Source of the DNA: Niveispirillum lacus
Lineage (GTDB): Bacteria; Pseudomonadota; Alphaproteobacteria; Azospirillales; Azospirillaceae
Assembly (NCBI RefSeq): GCF_002251795.1
Contig: NZ_NOXU01000021.1
Span: 1 to 64,000, forward strand
Length of the DNA stretch: 64,000 nucleotides
Direction: 5' to 3'
In this document: in pieces, positions 1-64,000 of the stretch
How positions within the stretch are numbered: the stretch's first letter is position 1
How the letters are laid out: every line of letters begins with the position of its first letter
Made by a program: the position numbers and the translations under genes
Notes under the pieces: generated by a model
The model's database searches: none
Told to the model about the DNA's origin: nothing
What the model saw: only the letters and a program-made list of their open reading frames with translations

Positions 1-1203
1 GTGTCACCCGCCCTTGTGACGGTGAAGGTGAAGGGCGTGGTGCCGCTGTTGCCCTCGGCCTTGTCGGCACCCCCATTGGCCCCGGCGGCGATGGCCAGGG
101 TGGCCGGTGTCGCCGTATCATCATTACGGATGGTGCCAGTGGCCGCGGCGGTGGTGATGGTGGCGCCGTTCGTGGCGCCAGACAGGGTGACGGTGAAGGC
201 CTCGTTCTGTTCGACGGCGGCATCCCCGGCGACATTGACGGTGATGGTCTTTGTCGTCTCCCCGGCAGCAAAGCTGACCGTGCCACGCGGCAGGGTGCCA
301 CCCTGGAAATCGGCACCGGTCACGGCAGAGCCGGTGACGGCGAAATTGGCGGTCACCGCGCTGCTGGTGTCACCCGCCCTTGTGACGGTGAAGGTAAAGG
401 GCGTGGTACCGCTGTTGCCTTCGGCCTTGTCGGCACCCCCATTGTCCCCGGCCGCGATGGCCAGGGTGGCCGGTGTCGCCGTATCATCATTACGGATGGT
501 GCCGGTGGCCGAGGCGGTGGTGATGGTGGCGCCGTTGGTGGCGCCGGACAGGGTGACGGTGAAGGCCTCGTTCTGTTCGACGGCGGCATCCCCGGCGACA
601 TTCACGGTGATGGTCTTTGTCGTCTCCCCGGCAGCAAAGCTGACCGTGCCACGCGGCAGGGTGCCACCCTGGAAATCGGCGCCGGTCACGGCAGAGCCGG
701 TGACGGCAAAGTTGGCGGTCACCGCGCTGCTGGTATCGCCCGCCCTTGTGACGGTGAAGGTGAAGGGCGTGGTGCCGCTGTTGCCTTCGGCCTTGTCGGC
801 ACCCCCATTGGCCCCGGCCGCGATGGCCAGGGTGGCCGGCGTCGCCGTATCATCATTACGGATGGTGCCGGTGGCCGAGGCGGTGGTGATGGTGGCGCCA
901 TTGGTGGCGCCAGACAGGGTGACGGTGAAGGCCTCGTTCTGCTCCACGCTGGCATCCCCGGCGACATTCACGGTGATGGTCTTTGTCGTCTCCCCGGCAG
1001 CAAAGCTGACGGTGCCACGCGGCAGGGTGCCGCCCTGGAAATCGGCACCGGTCACGGCAGAGCCGGTGACAGCAAAGTTGGCGGTCACCGCGCTGCTGGT
1101 GTCGCCCGCCCTTGTGACGGTGAAGGTAAAGGGCGTGGTACCGCTGTTGCCCTCGGCCTTGTCAGCCCCCCCATTGGCCCCGGCCGCGATGGCCAGGGTG
1201 GCC
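1..1203. repeat. Tandem 366-bp coding repeats (three full copies, one partial)
   Basis: Copies begin at about 1, 367, 733 and 1099, exactly 366 bp (122 codons) apart, and differ at only a few bases each. They encode Calx-beta domains of the gene on the minus strand. The fourth copy ends near 1203, where the N-terminal cadherin-like domain begins. Further copies may lie beyond the left edge. Confidence 0.93.
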
Positions 1204-1508
1204 GGCGGGCGGCCAGGCGTCGTAATCACAAACTCGTCCGAAACCGTTTGGCCTGTTGGATCACGAGCTGTGAGGCGAACGATGACATCGGACGAGTTGG
1301 TTGGCGGCGTTCCTGTAAATGTTCGCGTCGTTGAATTGAATGACAGCCAACTTGGCAAGGCACCGCCATTCGATAGCGCCGCGGTGTAGGTGAGGCTTTG
1401 CCCCGGATCGGCATCCGAAAATGTATTGGCCGGGAAGGTCAGGGTGAAGCTCCGACCTTCGGTCGCGGTTTGGTCAGCGATGGGACGGTCCAGACGCGGG
1501 GCAGCCAT
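1..1508 (-). CDS. Calx-beta repeat adhesin/large secreted protein, N-terminal part (runs off left edge)
   Basis: The minus frame is open from an ATG at 1508 (preceded by CAGGAG six bases upstream) to the window edge, about 502 residues. There is no signal peptide. Residues about 8-98 resemble a cadherin-like/putative Ig domain (PIADQTATEG, LPSWLSF, FTGTPP). From about residue 100 come nearly identical 122-residue repeats with Calx-beta features (EGNSGTTPFTFTVTRAG, GTVSFAAGETTKTITVNV, VEQNEAFTVTLSG). No N-terminal export signal plus Ca-binding beta-sandwich repeats suggests a type I-secreted surface or biofilm protein; that role is inferred. The long opposite-strand frame here is an antisense artefact of the high-GC repeats. 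Confidence 0.85.
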   Translation of the reverse strand, partial: MAAPRLDRPIADQTATEGRSFTLTFPANTFSDADPGQSLTYTAALSNGGALPSWLSFNSTTRTFTGTPPTNSSDVIVRLTARDPTGQTVSDEFVITTPGRPPATLAIAAGANGGADKAEGNSGTTPFTFTVTRAGDTSSAVTANFAVTGSAVTGADFQGGTLPRGTVSFAAGETTKTITVNVAGDASVEQNEAFTVTLSGATNGATITTASATGTIRNDDTATPATLAIAAGANGGADKAEGNSGTTPFTFTVTRAGDTSSAVTANFAVTGSAVTGADFQGGTLPRGTVSFAAGETTKTITVNVAGDAAVEQNEAFTVTLSGATNGATITTASATGTIRNDDTATPATLAIAAGDNGGADKAEGNSGTTPFTFTVTRAGDTSSAVTANFAVTGSAVTGADFQGGTLPRGTVSFAAGETTKTITVNVAGDAAVEQNEAFTVTLSGATNGATITTAAATGTIRNDDTATPATLAIAAGANGGADKAEGNSGTTPFTFTVTRAGD

Positions 1509-2302
1509 GGCATTCTCCTGAATACAATTATATGCGTTTATAGAGGTGTGGTTTTGCGACCATTAGGATACATGGTGACCCCGTTTCGTAAAGCAAGAAA
1601 CGTCAGAGACTTTTTTTGTTCATATGGTCGATATATAGCTTTGCGGGGAAAACACGGGCGATGTTCTGGATATGAAGAATGATCAGGACCCGCTGAAAAC
1701 CGCCAAATCCTGCGATGAGACGACAGGGGTTTGGCGATCAGAGGTTCGTCCTCAAGACATGTCGATGGCGGGTCACTAACGGGGCAAACGGCGGAGAAAG
1801 GGTAATCTTGAGCAGTTCGTACCCGCTTGCGCCAAGGCCCTGGGTCACGTCACCGGCGCCGAGTTGATTCGCGCAACGATGGATGCGCGCGGCTGGGCCA
1901 GAGCAAACCTCTGACATCACCTTGACGGCGAGAATTTCTGTCGATCGTGGTTCAGGCGTCGTAATGTGGCCAGAACGGCCTGGACATCAGGGGCCTGCCG
2001 GAAGCGCCGCACCACCCTCTGAGGCTGCAATAACGTCTCTATAAACAACAATATGGTGCTGCCGGCCGCCCTACACACCGAAACTCCCTTTTGCGCAGGC
2101 TGAGAGCGGTTCAATAGGCTGTCGCTGTGATGATCTGGGATTTGGCACCCACCGGAAACCTGTATCCCCACAATCCCGACATGCACAGGAGATGTTGATG
2201 GTCAGGCCGGTTTGACGCGTCCGGCGATGCGTGTCGAATACCTGTTAACAGGCGACGGTCATGGGATTGCCCCGACGCCGACGCCTGGGGCAGTTCCACG
2301 GT
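1509..2302. other. Non-coding or decayed stretch
   Basis: No convincing gene is seen. The first ~150 bases (1509-1660) are AT-rich and probably hold the promoter of the Calx-beta gene. A plus-strand piece at about 1790-1912 reads like a short protein C-terminus (ending RGWARANL) but has a stop just upstream and no start, so it may be a decayed fragment; the family was not recognised. Confidence 0.4.
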
Positions 2303-3289
2303 TCAATCCTCATCCACCTCCGCCAGGGTCGCCGGTGGATAGCGGTCGCCGGAAACAGCGCCGACCGCGAACAGAGTTTCCAAGCGTGCTAACGCCCAGG
2401 ACGGAAGTGGCGCACTCCCCGCCCCCGCATTATCAACAAGGTGCTGACGCCTTCCCGTGCCGGGGATGGGCAGAACATGGGGCCCTTTGGCCAGCAACCA
2501 GCCGAGACAGACCTGAGCCGGCGTTTGATCCAATGCCGCTGCCACCTGCCTCAGCATGGTTGCCAGTGCAACATTGGCGGCAAGATGGGGCTGCTGGAAA
2601 CGCGGCATGGCCAACCGGATATCACCCGGTGCGAACGCTGTCGCCTCTGTAACCGCGCCGGTCAACAGCCCTCTGCACAGCGGGGAAAAAGCCACCAGCG
2701 CCGTCCCCAATCGCGCGCAAGCTGCCAAGAGCGATTTCTCCACACCCCGGCTACTGAGGGAATATTCAGACTGCACAGCAGCGATCGGGTGGACGGATAC
2801 CGCTTTTTCCAGAGTAGATGTAGAGACCTCGGACAGGCCGACCGCGCGGATCTTCCCCTGTGTCACCAGATCAGCGAGCGCACCGACACTTTCCTCGATC
2901 GGAACAACCTTGTCCCACCGATGCAGATAGTAGAGATCGATCACATCGGTGCGAAGTCGGCGTAACGATTCCTCACAGGTCCGGCGCAAGGTTTCGGGGC
3001 GCCCATCAATGACCCGCTTCCCGTTAATGCCCGTCATCCCGCACTTGCTGGCCAGGGTGATCCGGGACCGGAAAGGGGCAAGGGCCTCGCCCACCAGTTC
3101 CTCATTCTGGCCAAAACCGTACAGCGCGGCGGTATCGAAATGGGTGATCCCCAACTCCACCGCCTCTGCCAAAAGACGCAGGGCGTCACGGCGATCGGGT
3201 CGGCCGCCGTAAGCGTGGCTGACATTCATGCAACCCAACCCAATGGCGGACACGGTGAAGGGCCCCAGCGCACGGTGGCCTCCGCTCAT
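2303..3289 (-). CDS. Aldo/keto reductase
   Basis: A 328-residue NAD(P)H-dependent oxidoreductase of the aldo/keto reductase family, a soluble TIM barrel. The catalytic tetrad is visible: Asp and Tyr in HFDTAALYG, Lys in LASKCG and His in YLHRWD. The C-terminal cofactor-binding stretch is LPIPGTGRRQHL. The ATG at 3289 is preferred over the GTG one codon upstream because AAAGGG lies seven bases before it. It follows ligC on the same strand after about 90 bp containing an inverted repeat, so it may be read with the lig operon or separately. The substrate is unknown; an aromatic aldehyde would fit the context but is a guess. Confidence 0.88.
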   Translation of the reverse strand: MSGGHRALGPFTVSAIGLGCMNVSHAYGGRPDRRDALRLLAEAVELGITHFDTAALYGFGQNEELVGEALAPFRSRITLASKCGMTGINGKRVIDGRPETLRRTCEESLRRLRTDVIDLYYLHRWDKVVPIEESVGALADLVTQGKIRAVGLSEVSTSTLEKAVSVHPIAAVQSEYSLSSRGVEKSLLAACARLGTALVAFSPLCRGLLTGAVTEATAFAPGDIRLAMPRFQQPHLAANVALATMLRQVAAALDQTPAQVCLGWLLAKGPHVLPIPGTGRRQHLVDNAGAGSAPLPSWALARLETLFAVGAVSGDRYPPATLAEVDED

Positions 3290-3336
3290 CACACAACCCT
3301 TTCCAGTTCGCCAACAGAACCCGAAATAAAACGGGA

Positions 3337-3371
3337 CATCCCCTGGACGCCGGCATGACGCACAGGGGATG
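3337..3371. terminator. Inverted repeat between ligC and the aldo/keto reductase
   Basis: CATCCCCTG (3337-3345) pairs with CAGGGGATG (3363-3371) around a 17-base loop, in the gap downstream of ligC. There is no T-tract, so it may be an attenuator or transcript-end stabiliser rather than a full intrinsic terminator. Confidence 0.4.
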
Positions 3372-3383
3372 GCCTCAAACCCT

Positions 3384-5569
<2,186 letters not shown>

Positions 5570-5573
<4 letters not shown>

Positions 5574-6595
5574 AGCCCCCTCTCCTTCAGGATCGCATCC
5601 AGGCGGGGGAACACGCGCCGCGCATTGCCCTCATAAATCGCGTGACGTTCCGCATCCGAAATGTCCAACGCTTCAATATAGCGCTTAGTATCGTCGAAAT
5701 AGTGACCAGTGGTCGGGTCAATGCCGCGCACAGCACCTACCATTTCGGAGCCGAAAAGGATGTTGCCGTTGTCGATGACTTTCACCATCAGGTCGATGCC
5801 GGGCTGATGATAGACGCAAGTGTCGAAGAACACGTTTTTCATGACATGGGTACCCAGCGGCGGCTTCTTCAGCATATCGGCCAGCCCGCGATAGCGCCCC
5901 CAGTGGAAGGGCACAGCCCCGCCGCCATGAGGAATGATGAAACGCAGGGTCGGGAAGTCCTTGAACAAATCGCCCTCGATCAACTGCATAAAGGCGATCG
6001 TATCAGCCGCAATGTAGAAGGCACCGGTCGCATGCATGCAGGCATTGCACGACCCGGAGACATGGATCATGGCCGGTACGTCCAGTTCCACCATCTTCTC
6101 ATAAAGCGGATACCAGTAGCGGTCGGTCAAAGCCGGGTGCTTGAAATGCCCACCACCGGGGTCGGGGTTCAGGTTGCAGCCGATGAAGCCCAACTCCTTG
6201 ACGCAGCGCTCCAGCTCGGCGATCGACGCCTCCAGTCCCGCCGCCGGCGATTGCGGTAGCATGCAGACACCGACAAAGCTTTCCGGAAACAGCTTCACTA
6301 CCCGCGCAATAAGGTCATTGCAGCGCCGCGACCATTCCAGGCTCACGGCTTGGTCACCGACATGATGGGCCATGGTGGACGCACGCGGGCTAAAAATAGT
6401 CAGGTCCGCCCCCCGTTCGCGGATCAACCGCAACTGGTTCTTCTCGATGGTCTCGATGATGTCGGCGTCCGAAATCTCCGGATAGGGAGGGGCGGGCTCA
6501 CCATTCTTGAAGGCGGCGATCTGGGCCTCCCGCCAGGCGGTATGGGCCGCCGGTGCCGTCGTGTAATGTCCGTGGCAATCAATCACAAGTGTCAT
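5570..6595 (-). CDS. ligJ: 4-oxalomesaconate hydratase
   Basis: A 341-residue amidohydrolase-superfamily protein. LigJ hydrates 4-oxalomesaconate to 4-carboxy-4-hydroxy-2-oxoadipate. Metal-binding features are the N-terminal DCHGHY, the MIHVSG histidine, IIPHGGG and the NILFGSEMVG acidic end. Length equals that of characterised LigJ as I recall it. It overlaps the upstream DUF1932 gene and downstream ligA by 4 bp each, consistent with a coupled operon. Confidence 0.9.
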
Positions 6596-7467
6596 GACAT
6601 CTCCGTCCCGTCGCGGGTGAGAAGGTTCAGCTTATTGTTCAGACCGTTTGGAGAACCAGCAACCAGGGCGCCAAGGCGGCGTTGGCGGGTGACAGTGCCA
6701 AGGGTCATGGCCGGTTCCACCCCCAATGATTGAAGGGTCTTCACCACTTCTTCCATCTCGGCGGCGCGGCGCAGGCCATGGACCAGCATTCGATCCAGAT
6801 TGTAATCCGCGCGGCCTTCCCATTCAGGGCCCAGCGAGCTGAGAACCTCCCCCACCACGCCGGCGCGTGCAGCGGCGAGCAGCATTTCCGCAGTCAGCGC
6901 TTCAACGCCCTTCACCATAACCGACCGCACCATCTTGATGGACGATGCCTGCCCAACCGTGGCGCCGACAGCGCGCACCTTGGCGAAGCCCAGCGCAAGC
7001 AGGCTGGTTACGGCCACATCAGTATGAGGACCGCTCACCAGTAACGGCACCGACAGTTGGGCCGGATCGACCGGGGCCATCACCGCCACATCGACATAAC
7101 GGCCCCCGGCCGCTTCGATGAAGGTGGCGGCGGCGCGCTTTGTGTCTGGCGCCACAGAATTCATGTCGCACCACAGCGCGCCCGACGCCAGCAGCGGGGC
7201 GCAAGCCTCCGCAGCGGCCAGTGCCTGATCAGCGGTCACCAGACACAAGACCAGCGGCCGGTGAGCCAATGCCGCCGCCGCACTCTCCCGGCCCTGGACA
7301 CCAGCGGCGGCATAGTCGGCATATTTGGCCGCAGCCGTTCCCGTCTGGTCGGTCTTCAGGTCGTAGACCGTGGCATCGTGCCAGGCGCCGGCGGTGGCAA
7401 AGGTGCGCCCCGCCTCACCGAAGCCGATCAGAGCAAGGCCCGACAGGGGATGAGGTTCGTTCTTCAT
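6592..7467 (-). CDS. NAD(P)-binding dehydrogenase with DUF1932 C-terminal domain
   Basis: A 291-residue protein resembling 6-phosphogluconate/3-hydroxyisobutyrate dehydrogenases. It has an N-terminal Rossmann motif (GFGEAG, residues 16-21), and an all-helical C-terminal half of the DUF1932 type with the SSIKMVRS stretch that carries the catalytic Lys. It is the first gene of the minus-strand lig operon and overlaps ligJ by 4 bp, so a role in protocatechuate or related aromatic catabolism is likely. None of the six standard pathway steps needs it; the substrate is unknown. Confidence 0.8.
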   Translation of the reverse strand: MKNEPHPLSGLALIGFGEAGRTFATAGAWHDATVYDLKTDQTGTAAAKYADYAAAGVQGRESAAAALAHRPLVLCLVTADQALAAAEACAPLLASGALWCDMNSVAPDTKRAAATFIEAAGGRYVDVAVMAPVDPAQLSVPLLVSGPHTDVAVTSLLALGFAKVRAVGATVGQASSIKMVRSVMVKGVEALTAEMLLAAARAGVVGEVLSSLGPEWEGRADYNLDRMLVHGLRRAAEMEEVVKTLQSLGVEPAMTLGTVTRQRRLGALVAGSPNGLNNKLNLLTRDGTEMS

Positions 7468-7519
7468 GGCCTAACCCTGGCCGCCCCCGGCACAGAGAGC
7501 AAATCAGTTCGAGCAACAG

Positions 7520-7546
7520 GCCATAAGTTTTAGCTAATCGTCTTGC
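7520..7546 (-). promoter_or_regulatory. Conserved 27-bp lig operator, copy upstream of the DUF1932-ligJABC operon
   Basis: Read on the minus strand this matches the plus-strand sequence at 8695-8721 at 25 of 27 positions. The core is an imperfect dyad ATTAG-N6-CTTAT, inside which a T-N11-A LysR box can be drawn. It overlaps the lysR stop codon and ends 53 bases before the DUF1932 start. A binding site for the neighbouring LysR regulator is the likely function (inferred). Confidence 0.75.
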
Positions 7547-8693
7547 TAATACCCTGGGCAGCGGCAACCAGCGCCGCGATGAAGTCCGCTTGGATTGGGG
7601 TGGGGCGCCAGCCGGTACGGGTGGTAATGCCGATGGTACGGCGCAGGTCGCCGGGCGCCGCCCCTACCTGCGCCACCACGCCCGCCTGCAGCTCCACCGA
7701 CAATTGGTCGGGGGACAGCAGTGTCAGGAAATCGCTGTCGCGGATCAATTGGCGCACGGTCATGACCGACCCGCACTCGATAGGCACGGCCGGCGCAGAG
7801 AGGCCCCCGGCCCTGAACATTGCTTCCCACTGGCTGCGCAAGGGCGTCCCGATCGCCGGCACAACCCAGGGATAGTCGGCAAGAGCCGTCCAGGGATCGG
7901 TCCGGCTCAGGATGGGATGCCCCGGCCGGGCAAAAATCACGGGCTGGTCATCGAACAGAGCACGCTGTTCCACATCGACAGGCGGATGATCCAGACGCAG
8001 CGCACCAATCAGCAGGTCCAGATCGCCGTCGCGCAACGGCTCGATCAGTTCGGCATGTGATCCCTCGGCAATGGTGATGGTGATGCCGGGATGGGCACGG
8101 TGAAAGGAAGCGACAGCGCCCGGTAACAGCCGGGCCCGTGACAGGGGCATGGCGCCGACGGCCACCCGCCCGACTTCAACCCCGTCCAAGGCATGCAACT
8201 CGGTGAGTGCAGCGACCAGTTCGGCCCGGGCCAGACGGAAGGCGCGCAGGGTGCGATGCCCGGCCTCCGTGAGGGCAACGCCGCGTCCCCGCCTTTCGAT
8301 CAAGTTGCGGCGCAAGGCCAGCGAAAGGTCTTTTATGGCCCGGTGCAGGGTGGGCTGCGAGAGCCCCCCCGCCTGCCCCGCCTCTACCAGACTGCCGGCG
8401 CCGCCCACCAGGATCAGGGCGCGGACCTGGGCCATAGTCACGCGCGGCGACCCGATATGGGCCAGTGCAGCTTCAAACCGGGGCTGCACCAGCCGGGCGG
8501 CACCCGTCATCTCCATTCCGTCGGCACGCCGTTCAAACAAAGACCGGCCCAGTTCACGCTCCAGCCGCGCCAAACCCTGGGTCACCGCAGGCTGGGTCAA
8601 CGCCACGGCCTGGGCGGCGGCGCTGATGCTGCCGCGCCGCATCACCTCCAGGGCGGCGCGCACATGACGGAGATTGAGATTCCATATCTGCAT
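7530..8693 (-). CDS. LysR-type regulator with two tandem helix-turn-helix domains
   Basis: A 387-residue transcription regulator, about 80 residues longer than a usual LysR protein. Residues about 10-68 form a standard LysR winged HTH ([24 protein letters not shown]). Residues about 85-150 form a second similar one ([35 protein letters not shown]). The effector domain follows (about 165-375: [27 protein letters not shown]). It lies between the two lig operons, divergent from ligK. It is probably the pathway activator responding to protocatechuate or an intermediate; the effector is inferred. Confidence 0.9.
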
Positions 8694-8694
8694 T

Positions 8695-8721
8695 GCAACA
8701 CGATTAGCAAAAACTTATGGC
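8695..8721 (+). promoter_or_regulatory. Conserved 27-bp lig operator, copy upstream of ligK-ligU-ligI
   Basis: Nearly identical to the minus-strand copy at 7520-7546, including ACGATTAGC and CTTATGGC. It lies immediately upstream of the lysR start (8693) and 77 bases before ligK, so it can serve both autoregulation of lysR and control of ligKUI. A real shared operator is supported by identity in two independent promoter regions; the binding protein is inferred. Confidence 0.75.
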
Positions 8722-8798
8722 GTGGGCGCGGTTCTGAATTGCCCCAGCACGTCCCCGGGGTCAAGACAGTTGTAGTGATCTTCCCCAGGAGAGTTTCC

Positions 8799-9465
8799 AT
8801 GTCCGGCATCGTCGTTCAGAACATTCAACGCGCCGAGGCGTCCGTCATCGACGGACTGGCCCGCTGCGGCGTGGCCACGGTGCATGAGGCACAAGGCCGT
8901 ACCGGCCTCCTGGCCAGCCACATGCGTCCCATTTATGCCGGCGCGCGGATCGCCGGATCGGCCGTCACCATCTCCGCCCCGCCGGGCGACAACTGGATGG
9001 TGCATGTGGCCATCGAACAACTGACGCAAGGTGACCTTCTGGTACTGGCCCCGACCAGCCCCTGCGAAGATGGCTATTTCGGTGATCTGCTGGCCACGTC
9101 CGCCATGGCGCGCGGCTGCCGGGGTCTGGTCATTGATGCTGGTGTACGTGATGTCCGCGATTTGACAGAGATGGGTTTCCCAGTCTGGTCCAAGGCCATT
9201 TCGGCGCAGGGCACTGTGAAGGCAACGCTGGGCTCGGTGAATGTCCCAGTGGTTTGCGCAGGGGCTGCGATCCAGGCTGGTGATGTGATCATTGCCGATG
9301 ATGACGGTGTGTGTGTGGTCCCGCGCGCGAATGCCGCCACGATTCTGGAAAAGGCACAGGCCCGCGAGGCGGCGGAAACCGCCAAGCGCGCACGGCTAGC
9401 CGCCGGTGAACTGGGCCTGGACATTTATGACATGCGGGGCAAGCTGGCCGCCATGGGGCTGAAAT

Positions 9466-9473
<8 letters not shown>
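8799..9473 (+). CDS. ligK: 4-carboxy-4-hydroxy-2-oxoadipate aldolase / oxaloacetate decarboxylase
   Basis: A 224-residue class II aldolase of the RraA-like fold. It cleaves the last lig intermediate to pyruvate and oxaloacetate. The conserved GVRDVRD segment carries the Arg-Asp pair used for substrate and metal binding, and [15 protein letters not shown] is cut to its recognisable [10 protein letters not shown] part here. The start is the ATG at 8799 with AGGAGA six bases upstream; a much longer open frame upstream overlaps lysR and is not used. It overlaps ligU by 8 bp. Confidence 0.9.
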
Positions 9474-11408
<1,935 letters not shown>

Positions 11409-11671
11409 CGGCGTGTCCGTCTTCTCCGCCCATCAGAGAGCGTACCGTCATTGCCGGACCGGTCACCTGGGAAAGCCCGGTGCCGGTGCCGGTGCCCGGA
11501 TCGACATCTTTAAGCCCAGCAGGGGGAGGACACTGACACAACCCTCTGGGGTTAAAGTGTGATTTTGTTCATTTTCAAAACATTCATGAATCAAATCGTA
11601 TCCCCATTGACCTGAATCAGTTTCGGCGGCGCGCTTCCGGTCTAACGTATGGTTGTTTCAGATATTCCTGA

Positions 11672-13484
<1,813 letters not shown>

Positions 13485-13488
<4 letters not shown>

Positions 13489-13763
13489 CTGACCCTGATC
13501 TGATCAACCCTATCCGACAGGCCCAACAGGCCCAGGAACGAGCGGCCACTGAAAAACGTCGGGGGCTGGGGGCGACGCTGACCCTGATCGGTACCTTGGG
13601 CTGGCTGATTGTCTTGCCCCCAGTGGCCGGCCTGTTTGTGGGACGGTGGCTGGACCGGGCCAACGATGGACGGTTCTGGACCCTGTCGCTGCTGTTTACC
13701 GGCGTCTTCCTTGGTTGCTGGGCGGCATGGCGACGGATTGATGAGGGGCATCATGATGACTGA
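13485..13763 (+). CDS. atpQ: N-type ATPase accessory membrane protein AtpQ (AtpI-like)
   Basis: A 92-residue protein with two membrane segments (about 29-50 and 62-82), of the AtpI/F0F1 assembly-factor type (GLFVGRWLD motif). AtpQ is found only in N-ATPase operons, and is proposed to help assemble the c-ring or handle divalent cations; that role is not shown here. It overlaps atpC and atpR. Confidence 0.88.
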
Positions 13764-14025
13764 AACCTGGATCACGGCAGGCCTTGCTCTGCTGGCAGGG
13801 GCCGGCGGCGCCTGGCTGTTCTTCCGCATGCTGGCACTGAATACCCGCTTTTATGCCAGCGGGCGGGCAGTTGCCGCTGTGATCTTGCACGCCGGACGCT
13901 TGAGCATCACGGCCGCTTTGCTGATTTTTGTAGCGCGGTTGGGTGGGGCGGTCCCTTTGCTGGCGGTCATTGGCGGCTTTCTGCTGATGCGTCCTTTGCT
14001 TCTGCGCCAGTACAGGAGGGGGTGA
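13753..14025 (+). CDS. atpR: N-type ATPase accessory membrane protein AtpR
   Basis: A 90-residue protein with three predicted membrane segments. It is specific to N-ATPase operons and of unknown mechanism. The ATG at 13753 or 13756 (two consecutive Met codons) is chosen; a longer frame upstream overlaps atpQ entirely. It overlaps the atpQ stop and is followed by a good AGGAGG site for atpB within its own 3' end. Confidence 0.87.
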   Translation: MMTETWITAGLALLAGAGGAWLFFRMLALNTRFYASGRAVAAVILHAGRLSITAALLIFVARLGGAVPLLAVIGGFLLMRPLLLRQYRRG

Positions 14026-14702
14026 TGCAGCTTACAGCCCCCTTTGATGCACCCGTTGCTTTCGCGTTAGGCCCAGTCGCCATCACTTGGCCGGTGATTC
14101 ATGCCCTTTTGTGCAGCCTGTTGCTGGTAGGGCTGGGGATTGGTCTGTCCGCCCGCGTGGCGACGGAACGTGCGGGGCGGCTGGGAACAAGTGTGGAAGC
14201 TGTGGTCGACCTGCTCCGCGCAGAGTTGGATCAGGTGATGCAGACGAACAGCCGCCCGTTTCTGCCGCTGCTTGGCGGGCTGTTCCTGTTCATCGCAACG
14301 GCCAATCTGATGGGGCTGGTGCCGGGGCTGGGGGCACCGACAGCGCATCTGGAAACCGCCATTGCCCTTGGGTTGACCGTGTTCGGGTCGGTGCATGTGC
14401 TGGGTGTGCGCCGTCGCGGCTGGCGGGACTATCTGCGCAGCTTCGGCCATCCGCGATGGTGGATGTTGCCCCTGAACCTGCTGTCGGAACTGACCCGCAC
14501 CCTGTCGCTGATCCTGCGGCTGTTCGGGAATGTGATGAGCGGGGAGTTTGTGATCGCCATTGTCCTGTCACTGGCAGGATTTCTTGTTCCGGTGCCGTTA
14601 ATGGCGCTGGAAGCGCTGCTGGGCCTGATCCAGGCCTACATTTTCACCATCCTGGCTGCCGTCTTCATTGGTGGGGCCATTGGTACCATTGAGAAGGGCT
14701 GA
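14025..14702 (+). CDS. atpB: N-type ATPase, membrane subunit a
   Basis: A 225-residue Fo subunit a with about five membrane helices. The essential Arg is in the helix SLILRLFGNVMSGE; the last helix contains LIQAYIFTIL. AGGAGG at 14014-14019 lies five bases before the ATG at 14025; a GTG one codon earlier is possible. It forms the ion half-channels against the AtpE ring. Confidence 0.93.
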   Translation: MQLTAPFDAPVAFALGPVAITWPVIHALLCSLLLVGLGIGLSARVATERAGRLGTSVEAVVDLLRAELDQVMQTNSRPFLPLLGGLFLFIATANLMGLVPGLGAPTAHLETAIALGLTVFGSVHVLGVRRRGWRDYLRSFGHPRWWMLPLNLLSELTRTLSLILRLFGNVMSGEFVIAIVLSLAGFLVPVPLMALEALLGLIQAYIFTILAAVFIGGAIGTIEKG

Positions 14703-14705
14703 CCC

Positions 14706-14948
14706 ATGAGCATTGAAATGATCAGTATCCTAGCCGCCGCCCTGGCCGTCAGCTTTGGCGCCATCGGCCCGGCCCTGGCGGAAGGCCGGGCGGTTGCCGC
14801 AGCCCTGGACGCCATTGCCCGTCAGCCGGATGCCGCCAACACCATATCCCGGACCCTGTTCGTGGGACTGGCGATGATTGAGACAACGGCCATCTATTGT
14901 CTGGTCATCGCGTTGCTGGTGCTGTTCGCCAATCCGTTTGTGGGTTGA
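14706..14948 (+). CDS. atpE: N-type ATPase, c-ring subunit
   Basis: An 80-residue hairpin proteolipid. The polar loop is ARQPDA (38-43). Glu59 in helix 2 is the ion carrier, in MIETTAIY. The helix 1 position that is Gln32 in the Na+-binding Ilyobacter ring is Glu26 here (GPALAEG), giving two carboxylates per site; Thr60, Thr61 and Tyr64 align with the Na+ ligand region. The ion, Na+ or H+, cannot be decided from sequence alone. Confidence 0.94.
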   Translation: MSIEMISILAAALAVSFGAIGPALAEGRAVAAALDAIARQPDAANTISRTLFVGLAMIETTAIYCLVIALLVLFANPFVG

Positions 14949-14952
14949 CACC

Positions 14953-15669
14953 ATGCACCTGGACCCGACAACGCTCGCTCTGCAACTGGTCAATTTTCTG
15001 GTCCTGGTCTTGCTGTTGCGGCGGTTCCTGTTCAGGCCCGTACTGGCCGCCATCGACCGGCGAGAGGCGGCCCAGACGACGAGGCAGCGGGATGCCGAGG
15101 GAATGCTGGCTGAGGCCCAATCGGCCCGCGACGCAATCGCTGCCGACCGCGCAGCCCTTGCAGCCGATGCTGCCGCTCTGCGGGCCCAGGCACGGGACCT
15201 CGCGGAGGCTGAGCGGCGGCGCATCCTAGACGCGGCAAGACAGTCAGCGGACGGGTTGCGTCAAGCTGCAACCGATCGCATCAATGCCGAACGCCGGCAG
15301 GCGGAAGCCGAGTTGGCAGAGCAGGCAGGGACCCTGGCGCTGACCATGGCACGGCGGCTGCTGGTTGATACATGGCCGGATCGGGCGGATGCTGTCTTCG
15401 CCGCAGCGCTGATATCCGAATTGACCGATATGGAACCAGCCCAGAAAGCGACTTTGCTGGGCACCAACGAACGGATCACCGTGACCATAGCGCGCCCTTG
15501 GCCAGAACAGCGTCGGCTGGCCTTGCAGTCTGTGCTGCCGTCTGACCCGGTGGAATGGGTGGTCGACCCGGACCTGATCGCTGGGGTGGAACTGTCCGGC
15601 CGCCATCATCTGATCGATCTCAGTTGGCGGGCCGCTCTGACATCTGCGCAAGAAGGCTTAAGGGAATGA
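14953..15669 (+). CDS. atpF: N-type ATPase, subunit b with delta-like C-terminal region
   Basis: A 238-residue protein, much longer than a usual b subunit (about 156). One N-terminal membrane helix (about 8-25) is followed by a charged coiled coil (about 35-135). The last ~80 residues resemble the C-terminal part of the delta/OSCP subunit (VTIARPWPEQRRLAL, then DPDLIAGVELSG and LIDLSW). This could explain why no atpH gene is present. The ATG at 14953 follows the atpE stop by 4 bases, and the stop overlaps atpA. Confidence 0.9.
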   Translation: MHLDPTTLALQLVNFLVLVLLLRRFLFRPVLAAIDRREAAQTTRQRDAEGMLAEAQSARDAIAADRAALAADAAALRAQARDLAEAERRRILDAARQSADGLRQAATDRINAERRQAEAELAEQAGTLALTMARRLLVDTWPDRADAVFAAALISELTDMEPAQKATLLGTNERITVTIARPWPEQRRLALQSVLPSDPVEWVVDPDLIAGVELSGRHHLIDLSWRAALTSAQEGLRE

Positions 15670-17144
15670 CCGACACCCTTTCCCTGGCATTGGCGACATG
15701 GACCGGGCGGCAGCGGGACCGATTGTTGGCCGATCCTTTATTCCTCCCGGTCTGGCAACAGCGCGGGCGCGTCACCCATATCGGGGACGGCATCGCACAG
15801 GTCAGCGGATTGGACGGCGCCGCTGCCGATGCGATGTTGCTGCTGCCCGGCGGTGTGCGCGGCTTGGTGCTTGACCTGGATAGAGACCGGTTGGGCTGCC
15901 TGCTTTTGGGTGATGGCACGGCGATCAAGGCCGGTGATCCGGTCAGTGTGGCCGAGGACGTCCTGCGGGTGCCCGTTGGCGATAGCCTGCTGGGGCGAGT
16001 GATTGATCCCCTGGGAAGGGCGCTTGATGGCAGAAGCCCCCCGGTTCCGGACCGTTTTGACCCGGTTGAGCGGGCGGCACCATCCTTGACCGAGCGTGGC
16101 ATGGTGTCGCAAACAATGCCAACCGGTACCACCATCATTGATGCCCTGTACCCGATCGGTCGGGGGCAGCGCGAATTGATTGTAGGCGACCGCGCCACCG
16201 GCAAGACCAGTATTGCGGTTGACGCCATGTTGGCGCAGTCACGCACCGACATCATTCCTGTTTACTGCGCCATTGGTCAGCGCGCATCGGCCGTCGCCGA
16301 CGTCATCTCCAGCCTGAAAACAGCGGGCATGATGGAGCGCGCGATCATCATTGTTGCCGCCCCCGATGCGGCCCCCGGCCTGCAATGGATCGCACCCTTT
16401 GCTGCCATGACCATGGCGGAATTCTTCCGCGATGCGGGTCAGCATGTATTGTTGGTGCTCGATGATCTGTCCAAGCATGCCGCAATGCACCGACAGATCA
16501 GCCTGCTTCTGCAACGCCCCCCCGGACGTGAAGCCTTTCCCGGCGATATCTTCCATCTGCATGCCCGGTTGCTGGAACGATCGGCCAAATTGTCAGCGGC
16601 AGCGGGGGGCGGGTCACTGACCTGCCTGCCGGTGGTGGAGACGCAGGCAGGGAATCTGTCCGCCTACATCCCGACCAATCTGATTTCCATCACCGACGGG
16701 CAGATCGTGCTGGATGCCCGGCAATTTCAATCCGGCCAACGCCCCGCCATTGATGTCGGCCGATCTGTCAGCCGGGTGGGGGCACGCACCCAACATAAAA
16801 TGCTCCGCCAACTGGCTGAACAGCTCAAACTGGAATATGCGCAGTTTTTGGAACTGGAAGCCTTTACCCGGTTTGGTGGATTGGTGGATGAACGCACGCG
16901 CCACACCGTCGACCGCGGGCGACGGCTACGGCGTTTGCTGGCACAGCGCCACGGCCGGCCGCGTACCCTGGGCGCGGAAGTGGCCCTTCTTCTGGCCCAT
17001 GAGGAAAACCTGATGGACGGACTGGATCTGGCGGTCGTTGAACGGGTCCGGGACGCCATCGTAGCGGGCGTCAATGGTACCGACCCCACCGACCTGCACT
17101 CACTGCGCCAGATTATTGCCGACGCCAGGGAAAGAGCAACATGA
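15666..17144 (+). CDS. atpA: N-type ATPase, alpha subunit
   Basis: A 492-residue F1 alpha subunit. Walker A is GDRATGKT (about residues 175-182), with YCAIGQRAS and the arginine-finger region SYIPTNLISITDGQ cut as ISITDGQI here. The start at 15666 overlaps the atpF stop by 4 bp; a longer in-frame ATG upstream lies inside atpF. It forms the alpha3beta3 head with AtpD. Confidence 0.93.
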   Translation: MTDTLSLALATWTGRQRDRLLADPLFLPVWQQRGRVTHIGDGIAQVSGLDGAAADAMLLLPGGVRGLVLDLDRDRLGCLLLGDGTAIKAGDPVSVAEDVLRVPVGDSLLGRVIDPLGRALDGRSPPVPDRFDPVERAAPSLTERGMVSQTMPTGTTIIDALYPIGRGQRELIVGDRATGKTSIAVDAMLAQSRTDIIPVYCAIGQRASAVADVISSLKTAGMMERAIIIVAAPDAAPGLQWIAPFAAMTMAEFFRDAGQHVLLVLDDLSKHAAMHRQISLLLQRPPGREAFPGDIFHLHARLLERSAKLSAAAGGGSLTCLPVVETQAGNLSAYIPTNLISITDGQIVLDARQFQSGQRPAIDVGRSVSRVGARTQHKMLRQLAEQLKLEYAQFLELEAFTRFGGLVDERTRHTVDRGRRLRRLLAQRHGRPRTLGAEVALLLAHEENLMDGLDLAVVERVRDAIVAGVNGTDPTDLHSLRQIIADARERAT

Positions 17145-17899
17145 GCGTGGCCGCTCTCGACTATCGTCTTTCAACCCTCACCGCGCTTCTTGGCGTCGTG
17201 GAGGCGTTACGATCCCTGACCGCCGCCAAACAGCAGAAGGCCCTGTCGGTTCTTCCCGCCATCGATGGCTACGCGGTGGCAGCGCAGGAATGCATCCGTC
17301 TGCTCGCCCCCGAAAGGGCGACGGCAGGCGATAAGGTTACCATCGTACTGGGCCCCGATGCAGGTTTCACAGGGGGGCTGGCGGGCCGTCTTGCTGCGGC
17401 GGTTCCGGTAGGTTGTAGTCCGTTGGTTGTCGGGTCGCGCCTGCAGGCAGCTTTCCATGCCCGTTCCTGGCCTGTGATCACCGTGGAAGGGACATCAAGC
17501 CGCGTGGAAGCCCTGCCAGCGCTGGCCACGAAGCTTACCAACCTCCTGCCCGCCGACGCCGCGGTCGCCGTGATATCGGCAAAGGGGCACGAAATTGTGT
17601 GTACCAAGCTGCCGCCACTGGCAACGCGGCCAGGGCGTCATGACCTATTGATGCCGTTGCCGGGAGAAGTTCTGCTGGCCGCCGCCGGGCAGCAGGATCG
17701 TGAAGCCCGGCTTTTACATCTTTTGGTGCTCAATCACGTCGCGGAACAGATGGCGCGGCTAACAACCCTGACCGGGGCGAGGGAGCGCATCCGCGACCGG
17801 TGTGCGTCGCTATCCGTCGAACTGTCCATGGCACGCCAGGACGGAATCAGCCAGGAAATTGCCGACCTCTGGGCGGGTCGGCGGGTCCTTCAACATTGA
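17141..17899 (+). CDS. atpG: N-type ATPase, gamma subunit
   Basis: A 252-residue central stalk subunit, shorter than usual gamma proteins (about 285). It keeps the N-terminal helix with a degenerate start (RLSTLTALLGVVEALRSL), the central Rossmann-like domain (VLGPDAGFTGGLAG) and a C-terminal helix (LNHVAEQMARL, ERIRDRC, SVELSMARQDGI). It ends the operon, overlapping atpA by 4 bp; no delta gene is present. Confidence 0.88.
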   Translation: MSVAALDYRLSTLTALLGVVEALRSLTAAKQQKALSVLPAIDGYAVAAQECIRLLAPERATAGDKVTIVLGPDAGFTGGLAGRLAAAVPVGCSPLVVGSRLQAAFHARSWPVITVEGTSSRVEALPALATKLTNLLPADAAVAVISAKGHEIVCTKLPPLATRPGRHDLLMPLPGEVLLAAAGQQDREARLLHLLVLNHVAEQMARLTTLTGARERIRDRCASLSVELSMARQDGISQEIADLWAGRRVLQH

Positions 17900-17969
17900 G
17901 ATGAATCAAGGCTGTCGGTCGCATGCGGTGATATTCATTTCCTAGGTGAATTTTTGCGGTTTTCCGACA

Positions 17970-18764
17970 ATGGCCCGTGCAGGCTCTTCCCGTTTTATCC
18001 TGACTTCTGTCCTGGGTATCCTGGCCACAATCGGGCTTCTCTGGTTTGTGACCCATGCCAGCGGCGATGCCCGTTTCTTCTATAACGAGGAAGGGTTGGT
18101 GATCGTCGGCGGCGGCGTGGTCTGTGTCACGCTGCTGGCGTTCCGGGGGGATGAGATCCGGGCGGCCCTGTCCGCCATTGCCGCGGTTTTTCGTGGGACC
18201 GGCGGCCTGGACCGCGAAGTGGCTGATCTGATGGACGTATCGAAACTTCTCTATGCCAAGCAGATCGCCGCTGCCGACGAACGGGTCCGCAAGGTGAACA
18301 GCCCATTTCTAAGGCTGGGCCTGCAAATGGTGGTGGATGGGGCATCGCTGGACGACATCATGCATGTCATGAACTGGCGTATCCAGAAACAGGCGGAGGC
18401 AGAGCAGGCTCAGACGCGGTTCTTCCGCGTGCTGGCATCCTTCGCCCCGGCCTTTGGTCTGCTCGGCACGCTGGCCGGCATGGTGGGCATGCTGAAGCAA
18501 CTGGGCGCGGGAGATATCGGCCTGATCGGGTCGTCCATGGCAATCGCCATGCTGGCCACGCTTTACGGCCTGATCCTGGCGAACCTGGTGTTCAAGCCGC
18601 TGGCCATCAAGTTGGAACAGCGGACGACAGAGCATGTAGCGCAGTTGAATATCCTGTTGGAAGGCGTGGTGTTGGCCCATCTGAACCGCTCACCCTCGGT
18701 CATTCAGGAAACGCTGGCCTCCTATCTGATGGATGTGCACGAGGAGGTGGGCCGTGGCCGTTGA
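17970..18764 (+). CDS. MotA-like stator subunit
   Basis: A 264-residue inner-membrane protein with four membrane helices (about 8-28, 41-58, 148-175, 180-205). The TM3 segment ASFAPAFGLLGTLAGMVG has the Pro and Gly pattern of MotA/PomA, which carries the ion path with MotB. A GTG 24 bases upstream is an alternative start. It overlaps the motB-like gene by 11 bp. No other flagellar gene is nearby, so a non-flagellar or spare stator role is possible. Confidence 0.85.
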   Translation: MARAGSSRFILTSVLGILATIGLLWFVTHASGDARFFYNEEGLVIVGGGVVCVTLLAFRGDEIRAALSAIAAVFRGTGGLDREVADLMDVSKLLYAKQIAAADERVRKVNSPFLRLGLQMVVDGASLDDIMHVMNWRIQKQAEAEQAQTRFFRVLASFAPAFGLLGTLAGMVGMLKQLGAGDIGLIGSSMAIAMLATLYGLILANLVFKPLAIKLEQRTTEHVAQLNILLEGVVLAHLNRSPSVIQETLASYLMDVHEEVGRGR

Positions 18765-19608
18765 GCAGGAACGCCGCAACGGCGCCGTCGGACACTACCG
18801 GGACACAGACAAGGTTCGGAACGCCGCCCGGTGGAGCAGCAATGCCGGTACCCGTGCTGGCGAACCGGCTGAAGAAAGCGAGGAGTGGGTAATCAGTTAT
18901 ATGGACATGGTCACCGTATTGATGACCGTCTTCCTGGGCATGCTGGCCATCATGGGCATGGACGGGCGTCTGGCTGCTCCCAGTGCAGCAGAACGTGCAG
19001 CCGCCGCCGCAGTAACCGAGGCATTGCAGCAGGATGTGCCAACGCAGCCCGTCGCGCCGATGCCGCCAGTTGCCCAGGAGGGGCCTGCGCCTGCCGCCAC
19101 CACCGATGCCAATAGGGTGATGCCGACCCTTCCCGCCCCTGTCTCTCTGACACCCGGCAACAAACAGTGGCTTGACCGGTTGGCGGCATTGGGGCTGCCA
19201 CCCGATATCGATATCAGTGCCACGGAACGCAAAGTGACCATTGTGGTGCGCGAACGAATCCTGTTCGCGTCGGGTTCCGCTACGTTGCAACCGGCTGCGA
19301 TGGAGTTGCTGCGCAAGCTGTCGCCATCCCTATCGGAATTGCCGGGCAGCATCACCGTGGAAGGTCACAGCGATGATCTGGCCATCAGCACCATCCGTTT
19401 CCCCTCCAACTGGGAGTTGTCGGCCGCGCGGGCAGCCGCCGTGGTGCGTGCCTTGGCTGGCATGGGGATTCCGCCGGTACGGCTCGCTGCTCTTGGTCTC
19501 TCCGATAGCCGCCCTCTCACCAGCGATCCAGCAAGGCGGGCCGAAAACCGGCGGGTTGAAATCGTGGTCGATACTGATGTGACAACAGCACATGCCGCCA
19601 CGCGGTGA
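18754..19608 (+). CDS. MotB-like stator subunit with OmpA/MotB domain
   Basis: A 284-residue protein. One membrane helix (about 45-68) carries the conserved ion-binding Asp in VISYMDMVTV. An Ala/Pro-rich linker follows, then a C-terminal OmpA-like peptidoglycan-binding domain (about 165-275; VEGHSDDLAIS, SNWELSAARA, RRVEIVV). The GTG at 18754 is chosen because GAGGAGG lies six bases upstream. It forms a stator with the upstream protein, anchored to the wall. Confidence 0.87.
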   Translation: MAVEQERRNGAVGHYRDTDKVRNAARWSSNAGTRAGEPAEESEEWVISYMDMVTVLMTVFLGMLAIMGMDGRLAAPSAAERAAAAAVTEALQQDVPTQPVAPMPPVAQEGPAPAATTDANRVMPTLPAPVSLTPGNKQWLDRLAALGLPPDIDISATERKVTIVVRERILFASGSATLQPAAMELLRKLSPSLSELPGSITVEGHSDDLAISTIRFPSNWELSAARAAAVVRALAGMGIPPVRLAALGLSDSRPLTSDPARRAENRRVEIVVDTDVTTAHAATR

Positions 19609-19611
19609 CCA

Positions 19612-20874
19612 TCAACTTGCCGATTGACCGCCACCGAACAGCCGCGACCACCAGGAGGTAGGCTTCTCCGTTTCGGCCGTATCGTCGATATCTACCTGGA
19701 CACTTTGCACCCGTGCGGACGCCGCGCGGTCCGGCCGCGGTTCTTCGCCGATTTTCAGGCCGTCACGATAGGCACGGTTGGCGGCCGCCCCTTCCACATA
19801 GCGAAAACCCAGACGTCGGGCATCTTCCAGGGCCTGGTCGTCGCGGCACCGGGTCAAAATGCAGCGCGCGCGGGCAACCGGTCCCAACCAGGCAATACCC
19901 GCAGATAAATCCAGCGGGGCGCTGTTATCACCCAGCCAGGGAATACGGTACCAGTCCACCACCGGCAGTTCGGTGTCTGACGGTGCTATTGCGGGTATGT
20001 GGTCGATGGCGACAGCGATTTCATCCGCTTTAGCCCGTCCTAAGGCCTTGCGGAACAGCTCCCGGTCGGCGACCCATTCCAGAAAGGGCATCTCCACCAC
20101 CAGTTTGCCATGCAAACGCGCCGGGAACTGCGCCGTCATTTCACTGAACTCATCGGCTGCCACTGTATCGGCGTGCAGTTTGACGGCGATGGGCAGGGTG
20201 TGGACGGCATCATCACGCAACAGATTATAAAGCATCCGGCGATCCAGCAGGGCGGTTGCCTGATCAAACAGCCACGGTTCACGCCGCATATGAGTAGCGA
20301 ACAGACGGTCCAAGGCTTCGATGGAAACTGTCCGCTCCACCATCACCGGGACCAGTCCCTGCTCATCTTCGAGCCGGAAGATCATTTGCTCGCGCAGCAG
20401 CGAGGAGAGGTCAACCGCGTGCAGCGTGCGCTCCATCTCCAAGAACTTGTCCAGTGCATCCGCCGCCGGTGGTGCGTCGGGATATTGCTGGGTCCCTAAC
20501 CGCTCGACCATGTCACGCACAGCGTTGGCAAACTCATCAGCTTCACGCGACAGATCGAACCACGTTGTTTGCAACTCACCCTTCTGATGGGTGGCAAGAG
20601 CCTCCACGACTCGGCCCAAGGCCTGACGGCGTTCCGGGAGAAGACTGTCGGGAATGGAGAGAACCAGCTTGTCCTTGCCTGAATCAAAAAGAACAACATT
20701 CGCGCCATCGGCCGTAGGCTTCACATCCCCGACCAGCAATCGCCGCAGCGTACGCCGGAAGTCAAGCTCATCAAGGTGCAGTAATCCAGACAGATCAAGA
20801 ATGGCAGCATGCCGATGCGGTTTGTCCCGCCGGTAATGTTCTGCAACGCCAAGTAATCGGGAGAGGTTTTGCAT
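19612..20874 (-). CDS. Cytoplasmic protein with a degenerate EAL-like C-terminal domain
   Basis: 420 residues from the ATG at 20874 (longer starts at 20907 or further are possible). No membrane segment. The C-terminal half looks like an EAL fold without its catalytic residues: FPARLHGKLVVEMPFLEW at the LVxEITE position, WYRIPW at the DxxKID position, and RRLGFRYVEGAAA at the GFxxVQG position; EAL itself is absent. The N-terminal half is unrecognised. Converging on the MotB gene with a three-base gap, it might be a c-di-GMP sensor or scaffold for the stator (inferred). Confidence 0.6.
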   Translation of the reverse strand: MQNLSRLLGVAEHYRRDKPHRHAAILDLSGLLHLDELDFRRTLRRLLVGDVKPTADGANVVLFDSGKDKLVLSIPDSLLPERRQALGRVVEALATHQKGELQTTWFDLSREADEFANAVRDMVERLGTQQYPDAPPAADALDKFLEMERTLHAVDLSSLLREQMIFRLEDEQGLVPVMVERTVSIEALDRLFATHMRREPWLFDQATALLDRRMLYNLLRDDAVHTLPIAVKLHADTVAADEFSEMTAQFPARLHGKLVVEMPFLEWVADRELFRKALGRAKADEIAVAIDHIPAIAPSDTELPVVDWYRIPWLGDNSAPLDLSAGIAWLGPVARARCILTRCRDDQALEDARRLGFRYVEGAAANRAYRDGLKIGEEPRPDRAASARVQSVQVDIDDTAETEKPTSWWSRLFGGGQSAS

Positions 20875-21049
20875 CCGTATCCGCCCTTCATACCCGCAGC
20901 TAGACATACCGCCATACCCAACCATTAATACAGTATAATGACCGTTTTCGTCACCTGGGTAGACAACGTGGACTGTCCTGATCTGACAGGCTCGCGCTGC
21001 ACGGCGCAATGACATAACGCAACCTTCGCCACCCAAATTGTCAGATCAC

Positions 21050-21081
21050 TTGACACAGATCAATAATTCTATAATTATTGA
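21050..21081 (+). promoter_or_regulatory. arsR promoter with ArsR operator palindrome
   Basis: TTGACA at 21050-21055 is followed by a 9-bp inverted repeat, TCAATAATT (21060-21068) and AATTATTGA (21073-21081), separated by four bases. The dyad contains TATAAT (21070-21075) and AATTAT (21073-21078) as -10 candidates, so bound ArsR would block RNA polymerase. The arsR ATG follows three bases later at 21085. Confidence 0.8.
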
Positions 21082-21084
21082 ATT

Positions 21085-21426
21085 ATGGAATCAAAACACG
21101 CCATAGAAGCTTTCGCCGCCCTTGCCCAGGAAACGCGGCTCTCCATCTTCCGCCTGCTGGTGCAGCGGGGGCCGAACGGCCTGCACGCCAGCGAGATCGC
21201 CGCCCAGGTCGGCGTTCCCGCCTCCACGCTGTCCCACCATCTGGGCATCCTGGAGCGGGCGGGCCTGCTTCGGTCCTGGCGGGTGCAGCGGCAGATCTTC
21301 TACGCGACCGACTATGAGGGCACGCGCAAGCTGGTGGCGTTCCTGATGGAAGATTGCTGCCAAGGCCGCCCGGAGATTTGCGGCGGCATCCAGGTGCCGG
21401 TCTGTGCCGGCGATTGCCCGGATTGA
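21085..21426 (+). CDS. arsR: ArsR-family arsenite-responsive repressor
   Basis: A 113-residue winged-helix repressor. The recognition helix is VPASTLSHHLGIL (44-56). There is no Cys in the alpha3 position; instead Cys91, Cys92 and Cys99 cluster near the C-terminus, as in the three-cysteine ArsR type of Acidithiobacillus, and probably bind As(III) or Sb(III). It starts the arsenic operon and is autoregulated through the adjacent palindrome. Confidence 0.93.
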   Translation: MESKHAIEAFAALAQETRLSIFRLLVQRGPNGLHASEIAAQVGVPASTLSHHLGILERAGLLRSWRVQRQIFYATDYEGTRKLVAFLMEDCCQGRPEICGGIQVPVCAGDCPD

Positions 21427-21455
21427 CCTAACTGACGCTCGCCAAAGGAGACATC

Positions 21456-21962
21456 ATGTCCGAGCGCGTTTTCAACGTCCTGTTCCTGTGCACCCACAAC
21501 AGCGCCCGCAGCGTCATGGCGGAATGCATCCTGAACAAGGAGGGCAAAGGCCGGTTTCAGGCCTTCAGCGCCGGCAGCTTGCCGTCTGGCCGCATCAACC
21601 CCTTCGTGAAGGACCTGTTGGAGAATCTCGGCCATGATACGGCGGGCCTGCGTTCCAAGACCTGGGATGAGTTCGCGACCCCGAACGCGCCGCAGATGGA
21701 TTTCATTTTCACTGTCTGCGACAACGCGGCGGGAGAGGTGTGCCCGGTCTGGCCCGGCCATCCGATGACGGCACATTGGGGCTTTCCTGACCCATCCTCG
21801 GCCACTGGCACCGATGCCGAGAAGGCGGCCTTCACCGCCGACGTGTTTCGCCAGATCCAGCGCCGGCTGCAGCTGTTCATGAGCCTGCCACTGGCCTCAC
21901 TGGACAAGCTTGCATTGAAACGCAAGCTGACGGAAATGGGACAGCAGGGGGCCATGGCATGA
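21456..21962 (+). CDS. Arsenate reductase, thioredoxin-linked (low-MW phosphatase fold)
   Basis: A 168-residue protein. The P-loop CTHNSAR (CX5R, residues 12-18) binds arsenate, and FTVCDNAAGEVCP carries the two further redox cysteines typical of this class. It reduces As(V) to As(III). AAAGGAGAC lies upstream of the ATG. It overlaps the next gene, a second arsenate reductase of an unrelated fold, by 4 bp. Confidence 0.9.
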   Translation: MSERVFNVLFLCTHNSARSVMAECILNKEGKGRFQAFSAGSLPSGRINPFVKDLLENLGHDTAGLRSKTWDEFATPNAPQMDFIFTVCDNAAGEVCPVWPGHPMTAHWGFPDPSSATGTDAEKAAFTADVFRQIQRRLQLFMSLPLASLDKLALKRKLTEMGQQGAMA

Positions 21963-22384
21963 CCGGCATCACCATCTATCACAACCCCGCCTGCGGCACC
22001 TCGCGCAACACGCTGGCCATGATCCGCAACAGCGGCGTGGAGCCGACAATCATTGAGTATCTGAAGACCCCACCCGACCGCGAAACCCTGGTAGACCTGA
22101 TGACGCGCATGGGCGTGCCGGTGCGTGATGTGCTGCGGGAGAAGGGTACGCCCTATGCCGAACTGGGGCTGGACGATCCGACCCTGCCGGATGATGCCCT
22201 GCTTGATGCCATGGTTGAGCATCCGATCCTGATAAACAGGCCGATCGTTATCACGCCGCTGGGTGTGCGCTTGTGCCGGCCATCGGAACGCGTGCTGGAC
22301 ATCCTCCCCGATGCGCAGAAATCCGCCTTTGCCAAGGAAGATGGCGAGGCCGTCGTGGACGAGGCCGGTAACCGCCTGCGCTGA
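21959..22384 (+). CDS. arsC: Arsenate reductase, glutaredoxin-linked
   Basis: A 141-residue ArsC of the R773/SpX fold. The active Cys is Cys12 in [10 protein letters not shown]; the anion-binding arginines are in [10 protein letters not shown] and LINRPIV. It reduces As(V) using glutathione and glutaredoxin, complementing the thioredoxin-linked enzyme encoded just upstream. Confidence 0.93.
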
Positions 22385-22425
22385 TCCTGCTTCCCCTGCC
22401 AATTCACGCCCCAAGGTCCGCCATC

Positions 22426-23493
22426 GTGAGCCAAACTGCACCCGCCCGCCGTCTCTCCTTCCTCGACCGATACCTGACCTTGTGGATTTTCGCCGCCATG
22501 GCGCTGGGCGTGACCTTGGGCAGCCTGTTCGAGGGGTTACCGGCGGCACTGGACCGGCTGTCAGTGGGCACTACAAACATCCCGATCGCCATCGGCTTGA
22601 TCTTGATGATGTATCCACCACTGGCCAAGGTCCGGTACGAAGAGCTGCATCAGGTCTTCGCCGACAAGCGTATCCTGGCCCTGTCACTGGTCCAGAACTG
22701 GGTCATCGGGCCGGTATTGATGTTCGCCCTGGCAGTGATTTTCCTGGCCGACCAGCCGGATTATATGACGGGCCTCATCCTGATCGGACTGGCCCGCTGC
22801 ATCGCGATGGTGCTGGTCTGGAATCAGCTTGCCTGCGGATCGAACCAGTATGTGGCGGGGTTGGTGGCATTCAACTCCATTTTCCAAATCCTGTTCTTCA
22901 GCGTCTATGCCTGGTTCTTCCTGGGGTTCCTGCCGCCGCTGCTGGGGCTGGAGGGCAGCGTCATCGATGTGTCCTTCTGGACGATCGCAGAGGCGGTGCT
23001 GATCTATCTGGGCGTGCCCTTCCTGGCGGGGTTCCTGACCCGCAAGGTCCTGATCCGCGCCAAGGGGGAAAGCTGGTACGAGCAGCGGTTTTTGCCCCGC
23101 ATTTCCCCTATCACCCTGACCGCCTTGCTTTTCACCATCGTCGCCATGTTCAGCCTGAAAGGCGGTGATGTGGTCCGCCTGCCCCTGGATGCGCTGACCA
23201 TCGCCGTACCGCTGACGCTCTATTTCTTCATCATGTTTTTGGTCAGTTTCTTCATGGGGCGGCTGATTGATGCCGATTATCCCCGCGCCACTTCCGTTGC
23301 CTTTACGGCGGCAGGCAACAATTTCGAGCTGGCGATTGCGGTGGCCATCGCCGCCTTTGGCCTTGCGTCCCCCGTGGCGTTTGCCGCCGTTATCGGGCCG
23401 CTGGTGGAGGTGCCGGTGTTGATCTTGATGGTGCAACTGGCCCTGTGGCTGGGCCGGCGCTGGTATCCCGCCACCGCACCGGCCAAGGAGTGA
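22426..23493 (+). CDS. ACR3-family arsenite efflux pump
   Basis: A 355-residue inner-membrane protein with about ten helices. The TM4 stretch [17 protein letters not shown] has the conserved Cys of ACR3 proteins, and [17 protein letters not shown] the conserved TM9 motif. It exports As(III) produced by the two reductases. The start is a GTG at 22426; no ATG gives the full first helix. Confidence 0.93.
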
Positions 23494-23498
23494 ACCAG

Positions 23499-24260
23499 AT
23501 GAACCGTCTCCGTCCCCTGCCCGATCCAACCCATCTGCCGGCACTTGACCCCGCCTATGTCCATCAGCGGCCAGCGCTGGGCCTGGGGCCGCTGGACCCC
23601 AAACCGCGTATCCTTCTGCTGTACGGGTCGCTGCGCGAACGTTCCTTCTCCCGCCTGGCGGTGGAGGAGGCGGCGCGCCTGTTGGAGTATTTCGGCGCAG
23701 AGACACGGATCTTTGATCCCGCCGACCTGCCGTTGCCTGACCAGGTCAAGGGGGACGACCATCCGGCCGTGCGCGAACTGCGCGAGCACTCCATCTGGTC
23801 AGAGGGACAGGTCTGGTGCAGCCCCGAACGCCATGGCCAGATCACCGGCATCATGAAGACGCAGATCGACCACCTGCCCTTGGCCATAGGCGGCATTCGC
23901 CCCACCCAGGGACGCACCCTGGCCGTCATGCAGGTCTCCGGCGGCTCCCAGAGCTTCAACGCCGTCAACACCCTGCGCATTCTGGGACGCTGGATGCGGA
24001 TGGTGACCATCCCTAACCAGTCCAGCGTCGCCAAGGCTTTCCAGGAATTCGATGAAACCGGGCGTATGAAGCCATCGGCCTATTATGACCGTATCGTGGA
24101 TGTCATGGAGGAACTGGTCCGTTTCACCGTGCTGCTGCGCCCCCATGCCGACCTGTTGGTAGACCGCTACTCAGAACGGCGGGAGGCCAGCAAACCCGTC
24201 AATCCTGCGACCGATCTTACAACTCTGGCCATCGGTGGTGGATCGGGCCAAGCATCATGA
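23499..24260 (+). CDS. arsH: ArsH, NADPH-dependent FMN oxidoreductase
   Basis: A 253-residue flavodoxin-like protein. The FMN phosphate loop is [11 protein letters not shown], and [20 protein letters not shown] is split here as SPERHG and KTQIDHLP, typical for ArsH. It oxidises trivalent (methyl)arsenicals or reduces other metals. The ATG at 23499 lies just after the ACR3 stop; the longer upstream frame overlaps the pump. It overlaps arsO by 4 bp. Confidence 0.93.
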
Positions 24261-25333
24261 CGGGGCGCGAGGTCGATATCGCGATCATCGGCGGTGGGCA
24301 GGCCGGGCTGGCCACCGCCTATCACCTTCGCCGGGCCAATATCGACTTTGTTATCCTGGATGGTGAGGCGGCACCGGGTGGGGCATGGCGGCATGGCTGG
24401 GACAGCCTGCGCCTGTTCTCCCCCGCCGCCTACAGCTCCCTGCCGGGCTGGCCAATGCCGCCAGGTGACGATGATTACCCGTCCCGAGACGCCGTCATTG
24501 ACTATCTGACCCGGTATGAGCAGCGCTATGCCTTCCCCGTTCACCGGCCCGTCCATGTTCAGACGATTGCAGATGACGGCGACCGGCTGCGGATCATGAC
24601 CGACAAGGGGGCGTGGCGGGCGAGGGGCGGTGTCATGGCCACGGGCACCTGGCGCCACCCTTATATCCCAACCTATCCGGGGCAAGAGCTGTTCGAGGGA
24701 CAGCAGATCCACTCTGCCCATTACGGCGGACCCGAACGGTTTGCCGGACAAAGGGTGCTGGTGGTGGGTGGCGGCAATTCCGGGGCACAATTACAGGCTG
24801 AGTTATCGCTGATCGCCGATGCGACCTGGGTGACGGAGCGCCCGCCCGTCTTTTTGCCCGATGATGTCGATGGCAGGGTTCTTTTCCAGCGGGCGACCGC
24901 CCGTATCAAGGCATTTCAGGAAGGGCGCACGCCGGATGCACCGCCTGGCGGGCTGGGCGACATCGTCATGGTGGCCCCGGTCAAGGCCGCACGGGATCGC
25001 GGCGATCTTGGCAGTGTGCGGCCCTTCGTCCGGTTCACCAGGACAGGCGTCATGTGGGGTGACGGCACACAGACCGACATCGACACTGTGATCTGGTGTA
25101 CGGGTTTCCGCCCTGCCTTGACCCCCGTTGCCGAATTGGGCCTGATCGAACCGGATGGCACGGTGGCGTTGGACGGTACCCGCTGCCGTCTGAACCCCAA
25201 ACTATGGTTCGTGGGGTATGGCACATGGACCGGCCCCGGTTCCGCGACACTGATCGGCGTGGGCCGCAGCGCCCGCGATACCGCGGCGCAGATGATAGCG
25301 GCACTGACAGACGGCCTTGCCATCCAGAACTGA
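24257..25333 (+). CDS. arsO: ArsO-type flavin-dependent monooxygenase
   Basis: A 358-residue FAD/NADPH enzyme of the flavin monooxygenase/thioredoxin reductase-like type. The FAD motif is [12 protein letters not shown] (9-20), the NADPH motif is [12 protein letters not shown] (about 172-183), and an ATGTW motif lies between. ArsO occurs in arsenic islands and has a resistance role of uncertain chemistry. It is the last gene of the ars operon. Confidence 0.88.
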
Positions 25334-25696
25334 AACCATCTGGCGATCAGACCGTGCTTTCTTGTGACACGCCGGATGAGATTGGATCAACCGACCGGCG
25401 GCCCGCGACGCTGCCGCCCTACGCCTCCTTGCGACGTCAGGGCTGCGTTCCATCTTGGACAGTGGGCTGGTAACCCGCTGCAACTGGACATGCCCAGGCA
25501 AAGGCAGGCACCGTTTACTAAGTGTCAAGCCGCTGCCTGAAAAAGGACAGCGCTGTTACGGCGGACCAGCGTGCAGGGGCCGGCCGCTTCAATGACCCGT
25601 CACCGATACAGGGTATCGTTCCACTGTCCAGCTTGGACACAAGCCGGGGACGCCCCGCTGAAACGGGCACAAAGCGGCACCGCAACGCCGAGACGG
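25334..25696. other. Intergenic region, no gene seen
   Basis: It separates arsO from the convergent DUF3089 gene. Short open frames exist but none has family likeness or a good start. No clear terminator hairpin was noticed. Confidence 0.4.
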
Positions 25697-26803
25697 CTAT
25701 TGCAATTCACGGGGTGCATTACGTTGAAGGAAGGCCTGAACGCGATCTGCGGCATTGGCGCGGATGTCGGCGTAGAACAGTCCATAGTCATGATAGTGCA
25801 TTGATCCGCCGGGCAATGGCGACAGACCGAGATCCGCAGAAGGCTGAACGGTCAAGGTACCGTTGTTGCACCGGGCTGATACCGATTTCGCCAGCAGGGG
25901 CTTCATCGGGGCGTTGCCGGGTGTCCCGGTAACGCTTCCCTTGGCTTGTTCTGCGCTGGATTGTGGTTGATCAATATCGAAGGTCACGGGATTAACGCAC
26001 AAAATGCGCTTGCCGGGGTCGTCGCCATACCGATCAACATAGCGCTTTTCCGCAAATCTGTTGACCATTGCAATGTTGAACTCCGGCAAGCTGGCATTCC
26101 AGGCAACAACACAATTGATGCTGTCAGGCTTGTTGCAAATGGTGATCGTTTTGAAGGTCTTGCCGAAATCACCTTCCGACAAATTCACCCCAACAATATA
26201 GGCGGCGACCATCTGTTTCACCAGCGGCGTTCCATCGATGCGGCGTTCCAACAGGTCCTGCAAATGGCGGGCACCCTGGCTATGTCCAGCCAGAATGAAG
26301 GGACGGCGGTTATTGTCATGCTTGAGGTAGTGATCGAAGGCCCGTTCCACGTCTGAATAGGCCAGATCGAATGCGCGGGCGCCGTCCCCGTCCATGGCCG
26401 TGAGCGCCAAGGTGGAAGCCTGTCGGTAGCGCGGGGCATAGATATGGCAACAAGCGTTGAACACACCACCTTGGCGCATCACGACGCTTTCATCGGTCCA
26501 GGCATTGGTTTGGGTGTCGGCAATGTCCTGGTTCCAGCGCACCGTGCTGCGGAAGGTTGTCGGATGCACATAAAAGACGTCGATATCGGTCCCCAGGCGG
26601 CCGGGCGCCGCACCAGCGGGCACGATAACGCTCATCCCCGGCGCATCGGCGCGCGCAGCCCAGCTTTCCGCTTTGGCATAATCAGGGGCAGGCGGTGGCG
26701 TTTGCATTGCAAAGCTGGCGGGCGTTGGATCGGCGCCAAAGGCGATGGATGAGGTTGTCGTCACCAGAACTGTGAAGGCGAACAGACAGAGGCGCGATCT
26801 CAT
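25697..26803 (-). CDS. Secreted DUF3089 alpha/beta-hydrolase
   Basis: 368 residues. The N-terminal signal peptide (MRSRLCLFAFTVL to FGA, about 1-23) predicts export. The hydrolase nucleophile elbow is LAGHSQGARHL; DVFYVHPTT and the HDYGLFYADIR C-terminus are typical of DUF3089. A lipase/esterase-like activity is likely, substrate unknown. The ATG at 26803 is used; the much longer open frame upstream is antisense to the amine oxidase gene. Confidence 0.83.
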   Translation of the reverse strand: MRSRLCLFAFTVLVTTTSSIAFGADPTPASFAMQTPPPAPDYAKAESWAARADAPGMSVIVPAGAAPGRLGTDIDVFYVHPTTFRSTVRWNQDIADTQTNAWTDESVVMRQGGVFNACCHIYAPRYRQASTLALTAMDGDGARAFDLAYSDVERAFDHYLKHDNNRRPFILAGHSQGARHLQDLLERRIDGTPLVKQMVAAYIVGVNLSEGDFGKTFKTITICNKPDSINCVVAWNASLPEFNIAMVNRFAEKRYVDRYGDDPGKRILCVNPVTFDIDQPQSSAEQAKGSVTGTPGNAPMKPLLAKSVSARCNNGTLTVQPSADLGLSPLPGGSMHYHDYGLFYADIRANAADRVQAFLQRNAPRELQ

Positions 26804-27047
26804 GTTTGTCTCCAGCTTGCTGATGAAGCGACGGTAACGCCATGGGGGCACGCTCCTGGCATACACCATTGCCGCCGTCCATCCAGTGGACAGTCTAGGA
26901 AGGCAATCATTCTGTCCGTAAAGTCTTCTGCCATCGTGTCGGCAGCAAAACAGCCCGTAGAAACAACAGGTCCTCAGCCCCCCGCGTATCGGCGTTACCG
27001 GTTTTGGGTTTAAGAGGAGCTGTTGCATCAGAACAGGATGGAGCGTG

Positions 27048-28523
27048 ATGGTCACGAGACGGCACTTTTTGGCAACTTCCGCGGCCCTGACCCTGCTGCC
27101 CGGCGTCGCATTGGCAGAGGAAAAGTCCGATGTCGTGATTATCGGGGCCGGGCTTTCTGGCCTGAACGCTGCCAATCTTCTGGTTGAACAGGGTTTCAAG
27201 GTCATCGTGCTGGATGCCAATAATGTTGTTGGCGGTCGTGTTCGCACCCACCATACCGCCAATGGCCCCATTGATGTCGGCGCCAGTCAGATCGGTCGTT
27301 CCTATGCCCGGGTCATCGACGCCTGCTGGCGTTATGGGCTCAAGCTGATCCCGGAAGACCGCGACCTGCTGAAATTCGGCGCTCATTACCAAAATCATTG
27401 GATAGATAATGCAACCTGGGCATCGCACCCCCTTAATCGATGCGAGGGCGAAGAGCGTTCCATCCCCCCGCTGATGATGGGATCGCGGTTGGCTGGAAAA
27501 TACAATCCGCTGAAAAACATAGATGATTGGCTCGACCCGAAATTCTCTGAATATGATGTGAGCCTGCGCACCCTTTTGCGCCAGAAGGGACACAGCGCGC
27601 AGGCCATTGAATTGGCGGCCCTGTCCGCTCCTGGCATAGGCATTGATGAAACGTCGGTGCTGCGGATGTGGCAGGAGGAGACACGCGGCGCCCTGGACCG
27701 GAAGTTCGGCACCGACGTGAAGACCGACGCCCATAAGGACCACCCCTTTGGCGAAGCCCATACCCGGGACATTGTCAATGGCTTGACCTCCACCTCCAAC
27801 ATCGAGGGTGGATGCCATTTGTTGCCCCTGGCCATGGCAAGGCCGCTTGGCGATGCCGTACGCGTTAACAAGAAGGTGGTGCATATTGAGCTGTCATCCT
27901 CCGCTGGCGCTGTGACCTGCGCCGATGGCAGTCGGTATCGGGGACGGTTCATCATTTCCGCCGTCCCCTTTACGGTCCTGCGCAAGGTCAAGATTTCCGG
28001 TCCGCCGGGCCCCAGCGTAGCCCAGGCGATTGCGACCATGCCCTACGCCAACACGGCCCGACTTTACCTGACGGTTGATCCGTTCTGGCTGGAGGACGGG
28101 TTGCCACCCAGCTTCTCCACCGACGGACCGCTTGGCATGTTCTGGGCCATTGACAATCACAAGGGCACAGGCCCCCATCGGGCCATGATCGTCCTGGTCA
28201 GCGCCGTCGCGCGGGAGATCACCAAACGAGGAACAGAGCAGGCTGTTCCGTTCCTGCTGTCCGAACTTGCCCGCCTCCGTCCTGCCTCTGCGGGCAAGGT
28301 TCGGGTCAACACCTACATGGACTGGGGCGCCGATCCGCTCCAATTGGGGTGCGGGTTCAGCCTGGCTCCCGGACAGGTCAATAGTTTCGCCCGCACCATG
28401 CTGGAGCCATGGGAAGTCATGCACTTCGCTGGCGAACACACCCGACGGAGCGATTTCGGCATGGAATCCGCGATGGAAAGCGGCGAACGCGCAGCGCTGG
28501 AGATTATGGCCAGAGCAGCGTGA
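27048..28523 (+). CDS. Flavin monoamine oxidase-like protein with Tat signal
   Basis: A 491-residue FAD-dependent amine oxidase. The twin-arginine signal TRRHFLATSAALTLLPG ends with VALA, so it should be exported folded with FAD. The FAD motif is IIGAGLSGLNAA, then GGRVRTH; the C-terminal HFAGEHT and GMESAMESGERAA segment closes the FAD site. GGAG lies four bases before the ATG at 27048. It is divergent from the DUF3089 gene across 244 bp. The substrate amine is unknown. Confidence 0.87.
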   Translation: MVTRRHFLATSAALTLLPGVALAEEKSDVVIIGAGLSGLNAANLLVEQGFKVIVLDANNVVGGRVRTHHTANGPIDVGASQIGRSYARVIDACWRYGLKLIPEDRDLLKFGAHYQNHWIDNATWASHPLNRCEGEERSIPPLMMGSRLAGKYNPLKNIDDWLDPKFSEYDVSLRTLLRQKGHSAQAIELAALSAPGIGIDETSVLRMWQEETRGALDRKFGTDVKTDAHKDHPFGEAHTRDIVNGLTSTSNIEGGCHLLPLAMARPLGDAVRVNKKVVHIELSSSAGAVTCADGSRYRGRFIISAVPFTVLRKVKISGPPGPSVAQAIATMPYANTARLYLTVDPFWLEDGLPPSFSTDGPLGMFWAIDNHKGTGPHRAMIVLVSAVAREITKRGTEQAVPFLLSELARLRPASAGKVRVNTYMDWGADPLQLGCGFSLAPGQVNSFARTMLEPWEVMHFAGEHTRRSDFGMESAMESGERAALEIMARAA

Positions 28524-28852
28524 CATTGCTGTTGCTCCTGTCCCTGGCCAGCGGCTGGTGACAGGAGCAACCGTGTGCCGCACAAGGTCGGGCGGCGGCC
28601 TCCCAGTGGCAACCGGCCGTCTGGGTGTTGCAAGTTAGGCGGCAGAGCCACTGTCTTAAAATGGTCCTCTGCATAACAATACTTCCGCCGCCATAAATTT
28701 AAGCATGAATAAGGGTGGTATTCAAAATAGCCGACAGGTGGATATCGGTAAACAGTCTCATGTATTTGGGGTTATTTAAAAATAAACTTAGAAAACGAAG
28801 AAAACCAGCTTCGACGCTTTTTACGCGACACAAGAACAGGTGGAGGGTTCAC
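28524..28852. other. Leader region of the TonB receptor with an upstream hairpin
   Basis: At 28532-28572, GTTGCTCCTGTC pairs with GACAGGAGCAAC over a 17-base loop that itself can fold. It lacks a T-tract and may end or stabilise the amine oxidase transcript. The rest (about 28660-28840) is AT-rich, and probably carries the receptor promoter, but no clear -35/-10 pair was identified. Confidence 0.5.
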
Positions 28853-31168
28853 ATGTGGAACTATGCGAAGTTACTGACGGGTGTGTGCACAGCGGCGCTG
28901 ACCTGTACAATGGCCCAGGCTCAATCAGCGACAGAGAGCCAAGCCCCAGCAACTGAAAGCCTGCTGCTGGAAGAAATTGTTGTCACCGCGCGTCTGCGCA
29001 GTGAAACGATACAGAGCGTGCCATTGTCGATCTCTGCCGTGACTGAGAAAGAGATTGAGCGTGCCGGTATCGTGGATATCGCCAGTCTTGCGGGCAATAC
29101 CGCTGGTCTGCAACTGGATAGCACCGGCGGCAAGATAACCACCACACCAGTGGTGCGCGGCCTTTCACAGGTCTCGCGTTCGGATGATGAAAACAATGTT
29201 CCGGTCTTCATCGACGGTGTTTACGTTTCTGGCCGCGATGGTATTGACGCCAGCCTTCTGGATGTCGAACGGATCGAGGTGGTGAAGGGTCCACAGAGCG
29301 CACTTTACGGCCGGAATTCCTATGCCGGTTCGATCAATTACATCACCCGCAAACCGACAGACACGGCATCGGGCGGCGCATCCTTTACCGTTGGCGATGA
29401 TGCGAGACTGGGCGCCAAGGCTTCATTGTCCGGCCCCTTGGTAGAGGATGTTTTGTTCGCCCGTGTCGGTGCCGCCTATGACAAATGGAACGGTTCCTAC
29501 GGTAACAGCTCGCTTCGCATTGGGGGTTATGAATCGCGCTTTGCATCCGGTGGGCTGCGGCTGGTCCTGGACAGTGGCTTCGAAGCCAATCTGAACAGCT
29601 ATTATGCAAAGGACGATGTTGGCCCCGCCCCACAGATCATGTTCGCTGGAAATTGTGAGCTGATTTCCGGGGCCCTTGGGGCGTGGTGCGGTGCCTATCC
29701 CAGCTATGATGATCCCGATCTCTCCGGGTACGACACGCGCGCCAAGGGCACGCACCGTGTCACAACACGGTCCAGTCTGAACATGACCCAGGATGTCGGC
29801 GATACGGTTCGCCTGACCTCATTATCCGGGTACAACACGTTGAAGACGCGGACATTTCTGGATCTGGACCGCCAGTATAAGGGGCTTCCGTTCACATACG
29901 CCCTTCCCAACGGTCAGACAGGAACCGTCAACCTGACCGCATTACAAGGCACCGGTGGCGACAGCTTTGATGTCAGCCAGGAATTTCGCATTGAATCGAT
30001 CAGTGACAGCCCGTTGCAGTGGCTGGCAGGCGTCAGCTATTACGGCTATCGTTTGAATACAGATGCGCCTTACGCCATCGATACCACACCCGTTCCCACT
30101 GGCGCCCGGCTGACATCGGTCGGCGGTGTGGTTTTTGCTGCCGGGTTACGGCCCATTCCCAACGCTACGCTGCAAGACGATTTCTTCACGGCCTTCTTCT
30201 CACGCAGCCGAAAGGAAACAGCAACCTACGCTGCCTTCGGCGCCATTGAGTACACGTTCGAAAACAATATCACCGCCCGCGCCGAACTGCGCCACACATC
30301 CGAGAAGAAGACGCTTTTCCAGTATCTGGCCACAAGCACCTCTGTAACCGACGAAACCTTCAAATATCTGACCCCACGCTTTACGCTTGATTACCAGGCG
30401 GACACCAACCTGCTGCTCTATGCCTCGGCTGCGCGGGGCGCCAAGGCCGGTGGCTTCAATGCCTCCGCACCAACAGCCGACGAACTGCCCTTTGGTCCTG
30501 AGTTCAACTGGACCTACGAGGTTGGTGTCAAAAGTGACCTGCTGAATCGCAAGTTACGGGTCAATCTGGCATTGTTCAATGTCGAGATGGATGGCATCCA
30601 GATTACAAATCCCTCCACTGTGTCGCCCACCATCTTCCTGACCCGCAACGCCGGTACTGGGCGCAGCAGAGGCTTTGAACTGGAACTTATCGCGAAGCCC
30701 GCAGACGGCCTCACGCTGCAGGGGTCGTATTCGCTGGCAGATTCAAAGTTCGTGAACGCGCTTGACGGGTCACTTCGTTCCTATCCCAGCTATCGCACGA
30801 ATTTTGATGTTTCCGGCAATGCGCTGCCCCGCCAGGCCAAGCACTTGTTTAATGCCAGCGCACAATATGAGACGTCGGTAACCGATAGCCTGGATGGCTA
30901 TGTCCGCGCCGATATTCAGTATAACTCTCGCAAGAATGGCTTCACGACCCCAAATCTGGGTTACGTCGAGGGCCGTACGGTGGTGAACGCCAAAGTCGGC
31001 CTGATCCGTGATCAGCTCGAAGGATCGCTATGGGTCCGCAATCTGTTCAACGACAAGACCCCGTTGTTGGCACAATCGGCACTGATGCTGAATACCTTGG
31101 GGCGCCAACCGACGGTCCTGCTACCTGACCTGCGAAGCATTGGTGCGACCGTGAGTTACAAGTTCTAA
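28853..31168 (+). CDS. TonB-dependent outer-membrane receptor
   Basis: 771 residues. A signal peptide (about 1-23, ending AQAQ) is followed by a TonB-box-like EEIVVTAR and the plug domain (LPGxx-type region about 55-165; ERIEVVKGPQSALYGRNS). A 22-strand barrel ends in a terminal Phe (VSYKF), the assembly signal. GGAGGG lies five bases before the ATG at 28853; in-frame starts farther upstream add only non-signal sequence. The cargo is unknown. The amine oxidase and DUF3089 hydrolase nearby hint at an organic substrate rather than iron. Confidence 0.9.
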   Translation: MWNYAKLLTGVCTAALTCTMAQAQSATESQAPATESLLLEEIVVTARLRSETIQSVPLSISAVTEKEIERAGIVDIASLAGNTAGLQLDSTGGKITTTPVVRGLSQVSRSDDENNVPVFIDGVYVSGRDGIDASLLDVERIEVVKGPQSALYGRNSYAGSINYITRKPTDTASGGASFTVGDDARLGAKASLSGPLVEDVLFARVGAAYDKWNGSYGNSSLRIGGYESRFASGGLRLVLDSGFEANLNSYYAKDDVGPAPQIMFAGNCELISGALGAWCGAYPSYDDPDLSGYDTRAKGTHRVTTRSSLNMTQDVGDTVRLTSLSGYNTLKTRTFLDLDRQYKGLPFTYALPNGQTGTVNLTALQGTGGDSFDVSQEFRIESISDSPLQWLAGVSYYGYRLNTDAPYAIDTTPVPTGARLTSVGGVVFAAGLRPIPNATLQDDFFTAFFSRSRKETATYAAFGAIEYTFENNITARAELRHTSEKKTLFQYLATSTSVTDETFKYLTPRFTLDYQADTNLLLYASAARGAKAGGFNASAPTADELPFGPEFNWTYEVGVKSDLLNRKLRVNLALFNVEMDGIQITNPSTVSPTIFLTRNAGTGRSRGFELELIAKPADGLTLQGSYSLADSKFVNALDGSLRSYPSYRTNFDVSGNALPRQAKHLFNASAQYETSVTDSLDGYVRADIQYNSRKNGFTTPNLGYVEGRTVVNAKVGLIRDQLEGSLWVRNLFNDKTPLLAQSALMLNTLGRQPTVLLPDLRSIGATVSYKF

Positions 31169-31607
31169 GCCACAACCGGACCCTGGGCACCTCCGGGGGG
31201 CATTTGGAATGCCCCACCGGATCGGTTTAGCGGCTTCCCCTCGCTGCTGTGACAGTTGGGTGGCATAACCTCGCCTGCCAAACCCGCCCTTTAAGGGCGG
31301 GTTTGGTGTTAAGTGCCGGCTATAGTGTGTGGACAGGTGTTGGTTCGGTCCAGCATGGCCCATGTTGGCAGGCGATCCTGTCCATTGTCAGGCAATGCAC
31401 CCTGCGGTCACTGAACCTGTTCCTGATGCCCTTAACGAGCAGGTCCTGGAGACGCCTTGTTACGGGGCGCGGCAGATGGCGGGGCGGTCTGTCGCGAGGC
31501 CGAGGCTGGATTCTACAATGCCCTGGAACCCCTAGCGGCGACTGCTTAACTGGTGCATTCAATCCCGCAGTAAACCCCGCGCAGAACATGGCATCAACAG
31601 CTTTTTT
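31169..31607. other. Intergenic region after the TonB receptor
   Basis: It holds a strong hairpin (listed separately) and about 300 bases with no gene recognised; the short frames here show no family likeness. Confidence 0.5.
31280..31304. terminator. Palindromic terminator hairpin
   Basis: AAACCCGCCC pairs with GGGCGGGTTT across a short TTTAA loop. It reads the same on both strands with A and T tracts on both sides, so it can end the TonB receptor transcript and also transcription from the converging diguanylate cyclase gene. Confidence 0.85.
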
Positions 31608-32639
31608 TCATCTGTTTACCCCACACACAATGTTGCGATTACCGGCCTTGGCGGCATAGAGCGCACGATCTGCCCGTTCAATAAGGGAATGCGCTGTTTC
31701 AGTGCCCCTATATTCCGCAATCCCAAATGACATGGTGACAGAGCCAACGGGCGTGCCTGATCCCCGTTGTATGATCTTTCGGCTGGCAACAGACGCCCGT
31801 AGCCGTTCCGCTGTCGCGGCAGCCTGCTCAACACTGATACCGGGCAGGATGATGGCAAATTCCTCGCCCCCGTACCGGGCGACCGTGTCGCCTTCGCGCA
31901 CCAGCGACGTTAAAAGACCGGCGACCGACCGTAGAACCTGATCACCAACAGTGTGTCCATGGGTATCGTTGAACATCTTGAAATGGTCGACATCCGCGAT
32001 GATGAGCGAAAACGGATGGTTTTCAGCGCCCGCGCGGGCGATCTCGTTTCGCAGTACCGTGTCAAACCGACGGCGATTGGCGACGCCAGTCAGGCCATCG
32101 GTATTGGCCTCAAGATGGACGGAAGCCAGAGTCGATCGCATGGTCTGCAGCTCGGTTGCCGAGTCCTGGAGCCGACCTTGAAGTTGGAGATTATGGGTGA
32201 CGGTCTTTGCCGTGCGCCGGGCCAGAGCGGAAATGATATCATGTAAAGGAACTGACGACAGCGAAGACGACTTCAGTGCAGCAGATGTTTTGTTAAGGAT
32301 ATCGGCATAGTCATTTGCCTCCTCACTGGCATCACGGAGGGCTGATACGGCAATATCCAGTGCCTCTTGTAAGGCGAAGCTTGTATCCTCAACAACCTTC
32401 GCCTCGGCTGTGCCCGATAGAAAACGTCCAAATAAACTCTCGCAGTCCCCATCCGTTGGGCCGTTGCCGGCGGCAATTATGGTGGCGATTGCACTCACCA
32501 AGTCGGGGATGTGTCCGGCGTGATAGGTGTACCACACAGCATAGGCGGCCGGCGTGGGAGCAATCCCATAACGCGACAGGCTGGCGGCAGCAGCGGCGCC
32601 GAACTTCCTGGCATTATCCAAGGTATCATCAAAATTCAT
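31608..32639 (-). CDS. Diguanylate cyclase (GGDEF)
   Basis: 343 residues. The N-terminal ~170 residues are an unrecognised helical sensor domain without membrane segments. The GGDEF domain (about 180-340) has the start DGLTGVANRRRF, the metal region IADVDHFKMFNDTHGH, the active motif GGEEF and an intact RxxD inhibitory site (REGD five residues before GGEEF). It makes c-di-GMP. It is the last gene in the minus-strand signalling cluster. Confidence 0.92.
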   Translation of the reverse strand: MNFDDTLDNARKFGAAAAASLSRYGIAPTPAAYAVWYTYHAGHIPDLVSAIATIIAAGNGPTDGDCESLFGRFLSGTAEAKVVEDTSFALQEALDIAVSALRDASEEANDYADILNKTSAALKSSSLSSVPLHDIISALARRTAKTVTHNLQLQGRLQDSATELQTMRSTLASVHLEANTDGLTGVANRRRFDTVLRNEIARAGAENHPFSLIIADVDHFKMFNDTHGHTVGDQVLRSVAGLLTSLVREGDTVARYGGEEFAIILPGISVEQAAATAERLRASVASRKIIQRGSGTPVGSVTMSFGIAEYRGTETAHSLIERADRALYAAKAGNRNIVCGVNR

Positions 32640-32718
32640 CTGAGGCCCCAGATCCTAGGCAAAAGACCATACTGAAAGATTGCGCAATCTTAAGATGTTT
32701 GTTCTAGCTGGATTAGAA

Positions 32719-34176
32719 TTAACCCGCTTCAGCCCTGATACGATCCAGAAGGTGCGTCAGGGCGTTGCGCAAGCGGTCGGTCCGTTCCGCAACACGGCCC
32801 GCAAGCTCCGACACGCTATCCGCACGGTGGCTAGCATCAACCCAGTTGGCCACCATGCCAGATCCGCCAGTCGCAGTAGACTGCGCGATCCGGGCCGCTT
32901 CTGTGGCACCCTGCGCGATCTTTCGCGTTGCGGCATCCTGTTCCTCCACCGCCGCAACAATAGCAGCACTAGCCGCGTCGACCTTAAACACCGCCTCCAG
33001 GATACTGGTCACCGCCTCGGCCGCGGAACCGGCGCCATGCCGAATGGCCGCGATGCGGTCACCAACCTGCGCGGTCGCCTTCGCTGTCTGTCCGGCCAAG
33101 TGTTTGACCTCTGAGGCGACAACAGCAAAGCCCTTGCCGGCCTCCCCTGCCCTTGCGGCTTCAATCGAAGCGTTGAGAGCGAGCAGATTGATGGTTTCTG
33201 CAATTTCCGTAATGGCAGAGACGACATCCTGGATACTGTCGGCAGCATGGCGGAGTTCCAGAACCGCTGTCTGTGTCGTCCGTGCAATATCGGCGGCCCC
33301 GCGTGCGAGCGCAGAGCAATGGGCGGTTTGTCCGCTCACCTCGGCAATTGCACCAGATAGTTGCTGACTGGCGACGGCCACGGCCTCTGCACCTATCAGT
33401 GCTTCACGGCCATCATCGGCCATGAGTTCCGACGCCTTGGAGCCTTTCGCAACCAGGTTATGCAGGCTTTCAGCATCGGTGGCCGCCACTGCGGCTTCAC
33501 TGGCGACCTCCCCGGCAAGGCCACCGACCTTCGCTTCCAACTCTTCCGCCACCGCGACTAACAGCCGTCCACGCTCCTGCTTGGCGCGCCTTTCTGCTTC
33601 CTCTCGCTCATTTACCATCAAGGTCAATGACGCATGCGCCGATTCCGCCTCCACCAGGGCAGTGGCGGCATTATCAAAGGCGCGCGCCATGGACATGGCC
33701 AACCAGCCAAGAAGGGCGCCGCCAAAGATCGTCAGCCAGACCTCCGCCAGTATCTGGACCAGGTCCACTCTGCCAACCCCAGGCATGTCCGCCAGGAATG
33801 CACTCAGCGTCAGCAGAACCGTTGTTGCCACGGCAACGCCGACGCAGCGCCAATCACTGAAACCAACCAACAATGCGGTAAGCACATGCACATAGGTCAC
33901 CATTGCCGTCTGCCAGGGATGGCCGGCGACGGCCACGACCGACATGGACGCAGCCACAGGCAGACTGACAGCCATCACCAGCCTTACGGTTGGGCCCGGG
34001 GAAAATCGCCACGCGGCAACCGCAGCCCCAAGGCTCAGCAGAGCAACCGCTGGCTCCACCAAGGAGACCGTACCGGACACCAACACAGTCAGCACGGCAA
34101 TCGTGGGGACCTGTAAGGCGAGAAGGGCAAGAACCAGGATGGATGTCAGTGCACGTAACCGTTCGACGGGTGTCAT
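32719..34176 (-). CDS. Methyl-accepting chemotaxis-like protein with polytopic membrane domain
   Basis: 485 residues. The N-terminal ~170 residues hold about five to six membrane helices and no large periplasmic domain, unlike classic receptors. A coiled coil follows and a signalling domain whose hairpin tip is [21 protein letters not shown] in part ([20 protein letters not shown]). GGAGG lies eight bases before the ATG, and the start overlaps the stop of the upstream PAS-GGDEF-EAL gene by 4 bp, so the two are probably co-translated. Confidence 0.88.
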
Positions 34177-35948
34177 AGGGCCATCCTCCGCAGGGCTTGG
34201 GGCGTGTTCGGCTGTGCTCGACCAAGTACGGTGCCACGGTTTCTTTCAATGAACGCCATCAGCGCATCCACCGGCATAGCTCGGGCATAAAGCCAACCCT
34301 GTCCCGCTTCGCAGCCGAGTTCGACCAGGCGTCGAGACTGTTCGACTGTCTCTACGCCCTCGGCCACTAAGTCCTTACCCAGTGCGCGGGCCAACGCGAC
34401 CACCATCCGAACAATTTCTTCCGATGAACGGCTGTCGATCATATCCGAGACAAAGGATCTGTCGATTTTAAGCGTGTCGATCGGAAGCCGTTGGAGCAGC
34501 GACAAGGTCGCATAGCCTGTGCCGAAATCATCCAGGGCAATTCGGACCCCCATGGCCCGTACGGCCTGGAGTTCGGCAATCGCGCCTTCCATGTCATGTG
34601 CAAACGCCGTCTCCGTGACCTCGATCTCAACCAGTTCCGGCGGCACTGTGCTGGCGCGCAGCAGGTCACGCAGCTTTGCTGCCAGAAGACGACCGTCCAA
34701 CTGTACAGCAGACACATTGACCGACACCGGCACCGGCGGCAGATCCGTCTCCATCCAAGCAGCCAGGGCTGCGAATGCCTTTTCAAGGGTGATCTCACCA
34801 ATTCGATGGATCAGACCGCATTCCTCAGCCAAGGGAATGAACTGTGCGGGCGGAATGTCACCTGTGCCTTCCAGATGCCAGCGCACCAGGGCCTCAGCCC
34901 CTATCACCGCGCCCGTTTGCAGATCGACCTTGGGCTGAAAGTGCAGTGCGAGCGTGTTCGTCTCAATCGCCTTACGCAAAGCGCGTTCTTGTGTCTGCCG
35001 TGCCAACCGACGGGCAGCGCTTTCTTCGGTATGGATGGCGACCCGATGGTGCCCGGCTCGGCGAGCGTCATCAACGGCAGCAATCGCATTGCGCAACATC
35101 AACTCCGACTCTTCGCAAGGGTCGGCGCAAGGCCCGGTATGGATTACGATGCCAGCCGATGCCGTCAATGGGTCGCTCAGAACGGCGTCCTTGCCAGCGT
35201 TGGCAATGGCCAACTGCATGTCGCGGACGAGGGACAGCGCATCATCATTATCAATTGGGTTTGCAAGCAGGACAGCGAACTCATCGCCGGCCAGTCGGGC
35301 GAGCAGATCTGTAGCGCGTAGCTGCTGCCTGAGGGCGCAAGCTGTCCGGTTCAACAAACGGTCACCGCCTTCATGACCGGCCTGTTCATTGACGCGGCGA
35401 AACTGGTCAATGTTCATCACAATGACCGTAACCGAGGGCACACCGGTCCGGCCAAGAGCAGCGCGCAGTTCATTAACAAAGCAAAGGCGGTTCGGCAATC
35501 CAGTGAGGCCGTCCGTAAGCCGGCTTTTGACCGAACGGGCCTGCAGGCGACGACGCGATGACACATCCGTAAACAGGGCTACGTGAAAGACATCACCGGG
35601 CACGTTACAGGGGAGGCGGTAGATGCGGGTCCACTCACTGATGGCCTGACCCGCTTTGTTCTGGGTCCAGAGGTCGCCTTCCCAGAAACCCCTATCCTGT
35701 AACATTTGCCACATCTGCCTATAAAATTCGGGCGTTGAACGGTCGGTTCTCCACATGAACGGCTCCTGACCAATAAGTTCCGCAGGAGAGAAGCCCGTAA
35801 TTCTAGAAAAGGCAGGATTAACGAAAAGGATGCGGTTATCTGTGCCCGTGACCATCAATGCATCGTTGGTCGCACTGGCGACCACGCCCGTAAAATCAGG
35901 GCAGGTCAGGTCCAGGAACTTGCCAATGCTGGCGTCGGTGGTCGGCAT
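34173..35948 (-). CDS. PAS-GGDEF-EAL c-di-GMP phosphodiesterase (degenerate GGDEF)
   Basis: 591 residues from the ATG at 35948, which has AAGGAG eight bases upstream; an ATG at 36023 without such a site is the alternative. A PAS domain (about 20-135; [18 protein letters not shown]) leads to a GGDEF domain whose motif is AGDEF, probably inactive as a cyclase but with RxxD (RATD) retained. The EAL domain (about 320-570) has [18 protein letters not shown] and LKIDRSF intact, so it should degrade c-di-GMP. Confidence 0.9.
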
Positions 35949-36274
35949 GCTTGCCGCTCCTTTCGAACCCTTGGCCGCGTAAGATGACGCGGCTGGTTCA
36001 TTATTTGCCGTCAACTCGATCATCGTGGCTATGATTCAAATCAATTCAGATAAGTATTCAGTCGGGTAGTGCCAAAACCGCTGTCGGCAACAGCAGCAAC
36101 AAACCTGGGCATGCGTGAACATAAACCGACCCTGGCCAAGCTTCTGCCGGACTTGTGCCCCAACAGGCAAAGACCGGCAGACATGAGCAACATCTCGCAA
36201 GAAGGGCTGCACGCCAGAGGACAGGACTTGATTTGTTGATGAGCCGTCGTTCATTTGACAGTCTAGCGCGTGTG

Positions 36275-38731
36275 TCAACTTACATTTAGCGAGATCATGC
36301 CCGCCGACGCGGAGGTGAAACGCTTGACAAATTCACGGTCTGGATTGGTGAAGCGGATGTATGTACGCTCTTCTTCATTTGCGCGGACCTCAAAGCTTGT
36401 GCGGATGGACAGTTTGGGGATCTCGATGGTCCCGTTTGCCCCTTCCCGCAGGCCGCTGATGCCATGGATCCCAGCACCACCTTGGGAAATGTCTATCAAC
36501 TGTCCTGAGTGGCGCGAGCTTCCGACTGTCACCGTGCAGGCTTCAGCACACTTAAAGCGCTGATACATACGACGGTCCGCCTCTCGGGTCGACGTGCGAA
36601 CAATGCGCACCATCTCCCGCTGGAGGGCACCCACGCGGTCAGCAATCTCTACGGCACCCTTCTGTACCTCTGACGCCTGTTGGCCGGACTGCTGTGCATC
36701 CCGACTTACCTCGCCAATAAGACGGCTGACTTCCTGTGCTGCTTTGCTGGTCTCGGTGACGTTGCGTGCAATTTCCTGTGTCGCAGCACTCTGTTCTTCT
36801 ACCGCGGCACCTACCATGGTTGTGACCTGATCGATAGAGCCGATGCTTGTCCCGATGCCGGAAACCGCTTCAACCGCTTCCTTGGTAGCAGCCTGGATGG
36901 ATGTGATCTGACGGGTGATCTCTTCGGTGGATCTGGCGGTCTGCGTGGCCAGTCCTTTGACCTCCGCAGCGACAACCGCGAAGCCCTTTCCGGCCTCGCC
37001 GGCCCTGGCTGCCTCGATGGTGGCATTCAACGCCAGAAGGTTGGTCTGGCTGGCAATGTCGCCGATCAGATGGGCGATCTCACCGATTTTGCCCACTTCC
37101 TCCGACAGTTTCTCGATGGCTCGTTGGGTCTTGCCACTATCGGCAACGGCGGACTTTGTCACACTGCCGACCTGCGTAATCTGGTTGGCAATCTCACTGA
37201 TGGAAGCCGACAGTTCCTCTGTGGCCGAAGCAACGGCTTGAATATTGGCCAGCGCTTGATCAGCCGCAGCAGCCACGCTTTGAGAGTGGGTGCTAACCCG
37301 CGTTGCTGTTTCAGCCATGACCGAGGCTTGGCCCGACATGTCCTGCGTTTCACTGTAGACTTGCTCGACAACAACAGACGAACCGTTTTCCACCGAACCG
37401 GCCATGTCGTTCAGGGCCTTGGATCGCGCAATCCCAGCCACCCGTTCCCGCTCTAGCCGTTCCTGGGTCGAGTATGAGAGTTTCGCCCGCATTGCCCGTA
37501 ACTGCGCGAAGGGTCGACGGAATTCTGCGATGACAGGATTTTCGATCACGGCATCGAAATCGCCCCGCGAAACGGCGTCGAAATGCTGCTCAAGCCGGCG
37601 CATCGGGTTGCGCATGGCGGCCATCACCAGCCACGCAAAGACCACCGTCAGCCCGATCGCAGCGGCGAGGATTGTAAGGTCAGTGACGAGATGTGTCCGC
37701 CCCGCCGCAGTACCTTCCGCGATCGTTGCCGCGACTTCATCATTCTGGAACTGGATGAGATCGCTGATCTGTGTACTGACCGGGTCAATCGACTGGTAGA
37801 GCCGTGTCTTCACAAAACTATCCAGGGCGGCTGCATCCTTTGACGAAAGGATATTCTCAAGGTCCCGCACATCCTTGTCAGCGACCGCCATCGTCTGTTC
37901 AACTTTTGCGAGGATAGCGCCTTCATGAGGGTCTGAATCCCCTTCCCCATCGGTGCCCTTGATCGCGACCCAGGCCTTTGCGATTTTGGCCCGCGCTTGC
38001 TTCACTGAGGCCGCGCCGACGTCCCAACTGGTATTTCCATTGCGGACCTTGTGTGCAGCATCGACAATGTCCACGGCATAGGCATCAGAAATGATTTTGA
38101 GGCTGGTGGCGTGAGAAAAGGGGTCGTCGCGAATGAAAGCCAGGCGATCATTCTGTTGAGCCATGCCCCAGATGCCCAATATGTTGACAATACACATAAG
38201 CATCAATGTCATTGCAAAGGCAGCAAGAAGGCGTCCCTTGAAGCTGTTTGCGATCATGGTGATCCGGGCCGCGAGCCCCTGATGAACAATGAACCCGTCT
38301 TCGATCTTCACATCCTTGGCTTCGCCCGTCCGCATACGCGCATAAAGAGCCTCTGCGGCGGCCACCTCTTCACGGGACGGCCTTGAGCGGATGGAGATGC
38401 AGGCGGCCAGCTTTCCGTCTTCGATCTGTGGGGTGACGTTGGCCCGGACCCAATAATGGTCGCCATTCTTGCATCGGTTCTTAACGAGCCCCTCCCAGGC
38501 CCGACCCGCCTTGACGGTGGCCCAAAGATCAGCAAAGGCCTCTTTTGGCATGTGCGGATGGCGCACCATGTTGTGGGGGGAGCCGAGGAGTTCATCCTCA
38601 GTAAACCCGCTAATGCTGACAAACGCCTGATTGACGAAAGTGATGCGCCCGCCGGCATCCGTCCGCGATACCAAGACCTCATCAGCGGGCAGATCGACTT
38701 CACGTCCGGTTACCGGTCCATTGTCCCGCAT
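36275..38731 (-). CDS. PAS-containing chemoreceptor with C-terminal PilZ domain
   Basis: 818 residues. An Aer-like PAS domain (about 15-125; [20 protein letters not shown]) precedes a membrane segment (about 168-195), a periplasmic helical bundle, a second membrane segment (about 345-370), a HAMP-like region and a signalling domain (about 430-690; [20 protein letters not shown]). A PilZ domain ends the protein with RMYQR and DISQGG, matching the RxxxR and D/NxSxxG c-di-GMP motifs. GGGGAG lies upstream of the ATG. It links redox or chemical sensing to c-di-GMP. Confidence 0.92.
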
Positions 38732-39129
38732 AAGATTCTCTCCCCTTGAGGGCTTAGAGGCTGATTCTATTTAAACGAACAGCTTTTAATTGTCCTCTAT
38801 CTAGATCACAAATATTCCCAACAGCCAAGCACAGACTTTAAGCTTGCCGTGAGAATAATAACTAACACCGATGGCGATTGAGGGGTCACAACTGATCGGG
38901 GTTAAGCAAAAAATTTCATCTAGTGGCAAATATAACGCCCGATTATCAGAAATATATATGGAGCCTTTTTTGGGTAACACACGAATTATTGCCATTTAGT
39001 TTTGGCAATTTTTCAAATATTGCGTTCTTTTTGTCAATTTATTCTATATCTTCACGGGAAATACTCTCATAGGCGCCAGCCGGCAATGATCATTCGGCCA
39101 GTCGATCCCCCTGGGGGGCACATACAGCG
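38732..39129. other. AT-rich intergenic region
   Basis: About 400 bases, clearly richer in A/T than the neighbours, between the chemoreceptor start and an IS3 remnant. It probably contains the chemoreceptor promoter. No gene was recognised. Confidence 0.5.
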
Positions 39130-39385
39130 ACCTAAATGGATCTCCAACGGCCGCGCCTATGGGCGAACACGGCTTTGAAGGGGCCGTTGACGGTCTGCGC
39201 CACAGCGTTGTCTTGGCTATCTGCGACGCTGCCGACCGCGGGGGCGATGCCGGGCACCGCCAGCCGCTCGGTGTAGCAGATGAACGGAAACTGCGCGGTC
39301 TCAACCGGTCGACCGTGCAGCGGGTGACATCGAACCCCTCGCCCCCCCAACTGTCGCCAGACCTTCCGCACGCCCAAGGTGGCAA
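39130..39385 (-). pseudogene. IS3-family transposase remnant
   Basis: A minus-strand frame keeps the helix-turn-helix piece GVRKVWRQLG and then jumps to the C-terminal core piece TERLAVPGIAPAVGSVADS and the end piece RRGRWRS of an IS3 OrfB. The catalytic middle is missing and CRCTVxRL-like residues lie in another frame (FDVTRCTVDRL), so there is both an internal deletion and a frameshift. No terminal inverted repeats were found. Confidence 0.8.
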
Positions 39386-39436
39386 ACTTATAAAATTGCT
39401 TGGCGTGGATTTGGCGGCCGCCGCAGCGGAGTGAGG

Positions 39437-42400
39437 TTAGGGCTTGATCGGGTAGGGTTGCGGGGTCCCCAGATTGCCGGGTGTGCCTTTGATCCGTGAT
39501 TGCAGATCACGGATGGCGGCGACCAGTTGGGCATCGGGTTCGCCGCGCAGGGCGGGTTGGTCGAAATCGACCTCGATATCAGGGGTTACCCCTTCACCTT
39601 CGATGATCCATTCCCCCTTGGGTCCCGCCAGCGCATATTGCGGGACGGCAATATGGCCGCCATCCAGCAACGGCCCCAGATCGCCGGTACCGACAACCCC
39701 GCCCCAGGTGCGCTTTCCGATCAGCCTGCCGCGCTGTGTCTGCTTGAAGGTCCAGGCCATGGTATCGCCGTCCGACATGGTGTTTTCGTTGATCAGCATG
39801 GCCATTTCGCCAGTGAAGACCTGTGTGTAGCCGCCCCAGGGATAGGTCTGCGGGTGCTGAAGACCACGCACAAAGCCGCGGGTGAAGGCCGGCCGCAGCA
39901 GGCGTTCCAGGATCATGCGAGAGACATTGCCCCCGGTATTGCCGCGAATGTCGATGATCACCCCATCCTTGCGAAGCTGTCCGTACCACTCCTTGACGAA
40001 TTCAGACAGACCGGCACCGGTCATGTCGGTGATATGGACATAACCGATGCGTCCCCCCGACATTTCATCGACCAGACGCTGGGCGGCCAGACGCTGTTCA
40101 TGCCGGATCAACAGGGTTTCGGTGCGCAGGGTCTTGACCAGAAGGCGGCGCTCCACTGTCGCGGACGGCCCCAACCCTACCTCAACGACCTGGTTCGCCT
40201 TGCCCATCAATGCCTGATAGGGGTTGGTGGTGGCGTTCAGCGGCACACCGTCGATGGACAGCAGATATTCACCCACCCGCGCCTCATTGCCCACGCTGTT
40301 CAGCGGGGATCGGTAAAGCGGATCGGCACGGTCCCCCGCAAAAATGCGGGTGATCCGCCAGAGACCGGTGGCCTTGTCCAAGGCGAAGCGGGCACCCAAC
40401 AGCCCAATGTCAGGGCGGGGGGGCAAACCATCATCCCCGCCATCCACAAAGGCGTGACTGACATTGAGATCACCGATCATGTGGCTGATCAGATAGTTAA
40501 GGTCAGCCCGGTTGCCCAGCGCGGGCAGCAGGGCACGATATCGCTCACGGGCCGCCTGCCAATCATGACCGTGCATGCCGGGATCGTAGAAATAGTCCCG
40601 ATACAGCCGCCAGGCTTCGTTGAATATCGCTGCCCATTCCTGTGGCGGATCGACCCGCATTACGATCCGCTCCAGATCCAGGCGCTGCGCGTCTCCCGCC
40701 AGGCCAGCGGGCCCGAAACCCGCCACCCGCAGGTCGTCGCGTCCCTGGAACAACAGGATGGTCTGACGCTTCCGGTCAACATCATAACCGACCAGATCAC
40801 CCGTGACGCGGTTGGGCTTGGTGGCACCAAAGGGTAGCAGGAACAAGGTGCTGGTCTGCGGCCCGTCCGCCTCGAACCGGGGAGCGTCCGATATCCTGAA
40901 CATCAGGCTGAAACCCGGTCCGAAACTCAGATCCCGGTAATTGTCTTTGTCGACCGGCACGGGGATCACCCGTTCTTCCAGCCCGTCAAACTCCACCGAT
41001 AGCGGTTTATCCGCCTTAGACACCGGTTCCTCACCGCCCCTACCGACGGGCACACCCGCCGGAAATGGGTTGGGAGCATCCTTTTGCAGGGCCAGAAGAT
41101 AGGGCCGCGTCTGGCGGGCAGCGGCAAAGTTCCATTCCGTCTCACTGATCAGCAGATTGACATCCCGAACCGACAGAAAGGCCAGATAGCGACGGTCAGG
41201 GGACCAGACGGGCTCACCACTGTCATAACTGGGGTCCGTCACCGGACGATTGGCACCGTCGCGGGAATCCCAGATGCGGACCATGCGCATGTCATTGGGC
41301 TGCAACTCGGCATAGGCGATGTACCGGCTGTCGGGCGACCATTCATATTGGCGAATGTACCAGGCACCGGTGCTGCCGACCTTCCGGCGTTCCCCGCTGG
41401 CCACATCAACGCTGAACAGCGTGCCTTCCCGGTCAAGCACGGCAAGGCGTTTGCCATCGGGGGACCAACTGGGTCGGTAATAGCGGTTGCCGCCGCTCTT
41501 TGTGACCTGCCGGGCGGCACCGCCGCTGGCGGGAACCACCCACAATTCCTCATCACCACTGGCGTCGCTGATATAGGCGATGGTGCGACCATCGGGGGAC
41601 CAGGCCGCTTCCCGGTCATGCGCGCTGGGGCTATGTGTCAGGTTGACAACCGCACCCAAGCGATTGCCCTGCATCACAAACACATCGCCGCGCGCCACCA
41701 CCAACACATGCTGGCCGTCCGGCGACAGTGCCCCGCCTTCGATATTCTTGGAACCCTTGACCAGCCGCGGCAACCGGTTCAAATCCTGTGTCGGAACCGT
41801 GATATCCAGCGGGCGCACCTTGCCGGTTGAGATGTCATAGAGCATCAAACCGGCATTATATTGCAACACCACATTGCCCTTGGCATCGGCGCTGGCAAAT
41901 TCCGCCCCGTCCTGTTTAAAATCCGTCAGTTTGCGGGGTGCCCCGCCCTGCTCGTCGGTGAGGTACAGGTTCATATGCCCGTCCTGATCCGACAGATACT
42001 GTATCCCCGCCTCTGTCCACATCGGGTCGCGTTCGGTGCGCGGCGTACCGGTGATACGGGTCAGTTTTTGCGCCGAAGGGTCGGCAATATACAGGTCCGG
42101 TGCCCATCCCCCCTGATAGCGCTTCCATGTCCGGAAATCGCGGAACAGGGGCGAGAACAGCAGCCGCTTGCCATCGGGTGAATAGACACCATTGCCTGCC
42201 CGCGCCATGGGCAGGGGCTGTACCTGACTGTCGTCGACAGTAACAGTATAGAGCTTGGATTCTGTGTTCAGGGACACATCCTGGAACGACCTGAACAGCA
42301 CCGCAGAGCCATCCGGCTTCCACCCCGTGACCTGATTGTCATATCCAGAGCGGGTGCCAAGGGGGCCACGCGCGGGGTAGAATGTCAGTTGCCGGGGAGC

Positions 42401-42697
42401 CCCGCCCGCCGCCGGAATGAGGTAGACCTGTTCATCCCCGCCATATTGCCCTGTGAAGGCAATCCATTTGCCATCGGGGGAGAATTTGGCGAACAGTTCC
42501 AGCCCCGGACCACTGGTCAATTGCCGTGCTGCACCACCATCCGTGCTGGCAATCCACAGATCACCGGCATAGGAGAAGACGACCTGCTTTCCATGGATGT
42601 CTGGAAAACGCAGCAGTCTTTGCGGTTCCCCCTGCGCGATGGCAGCAGAGCCGCACAGCGTCAGACAAGCCGCGATCCCCAATGCCCGCACCCACAT
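39437..42697 (-). CDS. Tricorn-like S41 serine protease, exported
   Basis: 1086 residues. A signal peptide (about 1-22, ending AIAQ) is followed by beta-propeller repeats with SPDGKWIAF-type motifs (to about residue 650). Then come the core with His in NVSHAFVDGG, a PDZ domain (about 740-840; YLLSIDGVPLNATTN), and the nucleophile Ser-Asp in NTMSDGDTMAW. These match the Tricorn His-Ser-Asp arrangement. It degrades peptides, probably in the periplasm. The ATG at 42697 is preferred since it begins the signal peptide. It lies 141 bp after the TonB receptor gene on the same strand. Confidence 0.9.
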   Translation of the reverse strand: MWVRALGIAACLTLCGSAAIAQGEPQRLLRFPDIHGKQVVFSYAGDLWIASTDGGAARQLTSGPGLELFAKFSPDGKWIAFTGQYGGDEQVYLIPAAGGAPRQLTFYPARGPLGTRSGYDNQVTGWKPDGSAVLFRSFQDVSLNTESKLYTVTVDDSQVQPLPMARAGNGVYSPDGKRLLFSPLFRDFRTWKRYQGGWAPDLYIADPSAQKLTRITGTPRTERDPMWTEAGIQYLSDQDGHMNLYLTDEQGGAPRKLTDFKQDGAEFASADAKGNVVLQYNAGLMLYDISTGKVRPLDITVPTQDLNRLPRLVKGSKNIEGGALSPDGQHVLVVARGDVFVMQGNRLGAVVNLTHSPSAHDREAAWSPDGRTIAYISDASGDEELWVVPASGGAARQVTKSGGNRYYRPSWSPDGKRLAVLDREGTLFSVDVASGERRKVGSTGAWYIRQYEWSPDSRYIAYAELQPNDMRMVRIWDSRDGANRPVTDPSYDSGEPVWSPDRRYLAFLSVRDVNLLISETEWNFAAARQTRPYLLALQKDAPNPFPAGVPVGRGGEEPVSKADKPLSVEFDGLEERVIPVPVDKDNYRDLSFGPGFSLMFRISDAPRFEADGPQTSTLFLLPFGATKPNRVTGDLVGYDVDRKRQTILLFQGRDDLRVAGFGPAGLAGDAQRLDLERIVMRVDPPQEWAAIFNEAWRLYRDYFYDPGMHGHDWQAARERYRALLPALGNRADLNYLISHMIGDLNVSHAFVDGGDDGLPPRPDIGLLGARFALDKATGLWRITRIFAGDRADPLYRSPLNSVGNEARVGEYLLSIDGVPLNATTNPYQALMGKANQVVEVGLGPSATVERRLLVKTLRTETLLIRHEQRLAAQRLVDEMSGGRIGYVHITDMTGAGLSEFVKEWYGQLRKDGVIIDIRGNTGGNVSRMILERLLRPAFTRGFVRGLQHPQTYPWGGYTQVFTGEMAMLINENTMSDGDTMAWTFKQTQRGRLIGKRTWGGVVGTGDLGPLLDGGHIAVPQYALAGPKGEWIIEGEGVTPDIEVDFDQPALRGEPDAQLVAAIRDLQSRIKGTPGNLGTPQPYPIKP

Positions 42698-42838
42698 TTC
42701 CAAACGACGCAAGCTCCCCTCCCACCGCGCGACGGTATTCCATACATTCCAGCCTCTCCGCTGCCCCGATGGTGGCAACCTTCCACCACCGGGTCAGCGC
42801 AATCACCCGCCGGATGATACGCCCCGGCACTGCTGCAA

Positions 42839-45800
42839 TCAGAACGTCTTGCCAAGACGGATCGAAACCGTACGGCCCCGCAGATCATACAGATTGCTGG
42901 GCACCGAACCGGTCCGATAGGTGTAGCTGTCAGACCCCATCACCGGCGGCTTTTTATCGAACATGTTGATAATGCCGATCTGGCCCGACAGGTCCTTTTC
43001 AATCTGCCAGCGGACGCTGACATAGTGGGTCATGTAGGAACCGACCGTCAGTTTTTCCGCCACCTGCAAGCAATCATTGCGGTTCCCCGGCACCGTGCGG
43101 CCGGCATAGGCACCGCAATAATTGAACAGATTGTCGCCATCATAGTACTTCGCATCGTTCGTTGGGCCGATGAAGTTGAAGCCGTAGAAGAATGATAAAT
43201 CCTCTACCTTCAGGTTCGCTTCCACCCAACCGACGGTCTTGGGATTGCCCGAAAGCCCGTTACGGTCTTCATAGGAATTCTCATCACGGCGCAGGGAATT
43301 CTCAAACACCCAGTTCCACTGCACATTCAGACCGAAGTCCCCAAAGCCAAGGGGTTGCCGGAATGAGGCTGACAGATCAATGCCCCGCTGCTTCTGCTGT
43401 GCCAGATTGACCAGACGATCATCGACGACCGTAATCGCGCGGGTCATGGGGTCACGTGTAACTCTGGCGCAGAAGTTATTACCAGGGAACGTTGGGCTAT
43501 TGTAGCAACGGGAAATAATGCTGCCAACTCCATAGGAAGCCACTTCATTGCGTACCGCAATACTGTAATAGTCCGCAGCAATGCTGAGGTCGGCAAAGGC
43601 CGGGGTCAGCACAATGCCGACACTCTTGTTCCGTGATGTTTCTGCCTTCAACTGTCCCTTGCCACCCCCTGTTACGGCAGTGATGCCATTGTTGGCCGGA
43701 TTGAAGTCTGGCGCAAAACCCTGGCTGGCACAGTTGGCAGCAACTGTGGGGCCAGCCGTGTCGCCATAGCGGACACAAGGATCGCTATAGGCATAGAAAC
43801 TGAGTTGGTTGGCCAGATACAGTTCATAGAGCGAGGGGGCGCGGAACGAAGTCCCCGTGCTGGCACGCAAAGAGACCCAGTTATTGACGGTCCAGCCCAG
43901 GCCCGCCTTATAGGTTTCATCCGACCCAAAGCTGCGGTAGTTGGTGTAGCGGCCGGAACCGGTAAAAGTCAGCTTCTCTACCACCGGCAAATCAGCCAAG
44001 AGCGGCACGCCGATTTCGCCGAATACTTCCTGGACCGTATCGGACCCCTTGGTGATCCCAGCGGTGGAGGAGGCGAAATAGTTACCGTTGCGGGCGTTGT
44101 AACCTGGTGTGTCGTTCAGGGCCTGATACCGGATCGTGAAGCCCGTGGCGAGATCAACCGACCCTGTGGGCAGGTCGAACAGCGCACCGGAGATTGAGCC
44201 GTCAATGCCAAGCTGGTCATACTTGGTACGCCCTGTCTCGCGTCCCTGCAGGAACGAACGTTCAGCATCCGTCCAATCCTGGTCAACCAAGAACCGCTTC
44301 GACAGCCAGGGGATGGACACACAGTTTGTCGGGCCGGAAATGCTGATCAGCGCGGCGTTGCAGGCAACGCCCGGCGCCGTCGCTGCCGCCAGTCGATCGG
44401 CGTAGAAGAATGAACTGCTATATTCGCCATCGGATCGTCCGGCATGGCCGGAAACGTCCCACGACCAGGGGCGGGCAATGATTGGCATCTCCAGCCCACC
44501 GCGCACACCGGCGGTGATCTGGCCATAATTGACGTTCTGGCGCTGCTCCTGGGCCATGTTCATCTGCGGCTGGACCAGACCAGTCGAATTACCGCCGCTG
44601 GCCTGGATCAACCCAGCCGCCACCGTATTGTTCGGATTGGTTGGCGACAGTAGCGGATACAGGAACTGCCACGTATCTGAGGAAGAAACCCGCCGGTTCA
44701 GCAGCACATTGCCATAGGCTTCAATGTCAGGGGCGAGTTCATAGGAGCCCGCAACATACAGGCTGCCGGTGGACAAAGGCGAAATGCTGTCGGCATTCTG
44801 ATAGGCAGGGCTGTCGCTGATGCCATAGGTATAGGTCTCCGGGAACCCGCCGCGCGCTGTTCGCACCCAATCCGGCAGGACGTTGCGCAGACCCAAGGCC
44901 GAGGCGGGATATGATGCACCGGCTGCACCGGGTGCATACTGGAACCAGCCGCCATACCACGTGTAGTCGAAGAATATCCCGGTGGGGTTCAGGTTGCGGC
45001 ATTTGATGTTGCCGCTGGTGTCCAGAAGATCGGTCCGCTGTCCCGTCCTGGGATCATAGACATAATCCTGGGCGCAGGATGTCCGTTCGCGCTGGCGGTT
45101 CTTCAAGGCTTCCTGGCGGCGATATTCGGCGGCGACGGTCAAGGTGCCTTGGCCGAAATCCTCGCCCCAGAACAAGGCGCCCTGAACATAATTGCCGCCG
45201 CCATGTTCGCTTACATTACCGTCAAGATTCAACTCCACCCCGTCGGAAGTTTTGCGCGGAATGATGTTGACCACACCGGCGATGGCATCAGAGCCGTAAA
45301 TGGAAGAGGCACCACCGGTCAGCACTTCCACCCGACTGATCATCGAGGATGGCAGCGTATTGAGATCCACCTGACCGACACGGCTGCCGGTACCTGCCGG
45401 GGTCAGGCGCTGCCCGTTCAACAGGACCAGTGTGCGCCCTGCCCCCAGGTTACGTAGGCCAACCGTCTGGGCATTGTTCCCGCCATCGACGACCCGGCCA
45501 CCCGCACCCGTCGCCGACAGCTTGTTGTTCACCTGCTGCACACCCAGGGCCGCGACCGAGCGCATAATAATCCCTGCGGTATCGAACGCACCGGCATTGC
45601 GCGCCGTCTCTGCATTAATGATCTGGACTGGTGTTGCAGTATTGTATTCTGAGCGCAATCGTGACCCTGTCACGACAATATCACCCAGCTCTTCCACACC
45701 GGTATCAGATGACGCTTGCGGGGCTGCCTCGGCAGTCGGATCTGCGGGCTTGGCCAGAAGATTGGTGTCGGATGATTGCGCCTGCGCAGCGACAGGCCAA

Positions 45801-45856
45801 AAGAGTGCCGCAACGGAAACGCTGCCCAGCAGCGCCGTCTTTACAAATCTGTTCAT
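42839..45856 (-). CDS. Large TonB-dependent receptor
   Basis: About 1005 residues from the ATG at 45856, which has AGGGA at a suitable distance; the ATG six bases earlier sits too close to it. Signal peptide 1-26 (ending AQAQ), a TonB-box-like DIVVTGSRLR, a plug (about 60-180; NLGAGRTLVLLNGQRL, VEVLTGGASSIYGSDAIAG) and a large barrel ending in Phe (RLGKTF). The plug style matches receptors for organic polymers or peptides. With the downstream Tricorn-like protease it may form a peptide-uptake unit. Confidence 0.9.
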   Translation of the reverse strand: MNRFVKTALLGSVSVAALFWPVAAQAQSSDTNLLAKPADPTAEAAPQASSDTGVEELGDIVVTGSRLRSEYNTATPVQIINAETARNAGAFDTAGIIMRSVAALGVQQVNNKLSATGAGGRVVDGGNNAQTVGLRNLGAGRTLVLLNGQRLTPAGTGSRVGQVDLNTLPSSMISRVEVLTGGASSIYGSDAIAGVVNIIPRKTSDGVELNLDGNVSEHGGGNYVQGALFWGEDFGQGTLTVAAEYRRQEALKNRQRERTSCAQDYVYDPRTGQRTDLLDTSGNIKCRNLNPTGIFFDYTWYGGWFQYAPGAAGASYPASALGLRNVLPDWVRTARGGFPETYTYGISDSPAYQNADSISPLSTGSLYVAGSYELAPDIEAYGNVLLNRRVSSSDTWQFLYPLLSPTNPNNTVAAGLIQASGGNSTGLVQPQMNMAQEQRQNVNYGQITAGVRGGLEMPIIARPWSWDVSGHAGRSDGEYSSSFFYADRLAAATAPGVACNAALISISGPTNCVSIPWLSKRFLVDQDWTDAERSFLQGRETGRTKYDQLGIDGSISGALFDLPTGSVDLATGFTIRYQALNDTPGYNARNGNYFASSTAGITKGSDTVQEVFGEIGVPLLADLPVVEKLTFTGSGRYTNYRSFGSDETYKAGLGWTVNNWVSLRASTGTSFRAPSLYELYLANQLSFYAYSDPCVRYGDTAGPTVAANCASQGFAPDFNPANNGITAVTGGGKGQLKAETSRNKSVGIVLTPAFADLSIAADYYSIAVRNEVASYGVGSIISRCYNSPTFPGNNFCARVTRDPMTRAITVVDDRLVNLAQQKQRGIDLSASFRQPLGFGDFGLNVQWNWVFENSLRRDENSYEDRNGLSGNPKTVGWVEANLKVEDLSFFYGFNFIGPTNDAKYYDGDNLFNYCGAYAGRTVPGNRNDCLQVAEKLTVGSYMTHYVSVRWQIEKDLSGQIGIINMFDKKPPVMGSDSYTYRTGSVPSNLYDLRGRTVSIRLGKTF

Positions 45857-46016
45857 TTTCATTCCCTGTTCACAGACAGCGCTGGTCATTTGACGCATTC
45901 AAACAGGCTGAAAACGCACCAAATAGGTACGCCTTAGCCCGCTGGAACGCCGCCAGCCGCTTATGTTGAGTGATAATTGGGGGATGTAGGGTCTATCGAG
46001 CAGAAGACCCGTGATT

Positions 46017-46034
46017 TCAGCTTGAGTCAGTCAT
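46017..46034 (-). other. Five-codon ORF directly behind the glycine riboswitch
   Basis: GGAGG (minus strand, about 46043-46047) lies eight bases before an ATG at 46034 that opens MTDSS followed by TGA. MTDSS-like starts are common for GcvT, so this may be the stub of a lost glycine-cleavage gene, or a leader peptide. The TonB receptor ATG lies 178 bases further on. Confidence 0.5.
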
Positions 46035-46069
46035 GACGGCACCTCCAAAAGCGGATTCTCTGCTTTTCG

Positions 46070-46235
46070 GTGCCCCATCTGTCTTTGTGCCTGAGAGTAT
46101 TACCCCGTCGGCGGACGGTCATGCTGTGGCATGCCGTCACTCTCCAGATGTTAGTCGTGAGCCCATGGTCCTTTTGCCTGAGAGTTTCCGGGGCGGTTGC
46201 TCCTTCGGCGCCGGCAAGGCCGGTCTCTCCCATGT
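46070..46235 (-). ncRNA. Tandem glycine riboswitch
   Basis: Two aptamers are read on the minus strand. The first (about 46235-46162) has GGGAGAGACCGG, GCCGAAGGAGCAA and AAACTCTCAGGCAAAAGGACC-type signature parts. The second (about 46150-46070) has CTGGAGAGTGACGG, GCCGACGGGGTAA and ACTCTCAGGCACAAAGACAG. A possible TTGACA box is at 46280-46285. The class normally switches on glycine-cleavage or glycine-transport genes. Here the next full gene is a TonB receptor; an AAAAGC/GCTTTT hairpin just before GGAGG could form the expression platform. Confidence 0.88.
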
Positions 46236-46466
46236 GCTTCTGCAAAAACGTATACCAGAGTGCGCAGCAAAAGAAGCGCTGTCAAGCCATCAGGGTAACA
46301 TTTTGGCGGCTTTGCACCACAAACCGTAACTTCATGACAATATGTGGTTGTGCAGCGCACAATGATCTGAATGCAAACCCATCTGCGCGCGCATGGAAAC
46401 CGGGCAGAACAGATAAAGTGGCAGACAAGCTACCAATTCCCCGAAAGAAACCTGCTCAGTGGTTTG

Positions 46467-46890
46467 CATAGCACGCTGGTGCAGTTGCTGACCCGCTTCT
46501 ACGAGGCCAATGGCGGCACGGTGAATATCGACGGCCACGATGTCCGCGTCTGTCACAGCGCAGCCTGCGCCGGTATGTGGGCGTTGTTTTACAGGACAAT
46601 GTCCCGTTCGACGGCGCCATCCTGGACAATCTGCGTCTGGCCCGGCCGGACGCCACCGATGCCGACCTGATCGACGCCGCCCGTGACCTAGGCGCCGATG
46701 AGGTGCTAGAGGCGCTGCCGCTGGCCTACCACATCCCTGTTGGTCCCATGGGCAGCCATCTCAGCCTGGGTCAACGGCAGCTTGTTTGTCTGGTTCGTGC
46801 CTATATCGCCGATCCCGCCGTGCTGGTGCTGGACGAGGCGACGTCGGCCGTGGATGTCCACACCGAACGCCGCATCCAGCGCGCATCCAC
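46467..46890 (+). pseudogene. ABC exporter ATPase fragment
   Basis: The piece begins just after the Walker A lysine ([22 protein letters not shown]) and breaks frame near 46545. The next frame continues with [19 protein letters not shown], the signature LSLGQRQ and Walker [13 protein letters not shown]. It then runs into the IS5 fragment near 46880 within HTERRIQRA. So it is 5'-deleted, frameshifted and 3'-truncated, the remains of a type I exporter/ABCB-like nucleotide-binding domain. Confidence 0.85.
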
Positions 46891-47484
46891 ATCCTTCTGG
46901 GCCGCCTTGGCCGGCTGGTCGGGCCAGATCTCATGGGCGGACTTGCCTTGCTTGATCGCCGCTTTCTCCGCCTCCTTGTTACGCTGGCGGGGCGCCGCCA
47001 CCAGGGTCGCATCCACGATCTGACCCGACATCGGCAGATAACCCGCTGCAACGATCGCCTGATCCAGCCGCGTGAACAGCGCGTCCAGCGCACGGACACG
47101 GATCAATGTGCCGCGGAAATCCCACAGCGTGTTGGCATCGGGTACCCCGTCCCCTGGACCCAGGCCACAAAACCGCATCCAGCTCAGCCGGTCACGCACC
47201 AGATACGATGTCTGTTACAGCGACAACCGGTGCAACGCCTGCAACACCTGCATCTTGAATTTCAAAAACCGCGTCAAACGGCGGGCGACCGCCCCCCCCT
47301 GCGCAGGCCGCCGCGGCGCAGGGCCTTGGCCAGAACCGGCCGGAACTGCTCAAAGTCAACCGTCGCCGACAACTGACGTAGACGATCCTCAAAATCCCAG
47401 AAACCGCCCTGTCCCGACATGACCAACCTCGCTACAGGCTGCATGCCCTATCATAGCAGAAATCGGCAGTTTCCGGAGGGGTCC
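46878..47484 (-). mobile_element. Truncated IS5-family element, left end and 5' half of the transposase gene
   Basis: On the minus strand, its left end GGACCCCTCCGGAAAC at 47484 and the transposase start at 47420 match the full copy at 49947-51190. Homology stops abruptly near 46878 at codons GATGCGCGC, where ABC-transporter sequence begins. It carries its own Gln-to-stop change (TAA) and an indel in a G run, but keeps TGG (Trp) where the longer copy has TGA. Confidence 0.87.
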
Positions 47485-47708
47485 GCCTGTTGAGGTTACA
47501 GGGCATTTGCTGTGTCAGGGTGGCTGCGGGGGCGCGCCTTGACCGATGGTATGCTGAACTGACGACAACCATATAAACAGCGGCGCATCTTCCCATGACA
47601 CCGCCTTATGTCGTCCCGAGCGTCGTGGTTCATTGGATAATCTTCTACTCATGAGGACGTACCACCGCATCAATCGCGGATATGTCCCGTCACAGGTTTG
47701 GCCAATAC

Positions 47709-48331
47709 CTACCTTTGCCTGGCCACCGCGCTCACACGGCGGATCCCGAAGCGGCGGGCAGCATCCGTCAGCGCATCCTCCGCATCGACCCAGCCCGGAT
47801 TGCAGCAGCCAGTTCCGGCAAGGCGATATCCTCGACCATGCGGATGTCCTCATCTGAACAAGGATAACGGGCCCGTTCCCACGCCGCCGGTGCGGTAGCA
47901 TTGGCCCAGATGAAGCCACTGCCGGAGGTCTCTGTTTCCAGATGCGCCACACCACGCGCCACCGACAGCAAGCGGTCGCGAACCTGTCGCCCAGACCGTT
48001 TGAAGCCATGGGCCCGGGCGATCATCCGTTCGAGCAGCAGCGTTTCCCGGATGGGCGCCTCGCATTCGACAACACGCAGGATCATATCGCGGAGAACGGC
48101 TGCATAATCCGGATCTTGAAACCGTTCCGGCGCGATTGATGGCTGGTCGGAGAAATCCGTTATACGGTAATCACCAACCAACAGTTCCATTTCGGGTACC
48201 GGCGGTGCCCCGGCGTTCTCCTCCTGCGGGTCGACAGGATCAGCGGGCAGATCAGCAAGTGATACAGGGGGGGCCGGTGGGGCTTCGGGACGGAGTGCGG
48301 CTTCCAAGGCGGTTTTTAGGCTGCGTGCCAT
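47709..48331 (-). pseudogene. C-terminal remnant of a DUF3320-type helicase-like protein
   Basis: The frame from 48331 encodes about 187 residues. It has the DUF3320 segment VVECEAPIRETLLLERMIARAHGFKRSG cut as EAPIRETLLLERM and ARAHGFKRSG. The open frame ends early at 47768, but in the next frame DAEDALTDAARRFGIRRVS continues the domain to a stop at 47709, showing a one-base frameshift near 47787. DUF3320 proteins are normally over 1000 residues, so the rest of the gene is gone. Confidence 0.7.
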
Positions 48332-48589
48332 GCTACCCGCCAGAGAGTATGAGGTGGAAGCGTGCTGGCCAGTGGGGCGCCATCGCCTCTGGGACAGAAA
48401 ACGACCAAGTTTACACCGACCATATGCCGAGATAAGGGTCGGAAAACACTTTGGATGCCGTAAGTCTGTCAGACGTCCATTCACCCAACGATTGATGTGG
48501 CGGCTAACCGGGTCGCACAGATTGCAGAGGTTAAATGTGTAGAAGCAGCGGCATCACACCGCTGCTTCCAATTTTTTCGCTGTGCGAGT

Positions 48590-49639
48590 TCAGCCGCCTT
48601 GCCGAAGATTACGGGCAGACACCCAGCCCTGTTGACCAGCGCTATTGGTCACTTTCCACCAACCGGCATTCTGTTCGCCCACCGCCGTTACACTCTCACC
48701 AGCAGCCAGCTTACCAATGACTGGGTCGTTGGTAGACGGACCGCCTCGCAGATTCAGGTTTGTCACCGTCTTGTAGCTGCTGCCGGCCACCAGTGACGGC
48801 GCCGTCGCGGGAATGGGGGGAGCAGAACTGGTCGGCGGCGCTGCGGTCTGGGTGGCCAGAGGGGCTGCCAGTTTAGCCTGGATGGCTGGCATGGCGCGGA
48901 CTTGATCCACCAATTTGTTATGGGCGTCCATGAAGGCAGCGGCAACCACCTTACCGATATCGGTGGAAGCGTAAGAACCGCCGACGCCGCCGATGGGCAG
49001 CGCGCCTAGTCCGCCTGCGCCAAAGGCGAAACCAACATCTTTATGCTGTGCCGACCCCTCGGCGACCGCCTCTTGCACACCCGTGCGGACATCGGTCAGG
49101 GTCAGCATTGTCTGCGCCTGCAGGTTGGTGGTCTTGATAGCGCCGGCCACGACCCCGGCAATGCCGGGTAAAAATGCACCCAGACCAGCGCCGCTCCCCC
49201 CCGCATTGGTGTCCTGGAAGATGACATTGGGTGTAATCATAAAGTCGGCGGCCACCATCTGCCCGCCGCCGATATTCGACCCGCCCTGCAAGGTGCCGCC
49301 CGCCGCCAAGGCGCGCTCCTGCTGCATGCGCTGCATGGCCTGGCCCCGGTCAACCACCCGGAAGCAGCCGGACTGTGTCATCATCAAGCGCAGCAAAGGC
49401 ACAGGTGAGGTCAGCCCAGCCTGCGCCAAGCCTGGAATATCCTCCTCCACCAAGGCAGCGGTACCCAACGGACGGTCGCACTTTGTCAGTTGGGCCGCTG
49501 CCTGTGAATTACCTGCCGCTCCGCCGGCGCCTGACACCATCGACCCACCGGAACCAAGTTTGGTACCAGACGACACGCAACCCGACAGTGCGCTGGCAGC
49601 CATCATAACGGCTCCAAATTTTACCAATGAATCCCGCAT
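48590..49639 (-). CDS. CsgG/HfaB-like lipoprotein with C-terminal SH3 domain
   Basis: 349 residues. A lipoprotein signal (lipobox LSGC, Cys about 20) is followed by a CsgG-like domain (about 45-260; CFRVVDRGQAM, ADFMITPNVIFQ, LTLTDVRTGVQEAVAEGS in part). A bacterial SH3 domain ends it (about 285-345; NLNLRGGPSTNDPVIGKL, GWVSARNLR). The ATG at 49639 has AGAGGA nine bases upstream; an earlier ATG abuts this site. No curli genes accompany it. It is probably an outer-membrane or wall-associated protein of unknown partner. Confidence 0.85.
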   Translation of the reverse strand: MRDSLVKFGAVMMAASALSGCVSSGTKLGSGGSMVSGAGGAAGNSQAAAQLTKCDRPLGTAALVEEDIPGLAQAGLTSPVPLLRLMMTQSGCFRVVDRGQAMQRMQQERALAAGGTLQGGSNIGGGQMVAADFMITPNVIFQDTNAGGSGAGLGAFLPGIAGVVAGAIKTTNLQAQTMLTLTDVRTGVQEAVAEGSAQHKDVGFAFGAGGLGALPIGGVGGSYASTDIGKVVAAAFMDAHNKLVDQVRAMPAIQAKLAAPLATQTAAPPTSSAPPIPATAPSLVAGSSYKTVTNLNLRGGPSTNDPVIGKLAAGESVTAVGEQNAGWWKVTNSAGQQGWVSARNLRQGG

Positions 49640-49946
49640 TATCAGCATTCCTCTCGAAAGATGCCATGAACAGCGCCGTAATTTGAACAGGAGTTAGTCA
49701 ATCAATATCCAGGTTATTTAGCCTGAATAATGATTTATTCCTCTTTATGGCTCACTGGCGCCAGCCGTTGTTTCGCTCAATTTGAAGCGTTTGCCCGTTT
49801 GGCTTCAATCCGTATTTTTACGGATATAATCATCCCGAAAAGATACTGACGATCAGCACCACCCTTTTCTGAAGGATGCCGCTTCGGATGGAGCACAATG
49901 GAAGCCGGCATTTCCATGATCGGCGGTGACCTGCATTGGGAAACGG
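49640..49946. other. Intergenic region between the CsgG-like gene and the IS5 element
   Basis: The first half is AT-rich and probably contains the promoter for the CsgG-like gene. The piece next to the element does not continue the interrupted response-regulator gene in any frame I could recognise. Confidence 0.4.
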
Positions 49947-50010
49947 GGACACCTCCGGAAACTGCCGATTTCTGCTATGATGCGGCATGCAGCCTGTAGC
50001 GAGGTTGGTC

Positions 50011-51066
50011 ATGTCGGGACAGGGCGGTTTCTGGGATTTTGAGGATCGTCTACGTCAGTTGTCGGCGACGGTTGATTTTGAGCAGTTCCGGCCGGTTCTG
50101 GCCAAGGCCCTGCGCCGCGGCGACCTGCGCAGGGGCGGTCGCCCGCCGTTCGACGCGGTTTTGAAATTCAAGATGCAGGTGTTGCAGGCGCTGCACGGGC
50201 TGTCGCTGCAACAGACCTCGTATCTGGTGCGCGACCGGCTGAGCTGGATGCGGTTTTGTGGCCTGGGTCCAGGGGACGGGGTACCCGATGCCAACACGCT
50301 GTGGGATTTCCGCGGCACATTGATCCGTGTCCGTGCGCTGGACGCGCTGTTCACGCGGCTGGATCAGGCGATCGTTGCAGCGGGTTATCTGCCGATGTCG
50401 GGCCAGATCGTGGATGCGACCCTGGTGGCAGCACCCCGCCAGCGTAACAAGGAGGCGGAGAAAGCGGCGATCAAGCAAGGCAAGTCCGCCCATGAGATCT
50501 GACCCGACCAGCCGGCCAAGGCGGCCCAGAAGGATGTGGATGCGCGCTGGACGGTGAAATTCAGCAAGGCCAAGCCGGCTCCCGAGGGGGCGCCGCAGCC
50601 GCCCGACATTGCCATCCCGGTCTTTGACTACAAGGCACATATCGCCATCGACCGCCGGCATGGGGTGATCCGGCGCCGGCTGGTCAGCGATGCCGCTGCC
50701 CATGACGGGGCGCGCCTGCGCGAGGGGTTGATCGATCCGGACAATACGGCGTCGGGCGTCTGGGTCGACACGGCCTATCGTTCGCAGGCCAATGAGGACT
50801 TCCTCCGCGCGGTCGGCAAAGTCAGCCATATCTATGTCAAGAAGCCCAAGGGTAAGCCGATGTCCGCACGCACCGCCAGGGCCAATGCACGGAACTCCGC
50901 CATCCGCGCCAAGGTCGAGCATCCATTTGCCATGCTGAAGGGACCGATGAAGCTCTTCATCCGCACCATCGGCCTCAAACGTGCCGAGGCGGCCATCACA
51001 TTCGCCGCCATGGCCTACAACATGAAGCGCTGGGTCTGGCTCAACGGGAGAACGGCGTCCGCATGA
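50011..51066 (+). pseudogene. IS5-family transposase with internal stop
   Basis: The frame from 50011 to 51066 would give about 351 residues with the DDE pieces [18 protein letters not shown] and RAKVEHPFAM. A TGA at 50500-50502 breaks it after HEI; the partial second copy has TGG (Trp) here. A GCCAAAGC/GCTTTGGC hairpin (51068-51097) follows the gene. No selenocysteine signal is expected in transposases, so this is taken as a nonsense mutation. Confidence 0.9.
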
Positions 51067-51067
51067 C

Positions 51068-51097
51068 GCCAAAGCTGCCAAATAGGGCGGCTTTGGC
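51068..51097. terminator. Hairpin after the IS5 transposase
   Basis: GCCAAAGC (51068-51075) pairs with GCTTTGGC (51090-51097). It lies just after the transposase stop inside the element and probably ends its transcript. Confidence 0.6.
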
Positions 51098-51190
51098 AGA
51101 CCGCAACACGCCAGAAAACGGCCAACGCGGTGCCGCGAAGCCAGAATTGTGCTCAGATGACCCCATCACAAAGGGTTACCGGAAGTGTCC

Positions 51191-51466
51191 ATCTTCCAGA
51201 TACACATCTGCGATGATCATATCCGGATGACAGGTCGCAGCGGACTTGACGGCTTGATGATTGATTGTGGCGATGGCACAGACCTGATGCCCAGTCCCAT
51301 CGAGTGAAGCGGCCAAAGACAGGGAAACCCGCGGATCTCCGGAAACGACAAATATACGAAGGCTGCGGCTCATTGCGGGCCGGGATGCAGCACCACCCTC
51401 ACTATCCCATCTTGAAAGCGCCTCACGCTCGACGAATGGAACCACTGGCAGAGCGGCGGGGTTCAT
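51191..51466 (-). pseudogene. Response-regulator receiver domain truncated by IS5
   Basis: The frame starts at 51466, overlapping the dps stop by 4 bp, and encodes about 90 residues. These include the receiver start LRIFVVSGDPRVSLSLAASL and phosphoacceptor strand DMIIADVYLED, where the IS5 right end cuts it; five further codons come from the IS. The C-terminal half and any output domain are lost. The Asp of IIADVY is the likely phosphorylation site of the intact gene. Confidence 0.75.
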
Positions 51467-51942
51467 GATCGCACTGAGTGGGATTCAATCAGCCAGAGTT
51501 GCCGATCCATACCACGGGCGACCTGGGTAAACAGGTCAGCGGTGACGGGATCGCCATGGGTGGTGGACAGACCAATCGCTTCGCGGACCGACTGGCCAAA
51601 GGCGCTGACCGCCTGCGACAGGGCGAAGATGTGCTCCCGCGCTTCTGCTACACCCAAGGGATACGGCAACAGAAATGACCGTTCAGCCGCGATATGCACA
51701 GTACCATGGGCCGTGCCACCCAAAGCCGCAGCCCGCTCCGCAATCAGATCGGAATAGGTTTCGACCTCGATGGCGGCATTGTCGAACAGTTCATGCACAG
51801 CGGAAAAGCTGCTACCGCGGACGTTCCAATGCGCCTGTTTGACCTGTGCATGCAGATCAATGGCCGCAGCCAGATGCCTGTTAAGCAACTCAACCGACTG
51901 TCCCCGGATGTTTTCAGACAGGGTGTTGTGAGTGTAGTGCAT
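51463..51942 (-). CDS. dps: Dps, DNA-binding ferritin-like protein
   Basis: A 159-residue ferritin-like protein. The ferroxidase signature is KQAHWNVRGSSFSAVHELFD in part (QAHWNVRG and HELFD), followed by DLIAERAAALGG. The N-terminal tail is short. It stores iron and protects DNA from peroxide, in the cytoplasm as a 12-mer. It is divergent from the large hybrid kinase gene and overlaps the broken response regulator downstream. Confidence 0.94.
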   Translation of the reverse strand: MHYTHNTLSENIRGQSVELLNRHLAAAIDLHAQVKQAHWNVRGSSFSAVHELFDNAAIEVETYSDLIAERAAALGGTAHGTVHIAAERSFLLPYPLGVAEAREHIFALSQAVSAFGQSVREAIGLSTTHGDPVTADLFTQVARGMDRQLWLIESHSVRS

Positions 51943-52113
51943 GGTCGACCTCCCGTTGTGCGGTACTGATCGTAAGATTGGAAATTGATTAATATAAGGC
52001 TCGGGAAGTACCTAAATCCTAAAGCGGTATTTCAAAATCCGCATTCGTCACCCATCGAATGAACAATCGTGATACAATGTATTCCAATCAAAAATTGGAC
52101 CGGTAATTTCACC

Positions 52114-55100
52114 ATGACTCGCTCCACAAAGAAGACAGACGGCCCCTCTCCGTCGAAGGCAGCAATGGATATTGTTGCCATTGGCGCGTCTGCGGGCGGT
52201 CTGGAGGCGGCAAGCCGGTTCGTGGAAGCACTTGGGGATGGCGGAGGGGCTTGTTTCATCCTGGTGCAGCATCTGGACCCCAACCATGACAGCCTGCTGG
52301 TTGATCTTCTGGCGGTGCACACGGCAATGCGTGTCTGGCAGGCCACCGACGGCATGGAACTGTTGCCAGGACAAGTCATCGTCATACCGCCCGGCGCCTA
52401 TCTCTCGGTGATAGACGGGCGTCTGCACCTGACGGCCCCGCCGCGTGGCCAGGGCACACGCCTGCCCTTCGATTTCCTGCTGGCATCTCTGGCCCGCGAC
52501 TTCGGGAGTCGTGTGGTTTGTGTCGTGCTGTCGGGGACCGGAACGGACGGCAGCCACGGGCTGCGCGCGGTGAGGACGGCGGGTGGGCTGGTAATCGCAC
52601 AGGATCCGGCGGAGGCTGGATATGAAGGCATGCCGCGCAGCGCCATGGCCACTGGCCTGGTGGATCATGTGCTACCGGTTGCGGCTATGCCTGAGGTCAT
52701 CCGCAACCGCCACCGCACGGACACAGCAGCTTCCAAAAGGATGGAGGAAGACGCGGACAACGGGTTAGCCGCTATCATCGACCTGCTGCGCACCCATACG
52801 CCCTATGATTTCACGCTTTACAAGCAGGGGACGTTGCGGCGGCGCATCGACAGGCGGATGTCCATGGCCGGTATCGCCGCCGATGGTTTGCCGGAATATC
52901 TTGAGCTGCTGCGGCGTGATCCGGCGGAACGGGACAATCTTGCCAAGGATATGCTGATCAATGTCACAGAATTTTTCCGCGATCCGAAAGTGTTCGAGCT
53001 CCTGGCTGCGGCCGTCATTCCCGGTCTGATCCGGGGACGATCCACGGATAATCACCTTCGCCTGTGGGTGGCGGGATGCAGTACGGGGGAGGAAACCTAT
53101 TCCCTTGCCATCCTGTTCCTGGAACAGATCGCACTGGCCGGTTTAGCGATGAAACTGCAGCTGTTCGCCTCCGATGTCGATCCCGACGCCATCGTCACCG
53201 CGCGCGAAGGTTGGTACCCGGCGAGCATTGCCGAGAATGTTTCCGCAGACCGACTGGCCCGATTCTTCATCGCCGATGGAGGAGGATATCGGGTCACGCA
53301 GGAACTGCGCGCCCATGTCATCTTCACAGTCCAGGACGTGCTGGCGGATCCGCCCTTTTCCCGCCTCGATTTCATCTCTTGTCGTAATCTGTTGATCTAT
53401 CTGATGCCGGAGGCACAGGCGCGGGTGCTGGCCCTGTTCCATTTCGCCTTGCGCGATGGTGGTTTCCTGCTGCTGGGCGGTGCGGAAACTGTGCTGCCGA
53501 CAGCATCCGACCGGTTCGAGATCGTGTCGAAACCCGCCCGTCTGTTCCGCCACGTGGGCCGCAGCAAGCCCGGCGATTTCAGTTTCCTGATGAGCACAGG
53601 GGATGGCGTCCGCGCCCTGCCCCGTATCGGCACCGGCCCCGGCCCATCGCGACAGAACGCCTTGGCGGAGCTGTGCCGGCAACTGGTGATGCGGGATTAT
53701 GCCCCGGCAGCCATCCTGATCAACCGTTCTCATGATTGCCTTTATTCCCTGGGGCCGACCGACCATTTCTTGCGCGTGCCATCCGGCCACCCGACCCAGG
53801 ATCTGCTGGCCATGACACCCCCCGGTCTGTCGGTCAAACTTCGCGCCGCCATCCAGCAGGCGCACCAGGAAAAGGCCAAGATCACGATCCAGGGCGGTCA
53901 GATGCGCCGGGATGGCGACATTATGGAGTTCAGCATCGCCGTGCATCCCGTCACGCATGAGGGCGAGAATTTGATGCTGGTCTGCTTCATCGACGAGCCC
54001 CGCCCGGCCGGTGCGCAGAACAAGGCACCGCTGTCCGCCAATGGACAGACCGGCAATCTGGCCCGTGAGTTGGACCACACACGCGCCGAACTGGAAGCAG
54101 CCATTCGCAACCTGGAACTGGCAGGGGAAGAACAGAAGGCCGTCACCCAGGAAGCCCTGTCGATCAACGAAGAATACCAGTCCGCCAACGAGGAATTGCT
54201 GACCTCCAAGGAAGAGTTACAATCGCTGAACGAGGAACTGACGGCCTTGAACAGCCAGCTGCAGGAAACCCTGGACCAGCAGCGAACCACATCGAACGAT
54301 CTGCAGAACGTACTCTACAGCACGGATGTGGCGACCATCTTCCTGGACCTGGAATTGGCCATCCGCTTTTTTACGCCTGCCACCCGTTCACTGTTCAGCA
54401 TCCTTCCCAGCGATGTTGGCCGGCCCTTGGCCGACCTCAGTTCGCTGGCCGCTGACGGCGACCTGTTTGCTGACGCACAATCTGTCTTGAAATTGCGCGT
54501 GCCGATGGAGCGGGAGATCGAGGCACGATCTGGCGCCTGGTACCTGCGCCGGGTTCTACCCTATCTGACGCGTGACGATCAGGTGGAGGGGGTGGTCATC
54601 ACCTTCGTCGATATCACCGAACGCCGGCGCGTGGCTGAAGCCCTGCGGACCGCCAAGCGTCAGGCGGAAATGGCAAACCGGGGCAAATCACATTTCCTGG
54701 CTGCCGCCAGCCATGACCTGCGCCAACCCCTTCAGACCCTTATCCTTTTGCAGGGCATCCTGGCGGGCCGCATACAGGCTGACAAAGACCGGGAACTGCT
54801 GGACCGGATCGGGGAAACCATCGGCGCTATGTCGGGCATGCTGAACGCCCTGCTGGATATCAACCAGATCGAAGCCGGCGTCATCGCCACCGAGCTCTCG
54901 CGCTTTCCCATCAACGACCTTCTGACCCGGATGCGGGACGAATTCAGTTACCACGCCCATGCCCGTGGCCTGGCCCTGCGCGTGGTTCCCTGCGGTGTTC
55001 AGGTCTTCAGTGATCGGCGCCTGCTGGAGCAGATGGTGCGCAACCTGCTGTCCAATGCCCTGAAATATACCCGGCAGGGTAAGGTGCTGCTGGGCTGCCG

Positions 55101-56445
55101 CCGCCGGGCAGGCGGGATCAGCATCGAAATCTGGGATACGGGCATCGGCGTTCCGGAAGCCGAACAGCAGGCGATTTTCGAGGAACATCATCAGATCATC
55201 CAGGCCGACGGTAAACCGGGCAACGGCCTAGGCCTGGGATTGTCGATCGTCCGCCGGCTGAGCGGGCTTCTGAACCATCCGGTGAGGGTACGGTCGGTAC
55301 CGGGCAAGGGGTCGGTGTTCGCTATCGATACTTTCGCCGATCCGCAGGCACAGGAGGTACCCGTCCTGCTCACACCGGATGGTCTGGAACAAGAAGTCAC
55401 CACCCCCGGTAATATCCTGGTAGTGGAGGATGACCCAGAGGTGGGTGATCTGTTATGTACGCTTCTGCGCGATGCTGGCCACCGGGTGTTGCTGGCGGTC
55501 GATGCGCCGTCGGCCCAACGCCAGATAGCGAGAGAGGTCTTCCGCCCGGACCTCTTATTGGTCGATTTTAATCTGCCGGGAGGGACCAATGGGCTGGATC
55601 TGCTGACGGCCCTGCGCCGCGACTTGCATCGCGCAGTTCCGGGCCTGTTGCTGACAGCAGATATCTCCACGGAGACGTTGCGCGCTATCGCCCTGCGCAA
55701 CGAATTGCAACTGCACAAGCCAGTTGATCCCGCCAATTTGCTGCGCACGATTCAGCGGATGCTGTCCATGCCGCCACTGTCAGCGCGGATGCCGGAACCC
55801 AGAGTCGAGGCGGTGGAGGGCGTCACCATCCACATCATCGACGATGACGCCCTGCTGCGCAACAGCGTCCACCAAGCCCTGGAAGGGCAAGGCTGGCATC
55901 TGGTTGACCATGCCAGTGCCGAGGATTTCCTAGCTGAACGGCAACAAACAGGACGGGGATGTCTGTTGATCGACGCCTACCTGCCCGGCATGGGCGGGAT
56001 CGATCTGCTGCACCATCTGCGGCAGACCGGCGTCATGACCCCCGCCATTGTCATGACTGGCAGCAGCGACGTGCCCGTGGCTGTGGCCGCCATGCGGGCG
56101 GGAGCTGCTGATTTCATCGAAAAGCCGGTCAGCCAACCCGAGTTGGTGGCCAGCATCGGCCTTGCTTTGGAAAGGGCAGAGGACGGGAGTAAGCTGGCCA
56201 CATGGCATCAGGACGCTGCCGAACACCTGGCCGGGCTGACGGCTCGGCAACGGCAGATCATGACCATGGTACTGGCCGGACACCCCAGCAAGAACATCGC
56301 CACAGACCTGGGGATCAGTCAGCGCACGGTGGAGCATCACCGGGCCGCCATCATGCGCCGGACGGGAGCACGATCCATTCCCGCCCTGGCGCGGATTGCC
56401 TTACTGGCAGACTGGGACATTTCGGCAGAAATAGAAGTGGATTAA
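52114..56445 (+). CDS. CheB-CheR-PAS-histidine kinase-REC-REC-LuxR multidomain regulator
   Basis: 1443 residues, no membrane segment. Order: CheB methylesterase (about 20-205; GASAGG, LVQHLDP, GTGTDGSHG intact), CheR methyltransferase (about 217-480; GCSTGEETYS), coiled coil (about 650-725), PAS (about 730-845), HisKA with His867 (SHDLRQPLQ), HATPase (NLLSNALKYT, DTGIGV, GLGLGLSIV), REC1 from about 1100 (Asp1151), REC2 from about 1240 (Asp1287), and a FixJ-type LuxR HTH (about 1375-1440). The ATG at 52114 is used; a GTG 45 bases upstream is possible. It could sense, phosphorylate itself and bind DNA in one chain. Confidence 0.93.
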   Translation: MTRSTKKTDGPSPSKAAMDIVAIGASAGGLEAASRFVEALGDGGGACFILVQHLDPNHDSLLVDLLAVHTAMRVWQATDGMELLPGQVIVIPPGAYLSVIDGRLHLTAPPRGQGTRLPFDFLLASLARDFGSRVVCVVLSGTGTDGSHGLRAVRTAGGLVIAQDPAEAGYEGMPRSAMATGLVDHVLPVAAMPEVIRNRHRTDTAASKRMEEDADNGLAAIIDLLRTHTPYDFTLYKQGTLRRRIDRRMSMAGIAADGLPEYLELLRRDPAERDNLAKDMLINVTEFFRDPKVFELLAAAVIPGLIRGRSTDNHLRLWVAGCSTGEETYSLAILFLEQIALAGLAMKLQLFASDVDPDAIVTAREGWYPASIAENVSADRLARFFIADGGGYRVTQELRAHVIFTVQDVLADPPFSRLDFISCRNLLIYLMPEAQARVLALFHFALRDGGFLLLGGAETVLPTASDRFEIVSKPARLFRHVGRSKPGDFSFLMSTGDGVRALPRIGTGPGPSRQNALAELCRQLVMRDYAPAAILINRSHDCLYSLGPTDHFLRVPSGHPTQDLLAMTPPGLSVKLRAAIQQAHQEKAKITIQGGQMRRDGDIMEFSIAVHPVTHEGENLMLVCFIDEPRPAGAQNKAPLSANGQTGNLARELDHTRAELEAAIRNLELAGEEQKAVTQEALSINEEYQSANEELLTSKEELQSLNEELTALNSQLQETLDQQRTTSNDLQNVLYSTDVATIFLDLELAIRFFTPATRSLFSILPSDVGRPLADLSSLAADGDLFADAQSVLKLRVPMEREIEARSGAWYLRRVLPYLTRDDQVEGVVITFVDITERRRVAEALRTAKRQAEMANRGKSHFLAAASHDLRQPLQTLILLQGILAGRIQADKDRELLDRIGETIGAMSGMLNALLDINQIEAGVIATELSRFPINDLLTRMRDEFSYHAHARGLALRVVPCGVQVFSDRRLLEQMVRNLLSNALKYTRQGKVLLGCRRRAGGISIEIWDTGIGVPEAEQQAIFEEHHQIIQADGKPGNGLGLGLSIVRRLSGLLNHPVRVRSVPGKGSVFAIDTFADPQAQEVPVLLTPDGLEQEVTTPGNILVVEDDPEVGDLLCTLLRDAGHRVLLAVDAPSAQRQIAREVFRPDLLLVDFNLPGGTNGLDLLTALRRDLHRAVPGLLLTADISTETLRAIALRNELQLHKPVDPANLLRTIQRMLSMPPLSARMPEPRVEAVEGVTIHIIDDDALLRNSVHQALEGQGWHLVDHASAEDFLAERQQTGRGCLLIDAYLPGMGGIDLLHHLRQTGVMTPAIVMTGSSDVPVAVAAMRAGAADFIEKPVSQPELVASIGLALERAEDGSKLATWHQDAAEHLAGLTARQRQIMTMVLAGHPSKNIATDLGISQRTVEHHRAAIMRRTGARSIPALARIALLADWDISAEIEVD

Positions 56446-56614
56446 TCAGAAATATAAACATACAGATAAATATTAAAGTAGGTTAATCATTCTGAATGCA
56501 GATAATATTTCCTCTGTAGGTATATACCGACGATGTTCTGATAGATCATTATTGTATATCATTCCTTTGAAGTAGCTCCGGCTTCCTGGAGCTTGAAATC
56601 CAAGGATTGATACC

Positions 56615-57427
56615 ATGCCCAATGCCAATTTATTATGGGCGTTGCCCATCGGGCTTTTACTGCTGAACGGTTGTTCCAATCGACATCAGGAAGCGGGCTA
56701 TCGGGGACCGGGGCATGACGTTTCCGTGACCTCGCCGGGATATGTTGCATTGAAGGCCGGAAATTTCGACAAATCGACCCGGATCCTGGAAGCAGCCAAT
56801 ATCAAATGGCCGAACAGCCCCTATGACGAACTGAATCTCGGCGCATCATATCAGTCGCAAGGACGGATGGATCTGGCAGAACCGTTACTGCGCCGGGCGA
56901 TCACCCATGGGCATGGGCTGATGCCAGCAGAATCCAGCCAGGATTGGGCCAAGGGCATGACGGTGGAAGAAGTGGCCTGCCGGAACCTGTCCCTGGGCTT
57001 GGCACCAGCCACCATTGAAGGCACCGCGACGCCTTGTCAGACAACGCTGGTGGTCGCCGTCGTTGCCGCACCAGGACCGGTGGCCGCTGTTTACCAGCAG
57101 ACATCCTACAATACCTATTTCGAATTCGACAAAGCGACGCTGACCAGGGATGGCGAAGCCATTCTCCGCGAAGCGGCCAAGGAGATCCGAAGCAATCCCG
57201 ACAGACATGTCACCCTGGTCGGCAAGGCCTCCAGCATCGGGGGGGACTATTACAATATGGACCTTTCCCGGCAACGCGCCGAAACCGTTCGCAACACCCT
57301 GATCGCGGCCGGCGTCCCCAGTTCGCGTATCGAGGTGCTCTGGGTGGGCGAGCGGGAACTGGCAGTGCCCCAGCGCGACGGTAAACGGGAGCCACTCAAT
57401 CGGGTGGTAGAGGGCACAGTCAAATAG
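56615..57427 (+). CDS. OmpA-family lipoprotein with TPR-like N-terminal half
   Basis: 270 residues. The lipoprotein signal ends LLLNGCSN (Cys20). Residues about 40-105 have TPR-like helices (YVALKAGNFDKSTRILEAA). The C-terminal OmpA domain (about 165-265; YFEFDKATLTRDGEAIL, LSRQRAETVRNTLIAAGV) binds peptidoglycan. It probably stabilises the envelope. No operon partner is evident; the next gene lies about 85 bp on. Confidence 0.87.
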   Translation: MPNANLLWALPIGLLLLNGCSNRHQEAGYRGPGHDVSVTSPGYVALKAGNFDKSTRILEAANIKWPNSPYDELNLGASYQSQGRMDLAEPLLRRAITHGHGLMPAESSQDWAKGMTVEEVACRNLSLGLAPATIEGTATPCQTTLVVAVVAAPGPVAAVYQQTSYNTYFEFDKATLTRDGEAILREAAKEIRSNPDRHVTLVGKASSIGGDYYNMDLSRQRAETVRNTLIAAGVPSSRIEVLWVGERELAVPQRDGKREPLNRVVEGTVK

Positions 57428-57513
57428 ACTGCGACTGCAACCCAAACACTGACGGTCGGGCCGGTGAACACGGGCCCGACCGTTTGCTGGTCACAACGGG
57501 AAAGGGCTACCCC

Positions 57514-57744
57514 ATGCCCATCGAGAACACCGACCTTGAACGCCGTGTCCTTGCACATGAGCGGATATTGCAGGTTCTGATCGCCCATATGGCCGAAACG
57601 GAGCCGAAGTTTCTGGACCGGCTGCAAAAGCGGTTCACAAAAGGCTACGATCTCGGCGCCTTTGAACATGATTTTGTCGGCACCGATCAACATGCATGGC
57701 AGTTCATCCGCAGGGTCATGGAGATCGGCGTGGATAAGGAATAA
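57514..57744 (+). CDS. Small hypothetical protein
   Basis: 76 residues starting MPIENTDLERRVLAHERILQ; charged and helical, no signal or membrane segment. The ATG at 57514 follows GGGAAAGG and is preferred over the in-frame start 30 bases earlier. The family was not recognised. Confidence 0.65.
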   Translation: MPIENTDLERRVLAHERILQVLIAHMAETEPKFLDRLQKRFTKGYDLGAFEHDFVGTDQHAWQFIRRVMEIGVDKE

Positions 57745-57766
57745 ACGTTATCGCCGCCGCAGATAT

Positions 57767-58192
57767 TCACTGAAACGGGCCTAGAATGAAGGCGGCTATG
57801 GCCGCGACGCCGATGGCGGCAGGAATAATGATGGGTGGGATGATCAGATCGCGCCATCCAGCCAACCGTGCGACCGGCGGCTCCACGAGCGCGGCGGCAG
57901 GAATGGCATGAACAGAAGGTTCGGCCAACGCGTATTGCGGATGATCAGCGTCACAGGCGATGGCAACCTTCAACGCCTCTGCCCCGACGTTTAGGGCAAA
58001 GGATAATCCATTGGTGACCTCAATGCGGCGGAGAGTCGTCCGCACGGTCCGCCAAGCGGTGAGGGACACGCCGTCCAGTCTCTCCTCCTCATACTCTACC
58101 TCGTAGCGACCCGCCGGTAGGGGTTCCGCCAATTCCGGCAAGAGAAAAGGATGATGAAAATGAACAGTCGCACGCGTCATTCTGGATGACAT
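57767..58192 (-). CDS. Hypothetical protein with C-terminal membrane segment
   Basis: 141 residues. A soluble N-terminal domain (residues about 5-105; RYEVEYEEERLDGVSL, TAWRTVRTTLRRIEV) is followed by one hydrophobic C-terminal helix (about 117-138). GAGAGG precedes the ATG at 58192 by seven bases. No family was recognised; it looks like a tail-anchored or membrane-attached protein. Confidence 0.7.
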   Translation of the reverse strand: MSSRMTRATVHFHHPFLLPELAEPLPAGRYEVEYEEERLDGVSLTAWRTVRTTLRRIEVTNGLSFALNVGAEALKVAIACDADHPQYALAEPSVHAIPAAALVEPPVARLAGWRDLIIPPIIIPAAIGVAAIAAFILGPFQ

Positions 58193-58464
58193 CGTCATAC
58201 CTCTCATTTGATAAGGGGAAGAATCTGCGGCAACGATGATCTGCCACAACAATTCTCATTTCTCTAAAATAGCACAACAATTGAAGTAAATATTAAATTT
58301 GCATGGTACGTTAACACATAAATTGGTTATAGGTAAATTCCGACACTGCAATATCTCGGCAGAGTTTACTACAATTAGTGATCAATGAAGGCCCATCCCA
58401 TCATATGGCCTTCATTGATCGATGCATCACCCTGCTTCGGGGTGGTATGAGAAAGGAATAGATC

Positions 58465-58620
58465 ATGCAGAAGCCCAACAGCTTCGTCGCCAAGAAGCCG
58501 GCAGCCTCCCCGCCGGCTGGCGCGAAGGCGAACCCAGCGACGGCGCCTAAACATGCCCCGGTTACGCATTCGGACAAGCATGACGCCGATACGAATGCCA
58601 AGCACGCACAGAAGAAATAG
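58465..58620 (+). CDS. Small basic Lys/Ala/Pro-rich protein (51 residues)
   Basis: 51 residues, MQKPNSFVAKKPAASPP and on, rich in Lys, Ala, Pro and His (ending KHAQKK), predicted disordered. GAGAAAGGAA lies upstream of the ATG, and a terminator-like hairpin lies downstream, so it looks expressed. Function unknown; short basic proteins of this kind occur next to stress genes. Confidence 0.65.
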   Translation: MQKPNSFVAKKPAASPPAGAKANPATAPKHAPVTHSDKHDADTNAKHAQKK

Positions 58621-58634
58621 TGGGTGCTTGGCTG

Positions 58635-58668
58635 CGCCAGCGTCCGGGCGCCCCCCCAGACGCTGGCG
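58635..58668 (+). terminator. Hairpin terminator after the 51-residue gene
   Basis: CGCCAGCGTC (58635-58644) pairs with GACGCTGGCG (58659-58668) over a 14-base loop, followed by CCTCTTTCTTT. It separates the small basic protein from the PRC-barrel gene. Confidence 0.75.
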
Positions 58669-58706
58669 CCTCTTTCTTTGCACAGCAAGAACAAAAGGAG
58701 ATTAAC

Positions 58707-59096
58707 ATGGGACGCGTGCATATTGCTTTGGCCACGCTGGCCATCCTCATTCCGTTGATCGACACGACGGCCTTTGCACAGGGAGCGCCGCAGACGATGG
58801 CCCTCTCGCAGGTGGATCTTTCCACCTTGGCCACCGGGTACCGCACCTCCAAGGTTGTAGGCAGCAAGGTTTACAATGCTGCTGGTGAAACGGTGGGCAC
58901 CATTGACGACCTGATTGTAACCCCTAATGACAAGATCCCATTCGCGGTCCTGTCCGTTGGTGGCTTTCTGGGTGTCGGTTCCAAATATGTCGTGGTGTCC
59001 TATGCAGCGCTGAGGGTAGAGGACAAGAAGATTGTCCTCAAAGATGCCAACAAGGAAACCCTGAAAAACCTACCTGAATACAAATACACTCACTGA
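58707..59096 (+). CDS. Exported PRC-barrel domain protein
   Basis: 129 residues. A signal peptide (about 1-25, ending AFAQG) precedes a PRC-barrel-like domain (GSKVYNAAGETVGTIDDLIV, KYVVVSYAALRVEDKKIVL in part). AGGAG lies six bases before the ATG at 58707; the longer frame upstream covers the hairpin. PRC-barrel proteins of this type are common in stress-induced envelope operons; function unclear. Confidence 0.85.
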   Translation: MGRVHIALATLAILIPLIDTTAFAQGAPQTMALSQVDLSTLATGYRTSKVVGSKVYNAAGETVGTIDDLIVTPNDKIPFAVLSVGGFLGVGSKYVVVSYAALRVEDKKIVLKDANKETLKNLPEYKYTH

Positions 59097-59100
59097 TTCT

Positions 59101-59144
59101 GGCCCATCGACAACGGGCGGGTTCCTGCCCCTTGTCGATGGGCC
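59101..59144 (+). terminator. Hairpin after the PRC-barrel gene
   Basis: GGCCCATCGACAA (59101-59113) pairs perfectly with TTGTCGATGGGCC (59132-59144), immediately after the stop. There is no T-tract, so termination may be incomplete and read into the DUF3309 gene. Confidence 0.7.
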
Positions 59145-59164
59145 TCCAATAGAGGGAGCCCTTC

Positions 59165-59323
59165 ATGAACTTGGGCGCCATTCTTCTGATCATCGTCATT
59201 GTGCTGCTGATTGCTTCGCTTCCTCGTTGGTCGCACAGCGCGAACTGGGGCTATTACCCCAGTAGCGGCCTCAGCCTTGTCCTGATCATCATCGTCATTC
59301 TGCTGCTGCTGGGACGACTGTGA
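59165..59323 (+). CDS. DUF3309-family small membrane protein
   Basis: 52 residues with two hydrophobic helices (3-18 and 36-50) around the conserved loop LPRWSHSANWGYYPSSG, typical of DUF3309. GGGAGCC precedes the ATG at about ten bases. An inner-membrane protein of unknown function, often found among general-stress genes. Confidence 0.85.
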   Translation: MNLGAILLIIVIVLLIASLPRWSHSANWGYYPSSGLSLVLIIIVILLLLGRL

Positions 59324-59359
59324 TTGGCAACAGCATCCATCCCTTTGAAGGAGGAAGAG

Positions 59360-59515
59360 ATGTCACTAAAGCCCATGCGGTTGACGCTGCTGTTCATCAT
59401 GATGTTCGCGGCCGTACCGGTTCTGTCTGCCTGTCACACCATGGCCGGTGCGGGGGAAGACATTTCCAAAACCGGCAAGGCCATAGAGAAGAGCGCGGAT
59501 AAGCACACGCCCTGA
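59360..59515 (+). CDS. Entericidin A/B-family lipoprotein
   Basis: 51 residues. A signal peptide ends in the lipobox LSAC (Cys24), followed by HTMAGAGEDISKTGKAIEKS, the entericidin pattern. GGAGGAAG precedes the ATG at 59360; an upstream ATG at 59324 lacks a good site. Such lipoproteins respond to osmotic or stationary-phase stress. Confidence 0.85.
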   Translation: MSLKPMRLTLLFIMMFAAVPVLSACHTMAGAGEDISKTGKAIEKSADKHTP

Positions 59516-59601
59516 GAGTTCCGGCTTGCCAAGCACACAAGAGCCGGGACCAAACCGACTGAATGAGGAGACGGCGACAGGACCGGCATATCATTGGTGA
59601 T

Positions 59602-59624
59602 GCCCGGCACAGCATATGCCGGGC
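59602..59624. promoter_or_regulatory. Inverted repeat before mgtA
   Basis: GCCCGGCA (59602-59609) pairs with TGCCGGGC (59617-59624), about 45 bases before the preferred mgtA start. It could be a terminator of the small-gene cluster or an element in the mgtA leader; sequence alone does not decide. Confidence 0.4.
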
Positions 59625-59669
59625 TGTTGTGCAGACCACCTGCCGGGAATCGCCAATGCCGGGGGCAAC

Positions 59670-62216
59670 ATGGTCGACGAACCGATGCTTGATGGTGCGG
59701 TTTCTGGCGTCGCCCTGTCGGTCCTGTGCGCCAGACTGGAGAGCGATGGTCGTGGGCTAACCTCGGCCGATGCGGCGCGCCGTTTGCGACGTTTCGGGCC
59801 CAATCAGGCGGTGCCCCGGTATCGCGCCCCTCTCTGGCGACAGGTTCTGGGGCGCTTTCTTAATCCTCTGGTCCTGATCCTGTTGTTTGCCAGCACCCTG
59901 TCAGCAGCAACAGGCAATCTGGCCAGCTTCGCCATCGTCCTGACCATGGTGTTCTTGAGCGTTACCCTGGACATGGTGCAGCAGAGGCGCGCCGAAGATG
60001 CCGTCGATGCCTTGCGGCGCAGCGTCGCCGTGACGGTCCGCGTTCTGCGCGATGGTAGTGAACCGGCTTTGCCCGTGGAAACGCTGGTACCGGGCGACAT
60101 TGTCCGGCTGGCCGCAGGCGATCTGGTGCCGGGCGACTGTCGGCTGCTGGAAGCACGAGACCTGTTCGTCAATCAGGCCCTGCTGACTGGCGAACCGTTT
60201 CCCATACAAAAACAGGTCAAGGGACCGAGCGCCCCGACAGAGGACATGGCCGCCGCCACCGACACCCTGTTCATGGGTTCCTCTATCCTGAGCGGATCGG
60301 CAACGGCCATCCTGTGCCGCACCGGACCTGCCACTACCTTCGGGCAGTTGCGCAGCAGCCTGATGATGGAACCACCCCCGACATCGTTTGAACTGGGCAT
60401 CCGGGGCTTCGGCTACCTGATCCTGCGTTTGACGGTGTTTCTGGTGCTGTTCGTACTGACCGTGAATGTCCTGTTCCACCGGCCCTGGCTGGACAGTCTG
60501 ATGTTCGCGCTGGCGCTGGCTGTCGGGCTAACGCCGGAACTGCTGCCAATGATCGTCACAGTCACCCTGGCCAAGGGCGCCACACGGCTGGCCGCCAGGC
60601 GGGTGATCGTCAAACGGCTGACCGCCATGCACAATATCGGCGCCATGGATGTGCTGTGCACCGACAAGACAGGCACCCTGACCGAAGCCGTGATCCGTAT
60701 GGTCCGGCATATCGATGCCGATGGCCAGGACAGCGAGAAGGTCCTGCGCCTTGCCTATCTGAACAGCCATTTTGAAAGCGGTATACCCAGCGCGCTGGAC
60801 GAAGCCATCCTGAGCTTCCGCCCGCTGGATGTCAGTGGCTGGACGAAGATTGACGAGGTTCCGTTCGATTTTGAACGCCGCCGCGTATCCGTGCTGGTCA
60901 CGGACGGTACCGATCGCTTGCTGGTCGTCAAGGGTGCGCCGGAGGATGTACTGCGCCAATCCACTCATTACGATGCAGACGACAAGAGCATCCAGCCACT
61001 GGACCCGGCAGCCCGCGCCCGGATATTGGACATGTTCGCGCATCTGGGGGAACAGGGTCTTCGGGTGCTGGCCATTGCCTTCCGGCCCATGGATTTCAGC
61101 CATGTCTCGGCCCGCTTGGGTGACGAGACGAAACTGGTCTTCGCCGGATATGCCTTGTTCCTCGACCCGCCCAAACCCAGCGCCGACAGCGCCTTGCGGG
61201 CCTTGGCCAGTGCCGGGGTGGCAGTCAAGGTGCTGACGGGCGACAATGAACAGGTGACCCGGCATATCTGCGAAACCCTCGGCTTCCCCATTACGGGCCT
61301 GATCACCGGCGACGAGTTGCAGGCGATGAGCGGCGATGCGTTGCGGGCGCGCCTGGCAGGCGTGAACGTCTTCTGCCGGATGACACCACCACAGAAGGAA
61401 CGCGTCCTGCTGGCCTATAAGCATGCCGGCCGGGTTGTGGGTTTCCTGGGCGATGGGATCAATGACGCCTCCGCCATCCATGCCGCCGATGTCGGCATCA
61501 CCGTCGACAGCGGTGCCGATGTGGCTAAGGAAGCCGCCGGGCTTGTTCTGCTCGACCATGACCTGTCCGTGGTCGCCTGTGCGGTGATGGAAGGGCGGCG
61601 CACCGTGTGCAACGTGACCAAATACATCCTCATGGGTAGCAGTTCCAATTTCGGCAACATGTTCAGCATGGCTGGCGCCGCCCTGTTCCTGCCCTTCCCT
61701 CCGATGTTGCCTACCCAGGTCCTGCTGAACAATCTGCTCTACGACGCATCGGAGGCCGGAATCCCGCTGGACACTGTCGATGCCGACACCTTGGCCCTGC
61801 CTGTGCGCTGGGACCTGACCTTGATCCAGCATTTCATGCTGGTGATGGGACCGGTCAGTTCCGCCTTCGATTTCCTGACCTTCTACGTCCTGCTGCATGT
61901 GTTTAACGCGGGAGAGGCGTTGTTCCAGACGGGTTGGTTCGTGGAAAGCCTGGCCACACAGGTGCTGGTCATTTTCATCATCCGGTCGCGGCACCTTTCC
62001 TGGCGCAGTCGACCGAACCCGATACTGGCCGCGATGGCGGCAGGCATTGCCATTTTCGGGGCGCTGCTGCCGCTGTCGCCTATCGCACCGTGGTTCGGAT
62101 TTGTTGCCCCTCCGGCGGCCTTCTACCTGTTCCTGGTGCTGTCGGTCTCAGCCTATCTGGTGATGATGGAGGGGATGAAGCGGCTCTTCTTCCGCTATAT
62201 CGCGTCCTCCGGCTGA
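59670..62216 (+). CDS. mgtA: Magnesium-translocating P-type ATPase (MgtA-like)
   Basis: 848 residues. P-type motifs are present: LVPGDIVRLAAGD and TGEPFPIQKQ in the actuator domain, the phosphorylated Asp in CTDKTGTLTE, KGAPED in the nucleotide domain, and VGFLGDGINDASA. About ten membrane helices. The length and the TPELLP motif in TM4 fit the Mg2+ P3B subfamily. The ATG at 59670 (after GGGGGC) is preferred; 59616 is possible. It imports Mg2+ at low supply. It ends 22 bp inside the convergent ndvB-like gene. Confidence 0.9.
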   Translation: MVDEPMLDGAVSGVALSVLCARLESDGRGLTSADAARRLRRFGPNQAVPRYRAPLWRQVLGRFLNPLVLILLFASTLSAATGNLASFAIVLTMVFLSVTLDMVQQRRAEDAVDALRRSVAVTVRVLRDGSEPALPVETLVPGDIVRLAAGDLVPGDCRLLEARDLFVNQALLTGEPFPIQKQVKGPSAPTEDMAAATDTLFMGSSILSGSATAILCRTGPATTFGQLRSSLMMEPPPTSFELGIRGFGYLILRLTVFLVLFVLTVNVLFHRPWLDSLMFALALAVGLTPELLPMIVTVTLAKGATRLAARRVIVKRLTAMHNIGAMDVLCTDKTGTLTEAVIRMVRHIDADGQDSEKVLRLAYLNSHFESGIPSALDEAILSFRPLDVSGWTKIDEVPFDFERRRVSVLVTDGTDRLLVVKGAPEDVLRQSTHYDADDKSIQPLDPAARARILDMFAHLGEQGLRVLAIAFRPMDFSHVSARLGDETKLVFAGYALFLDPPKPSADSALRALASAGVAVKVLTGDNEQVTRHICETLGFPITGLITGDELQAMSGDALRARLAGVNVFCRMTPPQKERVLLAYKHAGRVVGFLGDGINDASAIHAADVGITVDSGADVAKEAAGLVLLDHDLSVVACAVMEGRRTVCNVTKYILMGSSSNFGNMFSMAGAALFLPFPPMLPTQVLLNNLLYDASEAGIPLDTVDADTLALPVRWDLTLIQHFMLVMGPVSSAFDFLTFYVLLHVFNAGEALFQTGWFVESLATQVLVIFIIRSRHLSWRSRPNPILAAMAAGIAIFGALLPLSPIAPWFGFVAPPAAFYLFLVLSVSAYLVMMEGMKRLFFRYIASSG

Positions 62217-64000
62217 GCGCGCGTGCTGGCAAGGTTATGTGGCCGCACCAGCACATGATGGGTGGTGCCGTCATCGACAAGATCCAAGGAGTTCGCCCCG
62301 TCCACCCTCCATCCGTCGAGCTGGACAGACGCCCCTCCCCAGCGGGCGCCGTCCCTGTTTTCGATATGGATATCGTACCGTGTCATGCCATGACGGAACA
62401 TGATCCGCACCTCCGGCCAGTCGGGCGGCAGGCGCGGATCGATCACCAGACGGTCGTCCTGTTGCCGCAGGCCAAGGATGGCCTCCATACCCGCCCGCTG
62501 CATCCAGCCGGCCGCACCCGTGTACCATCCCCAGCCACCACGCCCGACATGGGGGGCCACGGAGTAAATGTCAGCAGCAACCACATAGGGTTCCAGCCGG
62601 TAGCGGCGCACCGCATCAGCGTCCAGCGCGTGGTTGATCGGGTTCAGCAAATGCAGCAGATCGGCCGCCTGCCGGTTACGGCCCAGCGCCGCCAACGCCA
62701 TGACAGACCAGAGGGCGGCATGGGTATATTGCCCGCCATTTTCGCGAATGCCGGCCGGATAGGCCTGGATGTAGCCGGGATCGGGCTGGCTGTGTGCGAA
62801 GGGCGGGGTAAACAACAGGGCCAGACCCTCCCGCTTGGTGACCAGATGCGTTTCCACGGCCTGCATGGCCCTGGCCGCCTTGTCGGGATCTCCGGCACCC
62901 GACAGGACGGACCAGCTTTGCGCAATCGCATCAATCCGGCACTCGTCCCGCAGGGCCGAGCCCAGCGGTGTCCCGTCGTCAAAATAGCCCCGCCGGTACC
63001 AATCACCATCCCAGCCATCGTGATTCAAGGCCGCCTGCAATGCGATGGCTGCTGTGCGCCAATGGCTGGCGCGCACGTCGTCGCGTGCCTGCGCCAGTTC
63101 GGCGAAACGCATCAGGGTGGTGTATAGCAACCAACCCAGCCAGACACTTTCCCCCTGCCCTCCTTCCCCGACCCGGTTCATCCCGTCATTCCAGTCGCCT
63201 GTCCCCATCAGCGGCAGGTCGTGGGGCCCCATGGACAGGCTGGCATCCAGCGCACGGGCGCAATGCTCGAACAGGGTGGCGCTCTCCTCCGCGGGGAATG
63301 GATGAAAGAAGCTGTCATGCTCGCCTTCAAAAAGCTGCGGCCCGTCCAGAAACCCCACTTTTTCGTCCAGCACCGCCAAGTCACCCGTTGTTTCCACATA
63401 ATGGGCGGCGGCGTAGGCCAGCCAGACCCTGTCGTCGGAGATGCGGGTGCGCACACCCCGCCCCGATGGTGGCAGCCACCAATGCTGCACGTCACCTTCC
63501 ACAAACTGCCGCCCCGCAGCCCGCAGCAGATGGGTGCGCGTCAGGTCTGGACGCGTGACGGCCAGCGCCATGCCATCCTGCAACTGGTCACGAAACCCAT
63601 AGGCACCGCTGGCCTGGTAGAAGGCCGACCGCGCCCAGATGCGGCAAGACAGCGTCTGATACAGCAGCCAGCCGTTCAGCATGACGTCCAGTGACCGGTC
63701 GGGTGTGGTCACATGTATCTTGCCGAGGATCTGTCGCCATTGCTGACTGACCGCCGCCATGATGACGTCCAGATCGGCATCGCGGTAGCGGGTGACCAGC
63801 GCGCGGGCGGCATCGGCGCTTTCCGCCTGGCCCAGCAGGAACACAATCTCCACCCGGCCATCGGGCGGCAGGTCGATCCGGGTCCGCAGAACCCCACACG
63901 GGTCCAGACCGGCCCCCACCCGCTTGGACAAAGGTCCCATGCCGGCAAGCGCCAGCGGGTGCGCCAACGTGCCGTTCCGCCCGATGAACTCTCGCCGGTC
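62195..64000 (-). CDS. ndvB: Cyclic beta-1,2-glucan synthase, C-terminal GH94 part (runs off right edge)
   Basis: The last 601 residues of the protein; the frame is open to the edge, starting DRREFIGRNGTLAHP. It shows the GH94 phosphorylase-like domain: YQASGAYGFRDQLQD, DVQHWWLPPSGRGVRTRISDD in part, the catalytic-site region MGTGDWNDGMNRVG, and YKIEPYV-like RLEPYVVAADIYS. In NdvB/Chvb this domain trims the glucan chain length. The glycosyltransferase and membrane parts should lie beyond the window. The symbol refers to the family member. Confidence 0.88.
   Translation of the reverse strand, partial: DRREFIGRNGTLAHPLALAGMGPLSKRVGAGLDPCGVLRTRIDLPPDGRVEIVFLLGQAESADAARALVTRYRDADLDVIMAAVSQQWRQILGKIHVTTPDRSLDVMLNGWLLYQTLSCRIWARSAFYQASGAYGFRDQLQDGMALAVTRPDLTRTHLLRAAGRQFVEGDVQHWWLPPSGRGVRTRISDDRVWLAYAAAHYVETTGDLAVLDEKVGFLDGPQLFEGEHDSFFHPFPAEESATLFEHCARALDASLSMGPHDLPLMGTGDWNDGMNRVGEGGQGESVWLGWLLYTTLMRFAELAQARDDVRASHWRTAAIALQAALNHDGWDGDWYRRGYFDDGTPLGSALRDECRIDAIAQSWSVLSGAGDPDKAARAMQAVETHLVTKREGLALLFTPPFAHSQPDPGYIQAYPAGIRENGGQYTHAALWSVMALAALGRNRQAADLLHLLNPINHALDADAVRRYRLEPYVVAADIYSVAPHVGRGGWGWYTGAAGWMQRAGMEAILGLRQQDDRLVIDPRLPPDWPEVRIMFRHGMTRYDIHIENRDGARWGGASVQLDGWRVDGANSLDLVDDGTTHHVLVRPHNLASTRAQPEDAI

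Follow-up and report, generated by a model that had tools for sequence, protein, structure and literature searches.

In the 64,000-nucleotide stretch of Niveispirillum lacus DNA analyzed here (contig NZ_NOXU01000021.1, positions 1 to 64,000; hereafter the window), the minus strand carries one classical tandem glycine riboswitch, and it stands before the genes of a TonB-dependent receptor (TBDR) and a tricorn-type protease. As the riboswitch stayed with the receptor in four related bacteria, control of nutrient uptake is probable, rather than a leftover of a lost glycine gene. We favor, as likely, a joint reading: the element is a functional riboswitch of the TBDR–tricorn unit, in which gating of a leader start codon sets the yield of TBDR–protease mRNA, and it was tied to this unit before two genera split, or moved with the unit. 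The riboswitch class is known and the aptamers are ordinary; what is unusual is the TBDR–protease target, of which we found no report in the literature covered, and the five-codon gate.

The riboswitch and the genes that follow it

Both aptamers match the covariance model RF00504 above its gathering score (Table 1), in agreement with the sequence-only reading, which had proposed a tandem glycine riboswitch from conserved signatures. The glycine-GGAnGA model RF03166 also spans both aptamers, at 77.2 bits versus a gathering score of 110 and hence below threshold; since its score stays under this value, the riboswitch belongs to the classical RF00504 class. By homology to this class, glycine would be the ligand.

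Table 1 Features of the riboswitch locus in the window
Feature	Position	Strand	Basis or description
Putative -35 element TTGACA	46280..46285	-	Consensus only
Glycine aptamer 1	46156..46242	-	RF00504, 71.7 bits, gathering score 32, E 5.4e-13 (cmscan)
Glycine aptamer 2	46069..46157	-	RF00504, 52.7 bits, above the cut-off of 32 (whole-genome search)
Expression-platform hairpin	46038..46074	-	GGCACC-AAAAGC...GCTTTT-GGA-GGTGCC; pairs part of the Shine–Dalgarno (SD) sequence GGAGG
Leader ORF, MTDSS-stop	46017..46034	-	Five codons; ATG at 46034, at the gated-start position
Untranslated spacer	45857..46016	-	160 nt; hairpin directly after the leader stop
TBDR, 1005 aa	42839..45856	-	PF07715 and PF00593, above cut-off
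Tricorn-type protease	39437..42778	-	PD40, Tricorn_C1, PDZ_Tricorn and Peptidase_S41 (Pfam)

Three elements follow on the 3' side of aptamer 2: the platform hairpin with the SD, then the ATG, and then MTDSS. The GGAGG site, the correctly spaced ATG and this ORF are present as had been described, with the stop ending at 46017. The 178 bases that had been given as the distance to the next gene hold from the leader ATG to the TBDR ATG; from the leader stop to the TBDR ATG the distance is 160 nt. A TTGACA motif lies 33–37 nt 5' of aptamer 1 in the window and in three related loci; an automatic consensus scan did not call the window copy as part of a promoter. The lack of a covariance-model hit, or a strong promoter or a terminator between 46017 and 45856, had been named as grounds to refute the sequence-only reading. 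The covariance model does hit, and a consensus scan of the minus strand finds neither a promoter nor an intrinsic (T-run) terminator in this interval.

The TBDR start is best placed at 45856 (MNRFVK...): alignment with the relatives begins at this codon and not at 45898, where a longer ORF would start. Against NCBIfam the TBDR matched 21 models, none above its cut-off. The protease matches the tricorn protease 1k32 (E 1.1e-80). In the alignment up to the C-terminal part, its SH and SD pairs match those of 1k32, which we take to be the catalytic positions there. The Pfam domains and the match to 1k32 bear out the earlier description of a TBDR followed by a Tricorn-like protease. The N-terminus of the protease looks, by eye, like a signal peptide, and the protein is predicted to be periplasmic; peptides would be the cargo of the receptor.

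Other ORFs of the window merit mention in their own right. An ABC transporter ATPase fragment (46577-47023, plus strand; second half of PF00005) is found on the opposite strand, immediately upstream of the riboswitch, and resembles a remnant. An ORF with a match to DUF3320 only (47768-48484, minus strand) may be one end of a larger, disrupted gene. A single ORF of 1458 aa (52069-56445, plus strand) fuses CheB, CheR, PAS, histidine kinase, receiver and LuxR-type DNA-binding domains.

Conservation of the riboswitch with the receptor

Orthologues of the TBDR (E 1e-150 or better) are present in 4 of the 82 Azospirillaceae genomes searched, and these belong to two genera; the order-level search also covered 82 genomes. 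The holders are the window genome, its congeners SYP-B3756 (G006) and RU38E (G010), and, from the other genus, Nitrospirillum amazonense BR 11622 (G070), and the orthologues are 78, 78 and 60% identical to the window TBDR. At E 1e-180 the receptor was found in 1 of 385 class genomes and in 1 of 398 phylum genomes, each time the window's own. A pattern scan of the genomes of named species returned just the three relatives and one metagenome-assembled genome (MAG), and plasmid matches were only 32–34% identical. A tandem RF00504 riboswitch lies upstream of the TBDR in all four orthologous loci; because SYP-B3756 and RU38E are near-identical there (93%), these loci amount to about three independent lineages. 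The first alternative of the sequence-only reading, that glycine controls peptide uptake and breakdown at this site, finds support as a conserved association of riboswitch and receptor, which may reflect such control.

The protease has the same distribution. Tricorn orthologues of 62–74% identity occur in the four genomes that have the TBDR, and seven further genomes hold only distant ones (27–34%). The riboswitch, TBDR and protease are common to the window and the two congeners, while a comparison of the 64-kb window with their 18-kb stretches, at the nucleotide and protein levels with ORFs of at least 150 residues, gave no flanking gene in common. As the window has nothing else in common with the congener stretches compared, these three elements move, or are retained, together. 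The protease gene of N. amazonense is oriented divergently from that of the receptor. On the protease strand of that locus, upstream of the tricorn gene (L063:7976-8067, plus strand), there is a weak RF00504 match of 31.1 bits versus the cut-off of 32, with a broken P1. It resembles the 5' half of aptamer 1 joined to the 3' half of aptamer 2 and is perhaps a decayed second copy of the riboswitch.

The distant MAG SZAS-87 (L090) encodes a receptor of 56% identity, together with the protease. Its 14.9-kb locus yields no RF00504 match over the gathering score; upstream of the receptor–tricorn pair there are instead genes for a sigma-70 region 2 protein and for a FecR protein. From sequence, it looks as if the glycine riboswitch and the sigma factor/FecR system had replaced one another, in either direction.

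Targets of glycine riboswitches in Azospirillaceae and beyond

Two more tandem glycine riboswitches occur in the window genome, one at gcvT (PF01571) and one at the gene for an L-serine dehydratase (PF03313, PF03315), each upstream of its gene. The usual targets thus also stand under a glycine riboswitch in this genome, and the window element would be the third member of an ordinary glycine regulon. The 26 non-gcvT riboswitches examined in the family precede sdaA (8), a dadA-type FAD oxidase (8), the Gly_transporter PF03458 (5), the TBDR (4) and a peptide-type ABC transporter with SBP_bac_5 (1). Pfam confirmed three of the sdaA targets, four of the dadA type, two transporters (one on a 150-residue stretch), one of two dioxygenases and the peptide transporter; the remaining targets were assigned by similarity or by eye. 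The dioxygenases are PhyH-type ORFs that lie between riboswitch and sdaA in two of the eight sdaA cases; in these loci (L121 and L122) the intervening ORF has 297 aa (PF05721 PhyH in L121) and the riboswitch a leader ORF of 47 codons. The peptide transporter operon, of family 5, is found in G011 (L126:12172-13782, minus strand) and is a second link between a glycine riboswitch and peptide uptake.

Outside the family, we sampled 70 alphaproteobacterial aptamer places: the 30 best and 40 picked among the matches listed, favoring genomes with two riboswitches. By tblastn with seven queries, 62 of them precede gcvT, three sdaA, one a dadA-type gene and one a Gly_transporter-type gene (34% identical). 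The three places that matched none of the seven queries comprise one gcvH, one ORF with a glutamine synthetase catalytic domain (L164, G118) and one without a clear target. No TBDR or tricorn gene follows a glycine aptamer at any of the 70 places. Two glycine aptamer places of one contig (G151:C70; L168 and L169) are 1.3 kb apart, the second being without a clear target.

Passages in PMC6944388, PMC3766115, PMC5069720 and PMC9481103 name as targets of glycine riboswitches genes for glycine cleavage and metabolism, transport proteins, serine metabolism and malate synthase. In the mostly open-access literature covered, including parts of PMC6944388, PMC3766115, PMC2258182, PMC5069720 and PMC9481103, we found neither a TBDR nor a tricorn gene as such a target, and no paper in that literature combined "glycine riboswitch" with tricorn.

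Short leader ORFs at the gated start

Within the window's genus, the riboswitches of sdaA, dadA and the receptor have their gated start 33–44 nt after the aptamer, and MTDSS occupies the position where sdaA or dadA starts in the sister riboswitches. Short leader ORFs open at this start in 12 of the 26 non-gcvT riboswitches examined in the family. They have five codons before the TBDR (three cases), 12 codons before sdaA (one, in G007), 47 codons that overlap the next ORF (G003 and G005), and 21–23 codons with a stop that overlaps the start of the PF03458 glycine transporter (L110, L111, L112, L115 and L116, from five genomes of two genera; Pfam confirmed PF03458 in two of the five). The last, of 33 codons, overlaps a peptide-binding protein, and its gated start is further off, at 84 nt. 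The overlapping leader ORFs invite translational coupling. The TBDR case does not fit simple reinitiation, as 160 nt lie between the leader and the TBDR.

Both congeners have MSITS-stop at the position of MTDSS. The leader codons are not conserved between the window and these congeners, and we estimate the chance of a stop at the same codon at about 5%. N. amazonense keeps the riboswitch and the TBDR with no leader ORF at the gated start, which speaks against the leader ORF as a universal requirement. This arrangement could also be taken to mean that the leader ORF is irrelevant and that the riboswitch acts on the TBDR through transcription only, by termination or folding in the spacer; the spacer folds are indeed more stable than those of mononucleotide shuffles (z -4.2, -2.9 and -1.7). 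However, the minus strand of the spacer has no T-run terminator, and the SD-pairing hairpin with its well-spaced ATG is kept in three species. We consider action by transcription only to be quite improbable.

Sequence constraint and RNA folding

Riboswitch and platform share 87% and 84% identity between the window and the two congeners, and 59% over the whole alignment between the window and N. amazonense. The DNA of the TBDR and protease is about 75% identical between window and congeners, and for the spacers, of 160, 166 and 165 nt in the three species, alignment did no better than with shuffles (z 0.4 and 0.8, window versus congeners). The RNA thus looks more constrained than its surroundings. 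RNAalifold on the four TBDR riboswitches predicts 55 pairs, of which eight are changed on both sides yet paired in at least one sequence. Seven of these changes are in the row of N. amazonense, which is uncertain in the platform in this four-sequence alignment; the remaining one, pair 190-229 of the platform stem, is A-U in the window and G-C in the other three sequences.

Retention of the riboswitch in four of four orthologous loci from two genera, with compensatory pairs and at an identity above that of spacer or genes, is not what one expects of a captured, inert relic, that is, of an sdaA/dadA-type riboswitch that was taken over with the first codons of its gene and now gates a meaningless ORF, with the promoter of the TBDR in the spacer. 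Nor does the minus strand show a promoter-like site in 45700-46700, in a scan that used the sigma-70 consensus only and also misses the presumed upstream promoter. What commends the relic is that the spacer is unconserved, that the window platform resembles the sdaA platform of G039 (GGGGCACCGA..GGAGGTGC..ATG), and that MTDSS resembles the gcvT start MTDST of G027 and the sdaA start MPESP of G039. On balance we think a relic unlikely.

The platform hairpin folds in the four TBDR leaders and in two sdaA2 leaders (z -1.3 to -4.3 against mononucleotide shuffles); the sdaA1 leader and the dadA leader tested show it less clearly (z -0.6 and -0.7, same shuffles). Against shuffles of this kind, the hairpin after the leader stop stands out in the window (z -3.5), and those of the congeners do not (z -1.2 and -1.5). 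In constrained folding, forcing P1 of aptamer 2 leaves the SD about 0.6 unpaired, as it is without P1, in all runs but one. The exception is SYP-B3756 folded to the TBDR start, where forcing P1 drops the unpaired SD from 0.60 to 0.04; across the three species folded, no consistent switch or direction emerged. Use of Rho, sought as a rut-like excess of C over G in the spacer, finds no support, the excess being no better than chance: 0.06-0.41 of the 160-nt window segments reach the value, and the N. amazonense leader, being 440 nt long, is unfairly favored by this measure.

Origin of the riboswitch

A tree was built from 26 non-gcvT and 28 gcvT riboswitches of the family, 54 tandem elements in all, drawn from the matches listed. 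Tree and counts exclude partial single aptamers, in G027 (C198, first copy) and in N. amazonense (divergent), and further gcvT loci, for example L024, L048, L050, L051, L053-L057 and L079-L087. The TBDR riboswitches of the four genomes group as a single clade (UFBoot 92); the gcvT riboswitches fall outside it, on a branch with support 93 that also carries the one peptide-transporter case. The TBDR clade falls close to the groups of sdaA and dadA, with none of them resolved as its sister; a placement as sister of sdaA2 alone finds no support, as the branch that joins the other groups has a support of 62 and near-zero length. These relationships suggest that the riboswitch is likely an old capture from an sdaA/dadA-type riboswitch, with MTDSS left over or evolved from the captured start.

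The sequence-only reading had also considered that a gcvT-type gene was deleted and its riboswitch left behind. In its simple form this finds no support: the receptor follows the riboswitch in each of the three related loci, where no gcvT was found, and the riboswitch groups outside those of gcvT. A recent deletion of a gcvT operon at the locus would fit with the likeness of MTDSS to the gcvT N-termini of other family members, but the genome has its own gcvT with a riboswitch, the window element falls outside the gcvT clade (the branch of support 93), and the same TBDR is downstream in the relatives. We reject it on these three grounds as extremely improbable.

Discussion

The preferred reading, leader-start gating of the TBDR–tricorn unit, can be set out as follows. 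Transcription would most likely start just 5' of aptamer 1. By homology, glycine binding would alter access to the SD and ATG directly 3' of aptamer 2, the same ATG that is the presumed start of sdaA or dadA in the sister riboswitches. As the ATG opens a five-codon leader ORF here, glycine would set how frequently ribosomes load at the leader. This loading may in turn determine the amount or stability of the mRNA that reaches the TBDR and the protease 160 nt on, possibly by way of Rho-dependent termination or of the fold that the untranslated spacer adopts. Control of initiation at the leader ATG is proposed from homologous sequences; the effect on the TBDR and protease, its route and its direction we infer. 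As sdaA and dadA are catabolic genes, we lean by analogy slightly toward an ON rather than an OFF switch.

If this reading is true, one intracellular amino acid controls both uptake at the outer membrane and digestion in the periplasm, and the role of glycine riboswitches extends from glycine detoxification and import to the acquisition of larger nutrients. That gated leader ORFs recur in the family also suggests a simple route to new targets, in which the gated start is kept and what follows is truncated or replaced. A bolder proposal, tentative and rather doubtful as it stands, is that the Azospirillaceae glycine riboswitch is a portable gate on short leader cistrons and not on the target gene itself. 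In this locus it would have become a near-minimal, five-codon start–stop gate whose loading decides, over 160 nt, whether the TBDR and the periplasmic tricorn are made, and intracellular glycine would report on, and control, feeding on external protein or peptides.

Comparison with known systems

The window element is like the tandem gcvT type of RF00504 in its two aptamers over the gathering score and its classical core, and unlike it in its target, a TBDR with a tricorn-type protease. With the sdaA/dadA riboswitches of Azospirillaceae it has in common the distance from aptamer to gated start, and the sdaA2 leaders share its SD hairpin. In those riboswitches, however, the gated start usually begins the enzyme, whereas in the window it opens an ORF of five codons and the next gene comes 160 nt later. 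The cobalamin riboswitch precedes btuB, a TonB-dependent receptor that imports the ligand itself. The two cases are alike in that a riboswitch stands before a TonB-dependent receptor; they differ in the ligand and in that the receptor there imports it.

The B12 riboswitch of ppe2 in M. tuberculosis, according to parts of PMC11260477, gates a translated uORF, and the gene is reached mainly by termination–reinitiation. As described there, it resembles the window in having a riboswitch-controlled leader ORF (a predicted one in the window) before the main gene; it differs in its B12 class and in its uORF, which overlaps at AUGA, whereas 160 nt separate the ORFs in the window. The glycine riboswitch of glcB in SAR11, as presented in sections of PMC5069720, was likewise recruited to a gene outside glycine metabolism; its target is an enzyme of central carbon metabolism, and that of the window a unit of uptake and proteolysis.
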